Made by a program: the position numbers and the translations under genes | Notes under the pieces: generated by a model | The model's input: the letters and a program-made list of their open reading frames with translations, nothing else | Database searches by the model: none | Told to the model about the DNA's origin: nothing | In this document: positions 1-64,000 of the stretch, piece after piece | Layout: the number at the start of each line of letters is the position of its first letter | Numbering within the stretch: position 1 is the stretch's first letter | Assembly (NCBI GenBank): GCA_027623315.1 | Contig: JAQBYD010000009.1 | Coordinates: 1 to 64,000 of the forward strand | Source: Verrucomicrobiota bacterium | GTDB lineage: Bacteria > Verrucomicrobiota > Kiritimatiellia > CAJWTS01 | Direction: 5' to 3' | Length of the DNA: 64,000 bases

Positions 1-213
1 CCAAGGTTATCCATGTCCGCATAGTGTTGCTGCTCCGGTGCATTGCTTCTCCTTAGTTTCCGCTGAGACCGTATCGACTCCCTTGCGGATGCGCAAGGTT
101 CTGGCACGCTCTTTCTTCTTCAAACCAGAAGGTGAACGGTCATCGAGGTCACGGGGACATGCTGATCGACTCCAAACTCGTCCGTGCAAACAGCCAGAGG
201 CCACGCACCGCCG
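1..213. other. left edge, no supported gene
   Basis: I see no gene I can support here. A Shine-Dalgarno-like AAGGAGAAG followed by ATG on the minus strand (ATG at about 43) could be the start of a gene running off the left edge, but only 14 codons are visible. The ORFs in the track look like chance frames. Confidence 0.3.
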
Positions 214-2045
214 AAGTTCAGACTTCCTGATCTCGACCGGAGATTGGCGCTATTTTCCGGAAAATGACTTGGCACCTATTGCGGCGTGACATGCGGAGCG
301 GCATGGCGGATTCTTTGGGCTCAATAAACGATTCCGCGAAGGATCGAAACCCAGAGAGGTTCCGCCATGCCACAGTTATTGTTACAGGGATTTCCTGACG
401 GCGCAATGCGAATAGGCGCGACGCTCAGCGTGCTGAAGAAGGAAGGTCGGGTGACCTATTTTGTGGGTCCGGACAACTTCTTTGCACATGCTGAGACGGA
501 TGTGGCCGGTCTGCGTTTTGCGATCGCCACACTCATTACCAATGGTCACGTCCGTGCCAGCGAAGTTGACATGGGCGGGGTGCTGGCAGGGCTACCCGCG
601 TTGTGCGGCAACGGCCTGTTGAGCGGACTGGGCCGACACCTCTCGCTGCCAAGCGGGTTCTATAGTGCCATGCACATTCTAACGCTCTTGGGATTCATGG
701 CGTTGGCGCGGATTCGCCGACCGGAAGGTCTTCGGCATGTTCCGCCAGGTGAACTGGGTAAAGTGGTTGGGCTGGACCGGCACGGGAGCCCTTTTGCCTC
801 GGCGTTACGTCTCACGCGAGAAGCTCTGTTTGCGGGGCACCACGGACTACTGGGTCAACGACGCGCTTGGCCGTCCGTTCTTCGTCGTCTCCAAGACGGT
901 CACCGACGGATTGGCCTCCACGCTGCTTGATGAGATCGTGCCCGAACTGCTAGAGAGCGTTCCTGGACAACCGTCGGAAGGCCAACTGGCCGACGATCCG
1001 CTCCTGCACCGTTTCGCCGTGATCTTCGACCGCGAAGGCTCCTCGCACAGCCTGCTTTCCAAACTCTGGGAACAGCGGATCGGAGCCATCACCTACCGCA
1101 AGGCCGTCAAAGACCTGTGGCTCGCCGACGAGTTTTCGGAAATCGAGGTGCCGATACCTGGCGGTGGTGCCACGCGCATGCAATTGGCGACTCGCCAAAC
1201 GGTGCTCACCGCCGGCAAGGCTTCGATCCCGGTTCTGGAGATCCGGCGTTTAACACAAACCGGGCATCAAACGGCGATTATCACCACCGCCCAACGTTTG
1301 CAAAGCCCCGTGCTGGCGGGGCGGATGTTCTCGCGATGGTGCCAGGAAAACTTTTTCGGCTACATGATGGAACACTATGATATTGATGGACTTGTGCAGT
1401 ATGGAAGCGACGAGATTCCTGGCACAACGCAGATCGTCAACCCACAGTGGCGCTTACTCGACAAGGCGGTAAGGGACAATCTGCGCCGTATCCGAAAACT
1501 GCACGCCGCACTGGGGGCGAGGACGCTGCGCAACGATGGCGGAGATATCGAAGTGTGGGCGGAACGGCTTCAGGACATCCAGCGACTGGAAACCGATACA
1601 GCCGATCTACGGGCCAAACGACGCGAGACGCCAAGAAAAGTGGCTATCGCCTCACTGCCTCAAGAAGAGCGCCCGCGCCAGCTCGTCCCCCTGGGCAAAA
1701 TGCTCGCCGACACGGTCAAGATGATTGCTTACCGTGCCGAAACGGCGCTTGTCGGGTTGCTGCGCCCGCACTTGGCCAAAGAAGAAGAGGCGCGCGCCCT
1801 GATTCGGGAACTCTTCGTTTCCTCTGCTGATCTCGACCCCGACGAGCAGAATCATACACTTACCGTCCGTATCCATCGCATGGCCTGCCCCGCCCATGAC
1901 AAAGCCATATCCGCCTTGCTGGACGACCTCACCGCCACCGAATTCCACCACCCTGAGACCGGCATGCGGATCATTTACGAACTCGCCTGATTTTACCGAA
2001 ATTGTGCCAACTCATTTTCCGGCGAGATCAGGAAGTCTGAGACTG
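214..2045. mobile_element. decayed insertion element with terminal inverted repeats
   Basis: A transposase-like gene is bracketed by inverted repeats. On the left, CAGACTTCCTGATCTCG (219-235) and CCGGAAAATGACTTGGCAC (257-275) are separated by about 21 bp. On the right the same two blocks are adjacent in reverse complement (2004-2022 and 2023-2039), with one mismatch. This layout is what an insertion sequence leaves. The extra 21 bp on the left and the broken transposase show the element is no longer intact. Exact outer ends and any target duplication could not be fixed by eye. Confidence 0.75.
367..1990 (+). pseudogene. transposase, frameshifted and internally deleted
   Basis: Two overlapping frames together make one transposase-like protein. 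Frame 1 (367 to about 780) gives the N-terminal half, ending in PGELGKVVGLDR. Frame 2 continues from about 797 with LLPRRYVSREKLCLRGTTDYW and runs to the stop at 1990. In the transposase family these resemble, the two motifs are, as I recall, separated by several dozen residues, so the junction near 780-797 looks like an internal deletion that also changed frame. The gene sits between the inverted repeats of the element. It could not make a full-length enzyme without reconstruction. The IS family was not identified. Confidence 0.7.
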
Positions 2046-2145
2046 GAGTTCGCTTTGAGTCGCGCCCTTGCGACTCGTGTCGCAAAGATGAAGGCGATTC
2101 TATGGCGGAACGGTCTTCTGGATCGCTAATCGCGCGGCATCGTGT

Positions 2146-2799
2146 TTGAATGCGGTGCCAATGCCGCTATCCTCCGCAAAGCTCTACATCGACATGGATG
2201 ACGTCCTCTGCGAGACCGCGCGGGCCCTGACGGCGTTGGCTGCACGTGAGTTCGGCAAGACGGTGGAACTAGAAGAGCTTACCACCTTTAATCTCGAGCG
2301 CGCGCTGGACCTGACGTCTGAGCAGACGGAGTTGCTGATGTACAAAGCGCATCAGCCGGAGATCCTTGGAAAGTTGAAACCACGCGATGGCGCTCTCGCG
2401 GCCCTGACCTCCTTCGTCGAGAGGTCCATAGAGATTGTGGTGGTGACGGGCCGGCCCCCGTCAAGCGGCGACGTCTCCATCGAATGGCTTCTAGAGCATC
2501 GCATGCCGCACGACGACTTTGTCCACATGGATAAGTATGGCCGGCTGGAGCCTGCGGATTCTACGGTGCGGGTGCTTCAGATGCACGAGGTCGTCGAACA
2601 GCGCTTTACCCTGGCGGTCGAGGATGCCGGCGAGGTGGCGGCGACGCTCGCAGGCCAGTACGGCCTGCCGGTTGCACTACTCGATCGGCCCTGGAATCGT
2701 CTGGAGGCGCTTCAGGATCTGGAAGCGGACGGCCTGGTCACCCGCTGCACCGGGTGGCCCGAGGTGGAGCAACTCGTGCACGGCATGCTGGAGTCGTAG
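2146..2799 (+). CDS. 5'(3')-deoxyribonucleotidase-like HAD phosphatase (NT5C type)
   Basis: This is a HAD-superfamily hydrolase of about 217 residues, likely removing phosphate from (deoxy)nucleoside monophosphates in the cytoplasm. The N-terminus has the motif I signature DMDDVLCET (nucleophile Asp, then Asp two residues on). VVTGRPPSS in the middle fits motif II, and VEDAG near residue 160 fits the acidic motif IV. Length matches the NT5C family. The ORF track starts at a TTG at 2146; an in-frame ATG at 2161 is an equally plausible start and does not alter the domain. It stands alone downstream of the decayed insertion element and convergent with the small membrane protein gene. Substrate specificity cannot be read from sequence. 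Confidence 0.75.
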   Translation: MNAVPMPLSSAKLYIDMDDVLCETARALTALAAREFGKTVELEELTTFNLERALDLTSEQTELLMYKAHQPEILGKLKPRDGALAALTSFVERSIEIVVVTGRPPSSGDVSIEWLLEHRMPHDDFVHMDKYGRLEPADSTVRVLQMHEVVEQRFTLAVEDAGEVAATLAGQYGLPVALLDRPWNRLEALQDLEADGLVTRCTGWPEVEQLVHGMLES

Positions 2800-2826
2800 C
2801 GGCGCGCATGGGGAGTGATCCGTGAA

Positions 2827-3076
2827 TCAACAGAACTTCAGTTTGACCAGCGAGATCTGATACATCGGCGTTGATTTTGCGATGTAGATCTTCTTGTCGA
2901 ACGTCTTGTTCTCTCCGGACTTGATGGCTCCCAGGTCCACGAACTCCGGACGCGATTCGCCCGGCTTGGCCTTGCTCGTGCTTCTTCTCGCCCAGTTTGT
3001 TGATCCCGAAAAAGATGCCGGCGATGACAGCCACGGGCACGACGAAAAACCAGAAGAGCGCCTTCAGTGCTTGCAC
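2827..3076 (-). pseudogene. small membrane-anchored protein with apparent frameshift
   Basis: The start at 3076 encodes a clean N-terminal membrane segment (FWFFVVPVAVIAGIFFGINK) followed by a charged stretch. In the track frame the rest is low-quality sequence. One base over, from about 2975, the other frame reads plausible soluble protein (PEFVDLGAIKSGENKTF, ending in LVKLKFC) to a stop at 2827. Joined, the two make a protein of about 83 residues with one N-terminal helix and a short beta-rich tail. The shift may be a real mutation or a sequencing error. The gene lies 20 bp downstream of the APC transporter on the same strand. Function unknown. Confidence 0.5.
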
Positions 3077-3095
3077 GTTGCCTCCTTATGTCCTT

Positions 3096-5237
3096 TCAGG
3101 CACTCCACTCCTCACTACTCACTTCCCCTTCCGTCCGACTCCTGACATAGCGATCGTAGACACTGCTGATCCCGTCCGCATTACCGATCACCGTGATCCA
3201 GTCGCCGTCCAGAAGCATTGCTTTGCCGTCGGGCACAAGTCGCTTGCCGTCACGCCGGATCACGGCTACGAGGCATCCTTCGGGCAGAGACACATCACGC
3301 AGCGGCTTGTCGATGAAGGAGGACGTGTCGTCGTCTTGGTCCAATTGAAGCGACACATAGCTCCTCTCGCGCAGCAGCATCTCGCGTAGCTCGCGTTCAC
3401 TGGCGGCGGACAGCCAGTTCTGGATGAAATCGTCTTCGTCGATGTGGTTGGCCAACTGGGCAAGGATGCGCAAGTGCTGCGACGGATCGGCTTCGGGGCT
3501 CAGCAGGTAGAACACCGCGTGAATGGGTTCATCGACGTCGTGCGCGTGCACGGAGGGATCATCGACTTCGATGTGTACCCCGGGCCCGGTTCGGACGATC
3601 ACCATGCGCGGACGCCGAATCTCGGTCAGCCTCAAGTGAGGAAGCGCGGCCCCATGCGAGACGGGTGTGGCGCCGACGCGGGTGCCGTCCAGAAAACCCT
3701 CGGCGATCTGGTCTGCGTGGATCCTGTCCTCGTCGGAGTAAAGCCGATCCGCGAGCAGGGCCGCGGCCTGCCTGGTGAGTTCCTCGAAGGTTGTCTTTGT
3801 AGAGCTATCCAGGAAGGATCCGCGAATCACGACTTCCTCGTAGGGATCCTGTTCGCGGAGTCCCTTCTCCTTCATGATGCCGCGCAGTTCGCGGTCGAGT
3901 CCTTCGTCGCGTCTGCGACCCAGGCGCTCAAAGACATGCATAATGGCGCCTTGGCGCTCCACGCGAGGCTTGCCGTAATAGTGATACCAGACGACACCCA
4001 GCGTCAGCAATCCGCCCGTGAAGAGCATCGATAGCGCGCCCATCGCTTCGATGAGCCATAGCGCCGACGCGATGCCCAGGATCTGCATCCAGGGATACAG
4101 CGGCGAGCGGAAGCCGGGGTCGTAGGAGTCCAGCCCGCTCTCACGCATCAGGATCACCGCAAGGCATAACATGGCGAAGAGCAGAAGTTGAAACGAACTT
4201 GCCAGCTTCGCGATCTTGATCGGGTCCACCGCCAGGATGATGACCAGAACGATTGCGAGCGTGGCGTAGATCGCATTGGCGGGCATCCTGCGCGCGTTCA
4301 GGTGCCGGAAGAACTTGGGTATAAGATGGTCACGGCTCATCGCCAGCGGATAGCGTGATGAACTGAGTATCCCGGCGTTCGCGACCGCAAAGAACGCACA
4401 CATCGCGGCGATGGTCGCCAGCGCCTTGCCCCATGATCCGGCCAGCACCGTCGCGCTGTCTGCGACCGGGTGCAGGTTTCCGGAAAGCTGCTCAGGGGAC
4501 AGGGTGCAGACCATCACAAACGTGCCCAGTCCGTAGATCACGACGGCAGTGATCATGGCAAGGCACACGCCCAGTGGAAGGTTGCGCTCCGGATCCTTGA
4601 TCTCCTCGGACACGCTGGCGACATTCGTAACACCGACGTAGCTGATGTAGACGAGTCCCGCCGTTGATGCGAGCGTGGACCAGCCGACGCCCCAGAAACC
4701 AGCGAGGTACTCCGTGTTGGTCTGCGTCAGTCCGTGAGAGATGAATCCGATCATGATGACCAGCAGGACGGCGACCAGGACGATCTGCAAAGAGCCCGCC
4801 TTCTTTGCTCCGACCAGGTTGGTCGCCGCAAACACCACCGCGAGCACCGCGGCGACCGGTTGGATGGGAAGTTGCGGGAGGTAGATCGTGATGTAGGCGC
4901 CCATGCCGATCAAGGCAAACGCGGTCTTGAGCATGAGTGCGATCCAGGTTCCCAGTCCGCCAATCGTTCCGACCATGGGGCCCATCGTGCGGTCGAGGAA
5001 GTAGTAGGCACCGCCCGCGCGAGGCATGGCGGACCCGAGTTCGACGATGCTGAACGTGGCCGGGATCAGGGGGATCGCGGCGAGCATGTAGCAGATGACG
5101 ATAGCGGGTCCGGCCTGCTCGTACGCCATGCCGGGCAATAGAAAGAAGCCGGCACTCAACGTCGCGCCCGTCGCGAGCGCATACACGCTGAGCAACCCCA
5201 GTTCCTTCTTCAACCCCGTCTTAGACGCCGCAGCCAT
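3096..5237 (-). CDS. APC-superfamily amino acid transporter with fused EIIA-like and RCK_C-like domains
   Basis: A 713-residue inner-membrane permease. Residues 1 to about 430 carry around 12 hydrophobic helices and the APC start signature (ATGATLSAGFFLLPG). Residues about 455-610 resemble a PTS EIIA type-2 (fructose/mannitol) domain, including the histidine region GAALPHLR, which in true EIIA proteins is the phosphorylated His. Residues about 630-700 resemble the TrkA_C/RCK_C ligand domain (DVSLPEGCLVAVIRRDG). The fused domains suggest transport controlled by a small ligand or by phosphorylation. It is the last large gene of the minus-strand group, 55 bp after the E1 gene. The substrate is unknown. 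The final residues (EGEVSSEEWSA) are encoded by a short dispersed repeat. Confidence 0.85.
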   Translation of the reverse strand: MAAASKTGLKKELGLLSVYALATGATLSAGFFLLPGMAYEQAGPAIVICYMLAAIPLIPATFSIVELGSAMPRAGGAYYFLDRTMGPMVGTIGGLGTWIALMLKTAFALIGMGAYITIYLPQLPIQPVAAVLAVVFAATNLVGAKKAGSLQIVLVAVLLVIMIGFISHGLTQTNTEYLAGFWGVGWSTLASTAGLVYISYVGVTNVASVSEEIKDPERNLPLGVCLAMITAVVIYGLGTFVMVCTLSPEQLSGNLHPVADSATVLAGSWGKALATIAAMCAFFAVANAGILSSSRYPLAMSRDHLIPKFFRHLNARRMPANAIYATLAIVLVIILAVDPIKIAKLASSFQLLLFAMLCLAVILMRESGLDSYDPGFRSPLYPWMQILGIASALWLIEAMGALSMLFTGGLLTLGVVWYHYYGKPRVERQGAIMHVFERLGRRRDEGLDRELRGIMKEKGLREQDPYEEVVIRGSFLDSSTKTTFEELTRQAAALLADRLYSDEDRIHADQIAEGFLDGTRVGATPVSHGAALPHLRLTEIRRPRMVIVRTGPGVHIEVDDPSVHAHDVDEPIHAVFYLLSPEADPSQHLRILAQLANHIDEDDFIQNWLSAASERELREMLLRERSYVSLQLDQDDDTSSFIDKPLRDVSLPEGCLVAVIRRDGKRLVPDGKAMLLDGDWITVIGNADGISSVYDRYVRSRTEGEVSSEEWSA

Positions 5238-5291
5238 TGCGGGGCATTATAGCGAAACGGAATGCCGTGAAAAGGAAAGAAATTTCTCCGC

Positions 5292-7742
5292 CTAGACGCC
5301 GTTGCGGCTGCGGCGCGAGAGCTCGCCGAGGGTCGGATTGGTGGTGAGCTGGTGGCCGGGTAAGGGGATGATTCGCTCGTGGATGGCGTCGAGGATCCAG
5401 TTGGCCTGCGGGAAGAAGGCGTCTTCCATCTCCGCCGCCGGCGTGATCCAGTTGCGCGACCCGACCACCACGGGCGGGGCGTCAAGGTGGTCGAAGGCAA
5501 GCTGTGCGAGGTTGGCTGCGATCGTGTGCAGTACCGAGCCACGGTCGCAGGCATCGGAGGCGAGCACGACGCGGCCGGTCTTCTTAATGGACTCCACGAT
5601 CGGGTCATAGTCGAGCGGATTGATCGTGCGGCAATCGAAGATGTCCGCGCTCATGCCATACTTCTCGGCAAGCGTGTCTGCCGCCTCGATGGCCCGGTAA
5701 AGCGTCGCACCGACCGTGACGAGGGTGATGTCGCTGCCCGTGCGCCTCTGGGCAGGCGGACCCATTGGGACTTCGTAGTAACCCTCCGGGACTTCGGGCT
5801 CAAAGAGTTCGCCGATGTCATACAGGCGCTGGCTCTCAAAGAACACAACCGGGTCACTGCCATTCAGCGCCGCGTTAAGCAGTCCCTTGGCATCGTAGGG
5901 CGTCGCCGGAAAGCAGACCTTGAGGCCCGGGATGTGATTGCAGATCGCGGTCCAATCCTGCGAATGCTGCGCGCCGTACTTGGACCCAACCGAGACGCGC
6001 AGAACAAGCGGCATTTCCAAGACGCCGGCGGACATGCTCTGCCACTTGGCCATCTGGTTGAAGATCTCATCACCCGCGCGGCCCATGAAGTCGCAGTACA
6101 TCAACTCCACCAGGGCCCGCCCGCCCTCGAGGGCATAGCCGACGCCGGTACCCACGATGGCGCCTTCGGAGATGGGCGAATTAAAGAGCCGGTGATAGGG
6201 CAGGGACTCGGTCAGCCCGCGATAGCACGCGAATGCGCCACCCCAGTCGCGGTTCTCCTCGCCGTACGCGACCAGCGTCGGGTCGGTGTAGAAACGATGC
6301 ATCACGGCCTCGAAGATCGCGTCACGATATTGGAAGACCTTGTTCTTGGAGACCGGTTTGCCGTCGACGATACCCGCGCGCGATTTCTTCGTGATCGCCA
6401 CGACGCGGGGGTTCTCGTTCATCGGAATCAGGACATCGGGCTCGCGTTCCGCGTAGCGCTCACGTGGCCGGTTGGAAAACATCACGTCGCCGATATGCTC
6501 TGCATCGACACGCGGCGAGATGTTGAGGTCGGAGGCCAAACGCGTGGCCTTGGTGACCGTCGCAACGACGCTCTCCTGAATCGATTGCCGCGCGTCATCG
6601 TCTAGAACGCCGGCACTCTTTAATGCTTCAGCGAAGGCGTCGATCGGATCCACTTCGCGCCACAGGTCGAGCTCTTCCTTGACGCGGTAGGATGACGCGT
6701 CGGAGGGGGAGTGCCCGGAGAATCGGTAGGTGATGGTCTCGAGCAGGACGGGACCAACACCTTCTTCGATCAGCCGTCGTTTGCGGTGGATCGCATCCAC
6801 GACGGCCAGCGGGTTATAGCCGTCGACCCGTTCGGCATGCATGGCGTCGGGATTCACCCCCGCGCCCACGCGCGCCAGCACATCAAAGGCCATGGTCTCG
6901 CCGGAGGTCTGCCCGCCCATGCCATAGAAATTATTCATGAAGTTAAAGATGATCGGCAGGCCGCCGCGATGCTCGGCATCCCACAGCGACGTGAATTGTC
7001 CCATCGCGGCGAAGTTCATCGCCTCCCACGTGGGGCCGCAGCCCATCGACGCATCGCCGATGTTGGCGATGACCAGTCCCTTGGCGCGATTAACTCGTTT
7101 GAAAAGGGCTGCACCGGTCGCGATGTCGGCGGATCCACCGACGATTGCGTTGTTGGGGTAGATCCCGAACGGGGTGAAGAATGCGTGCATGGAGCCGCCC
7201 AGGCCACGGTTCACGCCGGCGCGCCGCGCAAAGATCTCCGCCAGGGCGCCGTATACCAGGAAGTCAGTCGCCAACTCACGCACCGATCCACCGTGCTCCT
7301 TCTCCACGACCGCAAGCGGTTCACCGCCAAGGTAGGTCGTCATGATCTGCTGCAACGCATCGTCGTCTAGCTTGCGGATGGCGGACATGCCCTTGGCCAG
7401 GATCTCGCCATGCGAGCGATGCGATCCGAAGATGTGGTCATCGGTATCCAGTAGAAAAGCCTGGCCCACGGCCGCCGCCTCCTGGCCGATCGAGAGATGC
7501 GCGGGCCCCTTGTGGTCGTAGTCAATTCCCTGGTAGGAGCCCTCGGTCTTGATCGCCTGCAGCATGCTCTCGAATTCACGGATCAAAAGCATGTCGCTGT
7601 AGATCCCGATCAGCGCATCGGCGCCGTACGTTTCGATTTCCGTTTCGATCGGGCGGTCGTACTGATTCAACGGGATCGGCGGGGCCTCGATAGACCGGCG
7701 CGCCCGTTCCTTCTGCGGATCAACGATGATTGTCTTCGGCAT
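5292..7742 (-). CDS. 2-oxoacid dehydrogenase E1, fused alpha and beta subunits
   Basis: This thiamine-diphosphate enzyme decarboxylates a 2-oxoacid and passes the acyl group to the E2 lipoyl domain. Residues 1 to about 420 are the alpha part, with the ThDP motif GDASMGCG at about 229 and the paired Asn NFMNN about 35 residues later. Residues about 465-816 are the beta part ([28 protein letters not shown]). At 816 residues the single chain equals alpha plus beta, as in some E1 enzymes of the pyruvate/branched-chain type. E2 and E3 lie just upstream on the same strand, so the complex is complete. Whether the substrate is pyruvate, acetoin or branched-chain oxoacids cannot be decided from sequence. 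Confidence 0.9.
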
Positions 7743-7780
7743 GGTACGGGGTTGTCTCCAGCTTAGTAGTTCTTACTCCG

Positions 7781-7869
7781 AGATCCTGTCGATCCTGCTC
7801 ATCCAGTCCAAAATTTCCGAAGACATGACGCACAGCGGAACTGGACGGGATCTACAGGATCAAGAGGAT
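7781..7869. repeat. GATCCTGT-type imperfect inverted repeat
   Basis: The 167-bp space between the E3 and E1 genes holds two related blocks in opposite orientation: GATCCTGTCGATCCTGCTC at about 7782 and, reading back, ATCCTGTAGATCCCGTCCAG at 7841-7860. The motif resembles a short intergenic repeat seen in many genomes (established only from memory). It could fold into a hairpin in the mRNA between the two genes. Confidence 0.55.
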
Positions 7870-7909
7870 GGCTTCACGGGATGGGCGCAAGTGCTGTGAA
7901 ATGGGCTCC

Positions 7910-9262
7910 TTAGTTCAACGTAAACATCGTATCGCGAATAATTTCCGACGTCGTGGGGTGGGGGAATACGAGATCCTTGATCTCGTTGACCCGGACCTCC
8001 GTCTCGATCATGGCGGCGGCGCCATAGATCATCTCCGAGCACGCTCCGCCGACCATGTGAACCCCCAGCAGGGCGCCCGTCCCGGCGTGCGTGACGACTT
8101 TGACCAGGCCGCGCTCGCCCGAATGTTCGGCGAGGAAACGGCCGTTGGCCGTCATCGGCATCTTGCCCGTCTTGACCGGGATGCCTCTCTCCTTCGCGGC
8201 CGCCTCAGTCAGGCCAACGGTTGCGACTTCCGGATTGGTGTAGATCACGCCGGCGATCGTGTCGAAGCGGACGCGATCGTCGCGGCCGGCAATGTTGTTG
8301 ACGACCACTTCGCCCATGCGCGATGCCGCATGGGCCAGCCAGACCTTGCCCGTGACGTCACCACCGGCCCACACACCGGGCACGTTCGTCGCGCACCGGT
8401 CATCAATCTTGATGCCGCCGCGGTCGAACTCGACCCGCGCATCCTCAAGGCCGAGGCCGTTGACATTGGATCTGCGCCCGGTGGCGACCAGCACGATGTC
8501 GCGATCGACGGACATCGTTTCGTCGCCGACGGCGAACTCGACCGACGACTCCTTGATCGTCTTGACGGCGGCCCCGGTGTGGAACGTGATGTTCTTCTTG
8601 CTCAGCTCCATACGCAGAGTCTTGGCAATGTCGGCATCCACGACCGGGCAGATCTCCGGGAGCATTTCAATCACGGTCGTCGGCACTCCGATGGACCCGA
8701 AGAAGCAGGCGAATTCACAGCCGATGACGCCGCCACCGATGATCACGGCGCTGGACGGGATGCGATCGAGGTTCAGGACGCCGGTCGAATCCAGGACGCC
8801 GTCGAGTTCGATGCCGGGGATGGGCGGCGCCGCGGGCGACGACCCGGTCGCGATAAAGATATTCGCGCCTTCGTAAGTGTCCCCCTTGACGGCGACCCTA
8901 CGATCGGCGGTCAGGCTTGCGAGACCGTTGACGACGTCCACCTTGGCGCGCTTCATGATTCCGGAAATGCCCTTGCGCAGCATGTCCTTTACGCCGGTCT
9001 TGTGGGCGTTCAGCTTTGAGATGTCGAATGAGACGTCATTGGCGATCACGCCGAACGGAGCGCCGTGTGCGGCCTGGTAGTAGATCTTTGCGGCGTTCAG
9101 CATGGCCTTCGAGGGAATGCAGCCTTCGTTCAGACAGACGCCTCCAAGATCCTTGTTTTCGATCAGCAGGACTTTCATGCCGTCTTGGCGGGCGCGCTCG
9201 GCGGCGATATATCCGGCGGGACCACCGCCGATCACGATCAAATCATAGGGTTTAGTCGACAT
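7910..9262 (-). CDS. lpdA: dihydrolipoyl dehydrogenase (E3)
   Basis: FAD flavoprotein that reoxidises the dihydrolipoamide of E2 and reduces NAD+. It has the N-terminal FAD fold VIGGGPAGYIAAERA (residues 10-24), the redox disulfide GGVCLNEGCIPSK with Cys43 and Cys48, a second Rossmann motif GGGVIGCEFA near residue 177, the second FAD motif GVWAGGDV, and the C-terminal catalytic HPTTSE. At 450 residues its length is typical. It sits 20 bp downstream of E2 and upstream of E1, in one operon. It may also serve a glycine cleavage system or another oxoacid dehydrogenase elsewhere in the genome. Confidence 0.95.
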   Translation of the reverse strand: MSTKPYDLIVIGGGPAGYIAAERARQDGMKVLLIENKDLGGVCLNEGCIPSKAMLNAAKIYYQAAHGAPFGVIANDVSFDISKLNAHKTGVKDMLRKGISGIMKRAKVDVVNGLASLTADRRVAVKGDTYEGANIFIATGSSPAAPPIPGIELDGVLDSTGVLNLDRIPSSAVIIGGGVIGCEFACFFGSIGVPTTVIEMLPEICPVVDADIAKTLRMELSKKNITFHTGAAVKTIKESSVEFAVGDETMSVDRDIVLVATGRRSNVNGLGLEDARVEFDRGGIKIDDRCATNVPGVWAGGDVTGKVWLAHAASRMGEVVVNNIAGRDDRVRFDTIAGVIYTNPEVATVGLTEAAAKERGIPVKTGKMPMTANGRFLAEHSGERGLVKVVTHAGTGALLGVHMVGGACSEMIYGAAAMIETEVRVNEIKDLVFPHPTTSEIIRDTMFTLN

Positions 9263-9282
9263 AAGAACCTCGAGGAGTTGGA

Positions 9283-10602
9283 TTATCCGGACGTTGCGAA
9301 GTTTTCGAGTGACTCGGCCAGCGCGGTCAGGAACCGCGCGCCGGGAGCGCCGTCAACGGCCTGGTGGTCTATCGTGAGGCTAAGGTGCATGGCGTCGACG
9401 TATGCGACGGCATCGCCCACGCGGACCGGCTTTACGAAGAGCCCTCCAACGCCAAGGATGGCGACTTCGGGTGTATTCAACACCGGCGTAAAGGTCTCGA
9501 TACCCAGCGCGCCGAGTGTCGTGATCGTGAAGGTGCCGCCACCGAGATCATCCGAGCTGATTTTTCCGGCCTGCGCCGCTTCGGCCAGGCGCTTGATCTC
9601 GTTCGAGATCTCCGTCAACGACTTCTGGTTGGCGCCGCGTATAACCGGGACGATCAATCCACGCGGGGTATCGACCGCTACGCCCATGTTCACGTCGCCG
9701 TACTGGACGATCTTGTCCCCAAGAAAATGTGCGTTGAGATCCGCGTGTTGGGTCAACGTGCGCATGGTCGCGTAAACAATCATGTCGTTCAGCGTGATCT
9801 TCGGGCCGCCCTGCGCCTCGAGCGCTTTCATGGACTTCCTGAGGGCGAGCAGTTTCGTGGCGTCGAAACTGCGATTGAGGGTCAGTTGTGCCGTCGAGCT
9901 AAGGGACTCCTTCATGCGTTGCGCGATAATCTTGCGGATGCCCTTCACCGGGATTTCGGTGGTCGCACCGGATGCGACGGCCGGCGCGGCGGGGCCTGCC
10001 TTGAGGTCCGCGCTAAGGACCATGCCTCCCGGTCCACTGCCGGGGGTCTCCGCATGCGCCGATCCGGAGCGCACGGCTTCGCGTGCGGCAACACTTAGAT
10101 GCGGTTGCGCGGCGGCGGCAGCCAGTACGTCGCGCTCGACAACGCGTCCGCCCGGTCCCGTGCCGACGATGGTCGAGATATCGAGTCCGGCGCGTGCGGC
10201 AGCGGCCCGTGCGCGCGGGCTGGATGATCCGCCACCCGCTGTCTGCGCCTGGGGGGCGGTGGCCACGGCGGATTCTGCGGCCTGCGCTGCCGCGGCTTGC
10301 GCCGGAGCCGGGTCACTCGATGCAGCGCTTGCGCCGTCCGGCCGCAGGCTGGCGGCATCATCGCCGTCCGCGCCGAGCGCAGCGATATTGGTGAGCACGG
10401 GAATATCGTCGCCCGGCTCAAAGAAGAGCTCCAGTATCGTTCCGGCCTCGGGGGCCTCGACTTCAAAGGTCGCCTTATCGGTCTCGATATTCGCGATCGG
10501 TTGCCCCTCGCTGACGGCGTCGCCTTTCGCCACGAGCCATTCGACGAGGATGCAGCTTTCAACGGATTGCCCCTGGCGGGGCATTATGATTGCAGTAGCC
10601 AT
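9283..10602 (-). CDS. dihydrolipoamide acyltransferase (E2)
   Basis: Core enzyme of the 2-oxoacid dehydrogenase complex, moving the acyl group from lipoamide to CoA. The N-terminal lipoyl domain has the modified lysine in ETDKATFEVEA (Lys43). An Ala/Pro-rich linker leads to a peripheral subunit-binding domain (ARAAAARAGLDISTIVGTGP, about 130-165). The catalytic domain ends with the signature DHQAVDG (His413, Asp417). Only one lipoyl domain is present. It is the first enzyme gene of the E2-E3-E1 operon, 133 bp downstream of the DeoR-type regulator. The acyl group (acetyl or branched-chain) is not resolved. Confidence 0.93.
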   Translation of the reverse strand: MATAIIMPRQGQSVESCILVEWLVAKGDAVSEGQPIANIETDKATFEVEAPEAGTILELFFEPGDDIPVLTNIAALGADGDDAASLRPDGASAASSDPAPAQAAAAQAAESAVATAPQAQTAGGGSSSPRARAAAARAGLDISTIVGTGPGGRVVERDVLAAAAAQPHLSVAAREAVRSGSAHAETPGSGPGGMVLSADLKAGPAAPAVASGATTEIPVKGIRKIIAQRMKESLSSTAQLTLNRSFDATKLLALRKSMKALEAQGGPKITLNDMIVYATMRTLTQHADLNAHFLGDKIVQYGDVNMGVAVDTPRGLIVPVIRGANQKSLTEISNEIKRLAEAAQAGKISSDDLGGGTFTITTLGALGIETFTPVLNTPEVAILGVGGLFVKPVRVGDAVAYVDAMHLSLTIDHQAVDGAPGARFLTALAESLENFATSG

Positions 10603-10624
10603 GGTTCTGTTTCGGGCCTCCGGT

Positions 10625-10735
10625 GTGTAGTCAGAATTGGTTAGCCAGAAGTAAGTAGTCGTTAGTAGGTAGTAATTAGTCAGAAGTGATTAGTGAGGAG
10701 TGATCGTTGGTTAGTAGATGGTTCCAAGCCATTGG
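10625..10735. repeat. TTAGT/AGTGAGGAGTGA low-complexity repeat
   Basis: Tandem-like variants of TAGT and AGTAG with ATTAGTGAGGAGTGATC fill the gap between the regulator and E2. A related stretch (AGTGAGTAGTGAGGAGTG on the minus strand, near 3100-3120) encodes the tail of the APC transporter. The repeat reaches into the 3' end of the regulator gene. Confidence 0.5.
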
Positions 10736-11557
10736 TTAAACGCAATTCGTGTCACTTCTCACTGATGACTCCGCTTCGATCAGGTTCACGCACTTCCTCA
10801 GTTGCTTGCGCACCGTGGTGTCGATGCCGCGGTCGGTAATCAAGGTATCCAGTTCTTTAAGATCGCCGGCCCTGGCGAACGAAATCTTGCCGATCTTGGC
10901 GCTGTCGACGAGGAGTACGGTGCGATTCGAATGGGCCATGATGAGTTCCTTGGTATAGGCCTCGGCAGGGGAGGTGGTGGTCATTCCTTCTTGCAGGGTC
11001 AGACCGATCGTACCCATGAAGGCGATGTCGATGTGGAGTTCGTCGATAATCTTGCGGGTCAGCGCGCCGACAGTGGTCTGGCTGCGCTTACGCAACTCTC
11101 CGCCGACGAGGATCAGCGCTAAATCCGACGTGCTCAGTTCAGCTGCGGCGCGCAGTGAGTTCGTGACGACGGTGATGTCGTTCCGTGTTTTCAAAAGCAT
11201 GGCTAGTTCGAGCACGGTACTTCCTCCATCGAGATAGATCGTGTCATCGGTGTTGATCAGCTTGGCCGCCTCGACGGCGATGGCCCGCTTCTCGGTGGCG
11301 GCGATGGACGTCTTGTCGTCAAAGAGGGGCTCGGCCATGCGGCCCTGCACGCTGATAGCCCCGCCGTGGACGCGTCGCAGTTGTCCGGCATCCTCGAGCG
11401 CTTCCAGATCCCGGCGAATCGTTGCGGGAGACACGCCCAGCAGTTCCGTCAGCTCCTCCACACGCATGGCCCCGCGCTGCTGCACGATCTCTCCGAGGTG
11501 TGTTTGCCGCTCAGGAGCCAGATCTCGGTTAGCAATCATCTGTGCATTATTGAGCAA
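10736..11557 (-). CDS. DeoR/GlpR-family transcriptional regulator
   Basis: Repressor-type regulator with an N-terminal winged helix (GVSPATIRRDLEALEDAGQL) and a C-terminal sugar-phosphate sensor domain related to ribose-5-phosphate isomerase (YLDGGSTVLELA, VTNSLRAA, LVGGELRK). These proteins usually sense phosphorylated sugars. It lies upstream of and co-directional with the E2-E3-E1 genes, so it may control them or only itself. The track start is TTG; an ATG six codons downstream is preferred, because a TATAAT-like -10 lies just upstream and the TTG falls inside a palindrome. The last residues (ESSVRSDTNCV) appear to be encoded by an intergenic repeat, suggesting a recently altered C-terminus. 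Confidence 0.87.
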   Translation of the reverse strand: MLNNAQMIANRDLAPERQTHLGEIVQQRGAMRVEELTELLGVSPATIRRDLEALEDAGQLRRVHGGAISVQGRMAEPLFDDKTSIAATEKRAIAVEAAKLINTDDTIYLDGGSTVLELAMLLKTRNDITVVTNSLRAAAELSTSDLALILVGGELRKRSQTTVGALTRKIIDELHIDIAFMGTIGLTLQEGMTTTSPAEAYTKELIMAHSNRTVLLVDSAKIGKISFARAGDLKELDTLITDRGIDTTVRKQLRKCVNLIEAESSVRSDTNCV

Positions 11558-11569
11558 TAATGATTATAG
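11546..11569 (-). promoter_or_regulatory. putative autoregulatory operator and -10 box of the DeoR-type gene
   Basis: CATTATTGAGCAATAATG is a perfect 8-bp inverted repeat with a 2-bp centre, overlapping the upstream TTG start. A TATAAT hexamer on the minus strand lies a base beyond it, placing transcription start inside the palindrome. This is where a repressor would block its own gene. No convincing -35 was seen. Coordinates may be off by one. Confidence 0.5.
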
Positions 11570-11723
11570 TCAATCACAAATAAGCATAAAGAATCACTAG
11601 GAATTCCCGCGCACAGATTATGGAAAGAAGTGGCGCAGTCATCCTCGTCGAATCCCAAGATTCCCCCCTTCCCATGCCTACGTGCGGCAAGGCTCCGCCG
11701 CGCCCGTGCGGGGCGGGCAGGTT

Positions 11724-11745
11724 CGCGTGATTCGCGGGCCCAAAA
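11724..11745. repeat. GCGTGATTCGCGGGCCCAAAA dispersed repeat, copy 1
   Basis: This 22-bp stretch recurs, inverted and identical, at 16464-16485 inside the ATTCGTG-type repeat region. The rest of the space between the regulator and the DMT gene (11558-11762) holds no gene I can support. Confidence 0.6.
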
Positions 11746-11762
11746 TCTGGGGAAGTTTCCGC

Positions 11763-12653
11763 TTAGTCCCCCCTCGAATGCCTCCCGGGTGCCTTGGCAT
11801 GGACCCGGACGCGCGGCCGCAGTGCCGTGCCGACGCACCCGACGAGGATCAAGATCACGCCCGCCAGCGTTCGCGCATCCAGGATCTCATCGAAGATCAC
11901 GATCCCCAGCACGACGCCGATGACTGGAGTCAACATGCCCATGACGGATCCCGTGGCCGCCGGTACGTACGTGTAGGAGTAGGTCATGATCAACTGCCCC
12001 GCCGCGGCGACCACGGCGGACACGAGCAGGATCCACACCAGGGGTTCTGTTAAGGTGGTGATCTCGACGCTGGCGGGCAGGGCAACGATGATCAAGCCGC
12101 CGATACATTGCGAAATGAAGATCGATGTGACCGAGTCCGTGCGCCGCAACGTCCGGATCATGACCACGATTGCGCCCGCCATGGCTCCCTGGGCGATCGC
12201 GAGCGATTCGTAGAGGCCGATCGAGAGTGTCGTAAGGTCACAACCGGACGCCAGCAGGATGCCGCAGAACGCGGTAGCGATCATAACCCACTGGCGGCAG
12301 TTCACTTTCTCGCCCAGGAACCACGCTCCGAACACGGCCGCGAAGACCGGGTAGGAGAAACTCAGCGCTGTCCCTTTGGCCAGTCCGATCTTCTGGATGC
12401 AGAGGTAGTAAACGACGACACCGACGCCGCCAAGGACACCGCGTGTGATCAGCATTCCCCTTCTACGAAAAGTGAACCGGTCGCGGCCCGTCAGGACCAG
12501 GACGGCACTTATGGCCAATCCCGTTAAGAAGCGGAACAACGACGCGCTGTAGACCCCGGTGTCTCCGGCGTACCGCAACAGTGCGCCCATGATCGCGAAC
12601 AGCACCGCGGCTGTCGCCATGCCGATCACGCCCTTTATGTCGTTCTCGTGCAC
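11763..12653 (-). CDS. DMT-superfamily (EamA-type) transporter
   Basis: A 296-residue polytopic membrane protein with about ten hydrophobic helices arranged as two repeats of roughly 140 residues, the typical EamA layout. Signature stretches include GALLRYAGDTGVYSASLFRF near the first repeat and GQLIMTYSYTYVPAATGSVM in the second. Such proteins export or import metabolites such as amino acids or nucleotide derivatives across the inner membrane. It is co-directional with aconitase upstream but separated from it by a hairpin terminator, so it is probably transcribed on its own. Substrate unknown. Confidence 0.85.
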   Translation of the reverse strand: MHENDIKGVIGMATAAVLFAIMGALLRYAGDTGVYSASLFRFLTGLAISAVLVLTGRDRFTFRRRGMLITRGVLGGVGVVVYYLCIQKIGLAKGTALSFSYPVFAAVFGAWFLGEKVNCRQWVMIATAFCGILLASGCDLTTLSIGLYESLAIAQGAMAGAIVVMIRTLRRTDSVTSIFISQCIGGLIIVALPASVEITTLTEPLVWILLVSAVVAAAGQLIMTYSYTYVPAATGSVMGMLTPVIGVVLGIVIFDEILDARTLAGVILILVGCVGTALRPRVRVHAKAPGRHSRGD

Positions 12654-12674
12654 CGTTTGATCGCTTTTCTGTGT

Positions 12675-12710
12675 AACAAGAAAACCCCGGGAAACGACTC
12701 CCGGGGTTCG
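12675..12710 (-). terminator. intrinsic terminator of the aconitase gene
   Basis: AACCCCGGG (12683-12691) and CCCGGGGTT (12700-12708) form a 9-bp GC-rich stem with an 8-base loop. On the minus strand the stem is followed by TTTTCTTGTT, a U-rich tail. It lies about 30 bp after the aconitase stop. Confidence 0.85.
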
Positions 12711-12738
12711 AGTAATCTCGTGGGGCGGGCGGGGAGGG

Positions 12739-14979
12739 TTATGCCTGCCCGGTCGCGATCAGGTTGAGTGCGCTACCCGCCTTGAACCACTCGATCTGGG
12801 CGGCGTTGTAGCTCTGATTAAGGACGCATGTCTCGGTTGAGCCGTCGGCGTGCTGAATCTCGAGTGCCAGGGGAGTGCCGGGCGCGAACGTTGTGAGTCC
12901 GCGGATACTCAAGCGGTCATCCTCCCGGACCTTGTCATAGTCGGCGGGGTCCGCAAACGTCAGTCCCAGCATGCCCTGCTTCTTCAGGTTGGTCTCGTGG
13001 ATACGCGCGAAGCTCTTGACGATGATTGCGCGTCCGCCCAGGTGGCGCGGTTCCATGGCGGCGTGTTCACGGCTGGAGCCTTCTCCGTAGTTCTCGTCGC
13101 CGACGACGATCCAGCCAAGTCCTCGTGCCTTGTAGTCACGGGCGACCTCATGCACCACCCCGGTTTCGCCGCTGAGTGTGTTTTTGACCTTGCCGGCCTC
13201 GCCAGAGAAGGCATTGATGGCTCCGAGGAATGCGTTCCCCGATATGTTGTCGAGATGCCCGCGAAAGCGAAGCCATGGCCCGGCCATGGAGATGTGGTCC
13301 GTCGTGCACTTGCCCTGGGCCTTGAGAAGAAGCGGGACGCCCTCGACATCCTTTCCGTCCCATGCCCCGAACGGTTCAAGCAGTTGTAGCCGCTCGCTGT
13401 CTGGTGCGACCGTGATCTCGATGGCGGAGTCGCCACCCGTTGCCTGGATGCACCCCTCTTCACCGGGGTCAAATCCTGAGGCGGGCAGTTCCCTGCCCAC
13501 GGGTGGTTCCAGCTTCACGCGTTCGCCGGCGTCGTTCTCGAGTTCATCGGTTGCCGGGTTGAAGCTCAGGCGCCCCGCGATCGCGAGCGCGGTCACCATC
13601 TCGGGGCTGGCCACGAAGGCCAGCGTGTCAGGGCTGCCGTCGTTACGCTTGGCGAAGTTACGGTTGAAAGAGGTTACGATGGAGTTGCGTTCGCCTTGCT
13701 TGACGTCCATGCGCTTCCACATTCCGATGCATGGCCCGCAGGCGTTGGCGAGCACGGTGCCACCGAACTCTTTGAGGATAGCCAGTTGGCCGTCGCGATC
13801 GATCGTCGCGCGGACCTGCTCGGAGCCGGGTGTGATCGTGAAATGGACCTTGGCCTTCAGCCCTTTTGCCATGGCCTGCTTCGCGATGTTTGCGGAGCGA
13901 TCGATGTCCTCGTAGCTGGAATTGGTACAACTTCCGATCAGGCAGACACGCAGGTCATCCGGATAGTTGTTCTCGGCCACCGCCTCCTTCATCCTGGAGA
14001 CGGGCCACGCAAGATCCGGTGTAAAGGGGCCGTTGATATGCGGCTCGAGTGTGTCGAGATTGATCTCGATGACTTCGTCATAGAAATCCCCGGGTGCCGC
14101 TGCGGTCTCGGGATCAGCCGTAAGCAGCGCTTCGTGGGCTGCGGCGGCATCCGCGAGGTCGCCGCGTCCTGTCGCGCGAAGGTAGTCGCCCATGCGCGCG
14201 TCAAAGGGGAAGATGGAGGTTGTGGCTCCGATCTCGGCGCCCATGTTGCAGATCGTGCCTTTGCCGGTGCAGGAGAGCGACGCGGTGCCGGGTCCGAAAT
14301 ACTCGACGATGGCGCCCGTGCCGCCCTTGACGGTCAGGATGCCGGCCAGTTTTAAGATGACATCTTTGGCGGATGCCCAGCCTGACAGCGATCCGGTCAG
14401 TTTGACGCCGATCAGCTTCGGCCACTTGAGCTCCCAGGGCATGCCGGCCATGACGTCAACGGCATCCGCGCCGCCGACGCCGATCGCTATCATGCCCAGG
14501 CCGCCGGCGTTGGGTGTGTGACTGTCGGTCCCGATCATCATCGTTCCGGGAGCGGCGTAGTTCTCCAGGACGATCTGGTGAATGATCCCGGCGCCGGGTT
14601 TCCAGAAATCGATACCGTACTTCCTGCAGACGCTCTCGAGGAAGCTGTAGACTTCGCTGTTCTCGCTCTTGGCGGCCTTCAGGTCGTCGAGGGCACCCGT
14701 GCGCGCCTGGATGAGATGGTCGCAATGCACGCTGCTGGGCACGGCCGTGGTCTTGCGCCCGGCTTGCATGAACTGCAGCAGCGCCATTTGCGCGGTTGCG
14801 TCCTGCATCGCCACGCGATCGGGAGCGAACTCGGCATAGTCTACGCCGCGCGTCAGCTTGCCGCTGCAGGGCTCCCAGAGGTGCGCGTAGAGTATCTTCT
14901 GGGTGAGCGTGAGGGGCTGGTCGATGATCGCCCGGACGTCGGTCAATTTGCTTTCGAGTTTTTCGTAGAATTCGTTCAT
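12739..14979 (-). CDS. acn: aconitate hydratase (mitochondrial-type aconitase)
   Basis: Interconverts citrate and isocitrate in the TCA cycle, using a [4Fe-4S] cluster. The cluster ligands are visible: GSCTNSS (Cys351) and ACGPCIGMW (Cys414, Cys417). The protein starts [12 protein letters not shown] at an ATG at 14979, preceded by a purine-rich GGAAGG. The ORF track extends 89 residues further upstream, but that extension overlaps the promoter and the divergent neighbour and is rejected. At 746 residues it matches the monomeric mitochondrial-type family rather than AcnB. It has its own promoter and terminator. It is divergent from the DadA-like gene. Confidence 0.93.
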
Positions 14980-15023
14980 GGTGCCTTCCGTCTGGTTTCG
15001 TTGAAGATTGGGAAAGGCATAGG

Positions 15024-15051
15024 AGTATATGGCATCTGCCGGACGGGTCAA
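15024..15051 (-). promoter_or_regulatory. sigma70-type promoter of aconitase
   Basis: On the minus strand TTGACC (15051-15046) and TATACT (15029-15024) are separated by 16 bp, close to consensus. The -10 lies about 45 bp upstream of the aconitase ATG. Confidence 0.65.
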
Positions 15052-15078
15052 GTCGGGTGTCGGGAGCCGAGTGAACTG

Positions 15079-16332
15079 ATGGGCAAAGGACACCATAGTG
15101 ACGTCATCGTCATCGGGGGCGGCGTCATCGGCGTGGCCTGTGCGTACTACCTTTCGAAGGCGGGCCGGCACGTACGGATCCTGGAGCGAGAGACCATCGG
15201 GGCAGGCGCGTCGCATGCTAACTGCGGGCTCATTGTCCCGAGTCATGTGTTTCCGATGTGCCTCCCGGGTACGATGCAGAAAGCCCTCAAGTGGATGCTT
15301 CGCGGCGATTCGCCCCTGTACATTCGCCCGACGTTCAACCCTCGGCTAATTGGCTGGCTCTTGCGATTCGGGGCGCGATGCAACACGCAGGACATGCACA
15401 TCGCTGCGCGTGCGCGGATTGCCATGCTCGACCACTCGATGACGTTGTACCGGCGCCTGATCGAGGACGAGAAGCTGGACTGCGATTGGGAGGAAAAGGG
15501 GCTGCTGTTCGCGTGCCGCACCGAGAAGGCCATGGACGAATACGCGCTCACCGCCTCGCTCATGGAACCGTACGGCGTTGCTGCGAAGCGGCTCAACCAA
15601 GTTGAGCTGCAGGCCCTGGAGCCGGCCCTGAGGGATGACCTCGTCGGGGGATGGCATCATCAGGATGATGCTCATTTGCGGCCGGAGCGCCTGATGAGCG
15701 AGTGGCGTCGTGCACTCGATGGGGATGTGCAATTCGAGGAGCAATGTACGGTAACGCGGATGGATTTGAACCCCGACGGTGTACATGCCGTGGATACCCC
15801 GCGTGGCCCCTTCACCGCAGACGCGATCGTGCTGGCGACGGGGGCGTGGGCACCGCAGCTTGCCGGCCCGCTTGGGCTGAATCTTCCGGTCGAGCCCGGC
15901 AAAGGCTACAGCATCACGATGACGCGTCCGGCCGTGTGTCCTGCGATACCGGTACTGTTCTGCGAGCGGAAATCGGTAGCGACCCCGTGGGCGAGCGGCT
16001 ACCGGCTAGGCGGTACGATGGAATTCTCCGGATACCGCGAGGGGCTGAATCACGTCCGACTCGATGCGCTGCGCGCGGCCGGCCGAGCGTACCTCAAGGA
16101 TCCCTTGGGGGATGAGACGGTGGAGGAATGGTATGGATTCAGGCCCATGACCTACGACGGTATCCCGGTCATCAGCCGCGCGCCCCGCCATCCGAACGTC
16201 TACATCGCAGCGGGTCACAACATGATCGGCATATCAGCCGCACCCGCGTCCGGTCATCTGATCGCCGACCTGATCACCGAACGCGAGCCCATCATGGACC
16301 CCGCTCCCTTCTCCATCCAGCGGTTCCAGTGA
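15079..16332 (+). CDS. FAD-dependent D-amino acid dehydrogenase-like oxidoreductase
   Basis: A 417-residue DAO-fold flavoprotein. The N-terminal FAD motif is [15 protein letters not shown] with the ribose-binding [10 protein letters not shown]; the C-terminal FAD contact is [12 protein letters not shown]. It most resembles DadA/glycine oxidase-type enzymes that oxidise D-amino or N-methyl amino acids to oxoacids, often at the inner membrane. I start it at ATG 15079 ([15 protein letters not shown]). The track ORF begins 187 codons earlier, antisense to aconitase, which is not credible. It faces away from aconitase. The ridA gene 2.2 kb downstream could remove the imine products, but that is inference. 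Confidence 0.82.
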
Positions 16333-16563
16333 ACAGAGCCGTGGTCGCCGCCACGGAATAAGATTTTAGACCCACGAAATACACGAATGACACGAATGGT
16401 TTACAGAGATCGAAATCGTATCCATTGAACGGGGGTCGAGGACTCTGAATCCCACGAGTGTTTTTGGGCCCGCGAATCACGCGCAGGATCCAGGCGTGGG
16501 AAACCACGAATGACTCGAATTAGGCGAATGTTGCAGAAGTAATGAGGTTCCACTTTGGTTAGG

Positions 16564-16609
16564 TTTGGTGTATTTCACGATCTGAATACAGATCGCGAAA
16601 TACACCAAA
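16564..16609. repeat. strong 21-bp hairpin
   Basis: TTTGGTGTATTTCACGATCTG (16564-16584) and its reverse complement (16589-16609) differ at one position and leave a 4-base loop, AATA. It lies just upstream of the GxxExxY remnant. There is no T-run after either side, so it is not an ordinary terminator. Confidence 0.75.
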
Positions 16610-16642
16610 GCGTTCGAAGGTAGAGTGCTGAGAGGAGTTGAT

Positions 16643-16702
16643 ATGACCGATATCGTCTATGCGGACGAGAGTTATGCGATCATGGGTGCGTGTTTCAATC
16701 GC
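16643..16702 (+). pseudogene. N-terminal remnant of a GxxExxY-family protein
   Basis: After a GAGAGGAG ribosome-binding site, the ATG at 16643 encodes MTDIVYADESYAIMGACFN. This matches the beginning of GxxExxY proteins (PF13366-type: acidic N-terminus, then SYAI.GA..EVY). The homology stops after about 19 residues and runs into repeat-coded sequence (RVFRGFRI). The core GxxExxY motif is missing, so it cannot be functional. The ORF stays open to 16834 by chance. Confidence 0.5.
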
Positions 16703-16823
16703 AGCTATTCAATAGCCATTCGGATCATTCGTGTATTTCGTGGTTTCCGAATCCGGACACAGATGACGATTGAGCCACCGATATACGCAACCGCCATTCG
16801 GGCCATTCGTGGTTTCCGAGCTT

Positions 16824-18038
16824 ATGTCTACTGAACAAACTCTGATATCGGTACGTGACGCCGAGAGGCTGATTGCGGAGCACGGCGCGCCTTACGGCAC
16901 GCTGAGGCTGCATCTGAACGACTGCGTTGGGCGGGTGCTGCACGAAGATGTGGTGTCCGACCGTGACCAGCCGCCGTTTCATCGCGTCGCCATGGACGGC
17001 ATCGCCATTCGCTTTGCCGGCTGGGAAAGCGGCCGGCGGGAATTCCGGATCGAGGGAACCCATCACGCCGGAGAGCCGGCGCCCACGCTTCAAGATCCCG
17101 ACGGGTGCTACGAGGTCATGACCGGCTCCGTGCTGCCGCAGGGCTGCGATTGCGTTATTCGCGTGGAGGATATCCACGTGGCCAACGGCGCGGCAACGTT
17201 GAGCGAGCGCGCGACGGCCGGGCTGATGCAGAACGTGCATCAACACGGGAGCGACCGAAGCGCGGGGGATATTCTGATAGGCCGGGGTGCGCGCCTCACA
17301 TCGCCTCACATCGCCATTGCCGCGTCGGTCGGCATGGGCGAGTTGAGTGTCGACCGGGAGCCCGCCATCGCTCTCGTCTCCAACGGCGACGAGTTGGTTG
17401 ATGTGCATGAATCGGTGGCGCCGTACCAGATTCGTCGTTCAAACATCTACGCGGTGGAGAGCGGCCTGCGCAGTCGCGGATATTCCGACTTACATCGTTT
17501 TCATCTTCCCGATGAGCAGGCCGTGGTCGAGAGGGGCCTGGAGCAGATCCTGGAGGATCACGATGTGCTGCTGCTCAGTGGAGGCGTATCCGCCGGCCAG
17601 CACGACTTCATTCCCGGCGCGCTCCAGAAGTTGGGTGTGCGGCCGGTCTTTCACAAGGTCCTTCAGCGTCCGGGCCTGCCGTTCTGGTTTGGCGTTGCGG
17701 AGGGAAACAAGCAGGTCTTCGCGATGCCGGGCAATCCCGTCTCAACCTTGATCTGTTTCTATCGCTACGTGGTTCCCCAACTGGCGATCAACGCGGGGCT
17801 GCCGCGGGAGCCCGAGTTTGCCGTCCTGGGCGAGGACACGGTCTTCAAGAAGGATCTGACGCTCTTTCTGCCGGTGGGCCTGGTTCCTGGAGACGGCGGT
17901 TTGCGCGTAGCCGAGCCGAGGCCGACGCACGGCTCCGGAGATTTCTGTGGTCTTGCACCGACGGACGGTTTCGTAGAACTACCGGCGGGCGCCGATCGCT
18001 TCCCGAGTGGAACCATATGCCGCCTATACCGCTGGTAG
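16824..18038 (+). CDS. moeA: molybdopterin molybdotransferase MoeA
   Basis: Inserts molybdate into adenylylated molybdopterin to complete the molybdenum cofactor. The 404-residue protein has the N-terminal MoeA domains (FHRVAMDGIAIRF), the central TGSVLPQGCDCVIRVED, and the MogA-like domain with LVSNGDEL, LLSGGVSAGQHD and the substrate loop FAMPGNPVST. The ATG at 16824 (MSTEQTL) is chosen. The track start 18 codons upstream reads through an ATTCGTG-type repeat. No other moa/moe genes are nearby, so it is an isolated gene. It implies that the organism makes at least one molybdo- or tungstoenzyme. Confidence 0.9.
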   Translation: MSTEQTLISVRDAERLIAEHGAPYGTLRLHLNDCVGRVLHEDVVSDRDQPPFHRVAMDGIAIRFAGWESGRREFRIEGTHHAGEPAPTLQDPDGCYEVMTGSVLPQGCDCVIRVEDIHVANGAATLSERATAGLMQNVHQHGSDRSAGDILIGRGARLTSPHIAIAASVGMGELSVDREPAIALVSNGDELVDVHESVAPYQIRRSNIYAVESGLRSRGYSDLHRFHLPDEQAVVERGLEQILEDHDVLLLSGGVSAGQHDFIPGALQKLGVRPVFHKVLQRPGLPFWFGVAEGNKQVFAMPGNPVSTLICFYRYVVPQLAINAGLPREPEFAVLGEDTVFKKDLTLFLPVGLVPGDGGLRVAEPRPTHGSGDFCGLAPTDGFVELPAGADRFPSGTICRLYRW

Positions 18039-18100
18039 GGGAGTCGATCGCCTCGGCCGCGAAGGCACCGCGTTGAGCATCGGCTTGCGCCATGCGCGCG

Positions 18101-18277
18101 TCAGCTCAGGTTGAAGCGCTTGTTCCCCTGGGAGCCCGAGCCCGATATGTTCTTGCTTGTGCTGCCGCGAGGCGAGGGCTTATCGCCACCACCTTTGAGT
18201 TCGTTGATCTCCATCTTGAGTATGATCACCCAAATCAGGAGGATCGCCAATACGGTGCATAGAATGGTCACTGTCAT
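18101..18277 (-). CDS. 58-aa single-span membrane protein
   Basis: Below the ORF-track cutoff. ATG at 18277 is preceded by GGAGATC. The product begins MTVTILCTVLAILLIWVIIL, one clear membrane helix, then a short charged linker (KMEINELKGGGDK) and a Ser/Gly-rich tail. It resembles many small bacterial membrane proteins with no assigned function. It is convergent with moeA and its 3' end lies about 60 bp from the moeA stop. Confidence 0.55.
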   Translation of the reverse strand: MTVTILCTVLAILLIWVIILKMEINELKGGGDKPSPRGSTSKNISGSGSQGNKRFNLS

Positions 18278-18436
18278 CTCATGATCTCCGTACGTCCGAT
18301 GGTCCAGAGCGAACTGTACACAACGCCGACTCTCGAAGGCAAGTGCATCATTGTCGCGGCCTGTTTTTGGAGGCCTCGGCGACGTCCGAAACGGGTATGC
18401 ATTGCTTGACTAAAGCGCCGCGGCAGACCACCGTAG

Positions 18437-18601
18437 AACGTTCATGACTCCGATCAAGATTGGACTCGCTTCATTAACGCCGTGCGATCGGGAGACCGGC
18501 CGCAGCCTGATATCGAGCGAGGTGCCGAGATTCAAGCCTGCCTGGATGCATGCATGCGCAGTGCAAATACTGATAAGTTCGTCAAAATAGGAGGAGTATG
18601 A
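18437..18601 (+). pseudogene. C-terminal remnant of a Gfo/Idh/MocA-family oxidoreductase
   Basis: A 54-codon open stretch reads WTRFINAVRSGDRPQPD, then IERGAEIQACLDAC and a short tail. This is the typical C-terminus of Gfo/Idh/MocA sugar-type dehydrogenases. A stop lies just upstream at 18434 and no Rossmann domain precedes it in any frame, so only the tail remains. Its stop codon overlaps the ribosome-binding region of ridA, so ridA probably once followed this gene. The rest of 18278-18436 shows nothing I recognise. Confidence 0.6.
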
Positions 18602-18602
18602 G

Positions 18603-18977
18603 ATGATCGAAGTCGTGACAAATCCAAACGCCGCTAAGCCGGCGGGGGCTTACTCTCCCGCGCTGAAGTTCGGAGGCTTTGTGATGGTCTCGGGCCAGGG
18701 GCCGTTGTCGCCGGACGGCGAAATCCTTTCCGGGACAATTGAGGAGGAAACCCGCAAGACGCTCGAGAACGTGAAGGTATTGTTGGATGCTGCGGGAGCG
18801 CGCCTCGACCAGGTTGTCAAATGTAACTGCTACCTTGCGAAGATCGACGACTTCGCGGCATTCAACGGCGTCTATAAGGAGTTCTTCGGCGACGGACCGT
18901 ATCCATGCCGAACCACGGTTGAAGCCGGATTACTGGGCATCAAGGTCGAAATCGACGCCATGGCGTACGTCGCGTAA
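18603..18977 (+). CDS. ridA: RidA family reactive-intermediate deaminase
   Basis: A 124-residue YjgF/YER057c/UK114 protein that hydrolyses reactive enamines/imines released by PLP enzymes and amino acid oxidases. Visible marks are AYSPALKFGGFVMVSGQGPL, the family's VDQ-like stretch, and the catalytic arginine in PYPCRTTVEAG near residue 105. A strong GGAGGAG site precedes the ATG. It overlaps the ribosome-binding region of the following lipoprotein gene and is probably co-transcribed with it. It forms trimers in characterised members. The preceding oxidoreductase is only a fragment. Confidence 0.92.
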   Translation: MIEVVTNPNAAKPAGAYSPALKFGGFVMVSGQGPLSPDGEILSGTIEEETRKTLENVKVLLDAAGARLDQVVKCNCYLAKIDDFAAFNGVYKEFFGDGPYPCRTTVEAGLLGIKVEIDAMAYVA

Positions 18978-18993
18978 GGAGGAGATCATCAGC

Positions 18994-19788
18994 ATGCGCT
19001 CTGCTTCCGTTGTCGGTGTGGCCATGCTCATGTTGTGTGCGGGTTGCGGAAAGAAGGAAGTTCCGCCAGCAAGAACGACCGCCCAGAACCCCGTCGCGAC
19101 GACGTCGCGACCGGCTGCAAGCGGACCGAGGACCGGTACCGCACGCGTAACGGGCAAGGTCATTTTCAAGGGCCGTCCGAGGCCCGCGAAGAAGATTGAT
19201 ATGAGCGCGGACGCGCACTGCGTAGTCCTGTCGGATGCGGTCAGGGTTGATGAGAAATTCATTTATGCGGCAGGAGAAGCAGAAGGTACGCTGACGATCG
19301 GTAATGTCTTCGTGTGGATCAAGGAGGGTCTCCCAGCCGGGCCCTATGCGGTGCCGGAAGAGTCGGTCATCCTTGATCAGAGGGGTTGTCGCTACGTGCC
19401 GCGCGTGTTGGGGATCATGGTCGGGCAGAAACTGCAGATCGTGAACTCAGACCCGACGATGCACAATGTACACTCGCTCGCGAAGAACGGCCGACAGTTC
19501 AATAACGGAATGGCCAAAGGATCACCGCCGCTGGTCAAGACGTTCCAGAATCCGGAAGTACTGCTCAAGATCAAGTGCGATGCCCATCCGTGGATGAGTG
19601 GATACGCCGGCGTGGTGGAGCACCCGTTCTTCGCCGTGACCGGGGCCGATGGGGGCTTCGCGCTGGAGAATCTTCCGGCGGGAACCTACGAGGTCGCCGC
19701 CATGCACGAGTTGCTCAACGGTTCCGTGCGGACCGTGACGGTCGGGGACGGCGAGAGCGTCGAGATCGAAGTCGTGCTCACGAAGTAG
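18994..19788 (+). CDS. cupredoxin-like lipoprotein with C-terminal carboxypeptidase-regulatory-like domain
   Basis: A 264-residue exported protein with a short hydrophobic signal ending in LCAGC (probable lipid Cys18). The central part has a type-1 copper pattern: MHNVHS supplies a His, and KCDAHPWM supplies Cys, His and Met in the order of blue copper proteins. The C-terminal 60 residues (GGFALENLPAGTYEVAAMH) are a carboxypeptidase-regulatory-like beta domain. AAGGAGGAG precedes the ATG at 18994. The track start at 18787 lies inside ridA and is not used. It is probably an outer- or inner-membrane-anchored electron carrier or copper-binding protein in the periplasm. No redox partner gene is adjacent. 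Confidence 0.78.
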   Translation: MRSASVVGVAMLMLCAGCGKKEVPPARTTAQNPVATTSRPAASGPRTGTARVTGKVIFKGRPRPAKKIDMSADAHCVVLSDAVRVDEKFIYAAGEAEGTLTIGNVFVWIKEGLPAGPYAVPEESVILDQRGCRYVPRVLGIMVGQKLQIVNSDPTMHNVHSLAKNGRQFNNGMAKGSPPLVKTFQNPEVLLKIKCDAHPWMSGYAGVVEHPFFAVTGADGGFALENLPAGTYEVAAMHELLNGSVRTVTVGDGESVEIEVVLTK

Positions 19789-20044
19789 TGCGGCGTCCCT
19801 TCGGTTGTCAGGCCGTCGGCATTACGATGTCAGTCACTTGTGGCCGCGGCCGTCTTTTCGGCCGATCCATCTGTCCTCGCGATTGAGAATACGTCCACTC
19901 GAATCCCTGATTTCGGTCTCGTTGTGGTGGCTTGGCACGCCCAATGCTAAACAACAATGTAGCCCTCGCTGCACACGGTAGTTTGTGGAGGATGGGTCGG
20001 AAGCATTGGAAGTTCGTAAACGCTGCAGGACAGGAAGGTAAACC
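19789..20044. other. gene-free gap
   Basis: No gene, clear promoter or terminator was recognised between the lipoprotein gene and the CheY-like gene. It is not part of either coding frame. Confidence 0.4.
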
Positions 20045-20422
20045 GTGGAAAAGACAATATTACTCGTAGACGATGAACCCGCCATACTCAGTATCTTAAG
20101 CCGGATGCTTGAGCGCTTCGGATTCGACACGCTCTATACGTCGGATGGATCAGAGGCACTTCAAATCATGGAACGTGAGGAGATTCATGTTGTCATGGTT
20201 GATCTCAGAATGCCGGGGATGGACGGTGTTACACTATGCCGTGAGCTCAAGACGCAACATCCCGCGGTTTGTGTATTCGCGCTCAGTGCCTTCGTCGATG
20301 CCTACACCGAGGCTGAACTGTTGGAAGCAGGCTTCGCAGGCTGGCTCGGCAAGCCCTTCGACATGAACGCCATTGCCGCTATCTGTGGCCGGGCGTTCTC
20401 CATGCTCGAGTCCCCTGCTTAG
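20045..20422 (+). CDS. single-domain CheY-like response regulator
   Basis: A 125-residue receiver domain without an output domain. The acidic pair Asp9-Asp10, phospho-acceptor Asp53 (MVDLRMPGMDG) and the conserved Lys in GKPF are all present. Such proteins act by phosphorylation-dependent binding to partners. No kinase or chemotaxis gene is adjacent. The stop codon lies within the TTAG end of a dispersed foldback element, so the C-terminus may have been set by that insertion. Target unknown. Confidence 0.85.
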   Translation: MEKTILLVDDEPAILSILSRMLERFGFDTLYTSDGSEALQIMEREEIHVVMVDLRMPGMDGVTLCRELKTQHPAVCVFALSAFVDAYTEAELLEAGFAGWLGKPFDMNAIAAICGRAFSMLESPA

Positions 20423-20505
20423 CCCGGACATCACACACTGTTTCGATCAAGCCTGACGGAGCTATCTGTGTTCGTAGTAGGAAAAGTGTGAGATATCCGG
20501 GTTAG
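20419..20505. mobile_element. MITE-like foldback element, short copy
   Basis: About 87 bp with inverted ends (TTAGCCCGGACATC and GATATCCGGGTTAG). Its right 67 bp match the reverse complement of the left arm of the element at 51360-51541 at all but two positions, so the two are copies of one family. The copy overlaps the stop codon of the CheY-like gene. Confidence 0.7.
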
Positions 20506-20585
20506 GGCCACCGCGTCTTACGTCGAGATCGGCTGCTTTTCTGGCGACTTGATTTTTTGACAGGGACTCCGCATAGTCCGTTTCT

Positions 20586-21389
20586 GTGATCAGAAAGCGG
20601 TATCTAGTTCTGTGCGGTCGAATCCGGGTTCTGCGGATCGCGCTGACGGCGGCGGGCGTTCTCCTGTGCGTGACGACAGGCGCCAACGTCGCCTGGTCTG
20701 CCGACGAATCTGTACATGCTGAAGATACGGCTGAATTCGATGCTTTCGGAGACGAATTCGGTCGTGACGCCCATGACGGCGGGGGCAGGGCCCGCGATCC
20801 GTTGCAGGGCTACAATCGCCTTATGCACGGATTTAACCATACGACATATCGGTGGGTTTTCCGTCCCGTCGCGAGGGGATATCGGAAGGTTGTGCCCCGC
20901 CAGGCCCGCGTTGCGCTCGGCCGCGCATTCGGGAACCTCGGGTTTCCGGTTCGTTTCGTGAACTCTGTCCTCCAGTTCAAAATCAAGAAGTCCGGCATCG
21001 AGGCCGGGCGCTTCCTGATCAATACGACGGTGGGCGTGGTCGGGTTGTTTGATCCGGCGGACCAATGGTTCGATTGGCGGGCCAGCCCCGAAGACTTTGG
21101 GCAGACGCTGGGCTACTACGGGTTGGGCGGTGGCTTTCCGATCGTCTTGCCGCTGCTTGGCCACAATAATATGCGCGATACGGTCTCGCTCTTACCCGAT
21201 TGGATGCTCAACCCGGTACCGTATTTCGCCAATTCGGACGCCACGCTGGCGATCACGGTGGGGGACTCGGTGAACGCCTTCTCATTAACCGATGATATCT
21301 ATTTTAAGCTCCACGATGAGGCGCTCGACCCCTACATTTTCTTTCGCGATGCGTACAAACAGAATCGGAATAACCTGATTGCAGAATAG
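20586..21389 (+). CDS. mlaA: MlaA (VacJ) family lipid transport protein
   Basis: Outer-membrane component of the phospholipid-trafficking system. The 267-residue product has an N-terminal hydrophobic export signal (LRIALTAAGVLLCVTTGANVAWSA) and the family hallmark DPLQGYNRLMHGFN near residue 72, followed by conserved NLGFPVRFVNSVLQ, GLFDPADQ and LPLLGHNNMRDTVS. The signal lacks an obvious lipobox cysteine, so it may not be a lipoprotein as in E. coli. GTG is the start at 20586. It is followed at once by mlaC and an RND gene and likely forms an operon with them. Confidence 0.9.
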   Translation: MIRKRYLVLCGRIRVLRIALTAAGVLLCVTTGANVAWSADESVHAEDTAEFDAFGDEFGRDAHDGGGRARDPLQGYNRLMHGFNHTTYRWVFRPVARGYRKVVPRQARVALGRAFGNLGFPVRFVNSVLQFKIKKSGIEAGRFLINTTVGVVGLFDPADQWFDWRASPEDFGQTLGYYGLGGGFPIVLPLLGHNNMRDTVSLLPDWMLNPVPYFANSDATLAITVGDSVNAFSLTDDIYFKLHDEALDPYIFFRDAYKQNRNNLIAE

Positions 21390-21393
21390 GCTT

Positions 21394-22008
21394 ATGAAAA
21401 TAGATAGAATCATTGTTCTTGCAGCGCTGATGGCGATCTCCACCGCCGCGGCGGACGAGGCCACGAACGTGCAGGGCTTTGTCCGGGATGCGGTAGGGGG
21501 CGTGCTGACGGTGCTCAATGACCCGGAACTCGAACGAATCGAGAAAGAGAAGACGCTCACCGCGGCGGCGCGGAGCATGTTCGACATTCCCTTGATGTCC
21601 AAACTGATCCTGGGGCGGGAGCACTGGCCCAAGCTCTCGGAAGCGCAGCGCAAGGAGTATTCGTCCCTCCTCGAGGAACAGGTTCTCTCGACCTTCTACG
21701 ATAAGCTGGATCTCCTGGCCGGTACGCGGGCGATCTATGCGGATGCGGTGCAGGCGGAGAACGGGCGATACAGCGTCAGCTCCGAGGTCGTCTTCCAGGG
21801 GGAGCGTTACAAAATGTGCTATAAGGTCTATTCCAAAGCCGAGGCGCTGCGCATCTACGATATCGAGATCGAGGGGATTAGCCTGATCCGATCATACGGC
21901 ACCCAGTACAAAGACTTCCTTCGCCATGCGTCGATCGACGACCTGCTCTCGAAGCTGCGCGAAAAAGGCCTCGGTGAACCTGAGGATCTGCAAGCCGTAG
22001 AGCGGTGA
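21394..22008 (+). CDS. mlaC: MlaC family periplasmic lipid-binding protein
   Basis: A 204-residue exported protein with a short signal (IIVLAALMAISTAAA) and the MlaC/Ttg2D fold: FDIPLMSKLILGREHWPKLS, the Tyr/Phe-rich FYDKLDLLAG and the C-terminal DIEIEGISLIRSYGTQYKDF. Such proteins carry phospholipids (or hopanoids, as in HpnM) across the periplasm. ATG 21394 is preferred over the TTG at 21379 in the track. The stop overlaps the start of the RND gene (GTGA), which indicates translational coupling. Confidence 0.88.
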   Translation: MKIDRIIVLAALMAISTAAADEATNVQGFVRDAVGGVLTVLNDPELERIEKEKTLTAAARSMFDIPLMSKLILGREHWPKLSEAQRKEYSSLLEEQVLSTFYDKLDLLAGTRAIYADAVQAENGRYSVSSEVVFQGERYKMCYKVYSKAEALRIYDIEIEGISLIRSYGTQYKDFLRHASIDDLLSKLREKGLGEPEDLQAVER

Positions 22009-24479
22009 ATCTTTACACCAGACTCATCCTGACGCGGCCGGCCTTCGCGCTCGCGGCGATCCTTGCCGTTCTGTGCATCTCCGGGCTTTGGATCAAGGAC
22101 TTCCGCCTCGACGCCTCGAGCGATTCCCTGATCCTCGAGCACGACGCTGACCTCCGCTACTTTCGAAGCGTTGCCGAGCGATACGCGTCGCGTGAGTTCG
22201 TCGTGGTGCTGTACCGTCCACACGAGTCGCTCTTTAGCGAGCATTCACTCGCCCGTTTGAAGCAATTGCGTGATGATCTGCGCAAGCTGCCGAACGTTGA
22301 GTCCGTGGTCTCGTTGCTGGATGTCCCCTTGCTCAAGAATCCCCCGGGGCCCCTGACCGATCTGGGCGTCAATATTAAGACGCTCGAATCTCCGCAGGCG
22401 GATCTGCAGATGGCCGTGGCCGAGTTCGGCGAGAGCCCGCTCTACCAGGACCTGCTCGTCAGCGCCGACCTGAAGTCGGCTGCCCTGCAGGTGAACTTTC
22501 CGTTCGACCCCGTGGGTACCGCACTGGTGACGCGGCGGGCGGACCTGATTGATCAACGGCGCGAGGCCGCGCTCACGGCTGAGGAGCAGGAGCAGTTGAA
22601 GCGTGTCGAGGCCGAATACCGGGTGCACAAGGACCGTTTGCACGCCGCGCAACACGCGATGATCCAGGCGATTCGCGGCGTCCTGGACGATTATCGCGGC
22701 GACGCGGGCGTGTTTCTTGGCGGCGTGCCCATGATCGCCGACGACATGATTTCGTTCGTGAAGTCCGATATTCGCGTATTCGGGATTGGGATGTTTTGCT
22801 TTCTGATTGTGACACTGGGGATCATTTTTCGTCGGGTGCGTTGGATTGTCCTGCCGATGCTCTGCTGCGCGGCCTCGGTCATCGCCATGATCGGGCTGCT
22901 CGGACTGCTTCAGTGGGACGTGACGGTTGTGTCGTCCAACTTCATCTCGCTTCAGCTCATCTTTACCATGGCACTCGCGATCCACATCGTGGTCCGCTAT
23001 CGCGAGTTGCATCGAGCTCGACCGGACGCGTTAAACCTGGACCTGGTTCGCGACGCGGTGCGTTTGACGTTTGTGCCGTGCCTCTATTCTGTACTCACGA
23101 CCATGGCGGGTTTCTGCTCGCTGGTCGTCTGCGATATCCTGCCGGTGGTAAACTTCGGGTGGATGATGATCCTGGGGCTGGGCGTGTCGCTGACCCTGAC
23201 CTTCCTCCTGCTGCCGGCGGTTCTCGCGCTGCTGCCCAAACTTCCGGCGTCGGACCGCTCCGATCCCGGGGCGCCGCTGACGGCGTTCTTTGCGCGCCTC
23301 ACCGAGCGTCGCGGGCCGCTGATCGTGGGGTTGGGCATTGCGGTGGTCGCCGCGACGGCCGCAGGAATCGCGCGCCTGGAGGTCGAGAACAGCTTCATCA
23401 ACTACTTCAAGCCCTCCACCGAGATCTATCGTGGGATGCGGTTCCTGGACGAGAATTTCGGAGGGACGACGCCGCTTGAGATCCTGATAGATTTTGAATC
23501 CGAAGACTCCCCGCCGCAGGTTGTCGTGTCTTCAGAGGATGCCGATTCGGAATTCGAGATGTTTGATGAATTTGAGGCCCAACCGGATGACGCAGGAGTC
23601 TACTGGTTCACGCAGACGCGCCTCGATCGGATTACGAAGGTGCACGACTATCTCGATGGTCTCCCCGCGTTGGGGAAAGTCCTGTCGCTGGCGACCCTCA
23701 TGAAGTCGGTGGAGGATCTGAACGGGGGGCAGCCGCTCGACAACTTCACGATGGCGGTCTTGTTCGGGGCTGTGCCCGGGGCTTTCCAGGAGGCGATCAT
23801 CGATCCGTACGTCTCGGTCGAGAACAACCAGGCAAGGATCACGACACGGATTAAGGACTCCATGGCGTCGTTGCGACGCAACGCGCTGCTCGAGCAGATT
23901 CGTAGCGATCTCGTGAACAAACTCGGGTTCCAACCCGGCGAGGCGCGCCTGTCCGGAGTGATGGTGCTCTACAATAACATGCTGCAGAGCCTTTTCCGCT
24001 CCCAGGTCGAAACGGTGGGGATCACGGCCGGGGCGTTGCTCGTGATGTTTTTGTTGCTGTTCCGATCGCTCAAAATCGCGCTGATTGCGATGCTGCCCAA
24101 CCTGGTTGCCGCTATGTCGGTGCTCGGCGTGATGGGCCTGGCCGGGCTTCCGCTGGACATGATGACCATCACCATCGTAGCGATCAGTCTCGGGATTGCC
24201 GTGGACAATACGATCCACTACCTGCATCGCTTCCGGCGGGAAGTGGCGCAGAGCGGAGATTACCTGGCGGCGATGCACCGCAGTCATGGGAGCATCGGGT
24301 ATGCCATGAGTTATACCTCGTTGACCATCACGGCGGGGTTCTCGATCTTCGCATTTTCGAACTTCATTCCCACCGTGCTCTTCGGTCTCCTGACCGCTCT
24401 GGCGATGCTGGTTGCACTCGCCGCCGCGCTCAGTCTCCTGCCGCGACTCCTCATCATTTTCAGGCCGTTCGGGTCCTGA
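22005..24479 (+). CDS. RND/MMPL-family lipid exporter (HpnN-like)
   Basis: An 824-residue inner-membrane protein with the MMPL/RND layout of two halves, each a periplasmic domain and about six helices. The first half carries VSSNFISLQLIFTMALAIHI and the second MTITIVAISLGIAVDNTIHY. The start GTG overlaps the mlaC stop. The gene trio mlaA-mlaC-RND resembles the HpnM/HpnN hopanoid-transport pairing more than the classical MlaDEF ABC system, which is absent here. It probably powers movement of lipids between the membranes, with ion gradients as the energy source in the family. Confidence 0.85.
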   Translation: MNLYTRLILTRPAFALAAILAVLCISGLWIKDFRLDASSDSLILEHDADLRYFRSVAERYASREFVVVLYRPHESLFSEHSLARLKQLRDDLRKLPNVESVVSLLDVPLLKNPPGPLTDLGVNIKTLESPQADLQMAVAEFGESPLYQDLLVSADLKSAALQVNFPFDPVGTALVTRRADLIDQRREAALTAEEQEQLKRVEAEYRVHKDRLHAAQHAMIQAIRGVLDDYRGDAGVFLGGVPMIADDMISFVKSDIRVFGIGMFCFLIVTLGIIFRRVRWIVLPMLCCAASVIAMIGLLGLLQWDVTVVSSNFISLQLIFTMALAIHIVVRYRELHRARPDALNLDLVRDAVRLTFVPCLYSVLTTMAGFCSLVVCDILPVVNFGWMMILGLGVSLTLTFLLLPAVLALLPKLPASDRSDPGAPLTAFFARLTERRGPLIVGLGIAVVAATAAGIARLEVENSFINYFKPSTEIYRGMRFLDENFGGTTPLEILIDFESEDSPPQVVVSSEDADSEFEMFDEFEAQPDDAGVYWFTQTRLDRITKVHDYLDGLPALGKVLSLATLMKSVEDLNGGQPLDNFTMAVLFGAVPGAFQEAIIDPYVSVENNQARITTRIKDSMASLRRNALLEQIRSDLVNKLGFQPGEARLSGVMVLYNNMLQSLFRSQVETVGITAGALLVMFLLLFRSLKIALIAMLPNLVAAMSVLGVMGLAGLPLDMMTITIVAISLGIAVDNTIHYLHRFRREVAQSGDYLAAMHRSHGSIGYAMSYTSLTITAGFSIFAFSNFIPTVLFGLLTALAMLVALAAALSLLPRLLIIFRPFGS

Positions 24480-24587
24480 AGGACGATCCGGCCGTGCGCA
24501 CGCCACTTGCGGACACATTGTAATTTGCTCGCGATCGCAGGGTAAAAAACATGTAACTGCAGCGCGGGATCGTGGTTACAATCTCCT

Positions 24588-24615
24588 TTGTTGGGGTGGC
24601 GGGGTCTGGTACACT
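24588..24615 (+). promoter_or_regulatory. putative promoter of the pseudopilin operon
   Basis: TTGTTG (24588-24593) and TACACT (24610-24615) are 16 bp apart, with a TG just before the -10. It lies about 30 bp upstream of the first pseudopilin gene. Confidence 0.45.
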
Positions 24616-24644
24616 TGTTGGACTAGAAAAACAGAGAGGTGCCT

Positions 24645-25235
24645 ATGAACCCGCACGCACACACCCATAAGCATAAACACGCGAATAGACGAGGATTTAC
24701 CCTGATCGAGATCCTCGCAGTTTTATTCATTATTGCGATTATGGCTGCAGCGATCTTTGCGCTGGTGCCCTTCACCAAGAAAGCCGTTGAGCGACAGCGC
24801 TGCCGCAAAGAGGTCGAGATCATCCGCATGGCCATCGAGGAGTATCACTCCACCTTCGGCGTGTATCCCCCGGCGATTGGCACGAAATACGAACATCACG
24901 ATAACGATCCGTTAATTACGCCCGACGACTATCACTACAAATCCGGCCTGGTCTGGCATCTGAATGTAGGACCTCGCAAGGAGAATTGGGCTCGCTACAA
25001 CGAGCAGATCCCGTACTCAGGCGGCAGTGCGTCGTATGACGAGTTGAAGGCTCCGGATGATTTCTCTCCGCAGATCAATCTCTTGTGGACGAATAAGGTT
25101 GTGGAGATAAAAGATCCGTGGTTTCAGCCGTACGAATATGAAGTCGGACCGGATTTCCAGTCCTATCGCCTGTGGTCCAAGGGTCCGCCGGGTGACCCGG
25201 ATGGCACAATCGGGTACAAGGATTTCGTGCAGTAG
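24645..25235 (+). CDS. type II secretion major-pseudopilin-like protein (GspG-like)
   Basis: A 196-residue prepilin with a His-rich leader (HAHTHKHKHANRR) cut before FTLIEIL: Gly at -1, Glu at +5, then a 20-residue hydrophobic helix. The rest is a soluble domain with YPPAIGTKYEHHDND, as in GspG-like proteins. ATG 24645 is chosen, with AGAGAGG a few bases upstream. It is the first of six pseudopilin/GspK-like genes. It is about 50 residues longer than most GspG, so the major/minor role is not certain. It would be processed by a prepilin peptidase encoded elsewhere. Confidence 0.82.
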   Translation: MNPHAHTHKHKHANRRGFTLIEILAVLFIIAIMAAAIFALVPFTKKAVERQRCRKEVEIIRMAIEEYHSTFGVYPPAIGTKYEHHDNDPLITPDDYHYKSGLVWHLNVGPRKENWARYNEQIPYSGGSASYDELKAPDDFSPQINLLWTNKVVEIKDPWFQPYEYEVGPDFQSYRLWSKGPPGDPDGTIGYKDFVQ

Positions 25236-25260
25236 ACTTGCAGATGGAGTAGACGACGAC

Positions 25261-25794
25261 ATGATCAACACACGATTCAGACCCTGGTTCCGCCGACAAC
25301 GCGCCTTCACGCTGGTGGAGATGCTGGTGGTGGCGGCGCTGATCCTGATTCTCGGCGCGCTGCTGTTCCCCGCCATCCAGAGAGCGATCCAGCAGGCACG
25401 CAGGCATAGGGCGCGCACGGAGGTCAACCAGATCGCGACGGCGTGGCGTCAATTCAAGAACGAGTACGCCACTTTTCCGTCCGGAATCACGGAGATGGAT
25501 GCGAACGCTCTAAGTATTCTGCGTGGCGTCAATGATGTCGGGGGACAGTATAAGCGCAAGCTGCTTCTCCTCGAGAACGCACCCGGCAGCGGCGAGTGGT
25601 TCGATCCGTGGGGACTGCACTACTTCGTGGAACTCGATCTGGACTATGACAATGTGATCGACCTCGATAAGGGGGACGGAAAGACCAACACCGTCTACGG
25701 CGGCGTGGCGGTTTGGTCGAAAGGGCGTGATAACGGTCTCGACGACACCACCGACGATCCCGCCGATGATATCAATAACTGGAAACAGAAATAG
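25261..25794 (+). CDS. pseudopilin with alanine at the cleavage site
   Basis: A 177-residue prepilin-like protein. The leader RPWFRRQRA precedes FTLVEMLVVAALILILGAL; the residue before cleavage is Ala rather than the usual Gly, which prepilin peptidases tolerate. The soluble domain (NQIATAWRQFKNEYATFP) resembles GspG-type pseudopilins with a DPWG motif (EWFDPWGLHYFVELD). The C-terminus is rich in Asp (LDDTTDDPADD), reminiscent of calcium-binding loops. ATG 25261 is used; the track ORF starts inside the previous gene. Its stop overlaps a possible start of the next gene. Confidence 0.8.
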   Translation: MINTRFRPWFRRQRAFTLVEMLVVAALILILGALLFPAIQRAIQQARRHRARTEVNQIATAWRQFKNEYATFPSGITEMDANALSILRGVNDVGGQYKRKLLLLENAPGSGEWFDPWGLHYFVELDLDYDNVIDLDKGDGKTNTVYGGVAVWSKGRDNGLDDTTDDPADDINNWKQK

Positions 25795-25834
25795 TGCCAT
25801 TGACGAACCATGAATTGCGACAGCACGGTTCGGG

Positions 25835-25919
25835 CAAAGTAGAAGCGGCGTCCCGCCGCTTTGCCTTGCGGGACACCTGCGCTGTCGCAGAAAGCGGCGT
25901 CCCGCCGCTTCTACTTTTG
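25835..25919. repeat. AAGCGGCGTCCCGCCGCTT paired inverted repeat
   Basis: Two copies of the self-complementary unit AAGCGGCGTCCCGCCGCTT (about 25843-25861 and 25892-25910) are flanked by AAAGTAGAAGCGGCG and its reverse complement, so the whole 85 bp can fold. It lies just before the next pseudopilin gene and is read in frame in the ORF-track version of that gene. Confidence 0.75.
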
Positions 25920-26357
25920 AAAGAGCCCCTGAGCCGAAGGCGCACCATGGCCTTCACCCTGATCGAGTTGCTGGTGGTCATCGCGATAATCCTGCTTCTC
26001 ATCGGATTGGCTGTTCCCGCGGTGAACAGCATCAAGGAGGAGGCCAAGCGCAAGCATACCCGTGCGCTCGTGGCTACAGTGGCCACGACTTTTGAGACGT
26101 ATTATTCGGAATACGATCGCTGGCCGGGCCAGGCGGTCTCTGGAATTTTCTCGTTCTCAGATCCGATGTCCGGTCGCCAATGGACCAACAGTTCGCAGGT
26201 CTCCTGGGTCATGGGAAATCTGCTTCCAACCGCCCAGAAGAACTACAAGAAGGAAGCATACTGGGTAGACGACCGTCTGGTTACGGACGCATTCGGGGAC
26301 GTGATTCACATCACCATTACGAACGACAGGGTCTATGTCACATCCGTCAATCTATAA
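25917..26357 (+). CDS. pseudopilin with repeat-bordered leader
   Basis: A prepilin-like protein with leader KEPLSRRRTMA followed by FTLIELLVVIAIILLLIGLAV. The ORF track uses GTG 25794, which would give a 52-residue leader encoded by an intergenic repeat. A TTG at 25917, just after the repeat, gives a normal 12-residue basic leader and is preferred; an ATG at 25947 would leave only two residues. The soluble domain (TTFETYYSEYDRWPGQAV) resembles the GspG-type pilin core. Ala precedes the cleavage site here too. Start choice is uncertain; the coding frame itself is secure. Confidence 0.72.
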   Translation: MKEPLSRRRTMAFTLIELLVVIAIILLLIGLAVPAVNSIKEEAKRKHTRALVATVATTFETYYSEYDRWPGQAVSGIFSFSDPMSGRQWTNSSQVSWVMGNLLPTAQKNYKKEAYWVDDRLVTDAFGDVIHITITNDRVYVTSVNL

Positions 26358-26964
26358 CATTATGCGCAGCACCGATAGAAAAGATGGGCAGTCTTCGTCG
26401 CTGTCTTATTCGTTGTCTAATGTCGAAAGCAGACATCGACGAAGACTCCGACTAAGGCAACGACGAGGACTGGATTCTGACTGTCGCGGCTATACGCTTC
26501 TCGAGTTGATGGCGGTCATGCTGATCGTGGCGATCATGATGGGCACCGGGTTTGCCGGGTACTATTCCGCCAAGCAGGGCGTGGCGATGCGTTCCGCCGT
26601 GAACACCGTGCGCAACGGGATCGCTTCCGCGCGCGGCACGGCGATTGCGCGCTCGCGAACGATTACCGTCGTGATTACCAGTAACGCCGTGCACTCGTAC
26701 TATACGACCGGGTCCCTGACGACCAATGTCGAGCAGACCGACGGCAACTATCTTCCGCCGCACGTGTATCTCTATGAGCCGGGCGAGGGACCTCCCTCGG
26801 ATTCCCCGCTTGCGAACAAGAAGTTCCGCGTCTACCCGGATGGCAGTGCCGGAGCGTTCTCCAATGTCGTGGTTGATGTGCGTGAGATTGGGGGACCCAA
26901 GGGCTATCGATTGACCCTGCACGGACTGACCGGTAGCGTCCGGACAGAGGACATCACGTTGTGA
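26335..26964 (+). CDS. pseudopilin, GspH/FimT-like
   Basis: A 209-residue prepilin-like protein: CRG then YTLLELMAVMLIVAIMMG, with Gly at -1 and Glu at +5. The domain NTVRNGIASARGTAIARSRT matches the GspH/FimT region that follows the helix in minor pseudopilins. The first 50 residues are an unusually long leader, much of it encoded by an inverted repeat (26388-26475). An in-frame ATG at 26362 is an alternative start. It overlaps the end of the previous gene by 23 bp and couples to the next by a GTGA overlap. Confidence 0.78.
   Translation: MSHPSIYNIMRSTDRKDGQSSSLSYSLSNVESRHRRRLRLRQRRGLDSDCRGYTLLELMAVMLIVAIMMGTGFAGYYSAKQGVAMRSAVNTVRNGIASARGTAIARSRTITVVITSNAVHSYYTTGSLTTNVEQTDGNYLPPHVYLYEPGEGPPSDSPLANKKFRVYPDGSAGAFSNVVVDVREIGGPKGYRLTLHGLTGSVRTEDITL
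26388..26475. repeat. CAGTCTTCGTCG-type inverted repeat
   Basis: A 30-bp arm beginning CAGTCTTCGTCGCTGTC and an inverted arm ending CAACGACGAGGACTG match at about 24 of 30 positions, with a further internal CGACGAAGACTC. It lies entirely within the leader-coding part of the GspH-like gene. Confidence 0.6.
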
Positions 26965-27464
26965 GCGCGCGGAGAAAAATGCAAGCGGGCACAGATGGAT
27001 TCAGCCTGATCGAGATTGCTCTTGCGATGCTGGTCTTCTCGCTCGGCGTTGTCGTGGTGTTCGGACTCTTTCCATTTGCCATGGAGGCGGGCCGGCAGTC
27101 GGTGCGCGATACGCACGTGTCGATGTTCGGTCGCTCCGTGATGGAGGGCTTGCGCGCCAATGCGGCGAAGATCGACAACTGGAACACGTGGAGTAACTTC
27201 GGGAGCTTTAGCTCGACAGTGTTCACGCCTGCCATCTACCCGAACGTTTCAGCGACCGGTTCGGGTGTAACCAATCTGGTTCCCTATCCGACGCAAGATC
27301 CGACGGCTGAAACCTGGGTGCGCTATACGCTCGTCGTATCGAATGACGTGAGCCGGCCCGATGTCCGATCCTTTCTGCTCAATGCCGCGGGCGGGCGGGC
27401 TGGAGAATTTCGTGGATACCGCTTCTATACCGAGGTCTACTATCAAGCCGATCCCACTCCATAA
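26961..27464 (+). CDS. pseudopilin, GspI/PilV-like
   Basis: A 167-residue minor pseudopilin: leader ARRKMQAGTDG, then FSLIEIALAMLVFSLGVVVV, a spacing and composition typical of GspI/PilV proteins. The C-terminal domain (RYTLVVSNDVSRPDV) is beta-rich. The start GTG at 26961 overlaps the previous stop. Its 3' end overlaps the following gene. Minor pseudopilins of this kind form the tip complex that starts pseudopilus assembly. Confidence 0.78.
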   Translation: MSARRKMQAGTDGFSLIEIALAMLVFSLGVVVVFGLFPFAMEAGRQSVRDTHVSMFGRSVMEGLRANAAKIDNWNTWSNFGSFSSTVFTPAIYPNVSATGSGVTNLVPYPTQDPTAETWVRYTLVVSNDVSRPDVRSFLLNAAGGRAGEFRGYRFYTEVYYQADPTP

Positions 27465-28128
27465 GCCGACCGCGGCTACCCGCCGTGCGTGGCGTGTGCG
27501 CGACGTTGCGCGTTCCGGCTTTACGCTGCTCGAGTTGCTCGTCGCGATGCTGGTGATGGGGTTGATCGTTCTGGCCAGTGCGATGATGTACCAATCCGGC
27601 GCCAATGCGTACCACATCAGCATGCAGCGCGCCGAGGTCACGCTCGTCGGACGCTCGCTTGTGCAGATGATCGCAGCAGAGCTAAGTCACGCCGTCGCGG
27701 ATGACCCGCCTGCCGGAGTGCCTGACCAGGTGTTTGAGTTTCGCCTGCTGGCGGGTGATCGAATAGAGTTCGCCAAGTTCGCGCCCTCCGATACCGAGGA
27801 ACTGAATGCCATGCGCGGAATTATGAGGGTGGCCTATCAGAAATCGGGCGGTGCAGTCGGCACCGTGCAGCGTCGCGTGCGGTATTACTCGAGTGAAGAT
27901 TACGGCCTCGAAGAGGATTCGGGTTGGATCGATCTGGCGGACCGAATCTTGACTCTCGAGTTCCGGCCGGATGGGAACTGGACGAATACGGCAACCACAA
28001 ACCTGCCGCTGCACGTGGATGTTTTCGTCGATGCGTTGACGGAGGAGGACGCGCTGCGGAACAATACGCAGAATGCGCGGACCTATCATCGTCGCGTCTA
28101 TATGGCCAACCGCAAGAGGTACCTGTAA
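27412..28128 (+). CDS. pseudopilin, GspJ/PilW-like
   Basis: About 238 residues with leader ending ARSG before FTLLELLVAMLVMGLIVLAS. The following QRAEVTLVGRSLVQMIAAEL and the beta domain up to YMANRKRYL fit GspJ/PilW-type minor pseudopilins. The track start at 27361 overlaps the previous gene by 104 bp. GTG 27412 has GGAG six bases upstream and is preferred. It still overlaps the previous gene by 53 bp. It is followed 6 bp later by the GspK-like gene. Confidence 0.78.
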   Translation: MDTASIPRSTIKPIPLHKPTAATRRAWRVRDVARSGFTLLELLVAMLVMGLIVLASAMMYQSGANAYHISMQRAEVTLVGRSLVQMIAAELSHAVADDPPAGVPDQVFEFRLLAGDRIEFAKFAPSDTEELNAMRGIMRVAYQKSGGAVGTVQRRVRYYSSEDYGLEEDSGWIDLADRILTLEFRPDGNWTNTATTNLPLHVDVFVDALTEEDALRNNTQNARTYHRRVYMANRKRYL

Positions 28129-28134
28129 GGGATC

Positions 28135-30408
28135 ATGAACCGGCAGCACCATAAAGGGAAACGCGGAATCGCCCTGATTCTAATGCTTGGGATCCTCGCG
28201 CTCATGGCGATGCTGGCCCTGACGTTTTCGGGCACGATGCGCATGGAGCGCGCTGCGTCCGGCAATTTCCGTGAAGCGGCGCAGGCGCGGGAGATCCTGT
28301 ACGCGTCGCTGACACGTGCGCTGGAGGCGCTGGACTCCGAGATCGGGACCAACGGGTATCCGGATTGGATTGACGATGTCTACGTCTCGGGCGGCGGCGG
28401 GTCGATTTCGCTCCTGAGCGGCGAGGCCACGAATTTCGTGCCCGGCGCTCTCTGGGGCGCGGCAACGAGCAACAGCCCCGGCTGGATTGACATCGACGAG
28501 GGCCGCGGTGCCTTCATGATCTTGAATTGCTCTGGATTGCTGGACGCAAATTATGTGGGTGGGAGCACGAACCGAACCTACGGGACGAATCTAAACGAAA
28601 TCGTCCTCGCCGGTCTGTCTGAGATGCAGGATGAAAGTGGGTTCTTCGACGACCGAACAAATGGACACTATCGATACGAGACGCTGCGCGAATTGAGCAA
28701 CTTGCAGAGCGCGAACCTGTCCGATTGGCCACAGAGCCTTTTTCACTACTCGCGTGCGCTGCTTGGCTACCTGGACCAGGCCGGTTCGCCGCAGACGAAT
28801 GTGGTCAATATCAGCGGATCCGCCTCGAATCTCGTGGCGGACCGGACGCGTATCGTCGCCGCCTTCACCGGGGCGGGGCTGAATGGGGCGGAAGCGGCTT
28901 TTGCGTTCGAAAATCTTATCGATTACGTGGACGCCGACTCCGTGCCGCGCGATATCGGATCGGGTACGACGGAAGCCGTGCCGATGATCAACGAGGTGCA
29001 GGTAATCCCGATTATCTTACCCACGCAGGCGTTTCCAGCGAGCGTGCTGCCGCCGGGCTACGGCGTGGGGGTTGAGGAAGCCTCGACATTGCTCCTCGTG
29101 CGCGTGGAGTTTTTCTATCCTTTCGTCAAGGCATCCCCCGACAACTTCACGCTGCACTATAGGATCGAGGTCGATCCGGGCGGCAGCACTCCCGCCGAAA
29201 TCGCCGAAGCGACGACGTTTATTGCTGCCGGCGGGGAGGGGACGGCTGACGTGGGATACAACAGTGAGGTCAAGCGGTACTACACCGTAGATATCATCAC
29301 GACGAACTTCAGCACCTCGACGGTTGTGCGGTCGACCTCCGAATCGATCGTGTACGATGTCGATATCTGGCTGGCGGTCTCCAATGCGACTGACCTGGTG
29401 GATGCGATGCCTTTCCCTGTCACGGCTGCGCCAATGGAGATCGAGACGACGGCGTTGAATATCCCAACGTCGATCACAGAGTTCGTGAGCAGCGTACCGA
29501 TCGTCTCGACGAACGGCACCGAGGCGGGAGATCCCCGTTTCAACTGGGATCCTGCGTTGGCGGCGGTTCAATGGTTTCCATACAGCCTGTGGGGCCCGGG
29601 ATACCAGGGCAGCATTTTTGACGGTCCGGCAAGCCTGCCGGTGGCCAACAAGATTACGCAGGAGATCCTCACGAATTCGATCACAGACGGTCACACCGAC
29701 ATGTATGTTGCCAACGAGCCGCTCCGCCAGCCAGGTGAGTTGAGCTATCTGCTTCGCGGCGCGAATATATCGGACCGTGCGTGGCGCACGATACGCCTGT
29801 TCGAGCTGTTCGGATCGGGCAGTAACTATCTTCCGCCTGATCGCATTCTCGATCGTTTTACAACCGTGTCGAATACGGTTGTCTTCCGTGGTCGCGTGAA
29901 CCCCAATACGCGCCAACGCGACGTGCTCGCGAGTTTGTTCTACGAGATGCCGCTCGATGAGTATCCTGGATTGGGAGACAATAGAATCTTACTGTTCTCC
30001 GATGCGCAGCGATTGGCGGATAGTTTTCTGTCGGCAAGAGGCAGCGATAGATTTCAGAATCTGTCGGAACTGGGGACGTTGAGCGACATCTTCACGGATC
30101 CCGCGCTGATGACGGCGACCCCTTTTGAGCGCGAGGCCTTCTTGCGTAACTCCTCGGAGCTTCTTTCGGTACGACAGAATCTCTTTACGATCCTGCTATC
30201 CGGGGAATCTGTTGTGCGGGCGCAGGACTCTCAGGTCTGGGTCGAGCGCGAGGCCGCAGCGCGTTACGGTGTGGCACCCGGGTGGTTTACCACCGTGGAG
30301 GCCGATCAACGCGCTGTCGCGATCGTCTGGCGTGATCCGTATCCCGACCCCAACCGGGGTAATCGCCACGGCTACCTGGTTCAAGAGCTCAAGCTTCTGA
30401 GCCGGTAG
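28135..30408 (+). CDS. GspK-like large minor pseudopilin
   Basis: A 757-residue protein that starts with a basic leader (NRQHHKGKRG) and the helix IALILMLGILALMAMLALTF, without the Glu at +5, as expected of GspK. The long exported domain includes EAAQAREILYASLTRALEAL, a GspK-like helical start, and TFSDAQRLADSF-type sequences near the C-terminus. GspK is usually about 330 residues, so this version is more than twice as long; the extra beta-rich region lies roughly at residues 250-560. It ends the operon. It probably caps the pseudopilus. No secretin or GspL/GspM gene follows. Confidence 0.75.
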   Translation: MNRQHHKGKRGIALILMLGILALMAMLALTFSGTMRMERAASGNFREAAQAREILYASLTRALEALDSEIGTNGYPDWIDDVYVSGGGGSISLLSGEATNFVPGALWGAATSNSPGWIDIDEGRGAFMILNCSGLLDANYVGGSTNRTYGTNLNEIVLAGLSEMQDESGFFDDRTNGHYRYETLRELSNLQSANLSDWPQSLFHYSRALLGYLDQAGSPQTNVVNISGSASNLVADRTRIVAAFTGAGLNGAEAAFAFENLIDYVDADSVPRDIGSGTTEAVPMINEVQVIPIILPTQAFPASVLPPGYGVGVEEASTLLLVRVEFFYPFVKASPDNFTLHYRIEVDPGGSTPAEIAEATTFIAAGGEGTADVGYNSEVKRYYTVDIITTNFSTSTVVRSTSESIVYDVDIWLAVSNATDLVDAMPFPVTAAPMEIETTALNIPTSITEFVSSVPIVSTNGTEAGDPRFNWDPALAAVQWFPYSLWGPGYQGSIFDGPASLPVANKITQEILTNSITDGHTDMYVANEPLRQPGELSYLLRGANISDRAWRTIRLFELFGSGSNYLPPDRILDRFTTVSNTVVFRGRVNPNTRQRDVLASLFYEMPLDEYPGLGDNRILLFSDAQRLADSFLSARGSDRFQNLSELGTLSDIFTDPALMTATPFEREAFLRNSSELLSVRQNLFTILLSGESVVRAQDSQVWVEREAAARYGVAPGWFTTVEADQRAVAIVWRDPYPDPNRGNRHGYLVQELKLLSR

Positions 30409-30449
30409 ACAAAGAGAGAGCGCCGGTGTCAAAGGAGAAACTCCCTTGC

Positions 30450-30480
30450 CACGTGACGTCACGTGCCAACGTGGCCACGT
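30450..30480. repeat. two adjacent perfect palindromes
   Basis: CACGTGACGTCACGTG (30450-30465) and ACGTGGCCACGT (30469-30480) are each perfect palindromes, three bases apart, about 40 bp after the GspK-like stop. They may be binding sites or the base of a cruciform. No U-tract follows, so they do not look like a terminator. Confidence 0.65.
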
Positions 30481-30546
30481 GATCGTAAGTCTTGGTCACA
30501 AGCTTCGTCGATCTCCGGCATAGCTGGGTGAATATCCCATGCCCAA

Positions 30547-30654
30547 AATCGTCCTGTCGAGTAATCGTCCTGTCTCTCCCTCTCGTCACCTATGAAGGTG
30601 ATCCGCACGCGGTCTAGAGATCCGCGACGACGCAGACTATTGGACAGGACGATT
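30547..30654. repeat. AATCGTCCTGTC foldback repeat
   Basis: AATCGTCCTGTC occurs twice in direct orientation (30547, 30563) and once inverted (30643-30654), with a small hairpin TCACCT-ATGA-AGGTGA between. It sits between the pseudopilin operon and the dioxygenase gene. No gene was seen in 30409-30681. Confidence 0.55.
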
Positions 30655-30681
30655 CTACGGCCGTGTGCGCCCAATTTGGGC

Positions 30682-31494
30682 CTAGCACTCCACGTCTTTG
30701 CCGTCACTGCCGTAGATGGCCGTCATGTCCTCCTGCGGAATCGACGGCGTGTCGAGCGGGCGATAGTGGTACTGCAGAGCGCGTCGGCGACTACCGCTGA
30801 AATTGTGGGGTGTCCCGTGCGGGAGGAGTCCGGCAAAAAGCAGGCATCCGCCTGGGGAGAGAGGGACCGCTACAACGGGGTGTTCGTCCGTGTGCAGGTG
30901 CTCGATCTCGGTATCGCATATCTGCCAGTCGCGTCGATGGAAATGGACTTGCGGCCCTTCGTGGTGACCGCCATGCAGCAGGTGCATGCATCCGTTCTCA
31001 GGACCGACCGGGTCGAGGGCAATCCAGACTCCCACCACGGGGGTTTCAGATGGAACGGCAAAGTAGGCGCAGTCCTGGTGCCACGGTTTCTCGCGGCCGA
31101 TTCGCGGCGGCTTCATCAATGCCATGTCCTGGAACATTTGGAGTTCATCGGATCCGGTCAATCGGAGCAGCACGTCGAGCAGGGCGGGGTGATCCGCCAG
31201 GGCCTTCAGCCGCGGGTCGAAGTTCACGAAGAACATCAACTTTCGAAGAGAATCCAGGCGTTCGTCTCCGGAGAGTTCCTCGAAATGATCGCGCGCGCGC
31301 GGCTCGATGTCGAAGCCGCTGTAGTCGGGGTTCTCGCCTAGCGCGAGATGGTTCAAATCAGGATCATGCAGCTCAAGTTCCATATTCATGCGGGAATGGT
31401 AGGCCGTTTCTGCGGCCCTGGCAACCCAGGCCAGAGATGCCAGGCCATGCATCTCTCGCAATTTGCACAGGCGTCTGCTATAGGGTGCCGTCAT
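30682..31494 (-). CDS. phytanoyl-CoA dioxygenase (PhyH) family protein
   Basis: A non-haem Fe(II)/2-oxoglutarate oxygenase. The metal facial triad starts with His139 and Asp141 (KPWHQDCAYF), and the distal His plus the 2-oxoglutarate Arg fit LLPHGTPHNFSGSRRRAL near residue 219. The conserved VWIALDPVGPENGCMHLLHGGH stretch, quoted here only in part, marks the family. The N-terminal beta region normally found before the helix is poorly matched, and the track start overlaps the divergent HNH gene by two bases. An internal ATG at 31389 is possible. Substrates range from small lipids to antibiotics; not predictable here. Confidence 0.82.
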   Translation of the reverse strand: MTAPYSRRLCKLREMHGLASLAWVARAAETAYHSRMNMELELHDPDLNHLALGENPDYSGFDIEPRARDHFEELSGDERLDSLRKLMFFVNFDPRLKALADHPALLDVLLRLTGSDELQMFQDMALMKPPRIGREKPWHQDCAYFAVPSETPVVGVWIALDPVGPENGCMHLLHGGHHEGPQVHFHRRDWQICDTEIEHLHTDEHPVVAVPLSPGGCLLFAGLLPHGTPHNFSGSRRRALQYHYRPLDTPSIPQEDMTAIYGSDGKDVEC

Positions 31495-31876
31495 GTGTGC
31501 CGCCAGCGGAAAGCCCGATCCAGACCGCCAGGCACAGCTCCGCGCTGAGCTGCGGCGCGACGTTCTTCAGCGCCGTGCGGGTTATCGTGAACGCGCGTTG
31601 AAGCTTTTTTCCCATATCTGCGGCAGCTGTGGCAGGGAGTTCTCGGGCAAACGACTTAAGGAGCTGACCGTCCACCACAAGGATCACGATCATACCAACA
31701 ACCCTCCCGACGGTAGCAATTGGGAGTTGCTGTGTATCTACTGCCACGACCACGAGCACGAGAAGGACCAGGTCCGCGGGAGCGCGTCGGGCTCCGACAT
31801 CACGCGTAAACAGGCCGCCTCCAAGATCGCCAATCCCTTCGATAACCTGGATCAGCTGCTGGGCGACGGCAGCTGA
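31493..31876 (+). CDS. HNH nuclease, YajD-like
   Basis: A 127-residue protein with a CGSC zinc pair, the HNH core LTVHHKDHDHTNNPPDGSNW and a second zinc pair region CIYCHDHEHEK. This is the YajD-type HNH layout: Cys-x2-Cys, His-His, Asn, Cys-x2-His. The family is common as a house-keeping nuclease of unclear role; members may cleave or repair DNA. The ATG overlaps the track start of the divergent PhyH gene. The downstream TauE gene starts 28 bp after the stop, so the two may be co-transcribed. Confidence 0.85.
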   Translation: MCAASGKPDPDRQAQLRAELRRDVLQRRAGYRERALKLFSHICGSCGREFSGKRLKELTVHHKDHDHTNNPPDGSNWELLCIYCHDHEHEKDQVRGSASGSDITRKQAASKIANPFDNLDQLLGDGS

Positions 31877-31904
31877 TTCGATCCGGGTCTGACGGCGCCT
31901 CACG

Positions 31905-32636
31905 ATGATTGACCCCATCTATCTCGCCGGCGCTGCTGTCGCCGCCATGGTCGGGCTGGCCAAGTGCGGAATTCCGGGAGTCGCCATTCTGGCGGTACCG
32001 CTTATGGCGATCGTATTCCGCGACGCGCGTGCATCCGTTGGGATCCTGCTGCCGGTCCTGATCACGGCAGACTGCTTCGCGGTTGGCTACTATCGCAGCC
32101 ATGCCGACTGGCCCAAGCTGGCAAAAATATTTCCCTGGGTGGGTTGCGGGATACTGGCGGGATGGGGAGCCCTCAAGGTCGCGGATAGAGACCTCTTCGG
32201 GCCTGTCCTCGGAGCCCTGATTCTAGCACTTGTGGCGCTGGATCTGCTCCGGCAACGCGGGAACTGGACCAGGATGCCACATCACCCCGCATTCGCTGCG
32301 CTGATCGGGGTCTCCGCGGGTGTTGCCACGACAGTCGCCAACGCGGCCGGGCCACTGATGATACTCTACTGCCTGTGCCACGAGCTGGATAAGCAGAAGT
32401 TCATGGGAAGCCTGGCGTGGTACTTCCTCATCGTCAACCTGATCAAGGTGCCGATCTATATCGTGGAGGACATGATCACCGTCGAGTCCATTCAATTCAA
32501 TCTCGCGATGATTCCTGCGGTCGCGCTCGGTGCCGTTGGCGGGCGCTGGATTCTGCCACGCATACCCGGCGTCATGTTCACGCGTGTCGTACTGATCCTG
32601 ACCGTCCTCGCGGCAATCAGGCTGCTTGCGATGTGA
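31905..32636 (+). CDS. TauE/SafE family sulfite/sulfoacetate exporter-like protein
   Basis: A 243-residue inner-membrane protein with seven to eight hydrophobic helices. The family repeat is visible as GLAKCGIPGVAILAVPLMAI in the first half and VGVSAGVATTVANAAGPLMI-like sequence in the second. Members export sulfite, sulfoacetate or related organosulfur acids; the substrate is usually unclear without sulfur genes nearby, and none is here. It follows the HNH gene closely. Confidence 0.85.
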   Translation: MIDPIYLAGAAVAAMVGLAKCGIPGVAILAVPLMAIVFRDARASVGILLPVLITADCFAVGYYRSHADWPKLAKIFPWVGCGILAGWGALKVADRDLFGPVLGALILALVALDLLRQRGNWTRMPHHPAFAALIGVSAGVATTVANAAGPLMILYCLCHELDKQKFMGSLAWYFLIVNLIKVPIYIVEDMITVESIQFNLAMIPAVALGAVGGRWILPRIPGVMFTRVVLILTVLAAIRLLAM

Positions 32637-32645
32637 TGACCGATC

Positions 32646-32882
32646 TCAGTAGGAGAACAGGTCCGTTGTGGAATACGACCTGTGCGAGGACGCATTCAAC
32701 GCATTGCGGATCTTGGATTGGACATTCGGTGTTAACCGCCTGCCTTTGCACGCCCGGGATACCATCTTGTGCGTAATGTGCTCGGTCGAAGCGGTCACAA
32801 GATCCCGGGCCTTGAGCTCATGCTCGGCCATGATGCCTGCGATAGGCTGCTCGCCAAGGTTGCGCTCGAGTTCGCCGTTCAT
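32646..32882 (-). CDS. 78-aa conserved-looking hypothetical protein
   Basis: The composition is protein-like rather than a shadow: HELKARDLVTASTEHITHKM followed by VSRACKGRRLTPNVQSKIRN and an aromatic C-terminus (TTDLFSY). The helix-rich layout with a basic central helix recalls small DNA- or RNA-binding regulators that count residues in a plasmid-like HTH. I do not recognise a family. It is convergent with the TauE gene, with stops about 10 bp apart. A weak GAGAAG precedes the ATG. Confidence 0.5.
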   Translation of the reverse strand: MNGELERNLGEQPIAGIMAEHELKARDLVTASTEHITHKMVSRACKGRRLTPNVQSKIRNALNASSHRSYSTTDLFSY

Positions 32883-32958
32883 GTCATCGCGTGCTTCTCA
32901 ATGTGAAAGCGGGTTCGCGTTCACGTTGAGCTCCGTCTTCACTGTTGAGCAATGGTCG

Positions 32959-33063
32959 TTACTTCTTCTTGTCTCGCTTCTGTTTGCGCTTCTCCTTGGG
33001 CGTGAGTTTGGCCTTCTTCTGATCTTCCCGCCGGCCCTTGTCCTTTTTTCCCTGGTCACCCAT
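32959..33063 (-). CDS. 34-aa very basic small protein
   Basis: Below the ORF-track cutoff. A near-perfect AAGGAGG site lies seven bases before the ATG at 33063. The product MGDQGKKDKGRREDQKKAKL plus a Lys/Arg-rich tail is almost half Lys/Arg, so it should bind nucleic acid or acidic partners. I have seen similar short proteins annotated as hypothetical, but cannot name a function. Confidence 0.6.
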   Translation of the reverse strand: MGDQGKKDKGRREDQKKAKLTPKEKRKQKRDKKK

Positions 33064-33313
33064 AACGTGTCCTCCTTTGTTTTACCGAATCCAGTGGTTG
33101 GCTCAGACGATCCGACGGCGAGTCTCATGACGGATCCGTTCGCCCTTATGCTCGTAATAATACCCCCGCTCCAGGCTCCAGGACAAGCGCATTGAGTCCT
33201 TAATCTTGCCGCTCCCGGAATTATCTTTCTGATTTCCGTCCCGCAATCCATCTCCAGTTGACCCTCGGAAAGCGGATGGACATGGGTACGGCATCCCAGC
33301 AGGATGTCAGCCT
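33064..33313. other. gene-poor gap
   Basis: No gene is supported. A minus-strand ORF (33103-33294) ends LERGYYYEHKGERIRHETRR, which could be the tail of a small protein, but no start or family match supports it. Confidence 0.35.
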
Positions 33314-33427
33314 GTGAAGAAGATACTTTTTGACACGGATATTGGTAGCGATATCGATGATGCGGTTTGCCTGGCTTACCTTTTGGCGCATCCGGAATGT
33401 GATCTGCTTGGGATCACCACGGTGAGC
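33314..33427 (+). pseudogene. N-terminal fragment of an inosine/uridine nucleoside hydrolase
   Basis: The ATG at 33314 encodes [20 protein letters not shown] and continues to GITTVS, the typical N-terminus of IunH-type nucleoside hydrolases with the calcium-binding [10 protein letters not shown]. Homology ends after 38 residues; the remaining frame is nonsense. In another frame, a tail reading [19 protein letters not shown] ends at 33534, perhaps from a second broken gene. The active site is incomplete, so this is a fragment. Confidence 0.7.
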
Positions 33428-33688
33428 ATGCGGGATGCTATGACCGTGCGGACGGCGGCGAGCTTGTCCCCGGGCGCCCGCACGACACCCTCATTCCGGA
33501 CTACCAGCCAGATCGCACCTACCCATTCCTATAGTCATCTCTGGATGATGATGTCTCGGTCGTAGAGTTTTACTCGATGGCGAGGCGGATGGTTGTTTGG
33601 ACCGAATTCAGTTCGTGCTTGGCATTGGAAATGCTCACCTCTATCCTCGAGATATGTCCGGCGACACGCGTGACGAGGTGAATTGAGC

Positions 33689-34498
33689 ATGTACCTGGAA
33701 TTCTATGGATTGCGGGAATTCCCGTTCAATATTACTCCAGATCCGCGTTTCTTGTACTACACACCCGGTCACAAGGAGGCGTATATGCACATCATGTACG
33801 GCATCCAGCAACGCAAGGGTTTTATTGAACTGACAGGGGAAGTTGGCTGTGGGAAGACCACGCTCTGCCGTGCGGTCCTGGCGGAGCTTGGATCGAGTGT
33901 GGAGACGGCGTTGGTCTTGAACCCCCAGTTGACCGGGACGCAGCTCATCCGCGCGATTCTGCAGGATTTCGGTCTGACCGTGAAAGGACGCGACCGGCTT
34001 ACCTTTATCGATCAACTCAACCAGTTCCTGCTTTCGAAGTACCGTGACAATATCAACGTGGCCCTGATCATCGATGAAGCGCAGAACCTTTCGCCAGAAC
34101 TCATGGAGCAGGTGCGCCTGTTGTCAAACCTCGAGACCGACCAGCACAAGCTTCTCCAGATGGTCTTATGCGGTCAGCCGGAGCTCAAGAAACGGCTTGA
34201 ACGGCCGGATCTACGCCAGTTGCGTCAACGCATCACGGTGCGGTATCATATACATCCACTGACGGAAGAGGAGACCATGCTCTATATTCAGCACAGGCTG
34301 TGGGTCGCAGGCGCCAACGGTGGCCTGGTCTTCGACCCCAAGGCGGTGCGCGAGGTCTATAAGTACTCAAAGGGTACGCCGCGCGTGATCAACAATCTGT
34401 GTGATAACTCCTTGCTGGCCGGCTTCGTGAGAGACGTCCGCCTCGTAGACGTGAAGTGCGTTAGGCGCGCAGTTGCACAACTGGAGGGCAAGACATGA
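33689..34498 (+). CDS. GspA/ExeA-like AAA ATPase
   Basis: A 269-residue ATPase starting MYLEFYGLREFPFNITPDPR, the hallmark of GspA/ExeA-type proteins. Walker A is GEVGCGKTT at about 50-58, Walker B VALIIDEAQNL near 125, with a downstream LRQRITVRYHIHPL sensor region. In type II secretion, GspA with GspB helps the secretin cross the peptidoglycan layer. It lacks the C-terminal membrane and peptidoglycan-binding parts of E. coli-type GspA. GAGG precedes the ATG 33689; the track TTG start is two codons upstream. The GspB-like gene overlaps its stop (ATGA). Confidence 0.85.
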   Translation: MYLEFYGLREFPFNITPDPRFLYYTPGHKEAYMHIMYGIQQRKGFIELTGEVGCGKTTLCRAVLAELGSSVETALVLNPQLTGTQLIRAILQDFGLTVKGRDRLTFIDQLNQFLLSKYRDNINVALIIDEAQNLSPELMEQVRLLSNLETDQHKLLQMVLCGQPELKKRLERPDLRQLRQRITVRYHIHPLTEEETMLYIQHRLWVAGANGGLVFDPKAVREVYKYSKGTPRVINNLCDNSLLAGFVRDVRLVDVKCVRRAVAQLEGKT

Positions 34499-35469
34499 GC
34501 CTGATATCGGAAGCCCTGAAACGTCAACAGATGGAGCGGGACGGCAAGGCGCCGCCTGTCGAAGCCGAAGCGCCCGCCGTGACGGATTCAGCCGATCAGC
34601 CTACGGAGAACTCGGCCGATGTCGGCGCGGGGAGCACGTTGTCCCTCGCTGCAGCTGCGCTGGCCGGTCAGAATGCGCCTGTGGTCCCACCCGTCGCACC
34701 GGAAGGGCAGGGCGGTGCCATCGCCGACACAGCGGGAACCGGCTTGTCTCTCGCTGCCGCTGCAGCCGCCACCGCCGGGCCGGTCGCGCAGGCACCACCT
34801 ACGCCGCCACCCCCGCCGCCACCGCCACCCCCACCGATGCAGCCGACCTTCGACACGGCCGAGGAGCCCGCGATTGCCGAGACCGTCGTGCAGGAGGGAA
34901 AATCGGAGAATACCGGGGCACCCCCATGGGTTGTCTTGACCAGCGCAATCGCTGTGATCGTTCTGCTTGTCGGCGCAGCCGCGTGGGCGGGCATGTTTTT
35001 CTTCGAGCGAGTTTCCTCGGAGAGTCAGGAAGTGAGCAGCGCCTCACCTGCGACGGAGGCGCCGGCGACTCCGCCGCCGGCCGTTGAGCAGCATTCCGAG
35101 ACGGCGAGTCCGGCAGAGCTCGATCCACCGCCTGGTACGGCGATCGTCTCGACTCCAGATCAGCCGGCCGTAGAGCCGCCGGACGCTGCACGGCCGGATC
35201 CGCCGGATGCGCAGCCGGGTGTGGTTGCCGAGACGCCCGGGCCGCCAGCGCAACCCGTTGGGAGAAGGGCCGACATCATCTGGCCGCGACTATCGCTGTC
35301 GGGCCTGGTCGGCGGAAAACGGGGCGGGGCCGCGATTATCAATAATCAGGTGATCGGGATTGGGGAAGCCATCGAGGGTGCCGTGGTAACCGATCTGACG
35401 AAGAAGGGCGCGACTCTGGAGTACCAGGGAGAGAGCCTGTTCCTACACGTCGGCGGCGTGATTGAATGA
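34495..35469 (+). CDS. GspB-like protein with proline-rich linker
   Basis: A 324-residue bitopic protein. Start MSLISEALKRQQMERDGK resembles the short cytoplasmic tail of GspB. A polyproline run (TPPPPPPPPPPP) lies near residue 103, one membrane helix at about 143-168, then a Pro/Glu-rich periplasmic spacer, and a C-terminal domain at about 265-324 (GGAAIINNQVIGIGEAIEGA) matching the GspB C-terminal fold. It is translationally coupled to the GspA-like gene. Together they probably place the secretin in the outer membrane. Confidence 0.78.
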   Translation: MSLISEALKRQQMERDGKAPPVEAEAPAVTDSADQPTENSADVGAGSTLSLAAAALAGQNAPVVPPVAPEGQGGAIADTAGTGLSLAAAAAATAGPVAQAPPTPPPPPPPPPPPMQPTFDTAEEPAIAETVVQEGKSENTGAPPWVVLTSAIAVIVLLVGAAAWAGMFFFERVSSESQEVSSASPATEAPATPPPAVEQHSETASPAELDPPPGTAIVSTPDQPAVEPPDAARPDPPDAQPGVVAETPGPPAQPVGRRADIIWPRLSLSGLVGGKRGGAAIINNQVIGIGEAIEGAVVTDLTKKGATLEYQGESLFLHVGGVIE

Positions 35470-35476
35470 TCCGAGG

Positions 35477-36427
35477 CTAATCGTCATCACCGGGATCTCT
35501 CTCGAGCGTCTCCCTGATTTGGGTGAGTGCTTCGTCGAACTCGGCGGGTGCGACCAGGTAGAAGAAGCAGTCCAGTCCGATCGCCTGCTCGACATCCTTT
35601 CGTAATTGCTTGTCGAGTGGGTTCATGATCGCAACCAGAACGCGGTTGCCCATGACTTCGTAGGGTATGACTCCCCGCCGGATCATGAATTCCGTCGAGA
35701 GCAGCTGCGCGGTCTCGCGCGCAATCGCGAAACTGGATAGTGCGATGATTGGCGTTCCGTGTGCGGCGGCTGCCGTCGTCAGGGCCTTTTCGAGCTTTGG
35801 TGATTGACGATCGCCGAGGACATGGAACACGGAGATTGTGAGTTCGGTGTCGCCCCCGGAGAGGCGTGTCAGATCCTCGACGATATCGGAGTACTCCTCT
35901 TCGTCGAACACGTCGTCTTCATGGAGCGACCATGCGAGTGCTATTTCCTCCGTGAGATTCACCCCCGTTACCGGTGCCGTGCTCGCGGTTCGGATGCGGC
36001 GAGTCTTCGTGGATGACCGGCTCCGCGACGAAGCAGGTGCGGCGTCTTTCCCTGGCGCGGGCGAGTCGGCTACGATCTCGAGATCATGCAGCGGGACGCT
36101 TACGTCGTCTGCTTCGGCGAGCGCATCGGCAGGACTCAAGGCTCGAAGCGAGGCGATGAGTTCCAGTACGCTCTCGTCGCCGGAGAACTTCGTAAGACGC
36201 TTTTGGATGTCTACGGCGGCGGCCGCGTCTTGTTCAGCCAGAACGACCTCGGCGAGTCGAATCATATACTCCTGTGATTTGACCAGATCGCCGACCTGTT
36301 CGTAGGCGTTAGATAGCGTCCTGAGAGAGTGCCGGTCGGTCGGCATTGCTTCCACGATCTGCTCACAGGCGATGATCGCATTCCAGACCTCTTCTTCGGA
36401 TCCTCCAAGTTCTTCATCGTTGGCCAT
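35477..36427 (-). CDS. TPR plus MshEN domain protein
   Basis: A 316-residue cytoplasmic protein. Residues about 10-110 look like helical repeat (TPR-like) sequence (LSNAYEQVGDLVKSQEYMIR). Residues about 195-305 form a GspE N-terminal MshEN-like domain (IPYEVMGNRVLVAIMNPLDK), which in some proteins binds cyclic-di-GMP. It has no ATPase domain. It is convergent with the gspB-like gene and divergent from gspE. The position suggests a regulator or adaptor of the secretion ATPase; this is inference. Confidence 0.72.
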   Translation of the reverse strand: MANDEELGGSEEEVWNAIIACEQIVEAMPTDRHSLRTLSNAYEQVGDLVKSQEYMIRLAEVVLAEQDAAAAVDIQKRLTKFSGDESVLELIASLRALSPADALAEADDVSVPLHDLEIVADSPAPGKDAAPASSRSRSSTKTRRIRTASTAPVTGVNLTEEIALAWSLHEDDVFDEEEYSDIVEDLTRLSGGDTELTISVFHVLGDRQSPKLEKALTTAAAAHGTPIIALSSFAIARETAQLLSTEFMIRRGVIPYEVMGNRVLVAIMNPLDKQLRKDVEQAIGLDCFFYLVAPAEFDEALTQIRETLERDPGDDD

Positions 36428-36932
36428 AGTTTCTCCTGATCAACTGTTTCGATACCGGTCGAAGCACGATACGGACCATCGTTCGCCGTCGCATCGAGCA
36501 GTGGCCCGAAGCGCGCAGCATCCGAAAAACCGGTCGCCGGCAGTCACCGTCTGAAAGACCACTTTGGGCAATCCGGAGCCCAATGTGGACGAAATTTGCG
36601 TTTTTGGGAATCGAAGATTTGTTCGTCCTCTCATTCTCACTGGCATTCGCGAAGCGCAGCATGTCCTCCCGGGCCGAGAGGGGATAAAACGCCCAAACCG
36701 CACCGAATCAAGCCCGAACGTCACGTTCTTGCGGACGAGCTACAATTCAGGGGCACGGAAACTGCTTATCATAACTGCAACAATCGGGAATTGAAGCGAA
36801 TTCCCGCGACAAAGGATGTTATGCGCACGGTAAACAGAAATAATTGCGCCTATCAGCGCACCGGCAGGACGAGAGTTCCGACCGCATCAATCCGCCCGGA
36901 TCCAGGATCCAGGGCGAGGAGGGACTAGAGTT
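36428..36932. other. 505-bp intergenic region upstream of gspE
   Basis: No gene is supported. It contains a perfect inverted repeat CGGGAATT-GAAGCG-AATTCCCG at 36785-36806, possibly an operator or a weak hairpin. A GGCGAGGAGGGA site lies before the gspE ATG. It presumably holds divergent promoters for gspE and the MshEN-protein gene; I could not name one with confidence. Confidence 0.45.
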
Positions 36933-38648
36933 ATGGCCACAAAAACCGCCAATGGACGAATCACGGACATACTCCTCAATAGCGAGATCATCGGGGCCCG
37001 CGACCTTGAGGAAGCGCAGATCCATGCCAAGACGGAAAACGTGAGACTTGAGAAGCACCTCGTCGACAAGGGATTCGTCAAGCCTGACCAGATGACCCTG
37101 GTCCTCTCCGAGTACCTCAGCATTCCCCCCATCACGCTGGCGCACTTCACACCTGATCAGCAACTTTTGGACATGGTTCCCAAGTCGACACTGACCAAGC
37201 ACCTCATGGTCCCCATCGCGCGTACCGGAAGGAGCCTGACGGTGGCCATGGGGGATCCGTTCGACATCATTGCAATCGACGAGATTCAGACCCAGACAGG
37301 ACTGGATGTGGTCAGTCTCGTTGCCTCCGAGCACGACATCAGCGAGGCCCTGGGCCGCGTATTTGCGCAGGCAACCGAGGGTATCGACATGCAGGAAATC
37401 ATGGATCAGGAAAGCGACATCGAAGTCGGCGAGGAAGCGCGCGACGAGGAGAGCCTGGAGCAGATGCTCGAGAGCGCCGAGGAGGCCCCGGTAGTCCGCA
37501 TGGTTAACATGATGCTCGTGGAAGCCATTCGAACGGGCTCGAGCGATATTCACATCGAGCCGATGGAGCGCTCCGTACGCCTGCGCTATCGTATCGACGG
37601 GGTCTTGGTCGAGAGGCCGGGGCCGCCCAAGAACCTTCAGTCCGCCGTCATTTCGCGGGTCAAGATCATGAGCGATCTGGACATTGCGGAAAGACGCATC
37701 CCGCAGGACGGACGCTTCAAGATTCGCGCTTTGGGTAAGGAAATCGACCTGCGTGTCAGCATTCTGCCGACCGTACACGGTGAGAAGATCGTGATGAGAA
37801 CGTTGGACAAGACCAATCTCGCGCCGAACCTGAGTTCGCTTGGCCTGGATGAGGTCTCGTATAACGCGTTCGCGCATGCCATCGGTCAACCGCACGGGAT
37901 GGTTCTTGTGACCGGTCCCACGGGTAGCGGGAAGACGACCACGCTCTACTCGTGCCTGCAGCAGCTGAACAGCAAGGATGTAAACATTATCACTTGCGAA
38001 GACCCCGTGGAGTACCAGTTGGCCGGCGTCAACCAGGTTCAGATCAATAACGCCGTGGGGCTTTCATTCTCGACAGCGTTGCGATCGATTCTACGGCAGG
38101 ACCCCGATATCTGTCTCGTCGGCGAGATTCGTGACGGTGAGACAGCCGAGATCGCGGTGTCTGCCGCGCTGACGGGCCATCTTGTCTTGAGCACGTTGCA
38201 CACCAACGATGCCGCGAGCGTCACCACCCGCCTGATCGACATGGGAACCGAGCCGTTCCTGCTTTCATCCGCACTGCTGCTTGCGCAGGCGCAGCGCCTT
38301 TATCGAAAGCTCTGCCCCGTGTGCAAGAAAGAGGCCCCGGTGGATCCCGTCGTCCTGAAGAACAACGGTATCGACCTGAACTTCTTTGACGGCGCGACCC
38401 TTTACGAATCCGCCGGTTGCCCCAAGTGCAACAATCTTGGTTACAAGGGGCGTGGCGCGCTGATGGAAATCCTGGAGGTCACCGAAGATGTACGCAAGGC
38501 CATCATGCGCAACGCTACCGCCGAGGAGATTCGCACGACAGCCATGGAGACAAACGGCATGGTGACTCTAAAAATGGCGGGAATGGAAAGAGTTCGAGAC
38601 GGGTTGACCTCGCTGGCGCGCGCGCTCGAGGTTACAGGAAGCGACTAA
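36933..38648 (+). CDS. gspE: type II secretion/type IV pilus assembly ATPase (GspE/PilB)
   Basis: A 571-residue hexameric ATPase powering pseudopilus assembly. Residues 1-150 are the MshEN N-terminal domain; Walker A is GPTGSGKT at 328-335; the Walker B region DPDICLVGEIRD follows near 390; the Asp and His boxes are present; four cysteines (CPVC near 463, CPKC near 489) bind zinc as in GspE/PilB. The spacing matches PilB-type ATPases more than retraction PilT. The gspF gene follows 17 bp later. A pseudopilin operon lies 6.5 kb upstream on the same strand. Confidence 0.92.
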   Translation: MATKTANGRITDILLNSEIIGARDLEEAQIHAKTENVRLEKHLVDKGFVKPDQMTLVLSEYLSIPPITLAHFTPDQQLLDMVPKSTLTKHLMVPIARTGRSLTVAMGDPFDIIAIDEIQTQTGLDVVSLVASEHDISEALGRVFAQATEGIDMQEIMDQESDIEVGEEARDEESLEQMLESAEEAPVVRMVNMMLVEAIRTGSSDIHIEPMERSVRLRYRIDGVLVERPGPPKNLQSAVISRVKIMSDLDIAERRIPQDGRFKIRALGKEIDLRVSILPTVHGEKIVMRTLDKTNLAPNLSSLGLDEVSYNAFAHAIGQPHGMVLVTGPTGSGKTTTLYSCLQQLNSKDVNIITCEDPVEYQLAGVNQVQINNAVGLSFSTALRSILRQDPDICLVGEIRDGETAEIAVSAALTGHLVLSTLHTNDAASVTTRLIDMGTEPFLLSSALLLAQAQRLYRKLCPVCKKEAPVDPVVLKNNGIDLNFFDGATLYESAGCPKCNNLGYKGRGALMEILEVTEDVRKAIMRNATAEEIRTTAMETNGMVTLKMAGMERVRDGLTSLARALEVTGSD

Positions 38649-38665
38649 CAGTGGGAGCGTAAAGT

Positions 38666-39862
38666 ATGAGTCCGGTAATCAAAACGGCAACAGTAACAGG
38701 ATCCGTGGGAGCAGCGAGTGCTCCCAAGTCGTTCGCGAGAGAGAATCGCAAGCCCGCCACGGCCAAGGCCAAGCCCAAGAAGGGGGGCCGGATCGTGGCC
38801 GGGAAGAGTGTGCCGGGAGCGAAGAAGATCGCAAACCAGCTTCTACCGACCTTCTCGCGACAACTTTCGGCGATGCTTTCGGCAGGGATGCCGATTATCG
38901 GATGCCTGAACGCATTGTTGGAGCAGCAGGAGAACCCGAACTTCAAGACCGTCATCTCGCAGGTGAAAGCCAGCATCGAAAACGGATCGTCGTTGTCCGA
39001 GTCGCTTCGGCCCTACCCCTCGATCTTCGACACGCTTTATGTGAACATGGTTCGAGGTGGTGAAACGGGAGGGCAACTCGCAGAGACGATTGCTCGAGTC
39101 GCGACCTTCCTGGAGTCGAGTGCCAAGCTACGGCGCAAGGTGAAGTCGGCAATGACCTATCCGATCATCGTACTCTCCATCGCTCTCTTGATCGCGTTGG
39201 GCATGATCCTCTTCATCGTGCCGGTCTTCGCGGGCATGTTTGCCGACTTCGGCGCCGACCTGCCTGGCCCGACGCAGTTCTTGATCAATTTGAGTGACGG
39301 TCTGAGGACGACCGGTCCGTTCCTGCTCCCGGTGATGATCGCCGCGGTGGTCGCCTTCAAGAAATGGAAAGCCACGGAAAGCGGTGCCTACACACTCGAT
39401 AAGGTAAAGCTCAAGGTGCCGGTCTTTGGCGAGCTTGCGGTCAAGGTTGCCTCCGCGCGATTCGCGCGCACCTTCGCACAGCTAATCCACAGTGGCGTGC
39501 CCATTCTGACGGCCCTGGAAATCGGTGCCGGCGCGACGGGAAACCGGGTCGCCGGTCAGATCATTCTGGAAGCACGCGATGCGGTGGAACAAGGGGACTC
39601 GTTGTCCGCCTCGTTGGTGGGAAACAACGTCTTTCCGCCGATCATGGTGCGCATGCTCTCCGCCGGTGAGAAGACCGGCAAGATCGATGAGATGATGGAT
39701 AGCATCGCTGACTTCTACGATGATGAGATCGAAGCCATGCTGGCCAGTCTGACATCGCTGATCGAGCCGTTCCTGATGGTCTTTCTCGGCGTCGTCGTAG
39801 GCGGTATTCTGATCGGGATGTTTCTCCCGATCTTCAAGATGGGCGAGATCGTCAATATGTAG
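38666..39862 (+). CDS. gspF: type II secretion inner-membrane protein GspF/PilC
   Basis: A 398-residue polytopic platform protein. Two repeated GspF domains are visible: FSRQLSAMLSAGMPIIGCLN near residue 70 and FARTFAQLIHSGVPILTALE near 270, each followed by a helix-turn and hydrophobic spans (AMTYPIIVLSIALLIALGMI). The basic N-terminal tail (residues 1-50) is longer than usual. It contacts the GspE ATPase and the pseudopilins. A hairpin terminator follows the gene. Confidence 0.92.
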   Translation: MSPVIKTATVTGSVGAASAPKSFARENRKPATAKAKPKKGGRIVAGKSVPGAKKIANQLLPTFSRQLSAMLSAGMPIIGCLNALLEQQENPNFKTVISQVKASIENGSSLSESLRPYPSIFDTLYVNMVRGGETGGQLAETIARVATFLESSAKLRRKVKSAMTYPIIVLSIALLIALGMILFIVPVFAGMFADFGADLPGPTQFLINLSDGLRTTGPFLLPVMIAAVVAFKKWKATESGAYTLDKVKLKVPVFGELAVKVASARFARTFAQLIHSGVPILTALEIGAGATGNRVAGQIILEARDAVEQGDSLSASLVGNNVFPPIMVRMLSAGEKTGKIDEMMDSIADFYDDEIEAMLASLTSLIEPFLMVFLGVVVGGILIGMFLPIFKMGEIVNM

Positions 39863-39873
39863 CTGGATCGCAC

Positions 39874-39915
39874 CGGAGGGCCGAGATTGTCCCTTTACTT
39901 GGGCCCTCCGTTTGA
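39874..39915 (+). terminator. terminator after gspF
   Basis: CGGAGGGCC (39874-39882) pairs with GGCCCTCCG (39902-39910) across a 19-base loop and is followed by TTTGATT. The T-tract is short, so efficiency may be moderate. It separates gspEF from the NtrC-type gene. Confidence 0.6.
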
Positions 39916-39956
39916 TTATCCTGATCCGCTGTACGCTCGAAAGGGACCGATCCAAT

Positions 39957-41333
39957 ATGGCACGAATCCTACTGGTCGAAGACGACGTCACGACGCTCAA
40001 TATCCTGGGCACACTACTTCGCTCCGAGGGCTATGAGGCGGTCACCGCAGCGGGTGGAGTCGAGGCGAAGGAGTACCTGGCGGCCGAGAAATTCGACCTG
40101 ATGATCACCGACATCTCCATGACTCCCGTCAACGGGCGCGAGTTGTTGAAGCTGGCGCACGAGACATGCCCTGACATGGGGGTGATTATGCTCACCGCCC
40201 ATGGTTCGGTCGAGACGGCCGTTGAGGCGCTCAAGCTGGGAGCGTACGACTACGTCACGAAGCCGTTCAAGGTGGATGAATTACTCATCACGGTGCAGCG
40301 TGCGATCGACTTCCACCGGGCCATGAGCGAGAACGTCGATCTGCGTGCGCAGCTTGGATCGGCATACAAATTCTCCAACATGGTGGCTGTGAGCGCCCAG
40401 ATGAAGTTGGTGTGCGAAATGATCGAACGGATCGCGCCTACCGAGACGGCGGTCTTGATTTACGGAGAGAGCGGAACCGGCAAGGAACTCGTCGCGCGCG
40501 CGATCCATGACTACAGCCGCCGCAAGGAAAAGAAGATGCTCGCCGTCAACTGCGCAGCCCTTCCGGCCGATCTCCTCGAATCCGAAATGTTCGGACACGT
40601 AAAGGGGGCATTCACCGGCGCGACATCGAACAAAGAGGGACTATTCGAGGCGGCGTCCGGCGGAACGCTCTTTTTGGACGAAATCAGCTCCATGCCCATG
40701 GATCTCCAGAGCAAGCTCCTGCGTGCGCTGCAGGAGAAGGAAATTCGTCGCGTGGGCAGCAACGAGACCCGAAGTGTGGATGCGCGTATTTTGGCGGCGA
40801 CAAACGTGAAGCTCGAGGGGGCGATTGAAGATGGCACCTTCCGGCAGGATCTGTATTTCCGCTTGAGCGTGATCCCGCTATCGATAGCGCCTCTGCGTGA
40901 GCGGCGGGAGGATATCCTTCCGTTGGTCTCGCACTTCATGAAACGAGAGTTGGGAGATGCGAAGGAATTGCCGGCGCTGACACCGGAGACCTGCCGCGTG
41001 CTGACCCAGCACCCATGGCCCGGCAATGTGCGAGAGTTGGAGAACGCCATGAAGCACGCCTTGACGTTTACGAACGGCGACACCGTGACCCCCGACTGTT
41101 TGCCGCCGAAGATCGTCGAAGGCGCCGCGGCCGCGGCTGTGGCGATGCCGCGGTCGACGAAGGCAGATCAATTTCGTGGTGAGTCCCTGAAGAAGTTTCT
41201 CAAGGAGAAGGAAGAGGAATACCTGAAACAGGTGCTCGACGCGACCGGGGGCGACAAGCAGCGTGCCGCCGAAACGCTCAAGATCAGTCTGGCGACGCTC
41301 TACCGCAAGCTCCCCGGACACGACGACAAGTAG
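39957..41333 (+). CDS. NtrC-family sigma-54-dependent response regulator
   Basis: A 458-residue activator in three parts. The N-terminal receiver has Asp9-Asp10 and phospho-acceptor Asp52 (TDISMTPVNG). The AAA+ core has GESGTGKE and the sigma-54 contact loop GAFTGAT, with an ATP-hydrolysis box GTLFLDEI. The C-terminal Fis-type helix-turn-helix is GGDKQRAAETLKISLATLYR. ATG 39957 is used; the track start is 15 codons upstream. It shows that the genome encodes sigma-54. As in PilR, the position next to gspEF suggests control of the pilus/secretion genes; no cognate kinase is in view. Confidence 0.9.
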   Translation: MARILLVEDDVTTLNILGTLLRSEGYEAVTAAGGVEAKEYLAAEKFDLMITDISMTPVNGRELLKLAHETCPDMGVIMLTAHGSVETAVEALKLGAYDYVTKPFKVDELLITVQRAIDFHRAMSENVDLRAQLGSAYKFSNMVAVSAQMKLVCEMIERIAPTETAVLIYGESGTGKELVARAIHDYSRRKEKKMLAVNCAALPADLLESEMFGHVKGAFTGATSNKEGLFEAASGGTLFLDEISSMPMDLQSKLLRALQEKEIRRVGSNETRSVDARILAATNVKLEGAIEDGTFRQDLYFRLSVIPLSIAPLRERREDILPLVSHFMKRELGDAKELPALTPETCRVLTQHPWPGNVRELENAMKHALTFTNGDTVTPDCLPPKIVEGAAAAAVAMPRSTKADQFRGESLKKFLKEKEEEYLKQVLDATGGDKQRAAETLKISLATLYRKLPGHDDK

Positions 41334-41489
41334 CCAGCCTCTACGCCGCGATCCGTGGCGCCGAACGGGCAGCATGTCATGCGGCCGCAGCACCCGTACA
41401 TTTTCAGGTAGCGACGCGTTGCAGGCGACCCCTGGCACTCGAAGAGGCGCAGGGGTTGCTACAACTGTCGGAATTGAGAGTGGAGCGGG

Positions 41490-43646
41490 TTACGCGACCG
41501 GAGCGGCCTCTGCTTCCGCGCTCTTGTCGGATTCCTTCTTCTCCGCTTCCTCGTTGAGCTGCTTGTCCTTGAGGGCTTCGCGGCGACTGAGGCGCACGCG
41601 CCCGCGGTCGTCGATGCCGATGCACTTGACCCACATCTGGTCGCCCACGGTGCAAATGTCCTCCACGGTGTTGACGCGGAAGTCGGCCAGTTCACTGATA
41701 TGAACCAGCCCATCCTTGCCGGGGAGGATCTCGACGAACGCGCCAAAGTCCTTCACGCCCGTCACGACGCCGTCGTAGATGCTGCCGACGTCTGCTTCGG
41801 CGGTGATCGCATCGATCTCGCGGATCGCCATCTCGAGGGACTCGCCGTCGCTGCTGTAGACTTTGACGGTGCCGTCGTCTCCGATGTCGATCTGGGTGCC
41901 GGTGAGCTCGGTGATGCGGCGGATGTTCTTGCCACCTGGCCCGATCAGCTCGCCAATCTTCTCCGGATCGATGTGTACCTCGTGAATGCGAGGAGCGAAC
42001 GGCGAGAGTTCTGCTCTGGGCTCGCTGATGACCGTGGACATGAAGTCGAGGATATGAAGTCGCGCCTTCAGTGCCATGGCGAAGGCGGCTTCGACGAGTT
42101 CCCACTTCAGGCCGCGAATCTTCAGATCCGCCTGGAACCCGGTAATGCCCTCGGTCGTGCCGGCGACCTTGAAGTCCATGTCGCCGCAATGATCCTCGGC
42201 ACCCAGGATGTCGATCACCAGTTCGTCCTTGTCCTCTGAAGCGAAGAGGCCTACCGAGATTCCGGCGACCGGGCGCTTAAGTGGAACGCCCGCGTCGAGC
42301 AGGGCAAGGCTGCCGCTGCACACGCTGCCCATCGAGGTGGAGCCGTTGGACCCCATGACGTCGGACACGACGCGTACGGCGTAGGGGTAGTCATCGGGCA
42401 TCACTTCGGAAATGGACTTCTCCGCCAGGGCGCCGTGGCCGATTTCGCGACGTGAGACCCCGCCGACGCGCCCGCACTCGCCTACGCTGTAGGGCGGGAA
42501 GTTGTAGTGGAGGAGAAACGACTTCTGCCTCGGGCCGCCCGTAATCCCGTCGAGACCTTGCGAGTCCTTGGCAGATGCGAGGGTCACCGACGTTAACGCC
42601 TGCGTCTCGCCCCTCTGGAAGAGGGCCGAGCCGTGGGTACGCGGCAAGATTCCGGTATCTCCGGAGAGCGGGCGTACATCATCAGAGGCCCGGCCGTCAA
42701 TGCGCTTACCACGCTTGATGACGTTCTCGCGTACGAGTTCGATCTCGAGGTCGTCAAACGCGGAGCGATATTCCTCGTCGGTCATTTCTGGAAAGTCGAC
42801 CAGGAGGGCTTCCTTGAGACGTGCGCCGATGTCACTGACCTTGCCCTGGCGCTCCAGTTTACCGGGAATCAGCAAGACCGCGGCGAGTTCCTCGCCGACC
42901 TTGGCATGCGCCGCCTTTAAGATGGTATCATCCGACGCGGGCTCTTCGACGATCTTCTCGGGCAGGCCCAGCTTGCTGCGCAGTTCGAGCTGTGCGTCGA
43001 TCAGTTTGACGCATTCCGCTTGCGCCAGCCGCATGGCTGCCAGCAGGTCGGCTTCCTTGATTTCCTTGCCGCCGCCTTCGATCATCAATGGAAGCTCACG
43101 CGTGCATGCGTAAATCAGGTCGAGATCGCTGGTCTCACGTTCCTCGTTGGTGGGGTTCATGATGAACTGTCCGTCTACGCGACCGACACGCACAGCGGCG
43201 ATGGGACCCATGAAAGGGATCTCCGATAGGGTCAGGGAGGCGCTGGCTGCGAGGATACTGATTGCGTCCGAGTCGTTCTGGCCGTCCGCCGAGAGCAGCA
43301 TATTGATGATCTGCACTTCGTTGCGGTAGTACTTCGGAAAGAGCGGGCGAATCGGCCGGTCGGTAAAACGGGCCGTGACCGTCTCTTTTTCCGATGGACG
43401 CTGCTCGCGCTTGAAGAAGCCTCCCGGAAAGCGGCCCGCTGCGTAGAACTTCTCCCGGTACTCCACCTGGAGTGGGAAGTAGTCGATCCCTTCGCGCACA
43501 TGATCGGCGCGTGTGGAGGCGGAGAAAAGTACGGTTTCCCCAAGTTGAACGGTCACTGCGCCGCCCGCCTGCTTCGCGAGAAGGCCGGATTCGATCGTGA
43601 TTTGCTTGCCGCCGACATCGACGGATACGGATGTTGTGTTCCTCAT
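41490..43646 (-). CDS. pnp: polyribonucleotide nucleotidyltransferase
   Basis: 3'-to-5' phosphorolytic exoribonuclease. The 718-residue protein has two RNase PH domains ([20 protein letters not shown] in the first, [17 protein letters not shown] in the second), a KH domain ([20 protein letters not shown]) near residue 570 and an S1 domain ([20 protein letters not shown]) near 630. The ATG at 43646 is preceded by AGAAGG. It is the last gene of the nusA operon and directly follows rpsO. Its short Glu/Ala-rich C-terminal tail is usual. Confidence 0.96.
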
Positions 43647-43787
43647 CTTTTTTCCTTCTGTTTCTTTCGCCCGGTCGTCCTCATACAAGACACGCCCCAA
43701 TGGCGTACTTTCGCGTTTGCGCGTGAGGAAGTAGTTGGCCTCGTCTCACCCCGAGAAGAAGCCGTAAGGAGGAGAATGCGCGCCGGA

Positions 43788-44051
43788 CTAACGCCGCAGT
43801 TTCAAACGCTTGATCAGATCTTGATAGCGTTTCTCGTCCCTACTCCTGATGTAATCGAGTAGTTTGCGTCGCCGGCTGACCATCTTGATCAGACCATGTC
43901 GTGAGCTGTGGTCCTTACGGTGCGCCTTGAGGTGCTCCGTAAGCTCTTCGATTCGGCGCGTCAAAAGTGCAACCTGAACGTCGGACGAGCCGCTGTCCTG
44001 GTCGTGGTGCTGATATTCCTTGGTGATGTTCTCTTTGGTAACCTTTTTCAT
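43788..44051 (-). CDS. rpsO: 30S ribosomal protein S15
   Basis: An 87-residue primary rRNA-binding protein. The family sequence is clear: [20 protein letters not shown], then [20 protein letters not shown] and the C-terminal [12 protein letters not shown]. The ATG at 44051 is used; the track start adds 50 spurious residues. It lies between ribF and pnp, as in many bacterial rpsO-pnp pairs. Confidence 0.97.
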
Positions 44052-44148
44052 TAGCCGCTCGCCTGCCTTCAGGCTGTGATGGTTTGACTCCCGTTGCTGA
44101 TCGGAGAAACGGAACGTATAGCAGCGCCTCGATCGCTGCAACCTATTT

Positions 44149-45093
44149 TTAAGGAGAATTTCGAGATTGTGCGAGCAGGACTCGGCGGGCGCACTCGACA
44201 TCCTTGGAAATCTGCGCTGCGAGCGCCTTACCGTCCGGAAATCCCCTCTCCGGGCGCAGATACTCGCGGAAGGTCACGTGCAGCTCCTGGCCGTACAGAT
44301 CGCCCCCAAAATCGAGGAGGTGGACCTCCAGGAGCGTTTCTTGTGACGCCTCGATGCTGGGGCGGCAGCCCAGGTTCAAGACGGCGGGGTGATCGGATCC
44401 GGCGGTCGACGCGGTTGCCGCATAGACGCCGTGCGGTGGCAGCACCTGCTGCTCGTGCTTCACGTTTGCCGTGGGGAAGCCGATTTCCCGACCGACCTGC
44501 CGCCCGTGTTCGACCACGCCGCTCACGGTGTAATGGCGCCCCAACATGGCCGCCGCCGCCGCGAGATCGCCGCCGTGAATCGCATGGCGGATGCGGGTGC
44601 TCGAGATGGGCGTGCCATCCCAGGATACCGGTTCGGCCACGCGGACTTCGATCCCGTGCGCGCCGAGGAGTTCTGAAAGCAGCGCAGGGCTTCCCGTGCG
44701 TTCATGTCCGAAATGAAAATTCTGTCCCACCGCGACGTGTGTCAACGTTGGGATCGAGCCACGCAGCAGATCGAGGAAGTCCGCCGGGGATTGCGACGCG
44801 AGATCGCGGTTGAAGGTCATGAGCACGCATCCGTCGACGCCTTGATCATCCAGAAGGTGCAACTTGCGACCCGACGGCGAAAGGAGTGGGGGAGCGGTCT
44901 CGGGTTGGAGGACGACGCGCGGGTGCGGATCAAAAGTCAGGACCCACGTCTCGCCGCCGCCATCGGTCGCCACGTCGCGTGCCTGCCGGATGACGGAGGC
45001 GTGGCCTAGATGAACGCCATCGAAGAAGCCAATGGCGAGGCTCACTGGCCGCGTAACCTCCTTGAGCGCGGCGATATTGCGGAGGGTCTTCAA
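44149..45093 (-). CDS. ribF: bifunctional riboflavin kinase/FAD synthetase
   Basis: A 314-residue enzyme making FMN and FAD. The N-terminal adenylyltransferase domain has the nucleotide loop [15 protein letters not shown] and the STRIRHAI motif near residue 167. The C-terminal riboflavin kinase domain has the GFPTANV signature near residue 205 and [19 protein letters not shown]. It overlaps truB by four bases (ATGA-type), indicating coupled translation, and precedes rpsO. Confidence 0.95.
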
Positions 45094-45863
45094 GCGCCAG
45101 GGTCGTTTGCCTTGGTGACCTTGTGCACCGGGATGATGTGCTCGAGGAGCTGCGCCTTGTCCATCGCTTCGATCGCGGGGAGGGTCAGTGCGTCTTGAAT
45201 GGACCAGTTGCCGGCGCGTGTCCGCCGCAGCTCGTCGAGCACGGCCCCGCAGCCGAGTGTCTCACCAATGTCGTTGCAGATGGTTCGGACGTAGGTTCCC
45301 TTGCTGCAGTTGAGTCGAAAACTTGCGCGGGGCGGGTCGAACTCGATGAGCGTGAACTCGTAGATGTGGATCAGTCTCGGTTCGCGCTCGACCGTCTTCC
45401 CCTTGCGGGCGAGCTTATAGAGGGCGCGGCCTTGCATCTTGATCGCCGAAACCATCGGTGGCGTCTGCATGATGTCGCCGCTATACTTGCTGATTTCGCC
45501 TTCGAGCGCTTCGCGAGTAACGGCACTGGGGTCTCTTTCGGAGAGGACCGCACCGCTGGCGTCCTGGCTGTCGGTCGTGATTCCAAGGCGCAGGTAGCCC
45601 TCGTAGACCTTGTCGGAATTCATCACCGTACTCGACAGCTTCGTGCCGCGCCCGATCAGGATCACGAGCAGACCCGTGGCCTGCGGGTCCAGCGTTCCAC
45701 CGTGGCCGACCTTGTCGAACTGAAACTGTCGCCGGATATGCGCGACGATATCGTGCGAGGTCGGGCCGGCTGGTTTATCCACCAGCAGCAAGCCGTCGTA
45801 GATGTCGCGCGCCTGCAGGCGCGTGGCATCCGGACTACCGTATCGGCGAGGACTCTTCATCAC
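45090..45863 (-). CDS. truB: tRNA pseudouridine(55) synthase
   Basis: A 257-residue enzyme forming pseudouridine 55 in the T loop of tRNAs. The catalytic Asp lies in GHGGTLDPQATGLLV near residue 58. Other family marks are LLVDKPAGPTSHDIV at the start and TYVRTICNDIGETLGCGAVL in the middle. It lacks the PUA domain found in some members, which fits the shorter bacterial type. It overlaps rbfA by 29 bp and ribF by four bases. Confidence 0.94.
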   Translation of the reverse strand: MMKSPRRYGSPDATRLQARDIYDGLLLVDKPAGPTSHDIVAHIRRQFQFDKVGHGGTLDPQATGLLVILIGRGTKLSSTVMNSDKVYEGYLRLGITTDSQDASGAVLSERDPSAVTREALEGEISKYSGDIMQTPPMVSAIKMQGRALYKLARKGKTVEREPRLIHIYEFTLIEFDPPRASFRLNCSKGTYVRTICNDIGETLGCGAVLDELRRTRAGNWSIQDALTLPAIEAMDKAQLLEHIIPVHKVTKANDPGA

Positions 45864-46203
45864 CCAGCTCCGTCAATATGCTCAGTACAGAATTGCCCTG
45901 CGCGATCGAGTCATCCAGGCAGAAATTCAAACGCGGGGTGTACTTCAGTGAAAGATCGCGATTGATACTCTCCTGGATCTCACGCCTGAACCGGCAGACC
46001 ATGGCCATGCCCTCGTGCTGCTGCTCGGGTTCTCCGAGGATCGAGATCCAGACTTTCGCCGAGCGCAGGTTACGGCTGGCGGAAACGCGCGAGACCATTA
46101 CCGACGCCGCGTCGCCGCCATGATCGGTGAGTAGACGCAGCACGCACTCGCTGATCTCTCTTCGGAGTAGCTCGTTGACACGGGTAATACGATCGCTTGG
46201 CAT
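45835..46203 (-). CDS. rbfA: ribosome-binding factor A
   Basis: A 122-residue KH-like cold-shock factor for 16S rRNA maturation and 30S assembly. Family marks are RITRVNELLRREISECVLRL at the start, the KVWISILG beta strand and RREIQESINRDLSLKYTPRL. It follows infB by 37 bp and overlaps truB, in the standard nusA-infB-rbfA-truB order. Confidence 0.94.
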   Translation of the reverse strand: MPSDRITRVNELLRREISECVLRLLTDHGGDAASVMVSRVSASRNLRSAKVWISILGEPEQQHEGMAMVCRFRREIQESINRDLSLKYTPRLNFCLDDSIAQGNSVLSILTELGDEESSPIR

Positions 46204-46240
46204 GGCACTGCATACGGTTCGGGCATTAGAACAGGAAGCG

Positions 46241-48415
46241 CTAGAGGGTCTGGGCTACTTCCGAGACGTCGAAGAATTCGATGGTGTCGCCCTCGGCGTA
46301 GCTACTGAAGTTCTCGAGGCGAATACCGCACTCCTGGCCTTCGCGGACTTCGCGGGCCTCGTCCTGGAAACGACGCAAGGAAGCGAGTCCACCGGTGAAG
46401 ATGATTTCGCCGTTGTGCCGAATACGCGTGCGTTTCCCGGTTCCAATCGTGCCGCTCGTCACCATGCAGCCGGCAATCCTCGAGCCCTTTGAAATCTGGA
46501 AGACCTGCTTGATCTCTGCTGCGCCCGTAACATGCTCTTGAATAAGCGGAGACAGCAACCCGAGCATCAGCCTGCGCACCTCGTCGATCAGCTCGTAGAT
46601 CACCGAGTGAAGATTAATCGTGACGTCGTGTTGCTTCGCGACCTTGTTGACCTCGGCTTCGATTCCAACGTTGAAGCCGATGATCAGGGCTCCCGACGCG
46701 CTGGCCAGCATCACGTCGTTGTTCGTGATATTGCCGGTACCCGTGAGGATGATGTTCAAGGTGATTTTGTCGCTCTTGATATCCGTGAGGGCCTGCTCAA
46801 TGGCCTCGAGCGTGCCCTGTACATCCGATTTTAGAACGACCTTCAGTGAGACTTTTTCGCCTTCCTTCAGGTTCTGGAAGAGATCTTCGGCGCTGGAGCC
46901 CCTAGCCGGACCCGTCAGGGAATCTCGCTTACGCTGCTCCTGTTCACGTTCCGCGGTCGACTTCGCCGCGCGTTCGTTCTCGTAGACCTGGAACACAGTG
47001 CCGGGCTCCGGTACGCCGCACAGCCCGAGGACTCTGACCGGGATCGAGGGGCCGACGCTCTTAACCTTGATGCCCTTGTCGTTGATCAGAGCCTTGGCGC
47101 GGCCCCAGAAAGGCGCGCAGTAAATCGCATCGCCGACAGCGAGTGTTCCGCCCGTGACGAGCATGTTCACGGTGGGCCCCATGCCCTTCTCGAGTTGGGC
47201 TTCGATGACGTATCCCTGTCCGCGACGACTTGGATTGGCCTTCAATTCGAGGACCTCCGCCTGCAGGGCAAGCATCTCGAGCAGATGGTCGATGCCATCG
47301 CCGGTCATGGCGCTGACTTCGCAGCAGATGGTCTCGCCACCCCACTCTTCCGGGGCCAGGTTCATCTGCTGAAGCTGCTGCCGAACTTTGTCGGGGTCGG
47401 CTGCGGGTAAATCCATTTTATTGATCGCAATGACTATGGCCACCTCGGCCGCCTGGGCGTGCTGAATGGCTTCGCGTGTCTGGGGCATGATGCCGTCGTC
47501 GGCGGCAACAACGATCACCGCGATATCGGTCAGGTTTGCCCCGCGCGCGCGCATTGCGGTAAAGGCCTCGTGGCCCGGCGTATCGAGAAACGTGATTTGG
47601 GTTCCGGGCAATTCGAGGGTCGATGCACCAATATGCTGCGTGATGCCACCGGCTTCACCAGTCGCCACGGCCGTGTCCCGGATCTTATCGAGCAGAGACG
47701 TCTTGCCGTGATCGACGTGACCGAGAAATGCGACGACGGGCGGACGCGGTTGCAGATCTTCCGGCCGGTCGTCGTCCTCCGTCTGCTCGACCAGCTTTTT
47801 CGTCGAGGGCGCATCGTGGTCGACCACTCGCCGGTGATACTCGAGCGTGAAGCCGTGTTTCTCGCAGATCGCCGTGGTGATCTTGATGTCCAGGCGTTCG
47901 TTGATTGAGGCGAGGATGTTCATGTTCATCAACTCCGTGATGAGCTGATTGGGTCGCAGTTTCAGTGCGAGCGCCAGGTCCTTCACAATGATAGGTCCGC
48001 GCGTGTGGACGGTCTTGCCTTCGACCGAGACGCCTTCTTCATGGCCCCCGTTCAGCGGCGCGATATCAGTGGGTATGACGACCTGTGGAGACGGTGCGGG
48101 TCGTGGAGCGGGTTTTGGTGCGGCAGGCTTTTTAGCGGCCGGCGCCGGTTTGGGATCGGGAGCGGGTTTCGGTGCAGCGGACTTCTTAGCGGCCGGCGCC
48201 GGTTGGGGATCGGGAGTCGCGGGCTCTTTCGCCGCAGTCGCTAGCGGGGCCGCTTCAGGTTTGATCCCTGGGGCCGCATTGCCCCTGAACCGTTCGGCAA
48301 CGTCGGAGTCGATACTGCTCATGTGGTTCTTGACCTCGATCCCGAGGTCATGCAGTTTGGCAATCAGCTCCTTGCTGCTGATCGCGAGTTCCTTGGCTAG
48401 TTCGTGTACCCTCAT
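46241..48415 (-). CDS. infB: translation initiation factor IF-2
   Basis: A 724-residue GTPase guiding fMet-tRNA to the 30S subunit. The N-terminus has an IF2_N domain ([20 protein letters not shown]), a repetitive Ala/Pro/Lys linker ([16 protein letters not shown]), a second IF2_N-like stretch, then the G domain: [32 protein letters not shown] and NKMD. The C-terminal domains end VAQTL. It is shorter than many IF-2 proteins because the linker is short. It lies 10 bp after nusA. Confidence 0.96.
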
Positions 48416-48425
48416 CGCCTGTTAC

Positions 48426-49682
48426 CTATTCATCTCCTGCCGGTGTTGCATTGGTTGCCGCCGCATGAACTGCCGCCGCCGTTTCAGCGTCCAGCCCAAC
48501 AAGTTCCTGCAGATCCTCCGACGTGGCCGCCAGAATTCCATCAATGCTCAGGAATCCGGCCTTGACCAGTTTTTCGGAGTTTTCCGCGTCGATTCCTTCA
48601 ATTGCGGCAAGACTCTTGATCGCCATCCCGACCTTGTCTTCGAAGCTGAGGGATGATTCGTCACGATGGACATCGATTTTCCACCCAAGCAGCTTGGCTG
48701 TGAGCCTCACGTTCTGACCGCGCTTACCGATCGCCAGGGATAGCTGATCGGAGTCGGCCACGACGTTGATCACATTGGGTCGTTCTTCATCGATATAGAC
48801 GTTCGTGAGTTTGGCTGGTGAGAGCGCGTTGGCGGCATACTGCCGCGGATCCTCGCTCCAGCGCACGATGTCGATCTTTTCACCGGACAGCTCGCGGACG
48901 ATATTCTTGACGCGACTTCCTCGCATTCCGACACACGCGCCGACAGGATCGACTTTGTCTTCGTTCGACTTCACGGCAATCTTGGTGCGATATCCCGGTT
49001 CACGCGCGAGCCCCATGATCTCGACGATTCCGTCAGAGATCTCAGCGACTTCCAGTTCAAATAGTCGGCGCACGAAGTTCGGATGACTACGCGAGAGGAT
49101 CAGATCCGGTCCGGCAACGGAGTTCTGGATCGTGACCACGTAGCAGCGAATTCGATCACCGATCTGGTACTCTTCGGTCGGGACGCGTTCCTTAGAAGGC
49201 ATGATTCCGTTAGCCCTGCCAAGGTCGATCACGACGTCGCTTCGATCGAAGGAGCGCACCGCGCCGCTTACGACGTCGCCCACACGGTCCTTGTACTCTT
49301 CGAAGATGATATCCTTCTCGACCTTTCTCATTTTCTGGAGAATGGCTTGCTTTGCAGTCTGCGCGGCAATGCGGCCGAAATTCGCAGGTGTGACTTCAAC
49401 GTCAACTTTGTCGCCGATCTTGACGTCGCTATTGATCTTCCTGGCATTGGACAGAGAGATTTCATCGTGGGGAGAACTTACTTTCTGGACGACCTCGACC
49501 GTCGCCAGCGCGCGGATATCGCAGGTGCTGCGATCGATCTCGACGCGAAGTTCCTTGGCGGGCCCTACACTCTTACGAGATGCGGAGAGAAGCGCGGATT
49601 CGAGCATTTCCAACAGGATCTCGCGCTCGATGCCCTTCTCTTTCTCAAGATAATTGACTACGGCTGTAAGTTCCGCATTCAT
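48426..49682 (-). CDS. nusA: transcription termination/antitermination factor NusA
   Basis: A 418-residue RNA polymerase-binding factor. Domains in order: N-terminal polymerase-binding part, S1 (VGDVVSGAVRSFDRSDVVID), KH1 and KH2 (GACVGMRGSRVKNIVRELSG, then LAIGKRGQNVRLTAKLLGWK), and a C-terminal helix-hairpin-helix repeat (LVKAGFLSIDGILAATSEDL). ATG 49682 is used; the track start is 22 codons upstream, within the leader. It is the first coding gene of the operon. The rimP gene that usually precedes it is absent here. Confidence 0.96.
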   Translation of the reverse strand: MNAELTAVVNYLEKEKGIEREILLEMLESALLSASRKSVGPAKELRVEIDRSTCDIRALATVEVVQKVSSPHDEISLSNARKINSDVKIGDKVDVEVTPANFGRIAAQTAKQAILQKMRKVEKDIIFEEYKDRVGDVVSGAVRSFDRSDVVIDLGRANGIMPSKERVPTEEYQIGDRIRCYVVTIQNSVAGPDLILSRSHPNFVRRLFELEVAEISDGIVEIMGLAREPGYRTKIAVKSNEDKVDPVGACVGMRGSRVKNIVRELSGEKIDIVRWSEDPRQYAANALSPAKLTNVYIDEERPNVINVVADSDQLSLAIGKRGQNVRLTAKLLGWKIDVHRDESSLSFEDKVGMAIKSLAAIEGIDAENSEKLVKAGFLSIDGILAATSEDLQELVGLDAETAAAVHAAATNATPAGDE

Positions 49683-49730
49683 GCGTAATATCCTTTCTCT
49701 GCTGCTCGAACCGCATGCGATCAAAATAAA

Positions 49731-49762
49731 AGAGTGGGACAAGCCCACTCTCTCCTTGGCGC
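49731..49762 (-). promoter_or_regulatory. attenuator-like hairpin in the nusA leader
   Basis: AGAGTGGG (49744-49751 on the minus strand reading) and CCCACTCT form an 8-bp stem with a 5-base loop and are followed on the minus strand by TTTTATTTT. This is a complete intrinsic-terminator shape about 50 bp upstream of the nusA ATG. No minus-strand gene ends here, so it looks like a leader attenuator rather than a gene terminator. Confidence 0.6.
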
Positions 49763-49909
49763 GGTCTCAGCGCAGCTATGTTTTAGGAGATGATCAGCAG
49801 CCAGTCTATGCGAGCGGCGTTTCGGTGGTCAAGCCGCAAAATCCCGATTCCGCAGAATTACCCGGATTTTGGTGGCTCTTCGCCGTTGCGCGGTGCTATT
49901 ACTCCCAGG

Positions 49910-50719
49910 ATGAACCTTGATCAATTCTGGAAAATCGTTCGTGAAAACCCGTCATATCGCACGCCGCAGGACCTCCCGCGCAGCGCACTGGACCGGGCAT
50001 TCGGGCGCTGGTCGGCGTGGTACTATCAGAAAATCGTGCGTATCGTGTGCGCGATGTCGATGCAGGCCAGAAAGGCGCCCATCACGCGCGAGATCTGGGC
50101 GGATCATCAAATCTCCATTCTGAATGCCGTCGAGGCCTGCGGGGGCCGATTCGATATCGACGGTTTCGAGCATATCCGGGGCGCAAAACCGCCGTACGTC
50201 ATCGTTTCCAACCATATGGCGATGCTCGAGACGGTTTTCATGCCGGTGCTCATGCAGCCGTTTACCGAGGTTACGTACGTCGTCAAAGAGTCCCTGATGT
50301 CCTATCCGTTCCTGGGAACGATTTTGCACGCCGTGGGGGCGATCCCTGTCTCCAGATCAAATCCACGCCACGATCTGAAGCAAGTCCTGTCCATGGGGCG
50401 GACAGTCCTGGATGGCGGCGGATCGGTGATCGTCTTCCCGCAGGCGACGCGTTCCGTCGAATTTTCACCTGAGCAGTTCAATTCGGTTGGTGTAAAGCTT
50501 GCGCAGCGTGCGGGCGTGCCGCTGATCCCGGCCGCGCTCAAGACCGATTTCCAGAGCATGGGACGATGCTTCAAGGATTTTGGGAAGATCTACGCTGACC
50601 GCACCCTTCACTTCCGTTTTGGAGAGCAGATTCCCGTCGGTGTCTCTACGAAAGACGCCCACGCGCGCACGGTCGAGCTGATCGAGACCTCACTCGCGGA
50701 GTGGAAGCGTGACGATTAG
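49910..50719 (+). CDS. PlsC-like 1-acylglycerol-3-phosphate acyltransferase
   Basis: A 269-residue membrane-associated acyltransferase. The catalytic block I is NHMAMLE, His-x4-Glu instead of the usual His-x4-Asp. Block III is FPQATRS where FPEGTRS is typical. The supporting AIPVSRSN and PLIPAALKTD stretches fit blocks II and IV. These changes suggest an altered acyl donor or acceptor rather than loss of function, since the surrounding sequence is well kept. ATG 49910 is chosen; the track start includes 40 spurious residues from the intergenic region. It is divergent from nusA. Confidence 0.8.
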   Translation: MNLDQFWKIVRENPSYRTPQDLPRSALDRAFGRWSAWYYQKIVRIVCAMSMQARKAPITREIWADHQISILNAVEACGGRFDIDGFEHIRGAKPPYVIVSNHMAMLETVFMPVLMQPFTEVTYVVKESLMSYPFLGTILHAVGAIPVSRSNPRHDLKQVLSMGRTVLDGGGSVIVFPQATRSVEFSPEQFNSVGVKLAQRAGVPLIPAALKTDFQSMGRCFKDFGKIYADRTLHFRFGEQIPVGVSTKDAHARTVELIETSLAEWKRDD

Positions 50720-50812
50720 GGATCCGAAGGCGGCCTCGCTATTCTGACGTAGAATCTCCAGCCGGATCTACTGGAGCGAGGGGACATCGTCGCGAACGCC
50801 GCGCTGCGGCTG

Positions 50813-50920
50813 GCAGAAGAGTTGGGGCAATCTGACCGGAGGGCTGGGACTTATGTCAGGGGAGTGGGGGAGGGGTGCCCAAGCGGTCTCCGGCCAGATT
50901 GCCACCAACTCTTCTTCTGC
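50813..50920. repeat. foldback repeat after the acyltransferase gene
   Basis: GCAGAAGAGTTGGGGCAATC (from 50813) and the inverted GCCACCAACTCTTCTTCTGC (to 50920) form imperfect arms of about 30 bp around a G-rich centre. The remainder of 50720-50973 shows no gene. Confidence 0.6.
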
Positions 50921-50973
50921 TTTGATGTGCGTCGATCATCCCTTCGAAGTGTGAGGATTTGATGAGCATTGCA

Positions 50974-51279
50974 TCAGAAGGCGATTAATGTTTCCTCAGG
51001 GCTCTGGGCGTCGTTCAGGATACCGAGTTGAGGAAAGGCCAGGCGATGAACGACAGCGGGATCCCGGGGCCCTGGTGTCGCTGGCAGTGCTCTATTCGTC
51101 CTCGTCTTCTGGCCCTCAAAGGATACGACGTTGCCGCGAATTGTCGCCGCGCCCGCGAGCGAATTGCCGCCACCACCGGTGCATGCCGTAACGTAAAGGA
51201 GCACGCCGCAGGCTACGGGCAGCAGCGCGCAAAGACCGATCCTATGGCCCGTTTGAACTCGTCCAGACGTCGTCTTCAT
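50974..51279 (-). CDS. small hypothetical lipoprotein
   Basis: A 101-residue exported protein. AAGGAGG lies eight bases before the ATG at 51279, a strong site. The N-terminus is basic then hydrophobic (GLCALLPVACGVLLYVTAC), ending in a probable lipobox cysteine at residue 33, followed by Gly-rich sequence and AATIRGNVVSFEG, which looks like the first strand of a beta domain. The rest lacks recognisable features, so the protein may be a truncated lipoprotein. It is not near any functional partner. Confidence 0.55.
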   Translation of the reverse strand: MKTTSGRVQTGHRIGLCALLPVACGVLLYVTACTGGGGNSLAGAATIRGNVVSFEGQKTRTNRALPATPGPRDPAVVHRLAFPQLGILNDAQSPEETLIAF

Positions 51280-51359
51280 CGTGTCCAGCCTCCTTGAATG
51301 GGTCTGTTATCCATCACCATGATATGCGGTCGGCGCGCTTCGCGTCACGCTGCAAAGTC

Positions 51360-51541
51360 TTAACCCGGATATCCCACACTTTTCCTACTACGAACACGGA
51401 TAGCTCCGTCAGGCTTGATCGAAACAGGGCTTCGCCAATTCACAGTATGTCCATACAGTTTCATCGGCAAAGCCCTGTTTCGATCAAGCCCGACGGCTCT
51501 TCGCGCTCTCGCTACGAAAAAGTGTGAGATATCCGGGTTAA
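51360..51541. mobile_element. MITE-like foldback element, long copy
   Basis: A 182-bp imperfect palindrome. The ends are TTAACCCGGATATC and its inverse, with CACACTTTT repeated further in, and the inner arms share GGCTTGATCGAAACAGGGCT. No ORF is inside. A shorter copy lies at 20419-20505. TTAA at the tips could be part of a target duplication. Confidence 0.75.
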
Positions 51542-51654
51542 GTTTCTTTAAGACATAGCTTCGCCGTTTCGGTTAAAGGTTTTTAATGATAGCTTCATGT
51601 CTACTTAACGGTTGGGCGGCATGGTGCGGATCGAGAGTTTTAAGGAGATGTGGT

Positions 51655-52332
51655 ATGCGCGTCCTTGTTGTTGAAGATCATAGGCGAGTTGCAAATTTCA
51701 TCGTGAAGGGGCTTCGCGAGGAGTCCTATGCGGTCGACCTTGCCGATAACGGCCAGGACGGCTTCACGATGGCGAAGACGACCGAATACGATTGTGTCAT
51801 CCTGGACCTGATGTTGCCCGGCATGTCGGGCCTTGAGGTGCTCCGGCAACTTCGCGAGAAGGGCGTGCAGACTCCCGTCATCGTCTTGACCGCCAGGGAC
51901 GCGGTTGCGGACAAGATTGCGGGTCTCGATTCGGGTGCGGATGACTACCTGACGAAACCGTTCGCATTTGACGAACTGCTCGCGCGTATGCGTGCGTTGA
52001 TGCGTCGCCGAATGGCGGTCTTGGATGTCAAGTTGCAGATCGAGGATCTCTCGGTCGACATCGTGACGCGCGAGGTGCGTCGTGGGGACACTCTGATTGA
52101 TCTGACTCCCAAGGAGTTCGCTCTGCTGGAGTACCTGCTCCGAAACAAGGATCGAATTATGACCCGCACATCGATCATCGAGCATGTCTGGGACATGCAT
52201 TACGACTCCGAAACGAACGTGGTCGACGTGCTGATTCGGTACCTGAGGCGCAAGATTGACGATGACTTCTCCCCGAAGCTGATCCACACCGTTCGAGGAG
52301 TGGGGTACGTCCTGAAAGTGGCTGCGGGATGA
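51655..52332 (+). CDS. OmpR-family response regulator
   Basis: A 225-residue regulator. The receiver has the acidic pocket EDH at 7-9, phospho-acceptor Asp51 (ILDLMLPGMSG) and the conserved Lys in YLTKPFAFDELL. The C-terminal winged helix is RYLRRKIDDDFSPKLIHTVR with GVGYVL. TAAGGAGATG precedes ATG 51655. It is coupled to the histidine kinase gene by a short overlap (GATGA). The layout resembles CusR/CopR-type metal-responding regulators, but the signal is not known. Confidence 0.93.
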   Translation: MRVLVVEDHRRVANFIVKGLREESYAVDLADNGQDGFTMAKTTEYDCVILDLMLPGMSGLEVLRQLREKGVQTPVIVLTARDAVADKIAGLDSGADDYLTKPFAFDELLARMRALMRRRMAVLDVKLQIEDLSVDIVTREVRRGDTLIDLTPKEFALLEYLLRNKDRIMTRTSIIEHVWDMHYDSETNVVDVLIRYLRRKIDDDFSPKLIHTVRGVGYVLKVAAG

Positions 52333-53822
52333 AGTCCTTCTCCACGCGCGTGTCGCTGATCTTCTGCTCGTCGTTCGTGGCGCTCTCGTTTGCGCAGTTG
52401 GCCGCCGTGCTGGCGTTTTTCTATGTCGCTCTACTTCAGTCCGAAAAACGCGAACTCGACGAGTTGGCACATCGTATCGAAGCGGAGCTCCAGGGCCCCG
52501 GGGGGCATCACGGTCCGGGAGACAACATCGACGGCGTCGTATCCGCCATTAACGAGAAGATTGCATTTCTCTTCGATGAAGACGACCTGAACCTGGGATA
52601 CGCAATCTTCGGCAAAGACGGGAACAAGCGCTATGACTACTTCTCCCCGCACGCGCAGAATCCGTTCACGTCGGTCCGGCCCGGTTCCGGGCAGCTCTAT
52701 TTCCGCCGCTGGAGCGGCCACAACGCCTGTACGTTCTACCGGCGGCTGAGCGGACGCCGCTACGACCTGTTGGTTTCGTCCGCTCACCATTTCGAGTTGA
52801 TCGACACGATGTTGGCGGGACTTGCCGTGGTTCTGCCGGTCGGGATTCTGATCGCGATATTCCTGGGGCGGGCGCTGAGTCGGCGGGTTGTCGACCCTAT
52901 GAACAAGATTGCCGCCACGGCACGACGGGTCGAGCATGGCGATCTCGGTGCGCGAATCGAGAATCTTCCGACCGGTGACGAGGTGGAGTATGTCGTGAAC
53001 GTCCTCAACGCGACGCTGGAGAAGCTGCAAACTTCTTTTGAGCGCATCCAGCAGTTCAGTGCGGACGTCGCGCACGAGTTCAAGACGCCTCTCACGGCCA
53101 TGCGCGGTGATATGGAGGTCAGCCTTCGAAAGCCCCGGTCGGCCGAGGAATACCAGGCAACGCTGGCGCGTTGCATTGAGGAAATTGCGGACCTCAATCG
53201 GTTCATCGAGTCACTCCTGGTTCTGGCCACGCCGGATGAGGGGCGTGCCCGGCAGAGGTTCCGAACCGTGGATCTCGGGGAACTCCTCGGCGAAGTTCAA
53301 GAGCACCTTGAGGCCTTCGCCGAGACACAGAACGTTCGGTTAGAGACGACCGGCGATGGGGCCGCCACGGTGTTGGGAGACCGGGCACTCCTGCATCAAC
53401 TCCTCTATAACCTTGTGCACAATGCCATCAAGTTTTCCAGCCCGGGAGATATCGTGAAGGTGTCTTCCACGTGCCGGCAGGGCGACGTTCAGATCGAGGT
53501 CGTCGATTCGGGCTGCGGAATTCCAGAAGAGCATGTCGACAAGATATTCGACCGGCTTTACCAGGCGGATTCGAGCCGCAACGTCGGCCACGGGCTCGGC
53601 CTGGCGATAGTCAAGTGGATCGCCGAACTGCACCGCGGAGCGATCTCCGTTCAGAGCCTGCCCGGCGAGGGCAGTTCTTTCACGGTGCGGCTGCCGACGC
53701 AGTCTTCGGGCAAGCTGCTCGCCGTGGGTGCTTCCGGTTTCCCTGGGCGCGTGTCGTTCATGTCGCCTTGGTCTCCGCCTTCCTTTGGCCGTAGATGCGT
53801 GGCTGGGTCAGGTTGTCGATGA
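52329..53822 (+). CDS. sensor histidine kinase
   Basis: A 497-residue membrane kinase: one helix at about 12-36, a periplasmic sensor of about 120 residues, a second helix at about 158-180, HAMP (RRVVDPMNKIAATARRVEHG), HisKA with phospho-His249 (FSADVAHEFKTPLTAMRG), and HATPase (NAIKFSSPGDIVKVS, GHGLGLAIVKWIAELHRG). It pairs with the upstream OmpR-type regulator. After the kinase core it continues about 40 residues and overlaps the 3' end of rnfD by 65 bp in antisense, which is unusual. The tail may be an accidental read-through into the neighbour. Confidence 0.92.
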   Translation: MKSFSTRVSLIFCSSFVALSFAQLAAVLAFFYVALLQSEKRELDELAHRIEAELQGPGGHHGPGDNIDGVVSAINEKIAFLFDEDDLNLGYAIFGKDGNKRYDYFSPHAQNPFTSVRPGSGQLYFRRWSGHNACTFYRRLSGRRYDLLVSSAHHFELIDTMLAGLAVVLPVGILIAIFLGRALSRRVVDPMNKIAATARRVEHGDLGARIENLPTGDEVEYVVNVLNATLEKLQTSFERIQQFSADVAHEFKTPLTAMRGDMEVSLRKPRSAEEYQATLARCIEEIADLNRFIESLLVLATPDEGRARQRFRTVDLGELLGEVQEHLEAFAETQNVRLETTGDGAATVLGDRALLHQLLYNLVHNAIKFSSPGDIVKVSSTCRQGDVQIEVVDSGCGIPEEHVDKIFDRLYQADSSRNVGHGLGLAIVKWIAELHRGAISVQSLPGEGSSFTVRLPTQSSGKLLAVGASGFPGRVSFMSPWSPPSFGRRCVAGSGCR

Positions 53823-54810
53823 TCGGAGAGCAGGCGTTGCCGAGCAGGATGGCGTACATGACGCCCTCGGGGAGTCCGCCCTTGAGCCTTATGATAACCG
53901 TTACGGCGCCCATCAGGCCGCCATAGATCCAGACGCCGAGGGGCGTGACCGGCGATGCGACCATATCCGATGCCATGAAAATCGCGCCAAGCATCAGGCT
54001 TCCAGAGAACAGGATAAATACAGGCGAAGGATACGCTGATCGGTCCGACAGGTAGAAGATGCCTCCCACGATGAAGGCGCTCAGTAGCATCGCCGCCGGA
54101 ATTCGCCAGTTCATCATCCTTCGCGCCACCAGGTAGAGCCCGCAGACCAGGATCAGGAGCGCTGAAGTCTCTCCCACGGAACCGGCCGTGGTGCCGAAGA
54201 AGAGCGGGGCTGTCGCCGTGGTGATGTGGTCGAACTTCTGAAGGGAGAGAGGCGTGGCGCCCGTCCATCCATCGATCTGCAGCGAGGCCGTCCAGCCGGC
54301 AATCGACGCCGGTGCGGCGAACGGGAAGGTGAGTGACGACGGGATCATGCTCGAAAAGCGGCCCGGAGCCATGGACGGAGACCAGGTCGTTATCGCCACC
54401 GGAAAAGACGCCTGCAGAAATGCCCGCCCGACGAGCGCCGGATTGAAAACGTTATAGCCGATGCCTCCGAATACGGCCTTGCCCAGCGCGATGGCGATGA
54501 TTCCGCCGACAAACGCCATCCACAGCGGGAAGCCGGGCGGCAGCGTCAGACCGAGCAAGATGCCCGTAATCGTGGCGCTCCAATCGTTAACGGTCGTCTC
54601 GCCACCGGCCATGCGGCAGACGGCATGCTCGGTCAGCACGCAACTTGCCGTGCATGTCACCAGCAGCGCAATCGCACTGAGCCCAAATTGAAAGATGCCG
54701 AACGCGCAAATCGGGAACATCGCGTAGACGACGTTACGCATAATCGTCTCCACGCTCGACGCGTTGTGGATATGCGGCGAACTGCTTAGTTCCAGGATGT
54801 CGGCACTCAC
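53758..54810 (-). CDS. rnfD: Rnf complex subunit RnfD
   Basis: A 350-residue membrane subunit of the ion-pumping ferredoxin:NAD oxidoreductase. It has about nine hydrophobic helices and the covalent-flavin threonine region GWTGATPL near residue 190 (RnfD carries FMN on Thr). The GTG at 54810 overlaps the rnfC stop and is chosen; the track start 69 codons upstream is within rnfC. Conserved stretches such as GGIGYNVFNPALVGRAFLQA are intact and the C-terminus (NACSPIIDNLTQP) is normal, so it is complete. Genes rnfG, rnfE and rnfA would normally follow but are absent here. Confidence 0.9.
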   Translation of the reverse strand: MSADILELSSSPHIHNASSVETIMRNVVYAMFPICAFGIFQFGLSAIALLVTCTASCVLTEHAVCRMAGGETTVNDWSATITGILLGLTLPPGFPLWMAFVGGIIAIALGKAVFGGIGYNVFNPALVGRAFLQASFPVAITTWSPSMAPGRFSSMIPSSLTFPFAAPASIAGWTASLQIDGWTGATPLSLQKFDHITTATAPLFFGTTAGSVGETSALLILVCGLYLVARRMMNWRIPAAMLLSAFIVGGIFYLSDRSAYPSPVFILFSGSLMLGAIFMASDMVASPVTPLGVWIYGGLMGAVTVIIRLKGGLPEGVMYAILLGNACSPIIDNLTQPRIYGQRKAETKAT

Positions 54811-56153
54811 GAGGCGGCCATCCTTTCGCGGTTTCGCGCCTTGGCCATGCGGAACTGCTGAACCAGCGGAATATCGGAGGGGCAAACGAAACTGCAGCAT
54901 CCGCATTCGAAGCAGTCCTTGAGGTGGAACTTCTGATCCATGACCTCGTACGCGCCGGCCCGCGCCAGGATGCCGAGTCGGGAGGGGTTCAGATGCATCG
55001 GGCAGGCGTCCACGCACTCACCACACTTGATGCACGGAAAGGTCTTGCGGCCCCGTGTCGCCGCCTCCGCGTCCGTCAGCACCAGGACTCCGGTGATGCC
55101 TTTCGTGACGGGCAGGTCGAGGCAGGCAACGGCGGGTCCCATCATCGGCCCTCCTAGAATCACCTGTCGAGCGTCGCCTTCGAAACCAGCTTGCTCAAGC
55201 AGGAAGCGCAGCGGCGTGCCGAGAGCGGTGAGGTAGTTGCCCGGACGGGTTACGCCTGCTCCCGTAACCGTCACGACCCGCTCAATGAGTCCGCGGCGCT
55301 GGGGTAGAAGCTCACCGATCTGGGCCAGCGTAGCCACGTTGAAAACTCCCAGGCCAACGTCCGCCGGGAGTCCTCCAGAGGGGATCTCGCGGTTGAGCAG
55401 CGCCTTGGCGAGCATCTTCTCGGCCCCTTGTGGATACTTGGTTGGAAGCGCATGAATCGAGATGTTGTTGCTTCGTCCCTGGAGGGCGCTTTCGAAGGCC
55501 GCCACGGCATCCGGCTTGTTATCCTCGACGCCGATCATGATTCGTTCGGCCTTCATGGCCTTACACACGATCATGGCTCCAATCACGATTTCGTTGATCT
55601 GCTCGAGCATGACACGATGATCCGTCGTCAGGTAGGGTTCACACTCACAACCGTTTACAATGATCGTGTCCACGGTTTTTCCCTCGGGCACGGCCAACTT
55701 CACGTGCGTCGGAAATGCGGCGCCGCCGAGTCCAACGACCCCCGTTGCCTGCACGCGGAGCGTCAGTTCCTCGGGGGACATCGACTCGAGGTCCTGCGGT
55801 GCACCATAAAGAATCTCCTGTGCGGCACCCGGGTATAGTTTGATGTAGATGCCGAGGGTCACGCCGCCCTTTGGGGTCGGCACGGGCGCGATTCGCTCAA
55901 CCATGCCCGTGGCCGGCGAGTGCATTGGCACCGATACAAATCCGTCCGGTTGGGCGATCGGCTCACCGCGCACGACCTCCTGGCCCTCGCGCACCGTCGG
56001 CGTCGCCGGCGCGCCGGTATGTTGCGAGAGCGGAATGATCATTCTCGGCGCGAACGGCAGGCGACGGATGGCACAACCCGCCGTTCGGTCCTTGCGTTGC
56101 GGCGGATGGATCCCGTGCGAGAAAGAGTGCTTATGGAACCGTTGTGGCAGCAT
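54807..56153 (-). CDS. rnfC: Rnf complex subunit RnfC
   Basis: A 448-residue NADH-side subunit carrying FMN/NAD sites and two [4Fe-4S] clusters. The N-terminal barrel-sandwich part ends PATGMVERIAPVPTPKGG; the NuoF-like region has VGLGGAAFPTHVKL and TIIVNGCECEPYLTTDHRVM. Ferredoxin-type motifs are CIKCGECVDACP and CFECGCCSFVCP near the C-terminus. ATG 56153 (MLPQRFHKHSF) is preferred over the track start eight codons upstream. It follows the PFOR gene by four bases and overlaps rnfD. Confidence 0.92.
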   Translation of the reverse strand: MLPQRFHKHSFSHGIHPPQRKDRTAGCAIRRLPFAPRMIIPLSQHTGAPATPTVREGQEVVRGEPIAQPDGFVSVPMHSPATGMVERIAPVPTPKGGVTLGIYIKLYPGAAQEILYGAPQDLESMSPEELTLRVQATGVVGLGGAAFPTHVKLAVPEGKTVDTIIVNGCECEPYLTTDHRVMLEQINEIVIGAMIVCKAMKAERIMIGVEDNKPDAVAAFESALQGRSNNISIHALPTKYPQGAEKMLAKALLNREIPSGGLPADVGLGVFNVATLAQIGELLPQRRGLIERVVTVTGAGVTRPGNYLTALGTPLRFLLEQAGFEGDARQVILGGPMMGPAVACLDLPVTKGITGVLVLTDAEAATRGRKTFPCIKCGECVDACPMHLNPSRLGILARAGAYEVMDQKFHLKDCFECGCCSFVCPSDIPLVQQFRMAKARNRERMAAS

Positions 56154-56157
56154 CGTA

Positions 56158-59100
56158 TCAGCTGAACTTCTTGGCACGCTTGATCAACTTATCGACTCCC
56201 TTTTCGCTGGGATCCGCAGGGTAGCCAGGGTGAATGATTCCGCCCGTGCATTTCTCCGCGGCGCGGACGAGGTCCTTGTACGGGCCGCCCTTCGCGTCTT
56301 TGATATAGGCCAGCTTCTTCTCGTTGTAGGCGAATATCTTCGGGTTGATGTTGATGCATTCGTCGCAGGACGTGCACTCGCTGGTGTCGATCCACGGAGC
56401 CACGTATTCACCATCGCCGTTGGCGGGGGCCGGTGCCGCGCCGGCACCGCCTCCGGGAGCGGGGGTGGGAGATGGAGCCACGGCGGGGGCGGCGGCCAGC
56501 GAAGCCGCGAGGTCGGCCCCGCCGGCGCCGAGGCTGAGTTGAACCAGCCCGGCCGCGATCTTCTTTGCCATTTCGGTCCGCACCTGCGCGGCAATCGCGT
56601 CCGGGTCCACGACGTTGCCGACACCGGCAATGCCCTTGAGCATCGCCCAGAAGTCTCGCCGGTCTTCGCATGCCACGACGACGGGAGCGGCCGGGATCAC
56701 CCGTATCAGCTGCTGTTTCTTGTCCAGCGCCCAAATGTACGGGAAGAGGTCCTCCCTCTCTTGCGGGTCCATCTCGAGGTATTCCGCCAGGGGCACCATG
56801 TTCTCGTTCCACGTGTCGCGCGGGGCCACGCGGAACTGCTTCCGGAAGCGGCCTTCGGTGACGGCGAAGTCGGCAAACGTCATCGGCAGATCCATCGTGC
56901 CGGCGTTACCGTCTTCCTCTTTGTATTGGAGTGCGTAGCTTGGCCACGGATCGTCGAGCGCGGGGTTTCCTTCGAGATCGAAGCACTCCGCAGCGGTGAC
57001 CCCATGGTCCGGGTTATATCGGAAGAGCGGGAACGCCCGCGACTCTACGGCCAGTTTGCTCTGCTTGACCGCGGCGTCATCCGCGATGCCGTGTTCCGGC
57101 ATGCAGGGGCTGTAGATATTGAAGAGCGCCGGGCGCCGGGCGTTGATGCCCTCGATGTAGCCCTCGATCAGGTGCGTCACATTCGAGATCGACCCTTGCA
57201 TCACGAACGTCGTGCGGTGCCCCATCGCGATGAGCCCGATCTCCTTGCGGATCTCTTCCTTGCCCTTGAACGCCTTGCCGTATTGGGCCATGTCGGAGAC
57301 CTGACCGGTGAAACCCGAGGTGCAGGCCTGGCCGCCCGTATTCGAATACACCTGCGTGTCGAGGATCAACGCCTTGATGGGCTTGCCGGACATCATCATG
57401 CGCGACAGATTCTGGAACCCGATGTCGAACATGGCACCGTCACCACCGACGGATACGACGGGCGGGCAGAGGTGGAACTCATCATCGCTGAAAGAACGCC
57501 AGTTGAAGTACGTGAAGAACTCTTCGTGTTCACCTTCGCCGACCGTGCCGTCCAGTTCAATCTCGGCCATGCGGATGGCTTTAAAGCCGTCGGCCATCTT
57601 GGACATGTGCCCCTCGAAGATCCCCATCGCCATGGAGGGCGAGTCCTGGAAAAGATGGTTCGCCCACGGGAAGGGGTAGGGATTGAACGGGTACGTGGAA
57701 CCCCAGACCGACGTGCATCCAGTGGCGTTGATGATGCCCATGCTGGCTCGACCGTTCCCGGTCGTGCCCTGCGTGTATTGCCATCGCAGGTGACGCAGCT
57801 TGGCGAGCAACTGGTTCACGTGGTGCAGCCAGTCCGGGTCGACCGGCGAGGTGGCATCATCGCTCGCCAACGAGGCGGACAGGTCGGACAGCGTGAGATC
57901 CCGGTCCTTCGCGCTCGTGATCACGCTCTCTATCGCCTGGGGATCGCTGAGATCCATGCTTTCGGCGAGGCGGAGCCGGATATGTTTCTCCAGCCGTGCG
58001 ACCAGGTCGTCGAGCCGCTCAACCTGCGCCTTGACGCGCGGCTGCATCAACGCTTCAACCGTCGCGACGAAAAGCCGCATGGCGGTCTTTTCGCCACATC
58101 CCATGCATGCGCCGTCACCGCAGGACATCGAGAGGTGGTTGTTCTTGTCGAGCAGCAGGGTCTCCAATGCCCCGATGCGCTCATCGAGATCGTCGATCCG
58201 AATGTACTCGCTGGATGTGGTCGGCAGACTCATCCAGAAGTCCCAGTCCCTACGGAGGTGCTCGACGCTCTCCTGCGTCTGGGGAACCGGCCTGAGCGCA
58301 TCGTCGTTGCAGACTTCGACGCACTCCATGCAGCCCTTGCAGGTATAGGGGTTCACCGTGATCGAGAGCAGGCCCCCGCTTCCAGCAGCGTCCTTCTCTT
58401 TATTGGCGTAGTACGGCTTGGTGACTGAGAACTTGAAGCCGTTGATGCTCTCGCGGAACCATTCGAGTTCCTGTCTCAGCTCCGTCTTCTCATCCGCCTC
58501 CGCCGCACACTGCGTCAACGTATTGGCGACCGCCGTCGAGAGGAGTGCATCGATATCCGCGGCCCCCGGGCTCTCCGCCTCGCCGATCAGCGCCCGCAGG
58601 TTCTTCTCGACACTGCGCGTCGCCTTGCGCAGGTGCTTGACCGCGTGTCCGGACTTCTCGACTCTTGCGACGGCGGTGTCGAAGACCTCGCTCATGCTGT
58701 TGACCAGTCCGGGGATGGCACTGTCCGGGCAGGCCGCGTAGCATGCGCCGCAGGCGGTGCAGTTTTGCGGAATCCATTGCGGGTGATCAAAGCGGATCTG
58801 GGTCATATCCCGGTAAACACCCGTCGCGGCCGGAATGATACTCACGCCGATGAACGGGTCGGCCAGGTTGTCTCCACCCTTTCCGGAGATGTAGAAGTTC
58901 CCGGTCTGTTCCCAGAAGCGATGAATATCGGATGACGCATCCTCGCTGACCGGACGATCTCTGAGCATGATGGGTATGTCGGGCTCCTTGCGAAGCACCT
59001 CGGTCGTTTCCAGGAGCGAGGTGTCTGTGATCTCTGTGATCTCGTCGAAGCCGCGTCGTACCACGCGCAGGTTGTCTTCGACCACGCGTGCGCCCTTTCC

Positions 59101-61119
59101 CCCGAACTTGGCCTGAAGCTGATCGCGGATGGCCTTGAAGAGCGTTTCTTCGGTGAGCTTCGCGGTCTTCATCACGGGCGATGCCGCGAAGAACGCGCCC
59201 TGGAAGGCGATGCCCTGCATGCGGAATTGCAGTTCGGGATCGGTTGCTTCTTCGCGGGCGATCTTGAAGGCGTCGATGTAGTAGATGCGAACCGCGTTCT
59301 CGGCAATAATCTTGCGATACTTCAGAGGTATCGACGCCCACACCTCGGCGGGCGACTCGCGATCGCTTTGAATGATGAAAACGCCGCCCTTCTTCAGTCC
59401 GGCCACGGCGTTGGAGTGTTCGAAGACGTTCGGATCCGGAGATAGAACGACGTCGACAAAGAAGTACTCGCAGTTTATCCGGATTGGATCCGGCGCCGCG
59501 GAGAGGTAATAGGTCGTCGGCTGGCCCTTTTTCTCGGATCCGTATTTCGGATTCGCCTTGATGTGGAACCCGAGCAGATCGAAGAGCGTCATCGCGAGAT
59601 TCTTGCCGGTCGTAATGGCCCCCCATCCGCCAACCGAGTGCAGTCGCACGGTCACGCTATCGGATGGCATCAGGTTGGGGTTCTCACTCCCGTGTACGGC
59701 GAGGTCCTTGATGCCGGGGTAGCCGTCCAGGATCTTGCGCTGGTGAATCTCCTGCTTGGGCGTAAACGCTTCGTCCCGAACGAAGTCGATCGAAAGATAG
59801 AAGAAGCGGCGCTTCGGTCCGTCATCGACCATGTTCTCGACGGTGCCAACAATGCCTTCCGGTTGCAGATCACGGCTACCCATGCCGAAACAGCCCGAGT
59901 AGAGTGGGGGAGCGTCCGCGGCGCTCTTGTAGGTCGCGTGGTCGGGGTGGCGCGTGGGCTCAGCGCGGCCGGTCTGTCCGTTTTCGAGACACTTGCTGAT
60001 CGTGGCGCGGATCTCACGGATCAGGGGCAGATCTTCGGCCAACGGTTGGTCGGTGCGTTCGAGGACCGTGACGCCCTTGCGTCCGGCAAGGATCTCTCCG
60101 AGAAGATCGCCCGGGAACGGGCGGAACATGACGATGTCGACCACGCCAATCCGGATACCCCGCGTCTCGCGCAGATAGTCCGCGACCGCCTCGGCGGATG
60201 GGATCACGCTGCCCTGTCCGACGATCAGGTAGTCGGCATCATCGCATCGATACGTCTGAACCCGCTTGTAGTCTCGCCCGGTCAACGCGCCGAAAGCCTC
60301 CATGCACTGGTCGGTGATCTCGCGGATGTGATCGAAGAAATAGGGACGCTGCGCGGCCACGCTCTGCATGTAGGCGTCCTGGTTTTGAACCGAACCGGCC
60401 AGCATCGGATTGTCCACGTCCCACATCTGAGGAATGCGGCGGCGGGTCTCTCCGTAGATGATTCGCTGCGCCGGGGTCGGCGTGTCGATGATATCGTCCG
60501 GTCGCCCGAGGTACTGGGCGATCAACTCGCGTTCGGGGAGCTGCAGGGATTCGATCAGGTGCGTCGTCAGAAACCCGTCCTGCGCCACGATCCCGGGATT
60601 AAGGGCAAGTTCGGCGATTCTGTGCGCAATGATGTTCAGATCGCACACCGCCTGGGCGCTTTTGCCGAAGACCTGGAAGAAGCCGGTGTCGTCGACGGAG
60701 TGGTAGTCGTCGTGGCCGGCATGCACATTCAGCGACGACTTGGTGATGGCCCGGCACCCCACGTTGAGCACGTAGGTGAGGCGCTTGCCGACCGCGGCGT
60801 ACAGCGATTCGTGCATGTAGGCAATGCCCTGACCCGAGGAGAAGTTCGTGGCGCGCAGGCCGGTCATGGACAAGCCCGCGGTCACCGCGGCAGCGGCGTG
60901 TTCGCCTTCCGGTTCGATGAAGATCAGTGGCCGATCGGAGATGTTGATATGTCCCTTGGCCGTTTCCTCGGCCCAGTATTCCCCCATTTGGGTGGAGGGT
61001 GTAATCGGGTATGCTCCCGCGGCGTCGGTTGATTCGCGCTCGCACATGATGACGGCGGTGTTACCGTCCATGGCCTGTCGCACTCCGGGGTATTTCGGCT
61101 CCTCTACTTTCACTTTCAT
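56158..61119 (-). CDS. nifJ: pyruvate:ferredoxin oxidoreductase (NifJ type) with fused C-terminal ferredoxin
   Basis: A 1653-residue single-chain oxidoreductase that converts pyruvate and CoA to acetyl-CoA, CO2 and reduced ferredoxin. N-terminal part (residues 1-450) has AYPITPSTQMGEYW and a Cys-rich-free fold; the gamma-like domain follows (SVGGWGAITTGKNLA, about 495). Two [4Fe-4S] motifs are Cys787-790-793-797 (CTACGACYAACP) and Cys927-930-933-937 (CKGCMECVEVC), 130 residues apart. CGDGACMGCG (1000-1009) and ThDP motif GGDGAMFDIG (1225) with NTGG (1260) form the active centre. An Ala/Pro linker leads to a ferredoxin-like domain (1571-1653; Cys1582, 1585, 1588, 1624). NifJ is usually about 1180 residues. 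It sits between rnfB and rnfC. Confidence 0.93.
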   Translation of the reverse strand: MKVKVEEPKYPGVRQAMDGNTAVIMCERESTDAAGAYPITPSTQMGEYWAEETAKGHINISDRPLIFIEPEGEHAAAAVTAGLSMTGLRATNFSSGQGIAYMHESLYAAVGKRLTYVLNVGCRAITKSSLNVHAGHDDYHSVDDTGFFQVFGKSAQAVCDLNIIAHRIAELALNPGIVAQDGFLTTHLIESLQLPERELIAQYLGRPDDIIDTPTPAQRIIYGETRRRIPQMWDVDNPMLAGSVQNQDAYMQSVAAQRPYFFDHIREITDQCMEAFGALTGRDYKRVQTYRCDDADYLIVGQGSVIPSAEAVADYLRETRGIRIGVVDIVMFRPFPGDLLGEILAGRKGVTVLERTDQPLAEDLPLIREIRATISKCLENGQTGRAEPTRHPDHATYKSAADAPPLYSGCFGMGSRDLQPEGIVGTVENMVDDGPKRRFFYLSIDFVRDEAFTPKQEIHQRKILDGYPGIKDLAVHGSENPNLMPSDSVTVRLHSVGGWGAITTGKNLAMTLFDLLGFHIKANPKYGSEKKGQPTTYYLSAAPDPIRINCEYFFVDVVLSPDPNVFEHSNAVAGLKKGGVFIIQSDRESPAEVWASIPLKYRKIIAENAVRIYYIDAFKIAREEATDPELQFRMQGIAFQGAFFAASPVMKTAKLTEETLFKAIRDQLQAKFGGKGARVVEDNLRVVRRGFDEITEITDTSLLETTEVLRKEPDIPIMLRDRPVSEDASSDIHRFWEQTGNFYISGKGGDNLADPFIGVSIIPAATGVYRDMTQIRFDHPQWIPQNCTACGACYAACPDSAIPGLVNSMSEVFDTAVARVEKSGHAVKHLRKATRSVEKNLRALIGEAESPGAADIDALLSTAVANTLTQCAAEADEKTELRQELEWFRESINGFKFSVTKPYYANKEKDAAGSGGLLSITVNPYTCKGCMECVEVCNDDALRPVPQTQESVEHLRRDWDFWMSLPTTSSEYIRIDDLDERIGALETLLLDKNNHLSMSCGDGACMGCGEKTAMRLFVATVEALMQPRVKAQVERLDDLVARLEKHIRLRLAESMDLSDPQAIESVITSAKDRDLTLSDLSASLASDDATSPVDPDWLHHVNQLLAKLRHLRWQYTQGTTGNGRASMGIINATGCTSVWGSTYPFNPYPFPWANHLFQDSPSMAMGIFEGHMSKMADGFKAIRMAEIELDGTVGEGEHEEFFTYFNWRSFSDDEFHLCPPVVSVGGDGAMFDIGFQNLSRMMMSGKPIKALILDTQVYSNTGGQACTSGFTGQVSDMAQYGKAFKGKEEIRKEIGLIAMGHRTTFVMQGSISNVTHLIEGYIEGINARRPALFNIYSPCMPEHGIADDAAVKQSKLAVESRAFPLFRYNPDHGVTAAECFDLEGNPALDDPWPSYALQYKEEDGNAGTMDLPMTFADFAVTEGRFRKQFRVAPRDTWNENMVPLAEYLEMDPQEREDLFPYIWALDKKQQLIRVIPAAPVVVACEDRRDFWAMLKGIAGVGNVVDPDAIAAQVRTEMAKKIAAGLVQLSLGAGGADLAASLAAAPAVAPSPTPAPGGGAGAAPAPANGDGEYVAPWIDTSECTSCDECININPKIFAYNEKKLAYIKDAKGGPYKDLVRAAEKCTGGIIHPGYPADPSEKGVDKLIKRAKKFS

Positions 61120-61173
61120 TTCATCGCCTCATTGGGTTTCGTTGTTGAGTATTGGATCCTGGTGTGACGATCC

Positions 61174-62055
61174 TCACACGGCTGCTGCTTCGGCGCCGAC
61201 CGGCAGCGGCGCCTTTCGAATGATCTTCTTGGCGGCGGCGCCGCGAATGGCGTCGCCATGGTCGGCGAGAAGGATGATCGCGCCGGTCGGGCAGCGTTCG
61301 ATCGGCGCGCGCAATTTGCCGGGGCGTCGGCTGTAGTCGATACGCGCCAGGTTGTTGATCATCTCGATCGTGCCGGGTGCGTCTGCCGCGCAGCGGCCGC
61401 ACGCGGTACAGGCAACTGCGCAGACCGCTTCGGCGAGATCACCCTCGGCTTCGCTCTTGCATGCGACCCAGAGCCGCTGGCTGACCGGCAGCAGGGAAAA
61501 GAGGTCCTTGGGGCACTCTTCGACGCATGCGTTGCAGGCCGTGCATCGATCTGGATTCACGACGGGTAGCCCGTGTAAGTCCATGTGAATCGCGCCGAAG
61601 TCACACACCGTCATACAGTCGCCGAAACCAAGGCATCCCCATGAGCACGCCTTGGGGCCGCCCGCGACCATGGCGGCGGCACGGCAGGTGGCAAGACCTG
61701 CGTAACTGGCCTGGTTACGCGCGACATGGCTGCCGCCGGCACAGGCGAGGCGGGCGACGCGTTTCTCCTCGGCACCGGCGGCGACACCGAGGAACCGCGC
61801 AATGGCCTCGATCATGTCGGGCGAGTTGACCGTGCATTTGGCGGGCGAAATCTTGCCGGCGACGGCGAGCTCAGCAAAGGCACGGCAACCGGGGGTGCCG
61901 CATGCGCCGCAGTTGCTGCTCGGGAGCATTTCCTCCACATCGTCGATGCGCGGGTCCTCGTACACATAGAGATACCGGTTGGCCACGGCCAATACCGTGG
62001 CGAGTCCCGCTCCGAGGACGACCATCAACAAGGCAACAATTAACGCTGTCGGCAT
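61174..62055 (-). CDS. rnfB: Rnf complex subunit RnfB
   Basis: The Fe-S subunit that accepts electrons from ferredoxin. It has an N-terminal membrane helix (TALIVALLMVVLGAGLATVL), the NCGACGTPGCRAFAELAVAG cluster domain, CSWGCLGFGDCMTVC, then CTACNACVEECP. The next ferredoxin motif is degenerate: CTACGRCAADAP has Ala where the fourth Cys should be, and the last one keeps only ERCPTGAI. So the electron path differs from canonical RnfB, or the domain has been remodelled. ATG 62055 (MPTALIV) with AAGGGAGT upstream is preferred; the track start is 12 codons earlier. It is 55 bp upstream of the PFOR gene. Confidence 0.9.
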   Translation of the reverse strand: MPTALIVALLMVVLGAGLATVLAVANRYLYVYEDPRIDDVEEMLPSSNCGACGTPGCRAFAELAVAGKISPAKCTVNSPDMIEAIARFLGVAAGAEEKRVARLACAGGSHVARNQASYAGLATCRAAAMVAGGPKACSWGCLGFGDCMTVCDFGAIHMDLHGLPVVNPDRCTACNACVEECPKDLFSLLPVSQRLWVACKSEAEGDLAEAVCAVACTACGRCAADAPGTIEMINNLARIDYSRRPGKLRAPIERCPTGAIILLADHGDAIRGAAAKKIIRKAPLPVGAEAAAV

Positions 62056-62299
62056 CGGCAGTATGACTCCCTTCATCTGTGCCGTGAGCATTCAAAAATT
62101 CGTGATCCATGACTGCTGGATACTCGCAACCCTACATATGCACACGACGTGTAAACGTTTGATTAGGAATGCGTCACCGTAGGATGAAATGGATGTCCTA
62201 CGGCCTGGTCCCAGGCCTGCCCGCAATGTTTTTCACTTTGGTGCCAGGGCAAACGCTTGTCATAAAGAATTGAACTTTCAGGTCGGTCCCGCCCCCTCC

Positions 62300-62475
62300 T
62301 CGTGCTCGTGCTCGGCGCGAAACGACACAGGGAGAATGGCGTGAGTTTTGGGTCACGACGGTCGTATGCCTCTATCGCCTTGCCCGCGATATCGGAGGTC
62401 CTCCGCCGCCCGAAGAAATTCTATCGCGCTATCGCGCTCCGAGTACGAGTAGGAGCACGAGGACGAGTACGCTTG
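62300..62475. repeat. GAGCACGAGGACGAG-type repeat region
   Basis: CTCCTCGTGCTCGTGCTCGG (about 62297-62316) and, further on, CGAGTACGAGTAGGAGCACG (62439-62458) with GAGGACGAGTACG form an imperfect inverted pair. They frame a stretch without a supported gene (62092-62485), upstream of rnfB. Confidence 0.55.
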
Positions 62476-62485
62476 GATCTTGTGT

Positions 62486-62662
62486 TTACGAGCCGTCGTC
62501 GTCGCAACCGTGACAGCTTCCGCAGCCTATATGGCCACGCCAGGCCTCGCAGCTATCCCCTTCGGCGGAATTCTGTCGTCGGGACAGCGTCTGGATCAGG
62601 AACCAACCCAGCATCACGGCGGTGATCACGGCCGGAGCGGCAAGGATTTCAGAAAGCGTCAT
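62486..62662 (-). CDS. 58-aa Cys-rich membrane protein (FeoB-associated-like)
   Basis: Below the ORF-track cutoff. From the ATG at 62662, MTLSEILAAPAVITAVMLGW begins a single membrane helix, followed by a basic/acidic stretch and a Cys-rich tail: SCEAWRGHIGCGSCHGCDDDG, given here in part. The layout of one helix plus C-G-x-C-x-x-C recalls the FeoB-associated Cys-rich membrane proteins (PF12669-like). It begins 14 bp after the URO-D-like gene and precedes rnfB by 430 bp on the same strand. A role in metal or electron handling is likely but unproven. Confidence 0.55.
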   Translation of the reverse strand: MTLSEILAAPAVITAVMLGWFLIQTLSRRQNSAEGDSCEAWRGHIGCGSCHGCDDDGS

Positions 62663-62675
62663 GCAACGTCACGGT

Positions 62676-63779
62676 TTAGTCGTACGCGCCGTATCGGTCG
62701 AGCAGGGCGATCAAGTGCTGATAGGTTTCCCAACTCACGGTCGGAGGTACGGAGTGGTCCGAGTGGTACGCGTAGTTCCGTGCCGCTTTTCCGGCCTCGA
62801 GCTTACTGCGGATCTCCTCTTCCAGTTCGTCCGGATCGTTGCGGCCCATAAGCATGACATCGATATTCCCGAAGCAGGCCATGCGGTCGCCGTACTCGGG
62901 GCATAGGTTGCGCACGTCCATCGTGGCCTTCGCTTCGAGGGGCTGCAGGCAGTCGAATCCCGCGTCGATATAATGTTCGATCATCGGGTTCACGTTGCCG
63001 TCGGTATGAAAGATAACCTTCATGCCGTGCGCGTGACCCCACTCGGCCAATCGATGATGATCGTGCCACAAGGTCTCGCGGTACATCGTCGGGCTGCAGA
63101 CGGGGGCGTGGTTGAACGCCATGTCGCCATAGATCCATAGCCCGTCCGGTTCGATGCCGGTCTTCATGATCGCGTCGAGCCCCTGGATCACGGTATCGGT
63201 GTATACCCGTGAGACATCGACGACCCATTCGGGATCCTCGGCGAGGGCGATCCACGTGATCTCATCACCCATCAGGCGGCGTGTGGACTCGAAACTTTCC
63301 AGCGCGGTGAGAAAACACCACTTTCCCAGCTTGCGCCCTTCGGCATAGCCGTTGCGGGTCGCCTCGGCATCGATCTTCCAGGCGTATTCCTCGTATGTCG
63401 GTCTGTAGGCGTTCTCCCAGCAATCCTTGTTGCGGCAGCCAAAGGCGACGTGTTGCGGTGTTCCGCTCTTGGCCTTCCAGTAGCGCACGGTGGCGCCCCA
63501 GTCGTCGATATAGACGTGCGTATCATCGGTCTCCTCAACGGTGACATGCTTGCCCGCGAAGGGAGCCGGCCACGCACCGCCGACGCAATAGAAGTCGTAA
63601 CCGAGGCGCTCCATAACGGTTTGCCCGTCGCCATCCAGGCCCTCCGACTGCCAGCGATCGATCGTCTCCGACCAGAAGGTGTCGTGTCGCGGAACGCGGT
63701 CGTGATCGCGCCGCTCGAACATACGTTCGACGCGCTCGCGACTCCCAAGGGCTGTGGTCGTGGAACTTGCCATGGTCAT
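62676..63779 (-). CDS. uroporphyrinogen decarboxylase (URO-D) family protein
   Basis: A 367-residue barrel protein of the broad URO-D/methyltransferase family. Marks include the N-terminal RERVERMFERRDHDRVPRHD and the C-terminal half HGMKVIFHTDGNVNPMIEHY with FDCLQPLEAKATMDV. The sequence lacks the haem-enzyme HemE signature and is better regarded as one of the paralogues that act as corrinoid-linked methyltransferases or have unknown substrates. It follows the GYD-domain gene by 9 bp. The adjacent Cys-rich protein gene starts 14 bp after its stop. Confidence 0.82.
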   Translation of the reverse strand: MTMASSTTTALGSRERVERMFERRDHDRVPRHDTFWSETIDRWQSEGLDGDGQTVMERLGYDFYCVGGAWPAPFAGKHVTVEETDDTHVYIDDWGATVRYWKAKSGTPQHVAFGCRNKDCWENAYRPTYEEYAWKIDAEATRNGYAEGRKLGKWCFLTALESFESTRRLMGDEITWIALAEDPEWVVDVSRVYTDTVIQGLDAIMKTGIEPDGLWIYGDMAFNHAPVCSPTMYRETLWHDHHRLAEWGHAHGMKVIFHTDGNVNPMIEHYIDAGFDCLQPLEAKATMDVRNLCPEYGDRMACFGNIDVMLMGRNDPDELEEEIRSKLEAGKAARNYAYHSDHSVPPTVSWETYQHLIALLDRYGAYD

Positions 63780-63788
63780 TGCGTGGGT

Positions 63789-64000
63789 TTAGAGGCCTTC
63801 GATCTTTTCCAGCACGGTCTCGAACTCATGGGCATCGAACGCGCGCATCGCTTCCGCGTGAACGTATCCGCCGCGGTCGAGATTGAGCAGAGCGGCGGCG
63901 GCGGACGCCTCGTCGGGCACGTCCATGGTCAGAATTCCGTCGTGGCGTCCGAGCGTCCAGTACACTTGGATCACGGTTCCGCCCACGGATTCGACATGGC
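63789..64000 (-). CDS. GYD-domain protein, truncated by window edge
   Basis: The visible 70 residues read GGTVIQVYWTLGRHDGILTM, then DVPDEASAAAALLNLDRGGY, the typical GYD-domain core (PF08734-like). In-frame sequence continues past 64000, so the real start lies outside the window; the GTG at 63986 in the track is internal to the domain. GYD proteins are small dimeric alpha-beta proteins of unknown function. Probably co-transcribed with the URO-D-like gene. Confidence 0.75.
   Translation of the reverse strand, partial: HVESVGGTVIQVYWTLGRHDGILTMDVPDEASAAAALLNLDRGGYVHAEAMRAFDAHEFETVLEKIEGL

Follow-up and report, generated by a model that had tools for sequence, protein, structure and literature searches.

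A truncated GxxExxY gene between inverted repeat arms in a Verrucomicrobiota genome: probable remnant of a mobile nuclease-repeat unit

In a Verrucomicrobiota bacterium of the class Kiritimatiellia (GenBank assembly GCA_027623315.1), the gap between an oxidoreductase gene and moeA is filled by short repeats, a hairpin and what reads as the start of a GxxExxY gene, which raises the question of whether these are the parts of one element and, if so, of what kind. The gap lies in a stretch of 64,000 nucleotides (contig JAQBYD010000009.1, positions 1 to 64,000), referred to here as the window, and the genome as a whole (G000) comprises 3.9 Mb in 129 contigs. The original prediction, made from the letters alone, was that ATTCGTG-type repeats, a strong 21-bp hairpin and the first 19 residues of a GxxExxY protein together mark a linked mobile or repeat-maintaining unit in decay. 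In the literature searched for GxxExxY and the repeat strings, which took in few subscription journals and preprints, the family is a mere name and its link with repeats is undescribed.

The three predicted components are all present. The tract at 16372-16817 combines CACGAAT/ATTCGTG units, set in inverted arms, with a hairpin and the 5' part of a GxxExxY gene, and it is internally deleted (Table 1). Five of the twelve exact ATTCGTG 7-mers of the window fall inside this 440-bp stretch; there is no enrichment of the 7-mer across the whole window (12 found versus 10.4 expected), and the unusual feature of ATTCGTG in the window is its clustering and arrangement only. Three of the eight inverted exact 14-mer matches in the window that lie no more than 600 nt apart are also in the tract, which folds as single-stranded DNA with z = -6.7 (0 of 100 shuffles equally good). 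The gene fragment, MTDIVYADESYAIMGACFN, was not recognized when the profile libraries were searched with it and was assigned by tblastn, which aligns it with residues 1-19 of the intact GxxExxY protein encoded elsewhere in the genome (84% identity, E = 3.5e-7); at the DNA level it has 84% identity to the intact gene over 50 nt (E = 3.5e-11). Past codon 19 there are about five unrelated codons before the frame enters the right arm, and this departure from homology indicates that the rest of the gene was deleted while the arms were kept, in agreement with the predicted decay.

Table 1. Features of the repeat tract and its neighbours (positions are those of the window)
Feature	Position	Strand	Basis and remarks
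FAD-dependent oxidoreductase gene (DAO family), upstream neighbour	15118..16332	+	PF01266, 231 bits; 15118 is an in-frame codon, the true start being elsewhere; stop codon 16330-16332, ahead of the unit
Left outer arm CCACGAAATACACGAATGACACGAATGG, three 7-nt units, 9-nt pitch	16372..16399	+	repeat search
Piece of a further left arm GGGCCCGCGAATCACGCG	16466..16483	+	95% over 19 nt versus left arm of intact unit L001
Left inner arm GGAAACCACGAATGACTCGAATTAGGCGAATG	16499..16530	+	repeat search
Hairpin directly upstream of gene start	16564..16609	.	read from sequence, also in predicted fold; stems 16564-16584 / 16589-16609, 21-nt arms with one mismatch, 4-nt loop AATA
GxxExxY gene remnant, start codon and first 19 codons	16643..16699	+	tblastn versus L001 protein
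Right inner arm	16716..16743	-	repeat search; 93% complementary over 28 nt to left outer arm (16372-16399)
Right outer arm	16796..16817	-	repeat search; 91% complementary over 22 nt to left inner arm (16499-16520)
moeA (molybdopterin molybdenumtransferase), downstream neighbour	16824..18038	+	PF03453, PF00994, PF03454; start codon 6 nt past last arm

A scan of the same genome, which had been put forward as the check on the prediction, found one full-length ordinary GxxExxY gene (C61:3260-3607, unit L001). It is bracketed by GGGCCCACGAATCACGCGAATCTTCACGAATGG and an inverted copy of that sequence, with one mismatch between them, and a hairpin again lies just upstream of the gene start, its sequence differing from that of the window hairpin. 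Matches to the arm pattern number 68 in this genome versus 1 for the reversed control pattern, and many of the 68 pair as gene-free palindromes around loops of some 30-220 nt. In the loops of some gene-free palindromes of the CACGAAT type, a palindrome of the CGCGGAT family is nested; CGCGGAT units were seen in the loops or between the arms of CACGAAT-type units at L047 2238-2452, L048 12119-12265, L049 4950-5039, and L051 4727-4838. Several loops (L035, L038, L041, L047, and the window at 16564-16609) contain long, almost perfect hairpins; each unit has its own stem sequence, with no second copy in 279 kb of this genome, and such unit-specific hairpins may have arisen by snap-back copying. 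The two arms of each unit gave no clear sign of concerted evolution in this genome, the likeness of arms within units not being significantly above that between units (p = 0.09). Two other palindromic structures were seen in the window: a nested palindrome at 51359-51545, with outer arms CTTAACCCGGATATC / GATATCCGGGTTAAG and inner arms GGCTTGATCGAAACAGGGCTT / AAGCCCTGTTTCGATCAAGCC, is possibly another dispersed palindromic family, and an inverted repeat at 25836-25917, AAAGTAGAAGCGGCGTCCCGCCGC ... GCGTCCCGCCGCTTCTACTTT, has internal repeats and looks like a REP-type element.

The prediction also held that GxxExxY genes often lie among such repeats in other genomes, and it named intact genes without them as counter-evidence. 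In its narrow form this does not stand: regularly spaced ATTCGTG was almost absent when scored in the first 29 loci from relatives, and intact genes without ATTCGTG itself do seem to be the case. In a broader form it does, since most of the genes lie between inverted arms of like design built from other units, a rule found only by comparing the two flanks of each locus with each other. Among 197 unique GxxExxY genes with both flanks available, 84% have an inverted-alignment score of at least 26 between the flanks versus 1.4% of 993 control ORFs from the same loci, and 74% versus 0.8% reach at least 30; the control ORFs were called mechanically and some are not real genes, but the contrast is too large to be affected. 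When positions were shifted in 127 loci, a score of at least 30 was reached by 74% at the genes versus 0.2% at the shifted positions. About 16% of the 197 genes fall under the arm-score threshold, and three longer, diverged PDDEXK_3 relatives (L002, L307, and L313) have no arms, so the link holds for the group of about 125 amino acids. A typical arm has three 7-nt units at a 9-10-nt pitch, the unit sequences including ACAGGAT, CACAGAG, CGCAAAG, CACGAAA, CACGAAT, CGCGGAT, CACGGAA, and CGCTTAA, among others, and spaced motif pairs are forward in 101 loci and reverse in 10 upstream of the gene, while downstream they are reverse in 126 and forward in 18. Intact units with other arm sequences are widespread in bacteria and present in some archaea. 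No GxxExxY relatives were found in the phage records searched, and the eight in plasmid records are all distant. A 14-protein alignment was too diverse for the genome scan and a tighter one was used instead, with the result that the ACAGGAT clade is over-represented among the 80 named loci; for this reason, figures for the phylum set alone are given as well.

The sequence of the arms goes with that of the protein. In 58 of 66 cases a protein and its nearest neighbour among the proteins agree in arm class (20% expected), and the similarity of proteins correlates with that of their arms (Mantel rho 0.25-0.41, exceeding every permutation). Mapped onto a tree of the 197 proteins, arm class undergoes 21 changes, compared with a mean of 78 and a minimum of 71 in shuffled data; for the phylum set alone it changes 21 times versus at least 49 in shuffles. 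Host family codes on the same rows change 68 times, near their shuffled mean of 72, and the GxxExxY proteins therefore hardly track host families. The ACAGGAT arm type accompanies a single protein clade that spans 16 NCBI phyla, the archaeon Methanoperedens among its hosts. That arm sequence and protein clade match suggests that recognition is direct; the alignment columns that go with repeat class are 23, 118, 15, 8, 92, and 88, clade and class being confounded in them.

Units occupy junctions between genes, mostly in the sense orientation, and both neighbours are co-directional at 72% of 89 loci versus 48% of background triples. The intercistronic position and sense orientation, along with the ready single-stranded folding of the window tract, would suit an explanation in which the repeats are host RNA or chromosome elements (operon hairpins, determinants of mRNA stability, sites for nucleases or for repair) and GxxExxY is a protein of the host that processes DNA and lies beside its own binding sites, a nuclease that moves nothing. 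Two near relatives, G108 and G122 (96% identical at gatA-gatB), also have most gene units in common, as such host elements would; one unit in each (L303 and L302, respectively) is at an unshared site, and for mobile units the common ones would mean that movement is slow. Against host elements, the same junction may be empty or hold other families in related species. Within one genus, G016 has a unit at the trpE|trpG junction that G058 lacks, G058 has one at the L304 junction that both G016 and G061 lack, and where G058 has a unit at the L300 junction the two genes of G016 adjoin directly. At the L301 junction there is a CGCGAAT-type gene unit in G016, and there are gene-free palindromes in G058 (CACAGAA type) and G061 (CACGAAA type), each of which has a GxxExxY gene of the same arm type as its palindrome. 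Between gatA and gatB, compared across different genera, there is a full unit in four genomes (G064, G045, G139, and G101), an internally deleted unit with both arms and both gene ends in G050, which is a second deletion of the kind seen in the window, gene-free palindromes of several families in six (G084, G120, G096, G109, G112, and G156), and a 28-nt gap without a unit in G058. These comparisons show gain, loss or replacement, the direction not being given in every case, and some absences could be losses. An arm class that agrees with the protein tree and not with host family, and one arm type that accompanies its gene across 16 phyla, also speak against host elements, which are an unlikely explanation overall, while the comparative evidence probably supports mobility of the units. 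The gatA|gatB junction appears as a recurrent insertion place, with GxxExxY units in L174, L183, L197, L168, and L278 and several palindrome families in other genera.

If the units move, an ordinary transposon might be supposed, with the arms as terminal inverted repeats, GxxExxY as the transposase and the gene-free copies as MITEs; inverted ends with a gene in between, gene-free copies, and presence/absence polymorphism all fit this description. The protein fits it poorly. The intact protein is a member of TIGR04256 (131.5 bits, cut-off 35) and of PF13366 (PDDEXK_3; 129.1 bits, cut-off 22), the latter being its only Pfam match in a profile search that returned no DDE or other known transposase. 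Sequence searches against solved structures gave nothing useful, but a confident AlphaFold model (pLDDT 92.8) has as its best PDB match 4ic1 (SSO0001, a Cas4; E = 5.4e-5, probability 1.00, TM 0.54-0.61 by query), with further matches to lambda exonuclease, LHK-Exo, AdnA, and MGME1. On this model, the protein of about 125 amino acids is predicted to fold as Cas4/RecB nucleases do, which is the fold of neither a DDE nor an HUH enzyme, and the catalytic PD-(D/E)XK residues E27, D66, E76 (or Q), and K78 are all retained in 191 of 197 sequences (182 of 197 when Q90 and Y94 are added). Regular target-site duplication was not found either, matches of at least 8 nt between flanks occurring in 4.8% of cases versus 2.0% of shuffled pairs, and the ends are the divergent arms of tandem units, not fixed termini. 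The transposon explanation is accordingly improbable. The sole clear flanking duplication is one of 13 nt, AGAGAAAAAAATG, at the trpE|trpG unit of G016 (L059), where it also restores a start region for trpG.

The gene-free units resemble REPINs, and the repeats might thus be REP/REPIN elements spread by RAYT (Y1) transposases, with GxxExxY a chance neighbour; Y1_Tnp genes are common in the phylum (97 of 145 genomes) and have 7 matches in the genome of the window. The distribution of repeats over these 145 genomes, 67 with and 78 without a GxxExxY gene, makes this very improbable. CACAGAG-pitch repeats occur in 44 of the 67 versus 1 of the 78 (p = 6e-19) and ACAGGAT-pitch repeats in 30 versus 7 (p = 9e-7), and genomes with a classified gene have more repeats where the class of the gene matches (p = 2e-4 and 0.003). 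Once GxxExxY is given, Y1_Tnp adds nothing (p = 0.72): repeats are found in 3 of 40 genomes with Y1_Tnp and no GxxExxY versus 6 of 10 with GxxExxY and no Y1_Tnp. Y1_Tnp/RAYT was therefore rejected as the source, its presence not accounting for the repeats. Three genomes (G002, G021, and G146) have 7-43 ACAGGAT-pitch repeats each with no GxxExxY gene detected; perhaps repeats persist after the gene is lost, or perhaps the assembly lacks it. In G010, the reversed control pattern for ACAGGAT was itself matched 18 times, as a TAGGACA-type spaced repeat, which suggests a further unit family. Last, the tract might be an unrelated mixture in which repeats arose by chance next to some piece of a gene, and the lack of enrichment of the ATTCGTG 7-mer by itself could be cited for this. 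Such a mixture is refuted by the fold of the tract and by its layout, in which an arm, a hairpin, the start of the gene and an inverted arm follow one another just as they do in the intact unit of the same genome.

The linkage that was predicted is thus strong, resting on arms, on their match to the protein and on co-occurrence among genomes, and mobility has the comparative evidence behind it. There is a fair likelihood that the tract is what decay has left of a compact and probably mobile unit, made up of an arm, a gene for a Cas4/RecB-like PD-(D/E)XK nuclease and the same arm inverted, with the nuclease spreading the units. Each nuclease lineage has its own arm sequence, shared with gene-free palindromes in the genome. 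The nuclease would bind to its own arms in one of two forms, a duplex that it touches once every helical turn or a hairpin extruded from the DNA; the 9-10-nt pitch is suggestive of such regular contacts or of a phased hairpin. The bound nuclease would then cut at the ends of the unit or at a target, and cutting would lead to gene-bearing and gene-free units being copied or moved into junctions, usually in the sense orientation. That the nuclease spreads the units by acting on its own arms is proposed by analogy with RAYTs and REPINs. Old units would lose the gene through internal deletion and retain the arms and the gene ends, as in the window, where the copy is left without an enzyme; the product of the genome's intact gene could still act on the arms of this copy.

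The way in which gene and arm sequence change together suggests a little-studied class of mobile element. A wider proposal, almost as likely as not, is that GxxExxY proteins spread a widespread mobile DNA of prokaryotes that forms a class of its own, defined by a Cas4/RecB-like nuclease that recognises helically phased triple repeats, movement of gene-bearing and gene-free palindromes to operon junctions, absence of target duplication, and co-diversification of recognition sequence and protein. If true, this would explain a widespread family of small nucleases of no known role together with abundant dispersed repeats of the ATTCGTG, CACAGAG, ACAGGAT, and CGCAAAG types in many phyla. Numerous nucleases, each paired in nature with its own DNA sequence, would also become available for studying the evolution of sequence recognition, and a direct prediction on arm binding and cleavage follows.

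Several known systems share some of these features. The Rpn family (Transposase_31, PF04754) belongs to the PD-(D/E)XK-type superfamily, and to our knowledge no arms comparable to these have been described for it. No Rpn model was matched in the profile search of the intact GxxExxY protein; Rpn proteins have been linked to DNA mobilisation (PMC5350276). The Cas4/RecB-type nucleases (SSO0001, lambda exonuclease, AdnAB, and MGME1) have the fold and the E, D, E-x-K, and QxxxY residues in common with GxxExxY, but the latter is only about 125 amino acids long, the genes beside it are, in the loci read, ordinary members of operons, and there is no invariant cysteine in family alignments A1 and A3, where iron-sulphur cysteines were sought. 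Classical IS elements and MITEs likewise have terminal inverted repeats around a gene, while their regular target-site duplication and DDE or other known transposase are not seen here. In TIRYTs and TIRtrons (PMC3733652), an enzyme gene also lies between inverted repeats that form a genome family, but the enzymes are Y1-type tyrosine transposases and the arm grammar is different. The closest comparison is with the REPIN/RAYT systems, or REPtrons (PMC3116915, PMC8266576), in which RAYTs are thought to spread REPINs (PMC3116915). The present units are not members, because the HUH tyrosine transposase that defines those systems was tested for and is not what accompanies the repeats, the gene encoding a Cas4/RecB-like PD-(D/E)XK nuclease instead. 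Their arms are short tandem units at a 9-10-nt pitch, while a REPIN is one imperfect palindrome with a GTAG tag, of which none was evident by eye in the arms here, and the gene lies inside the palindrome. Yet in both there is a gene flanked by dispersed inverted repeats, with gene-free palindromic doublets elsewhere (here in the own genome and at the junctions of relatives), co-variation of repeat and enzyme, few gene copies, and slow dynamics, and the best reading, held with reasonable though far from full confidence, is a nuclease-repeat mobile system that resembles RAYT/REPIN in its working and employs an unrelated enzyme.
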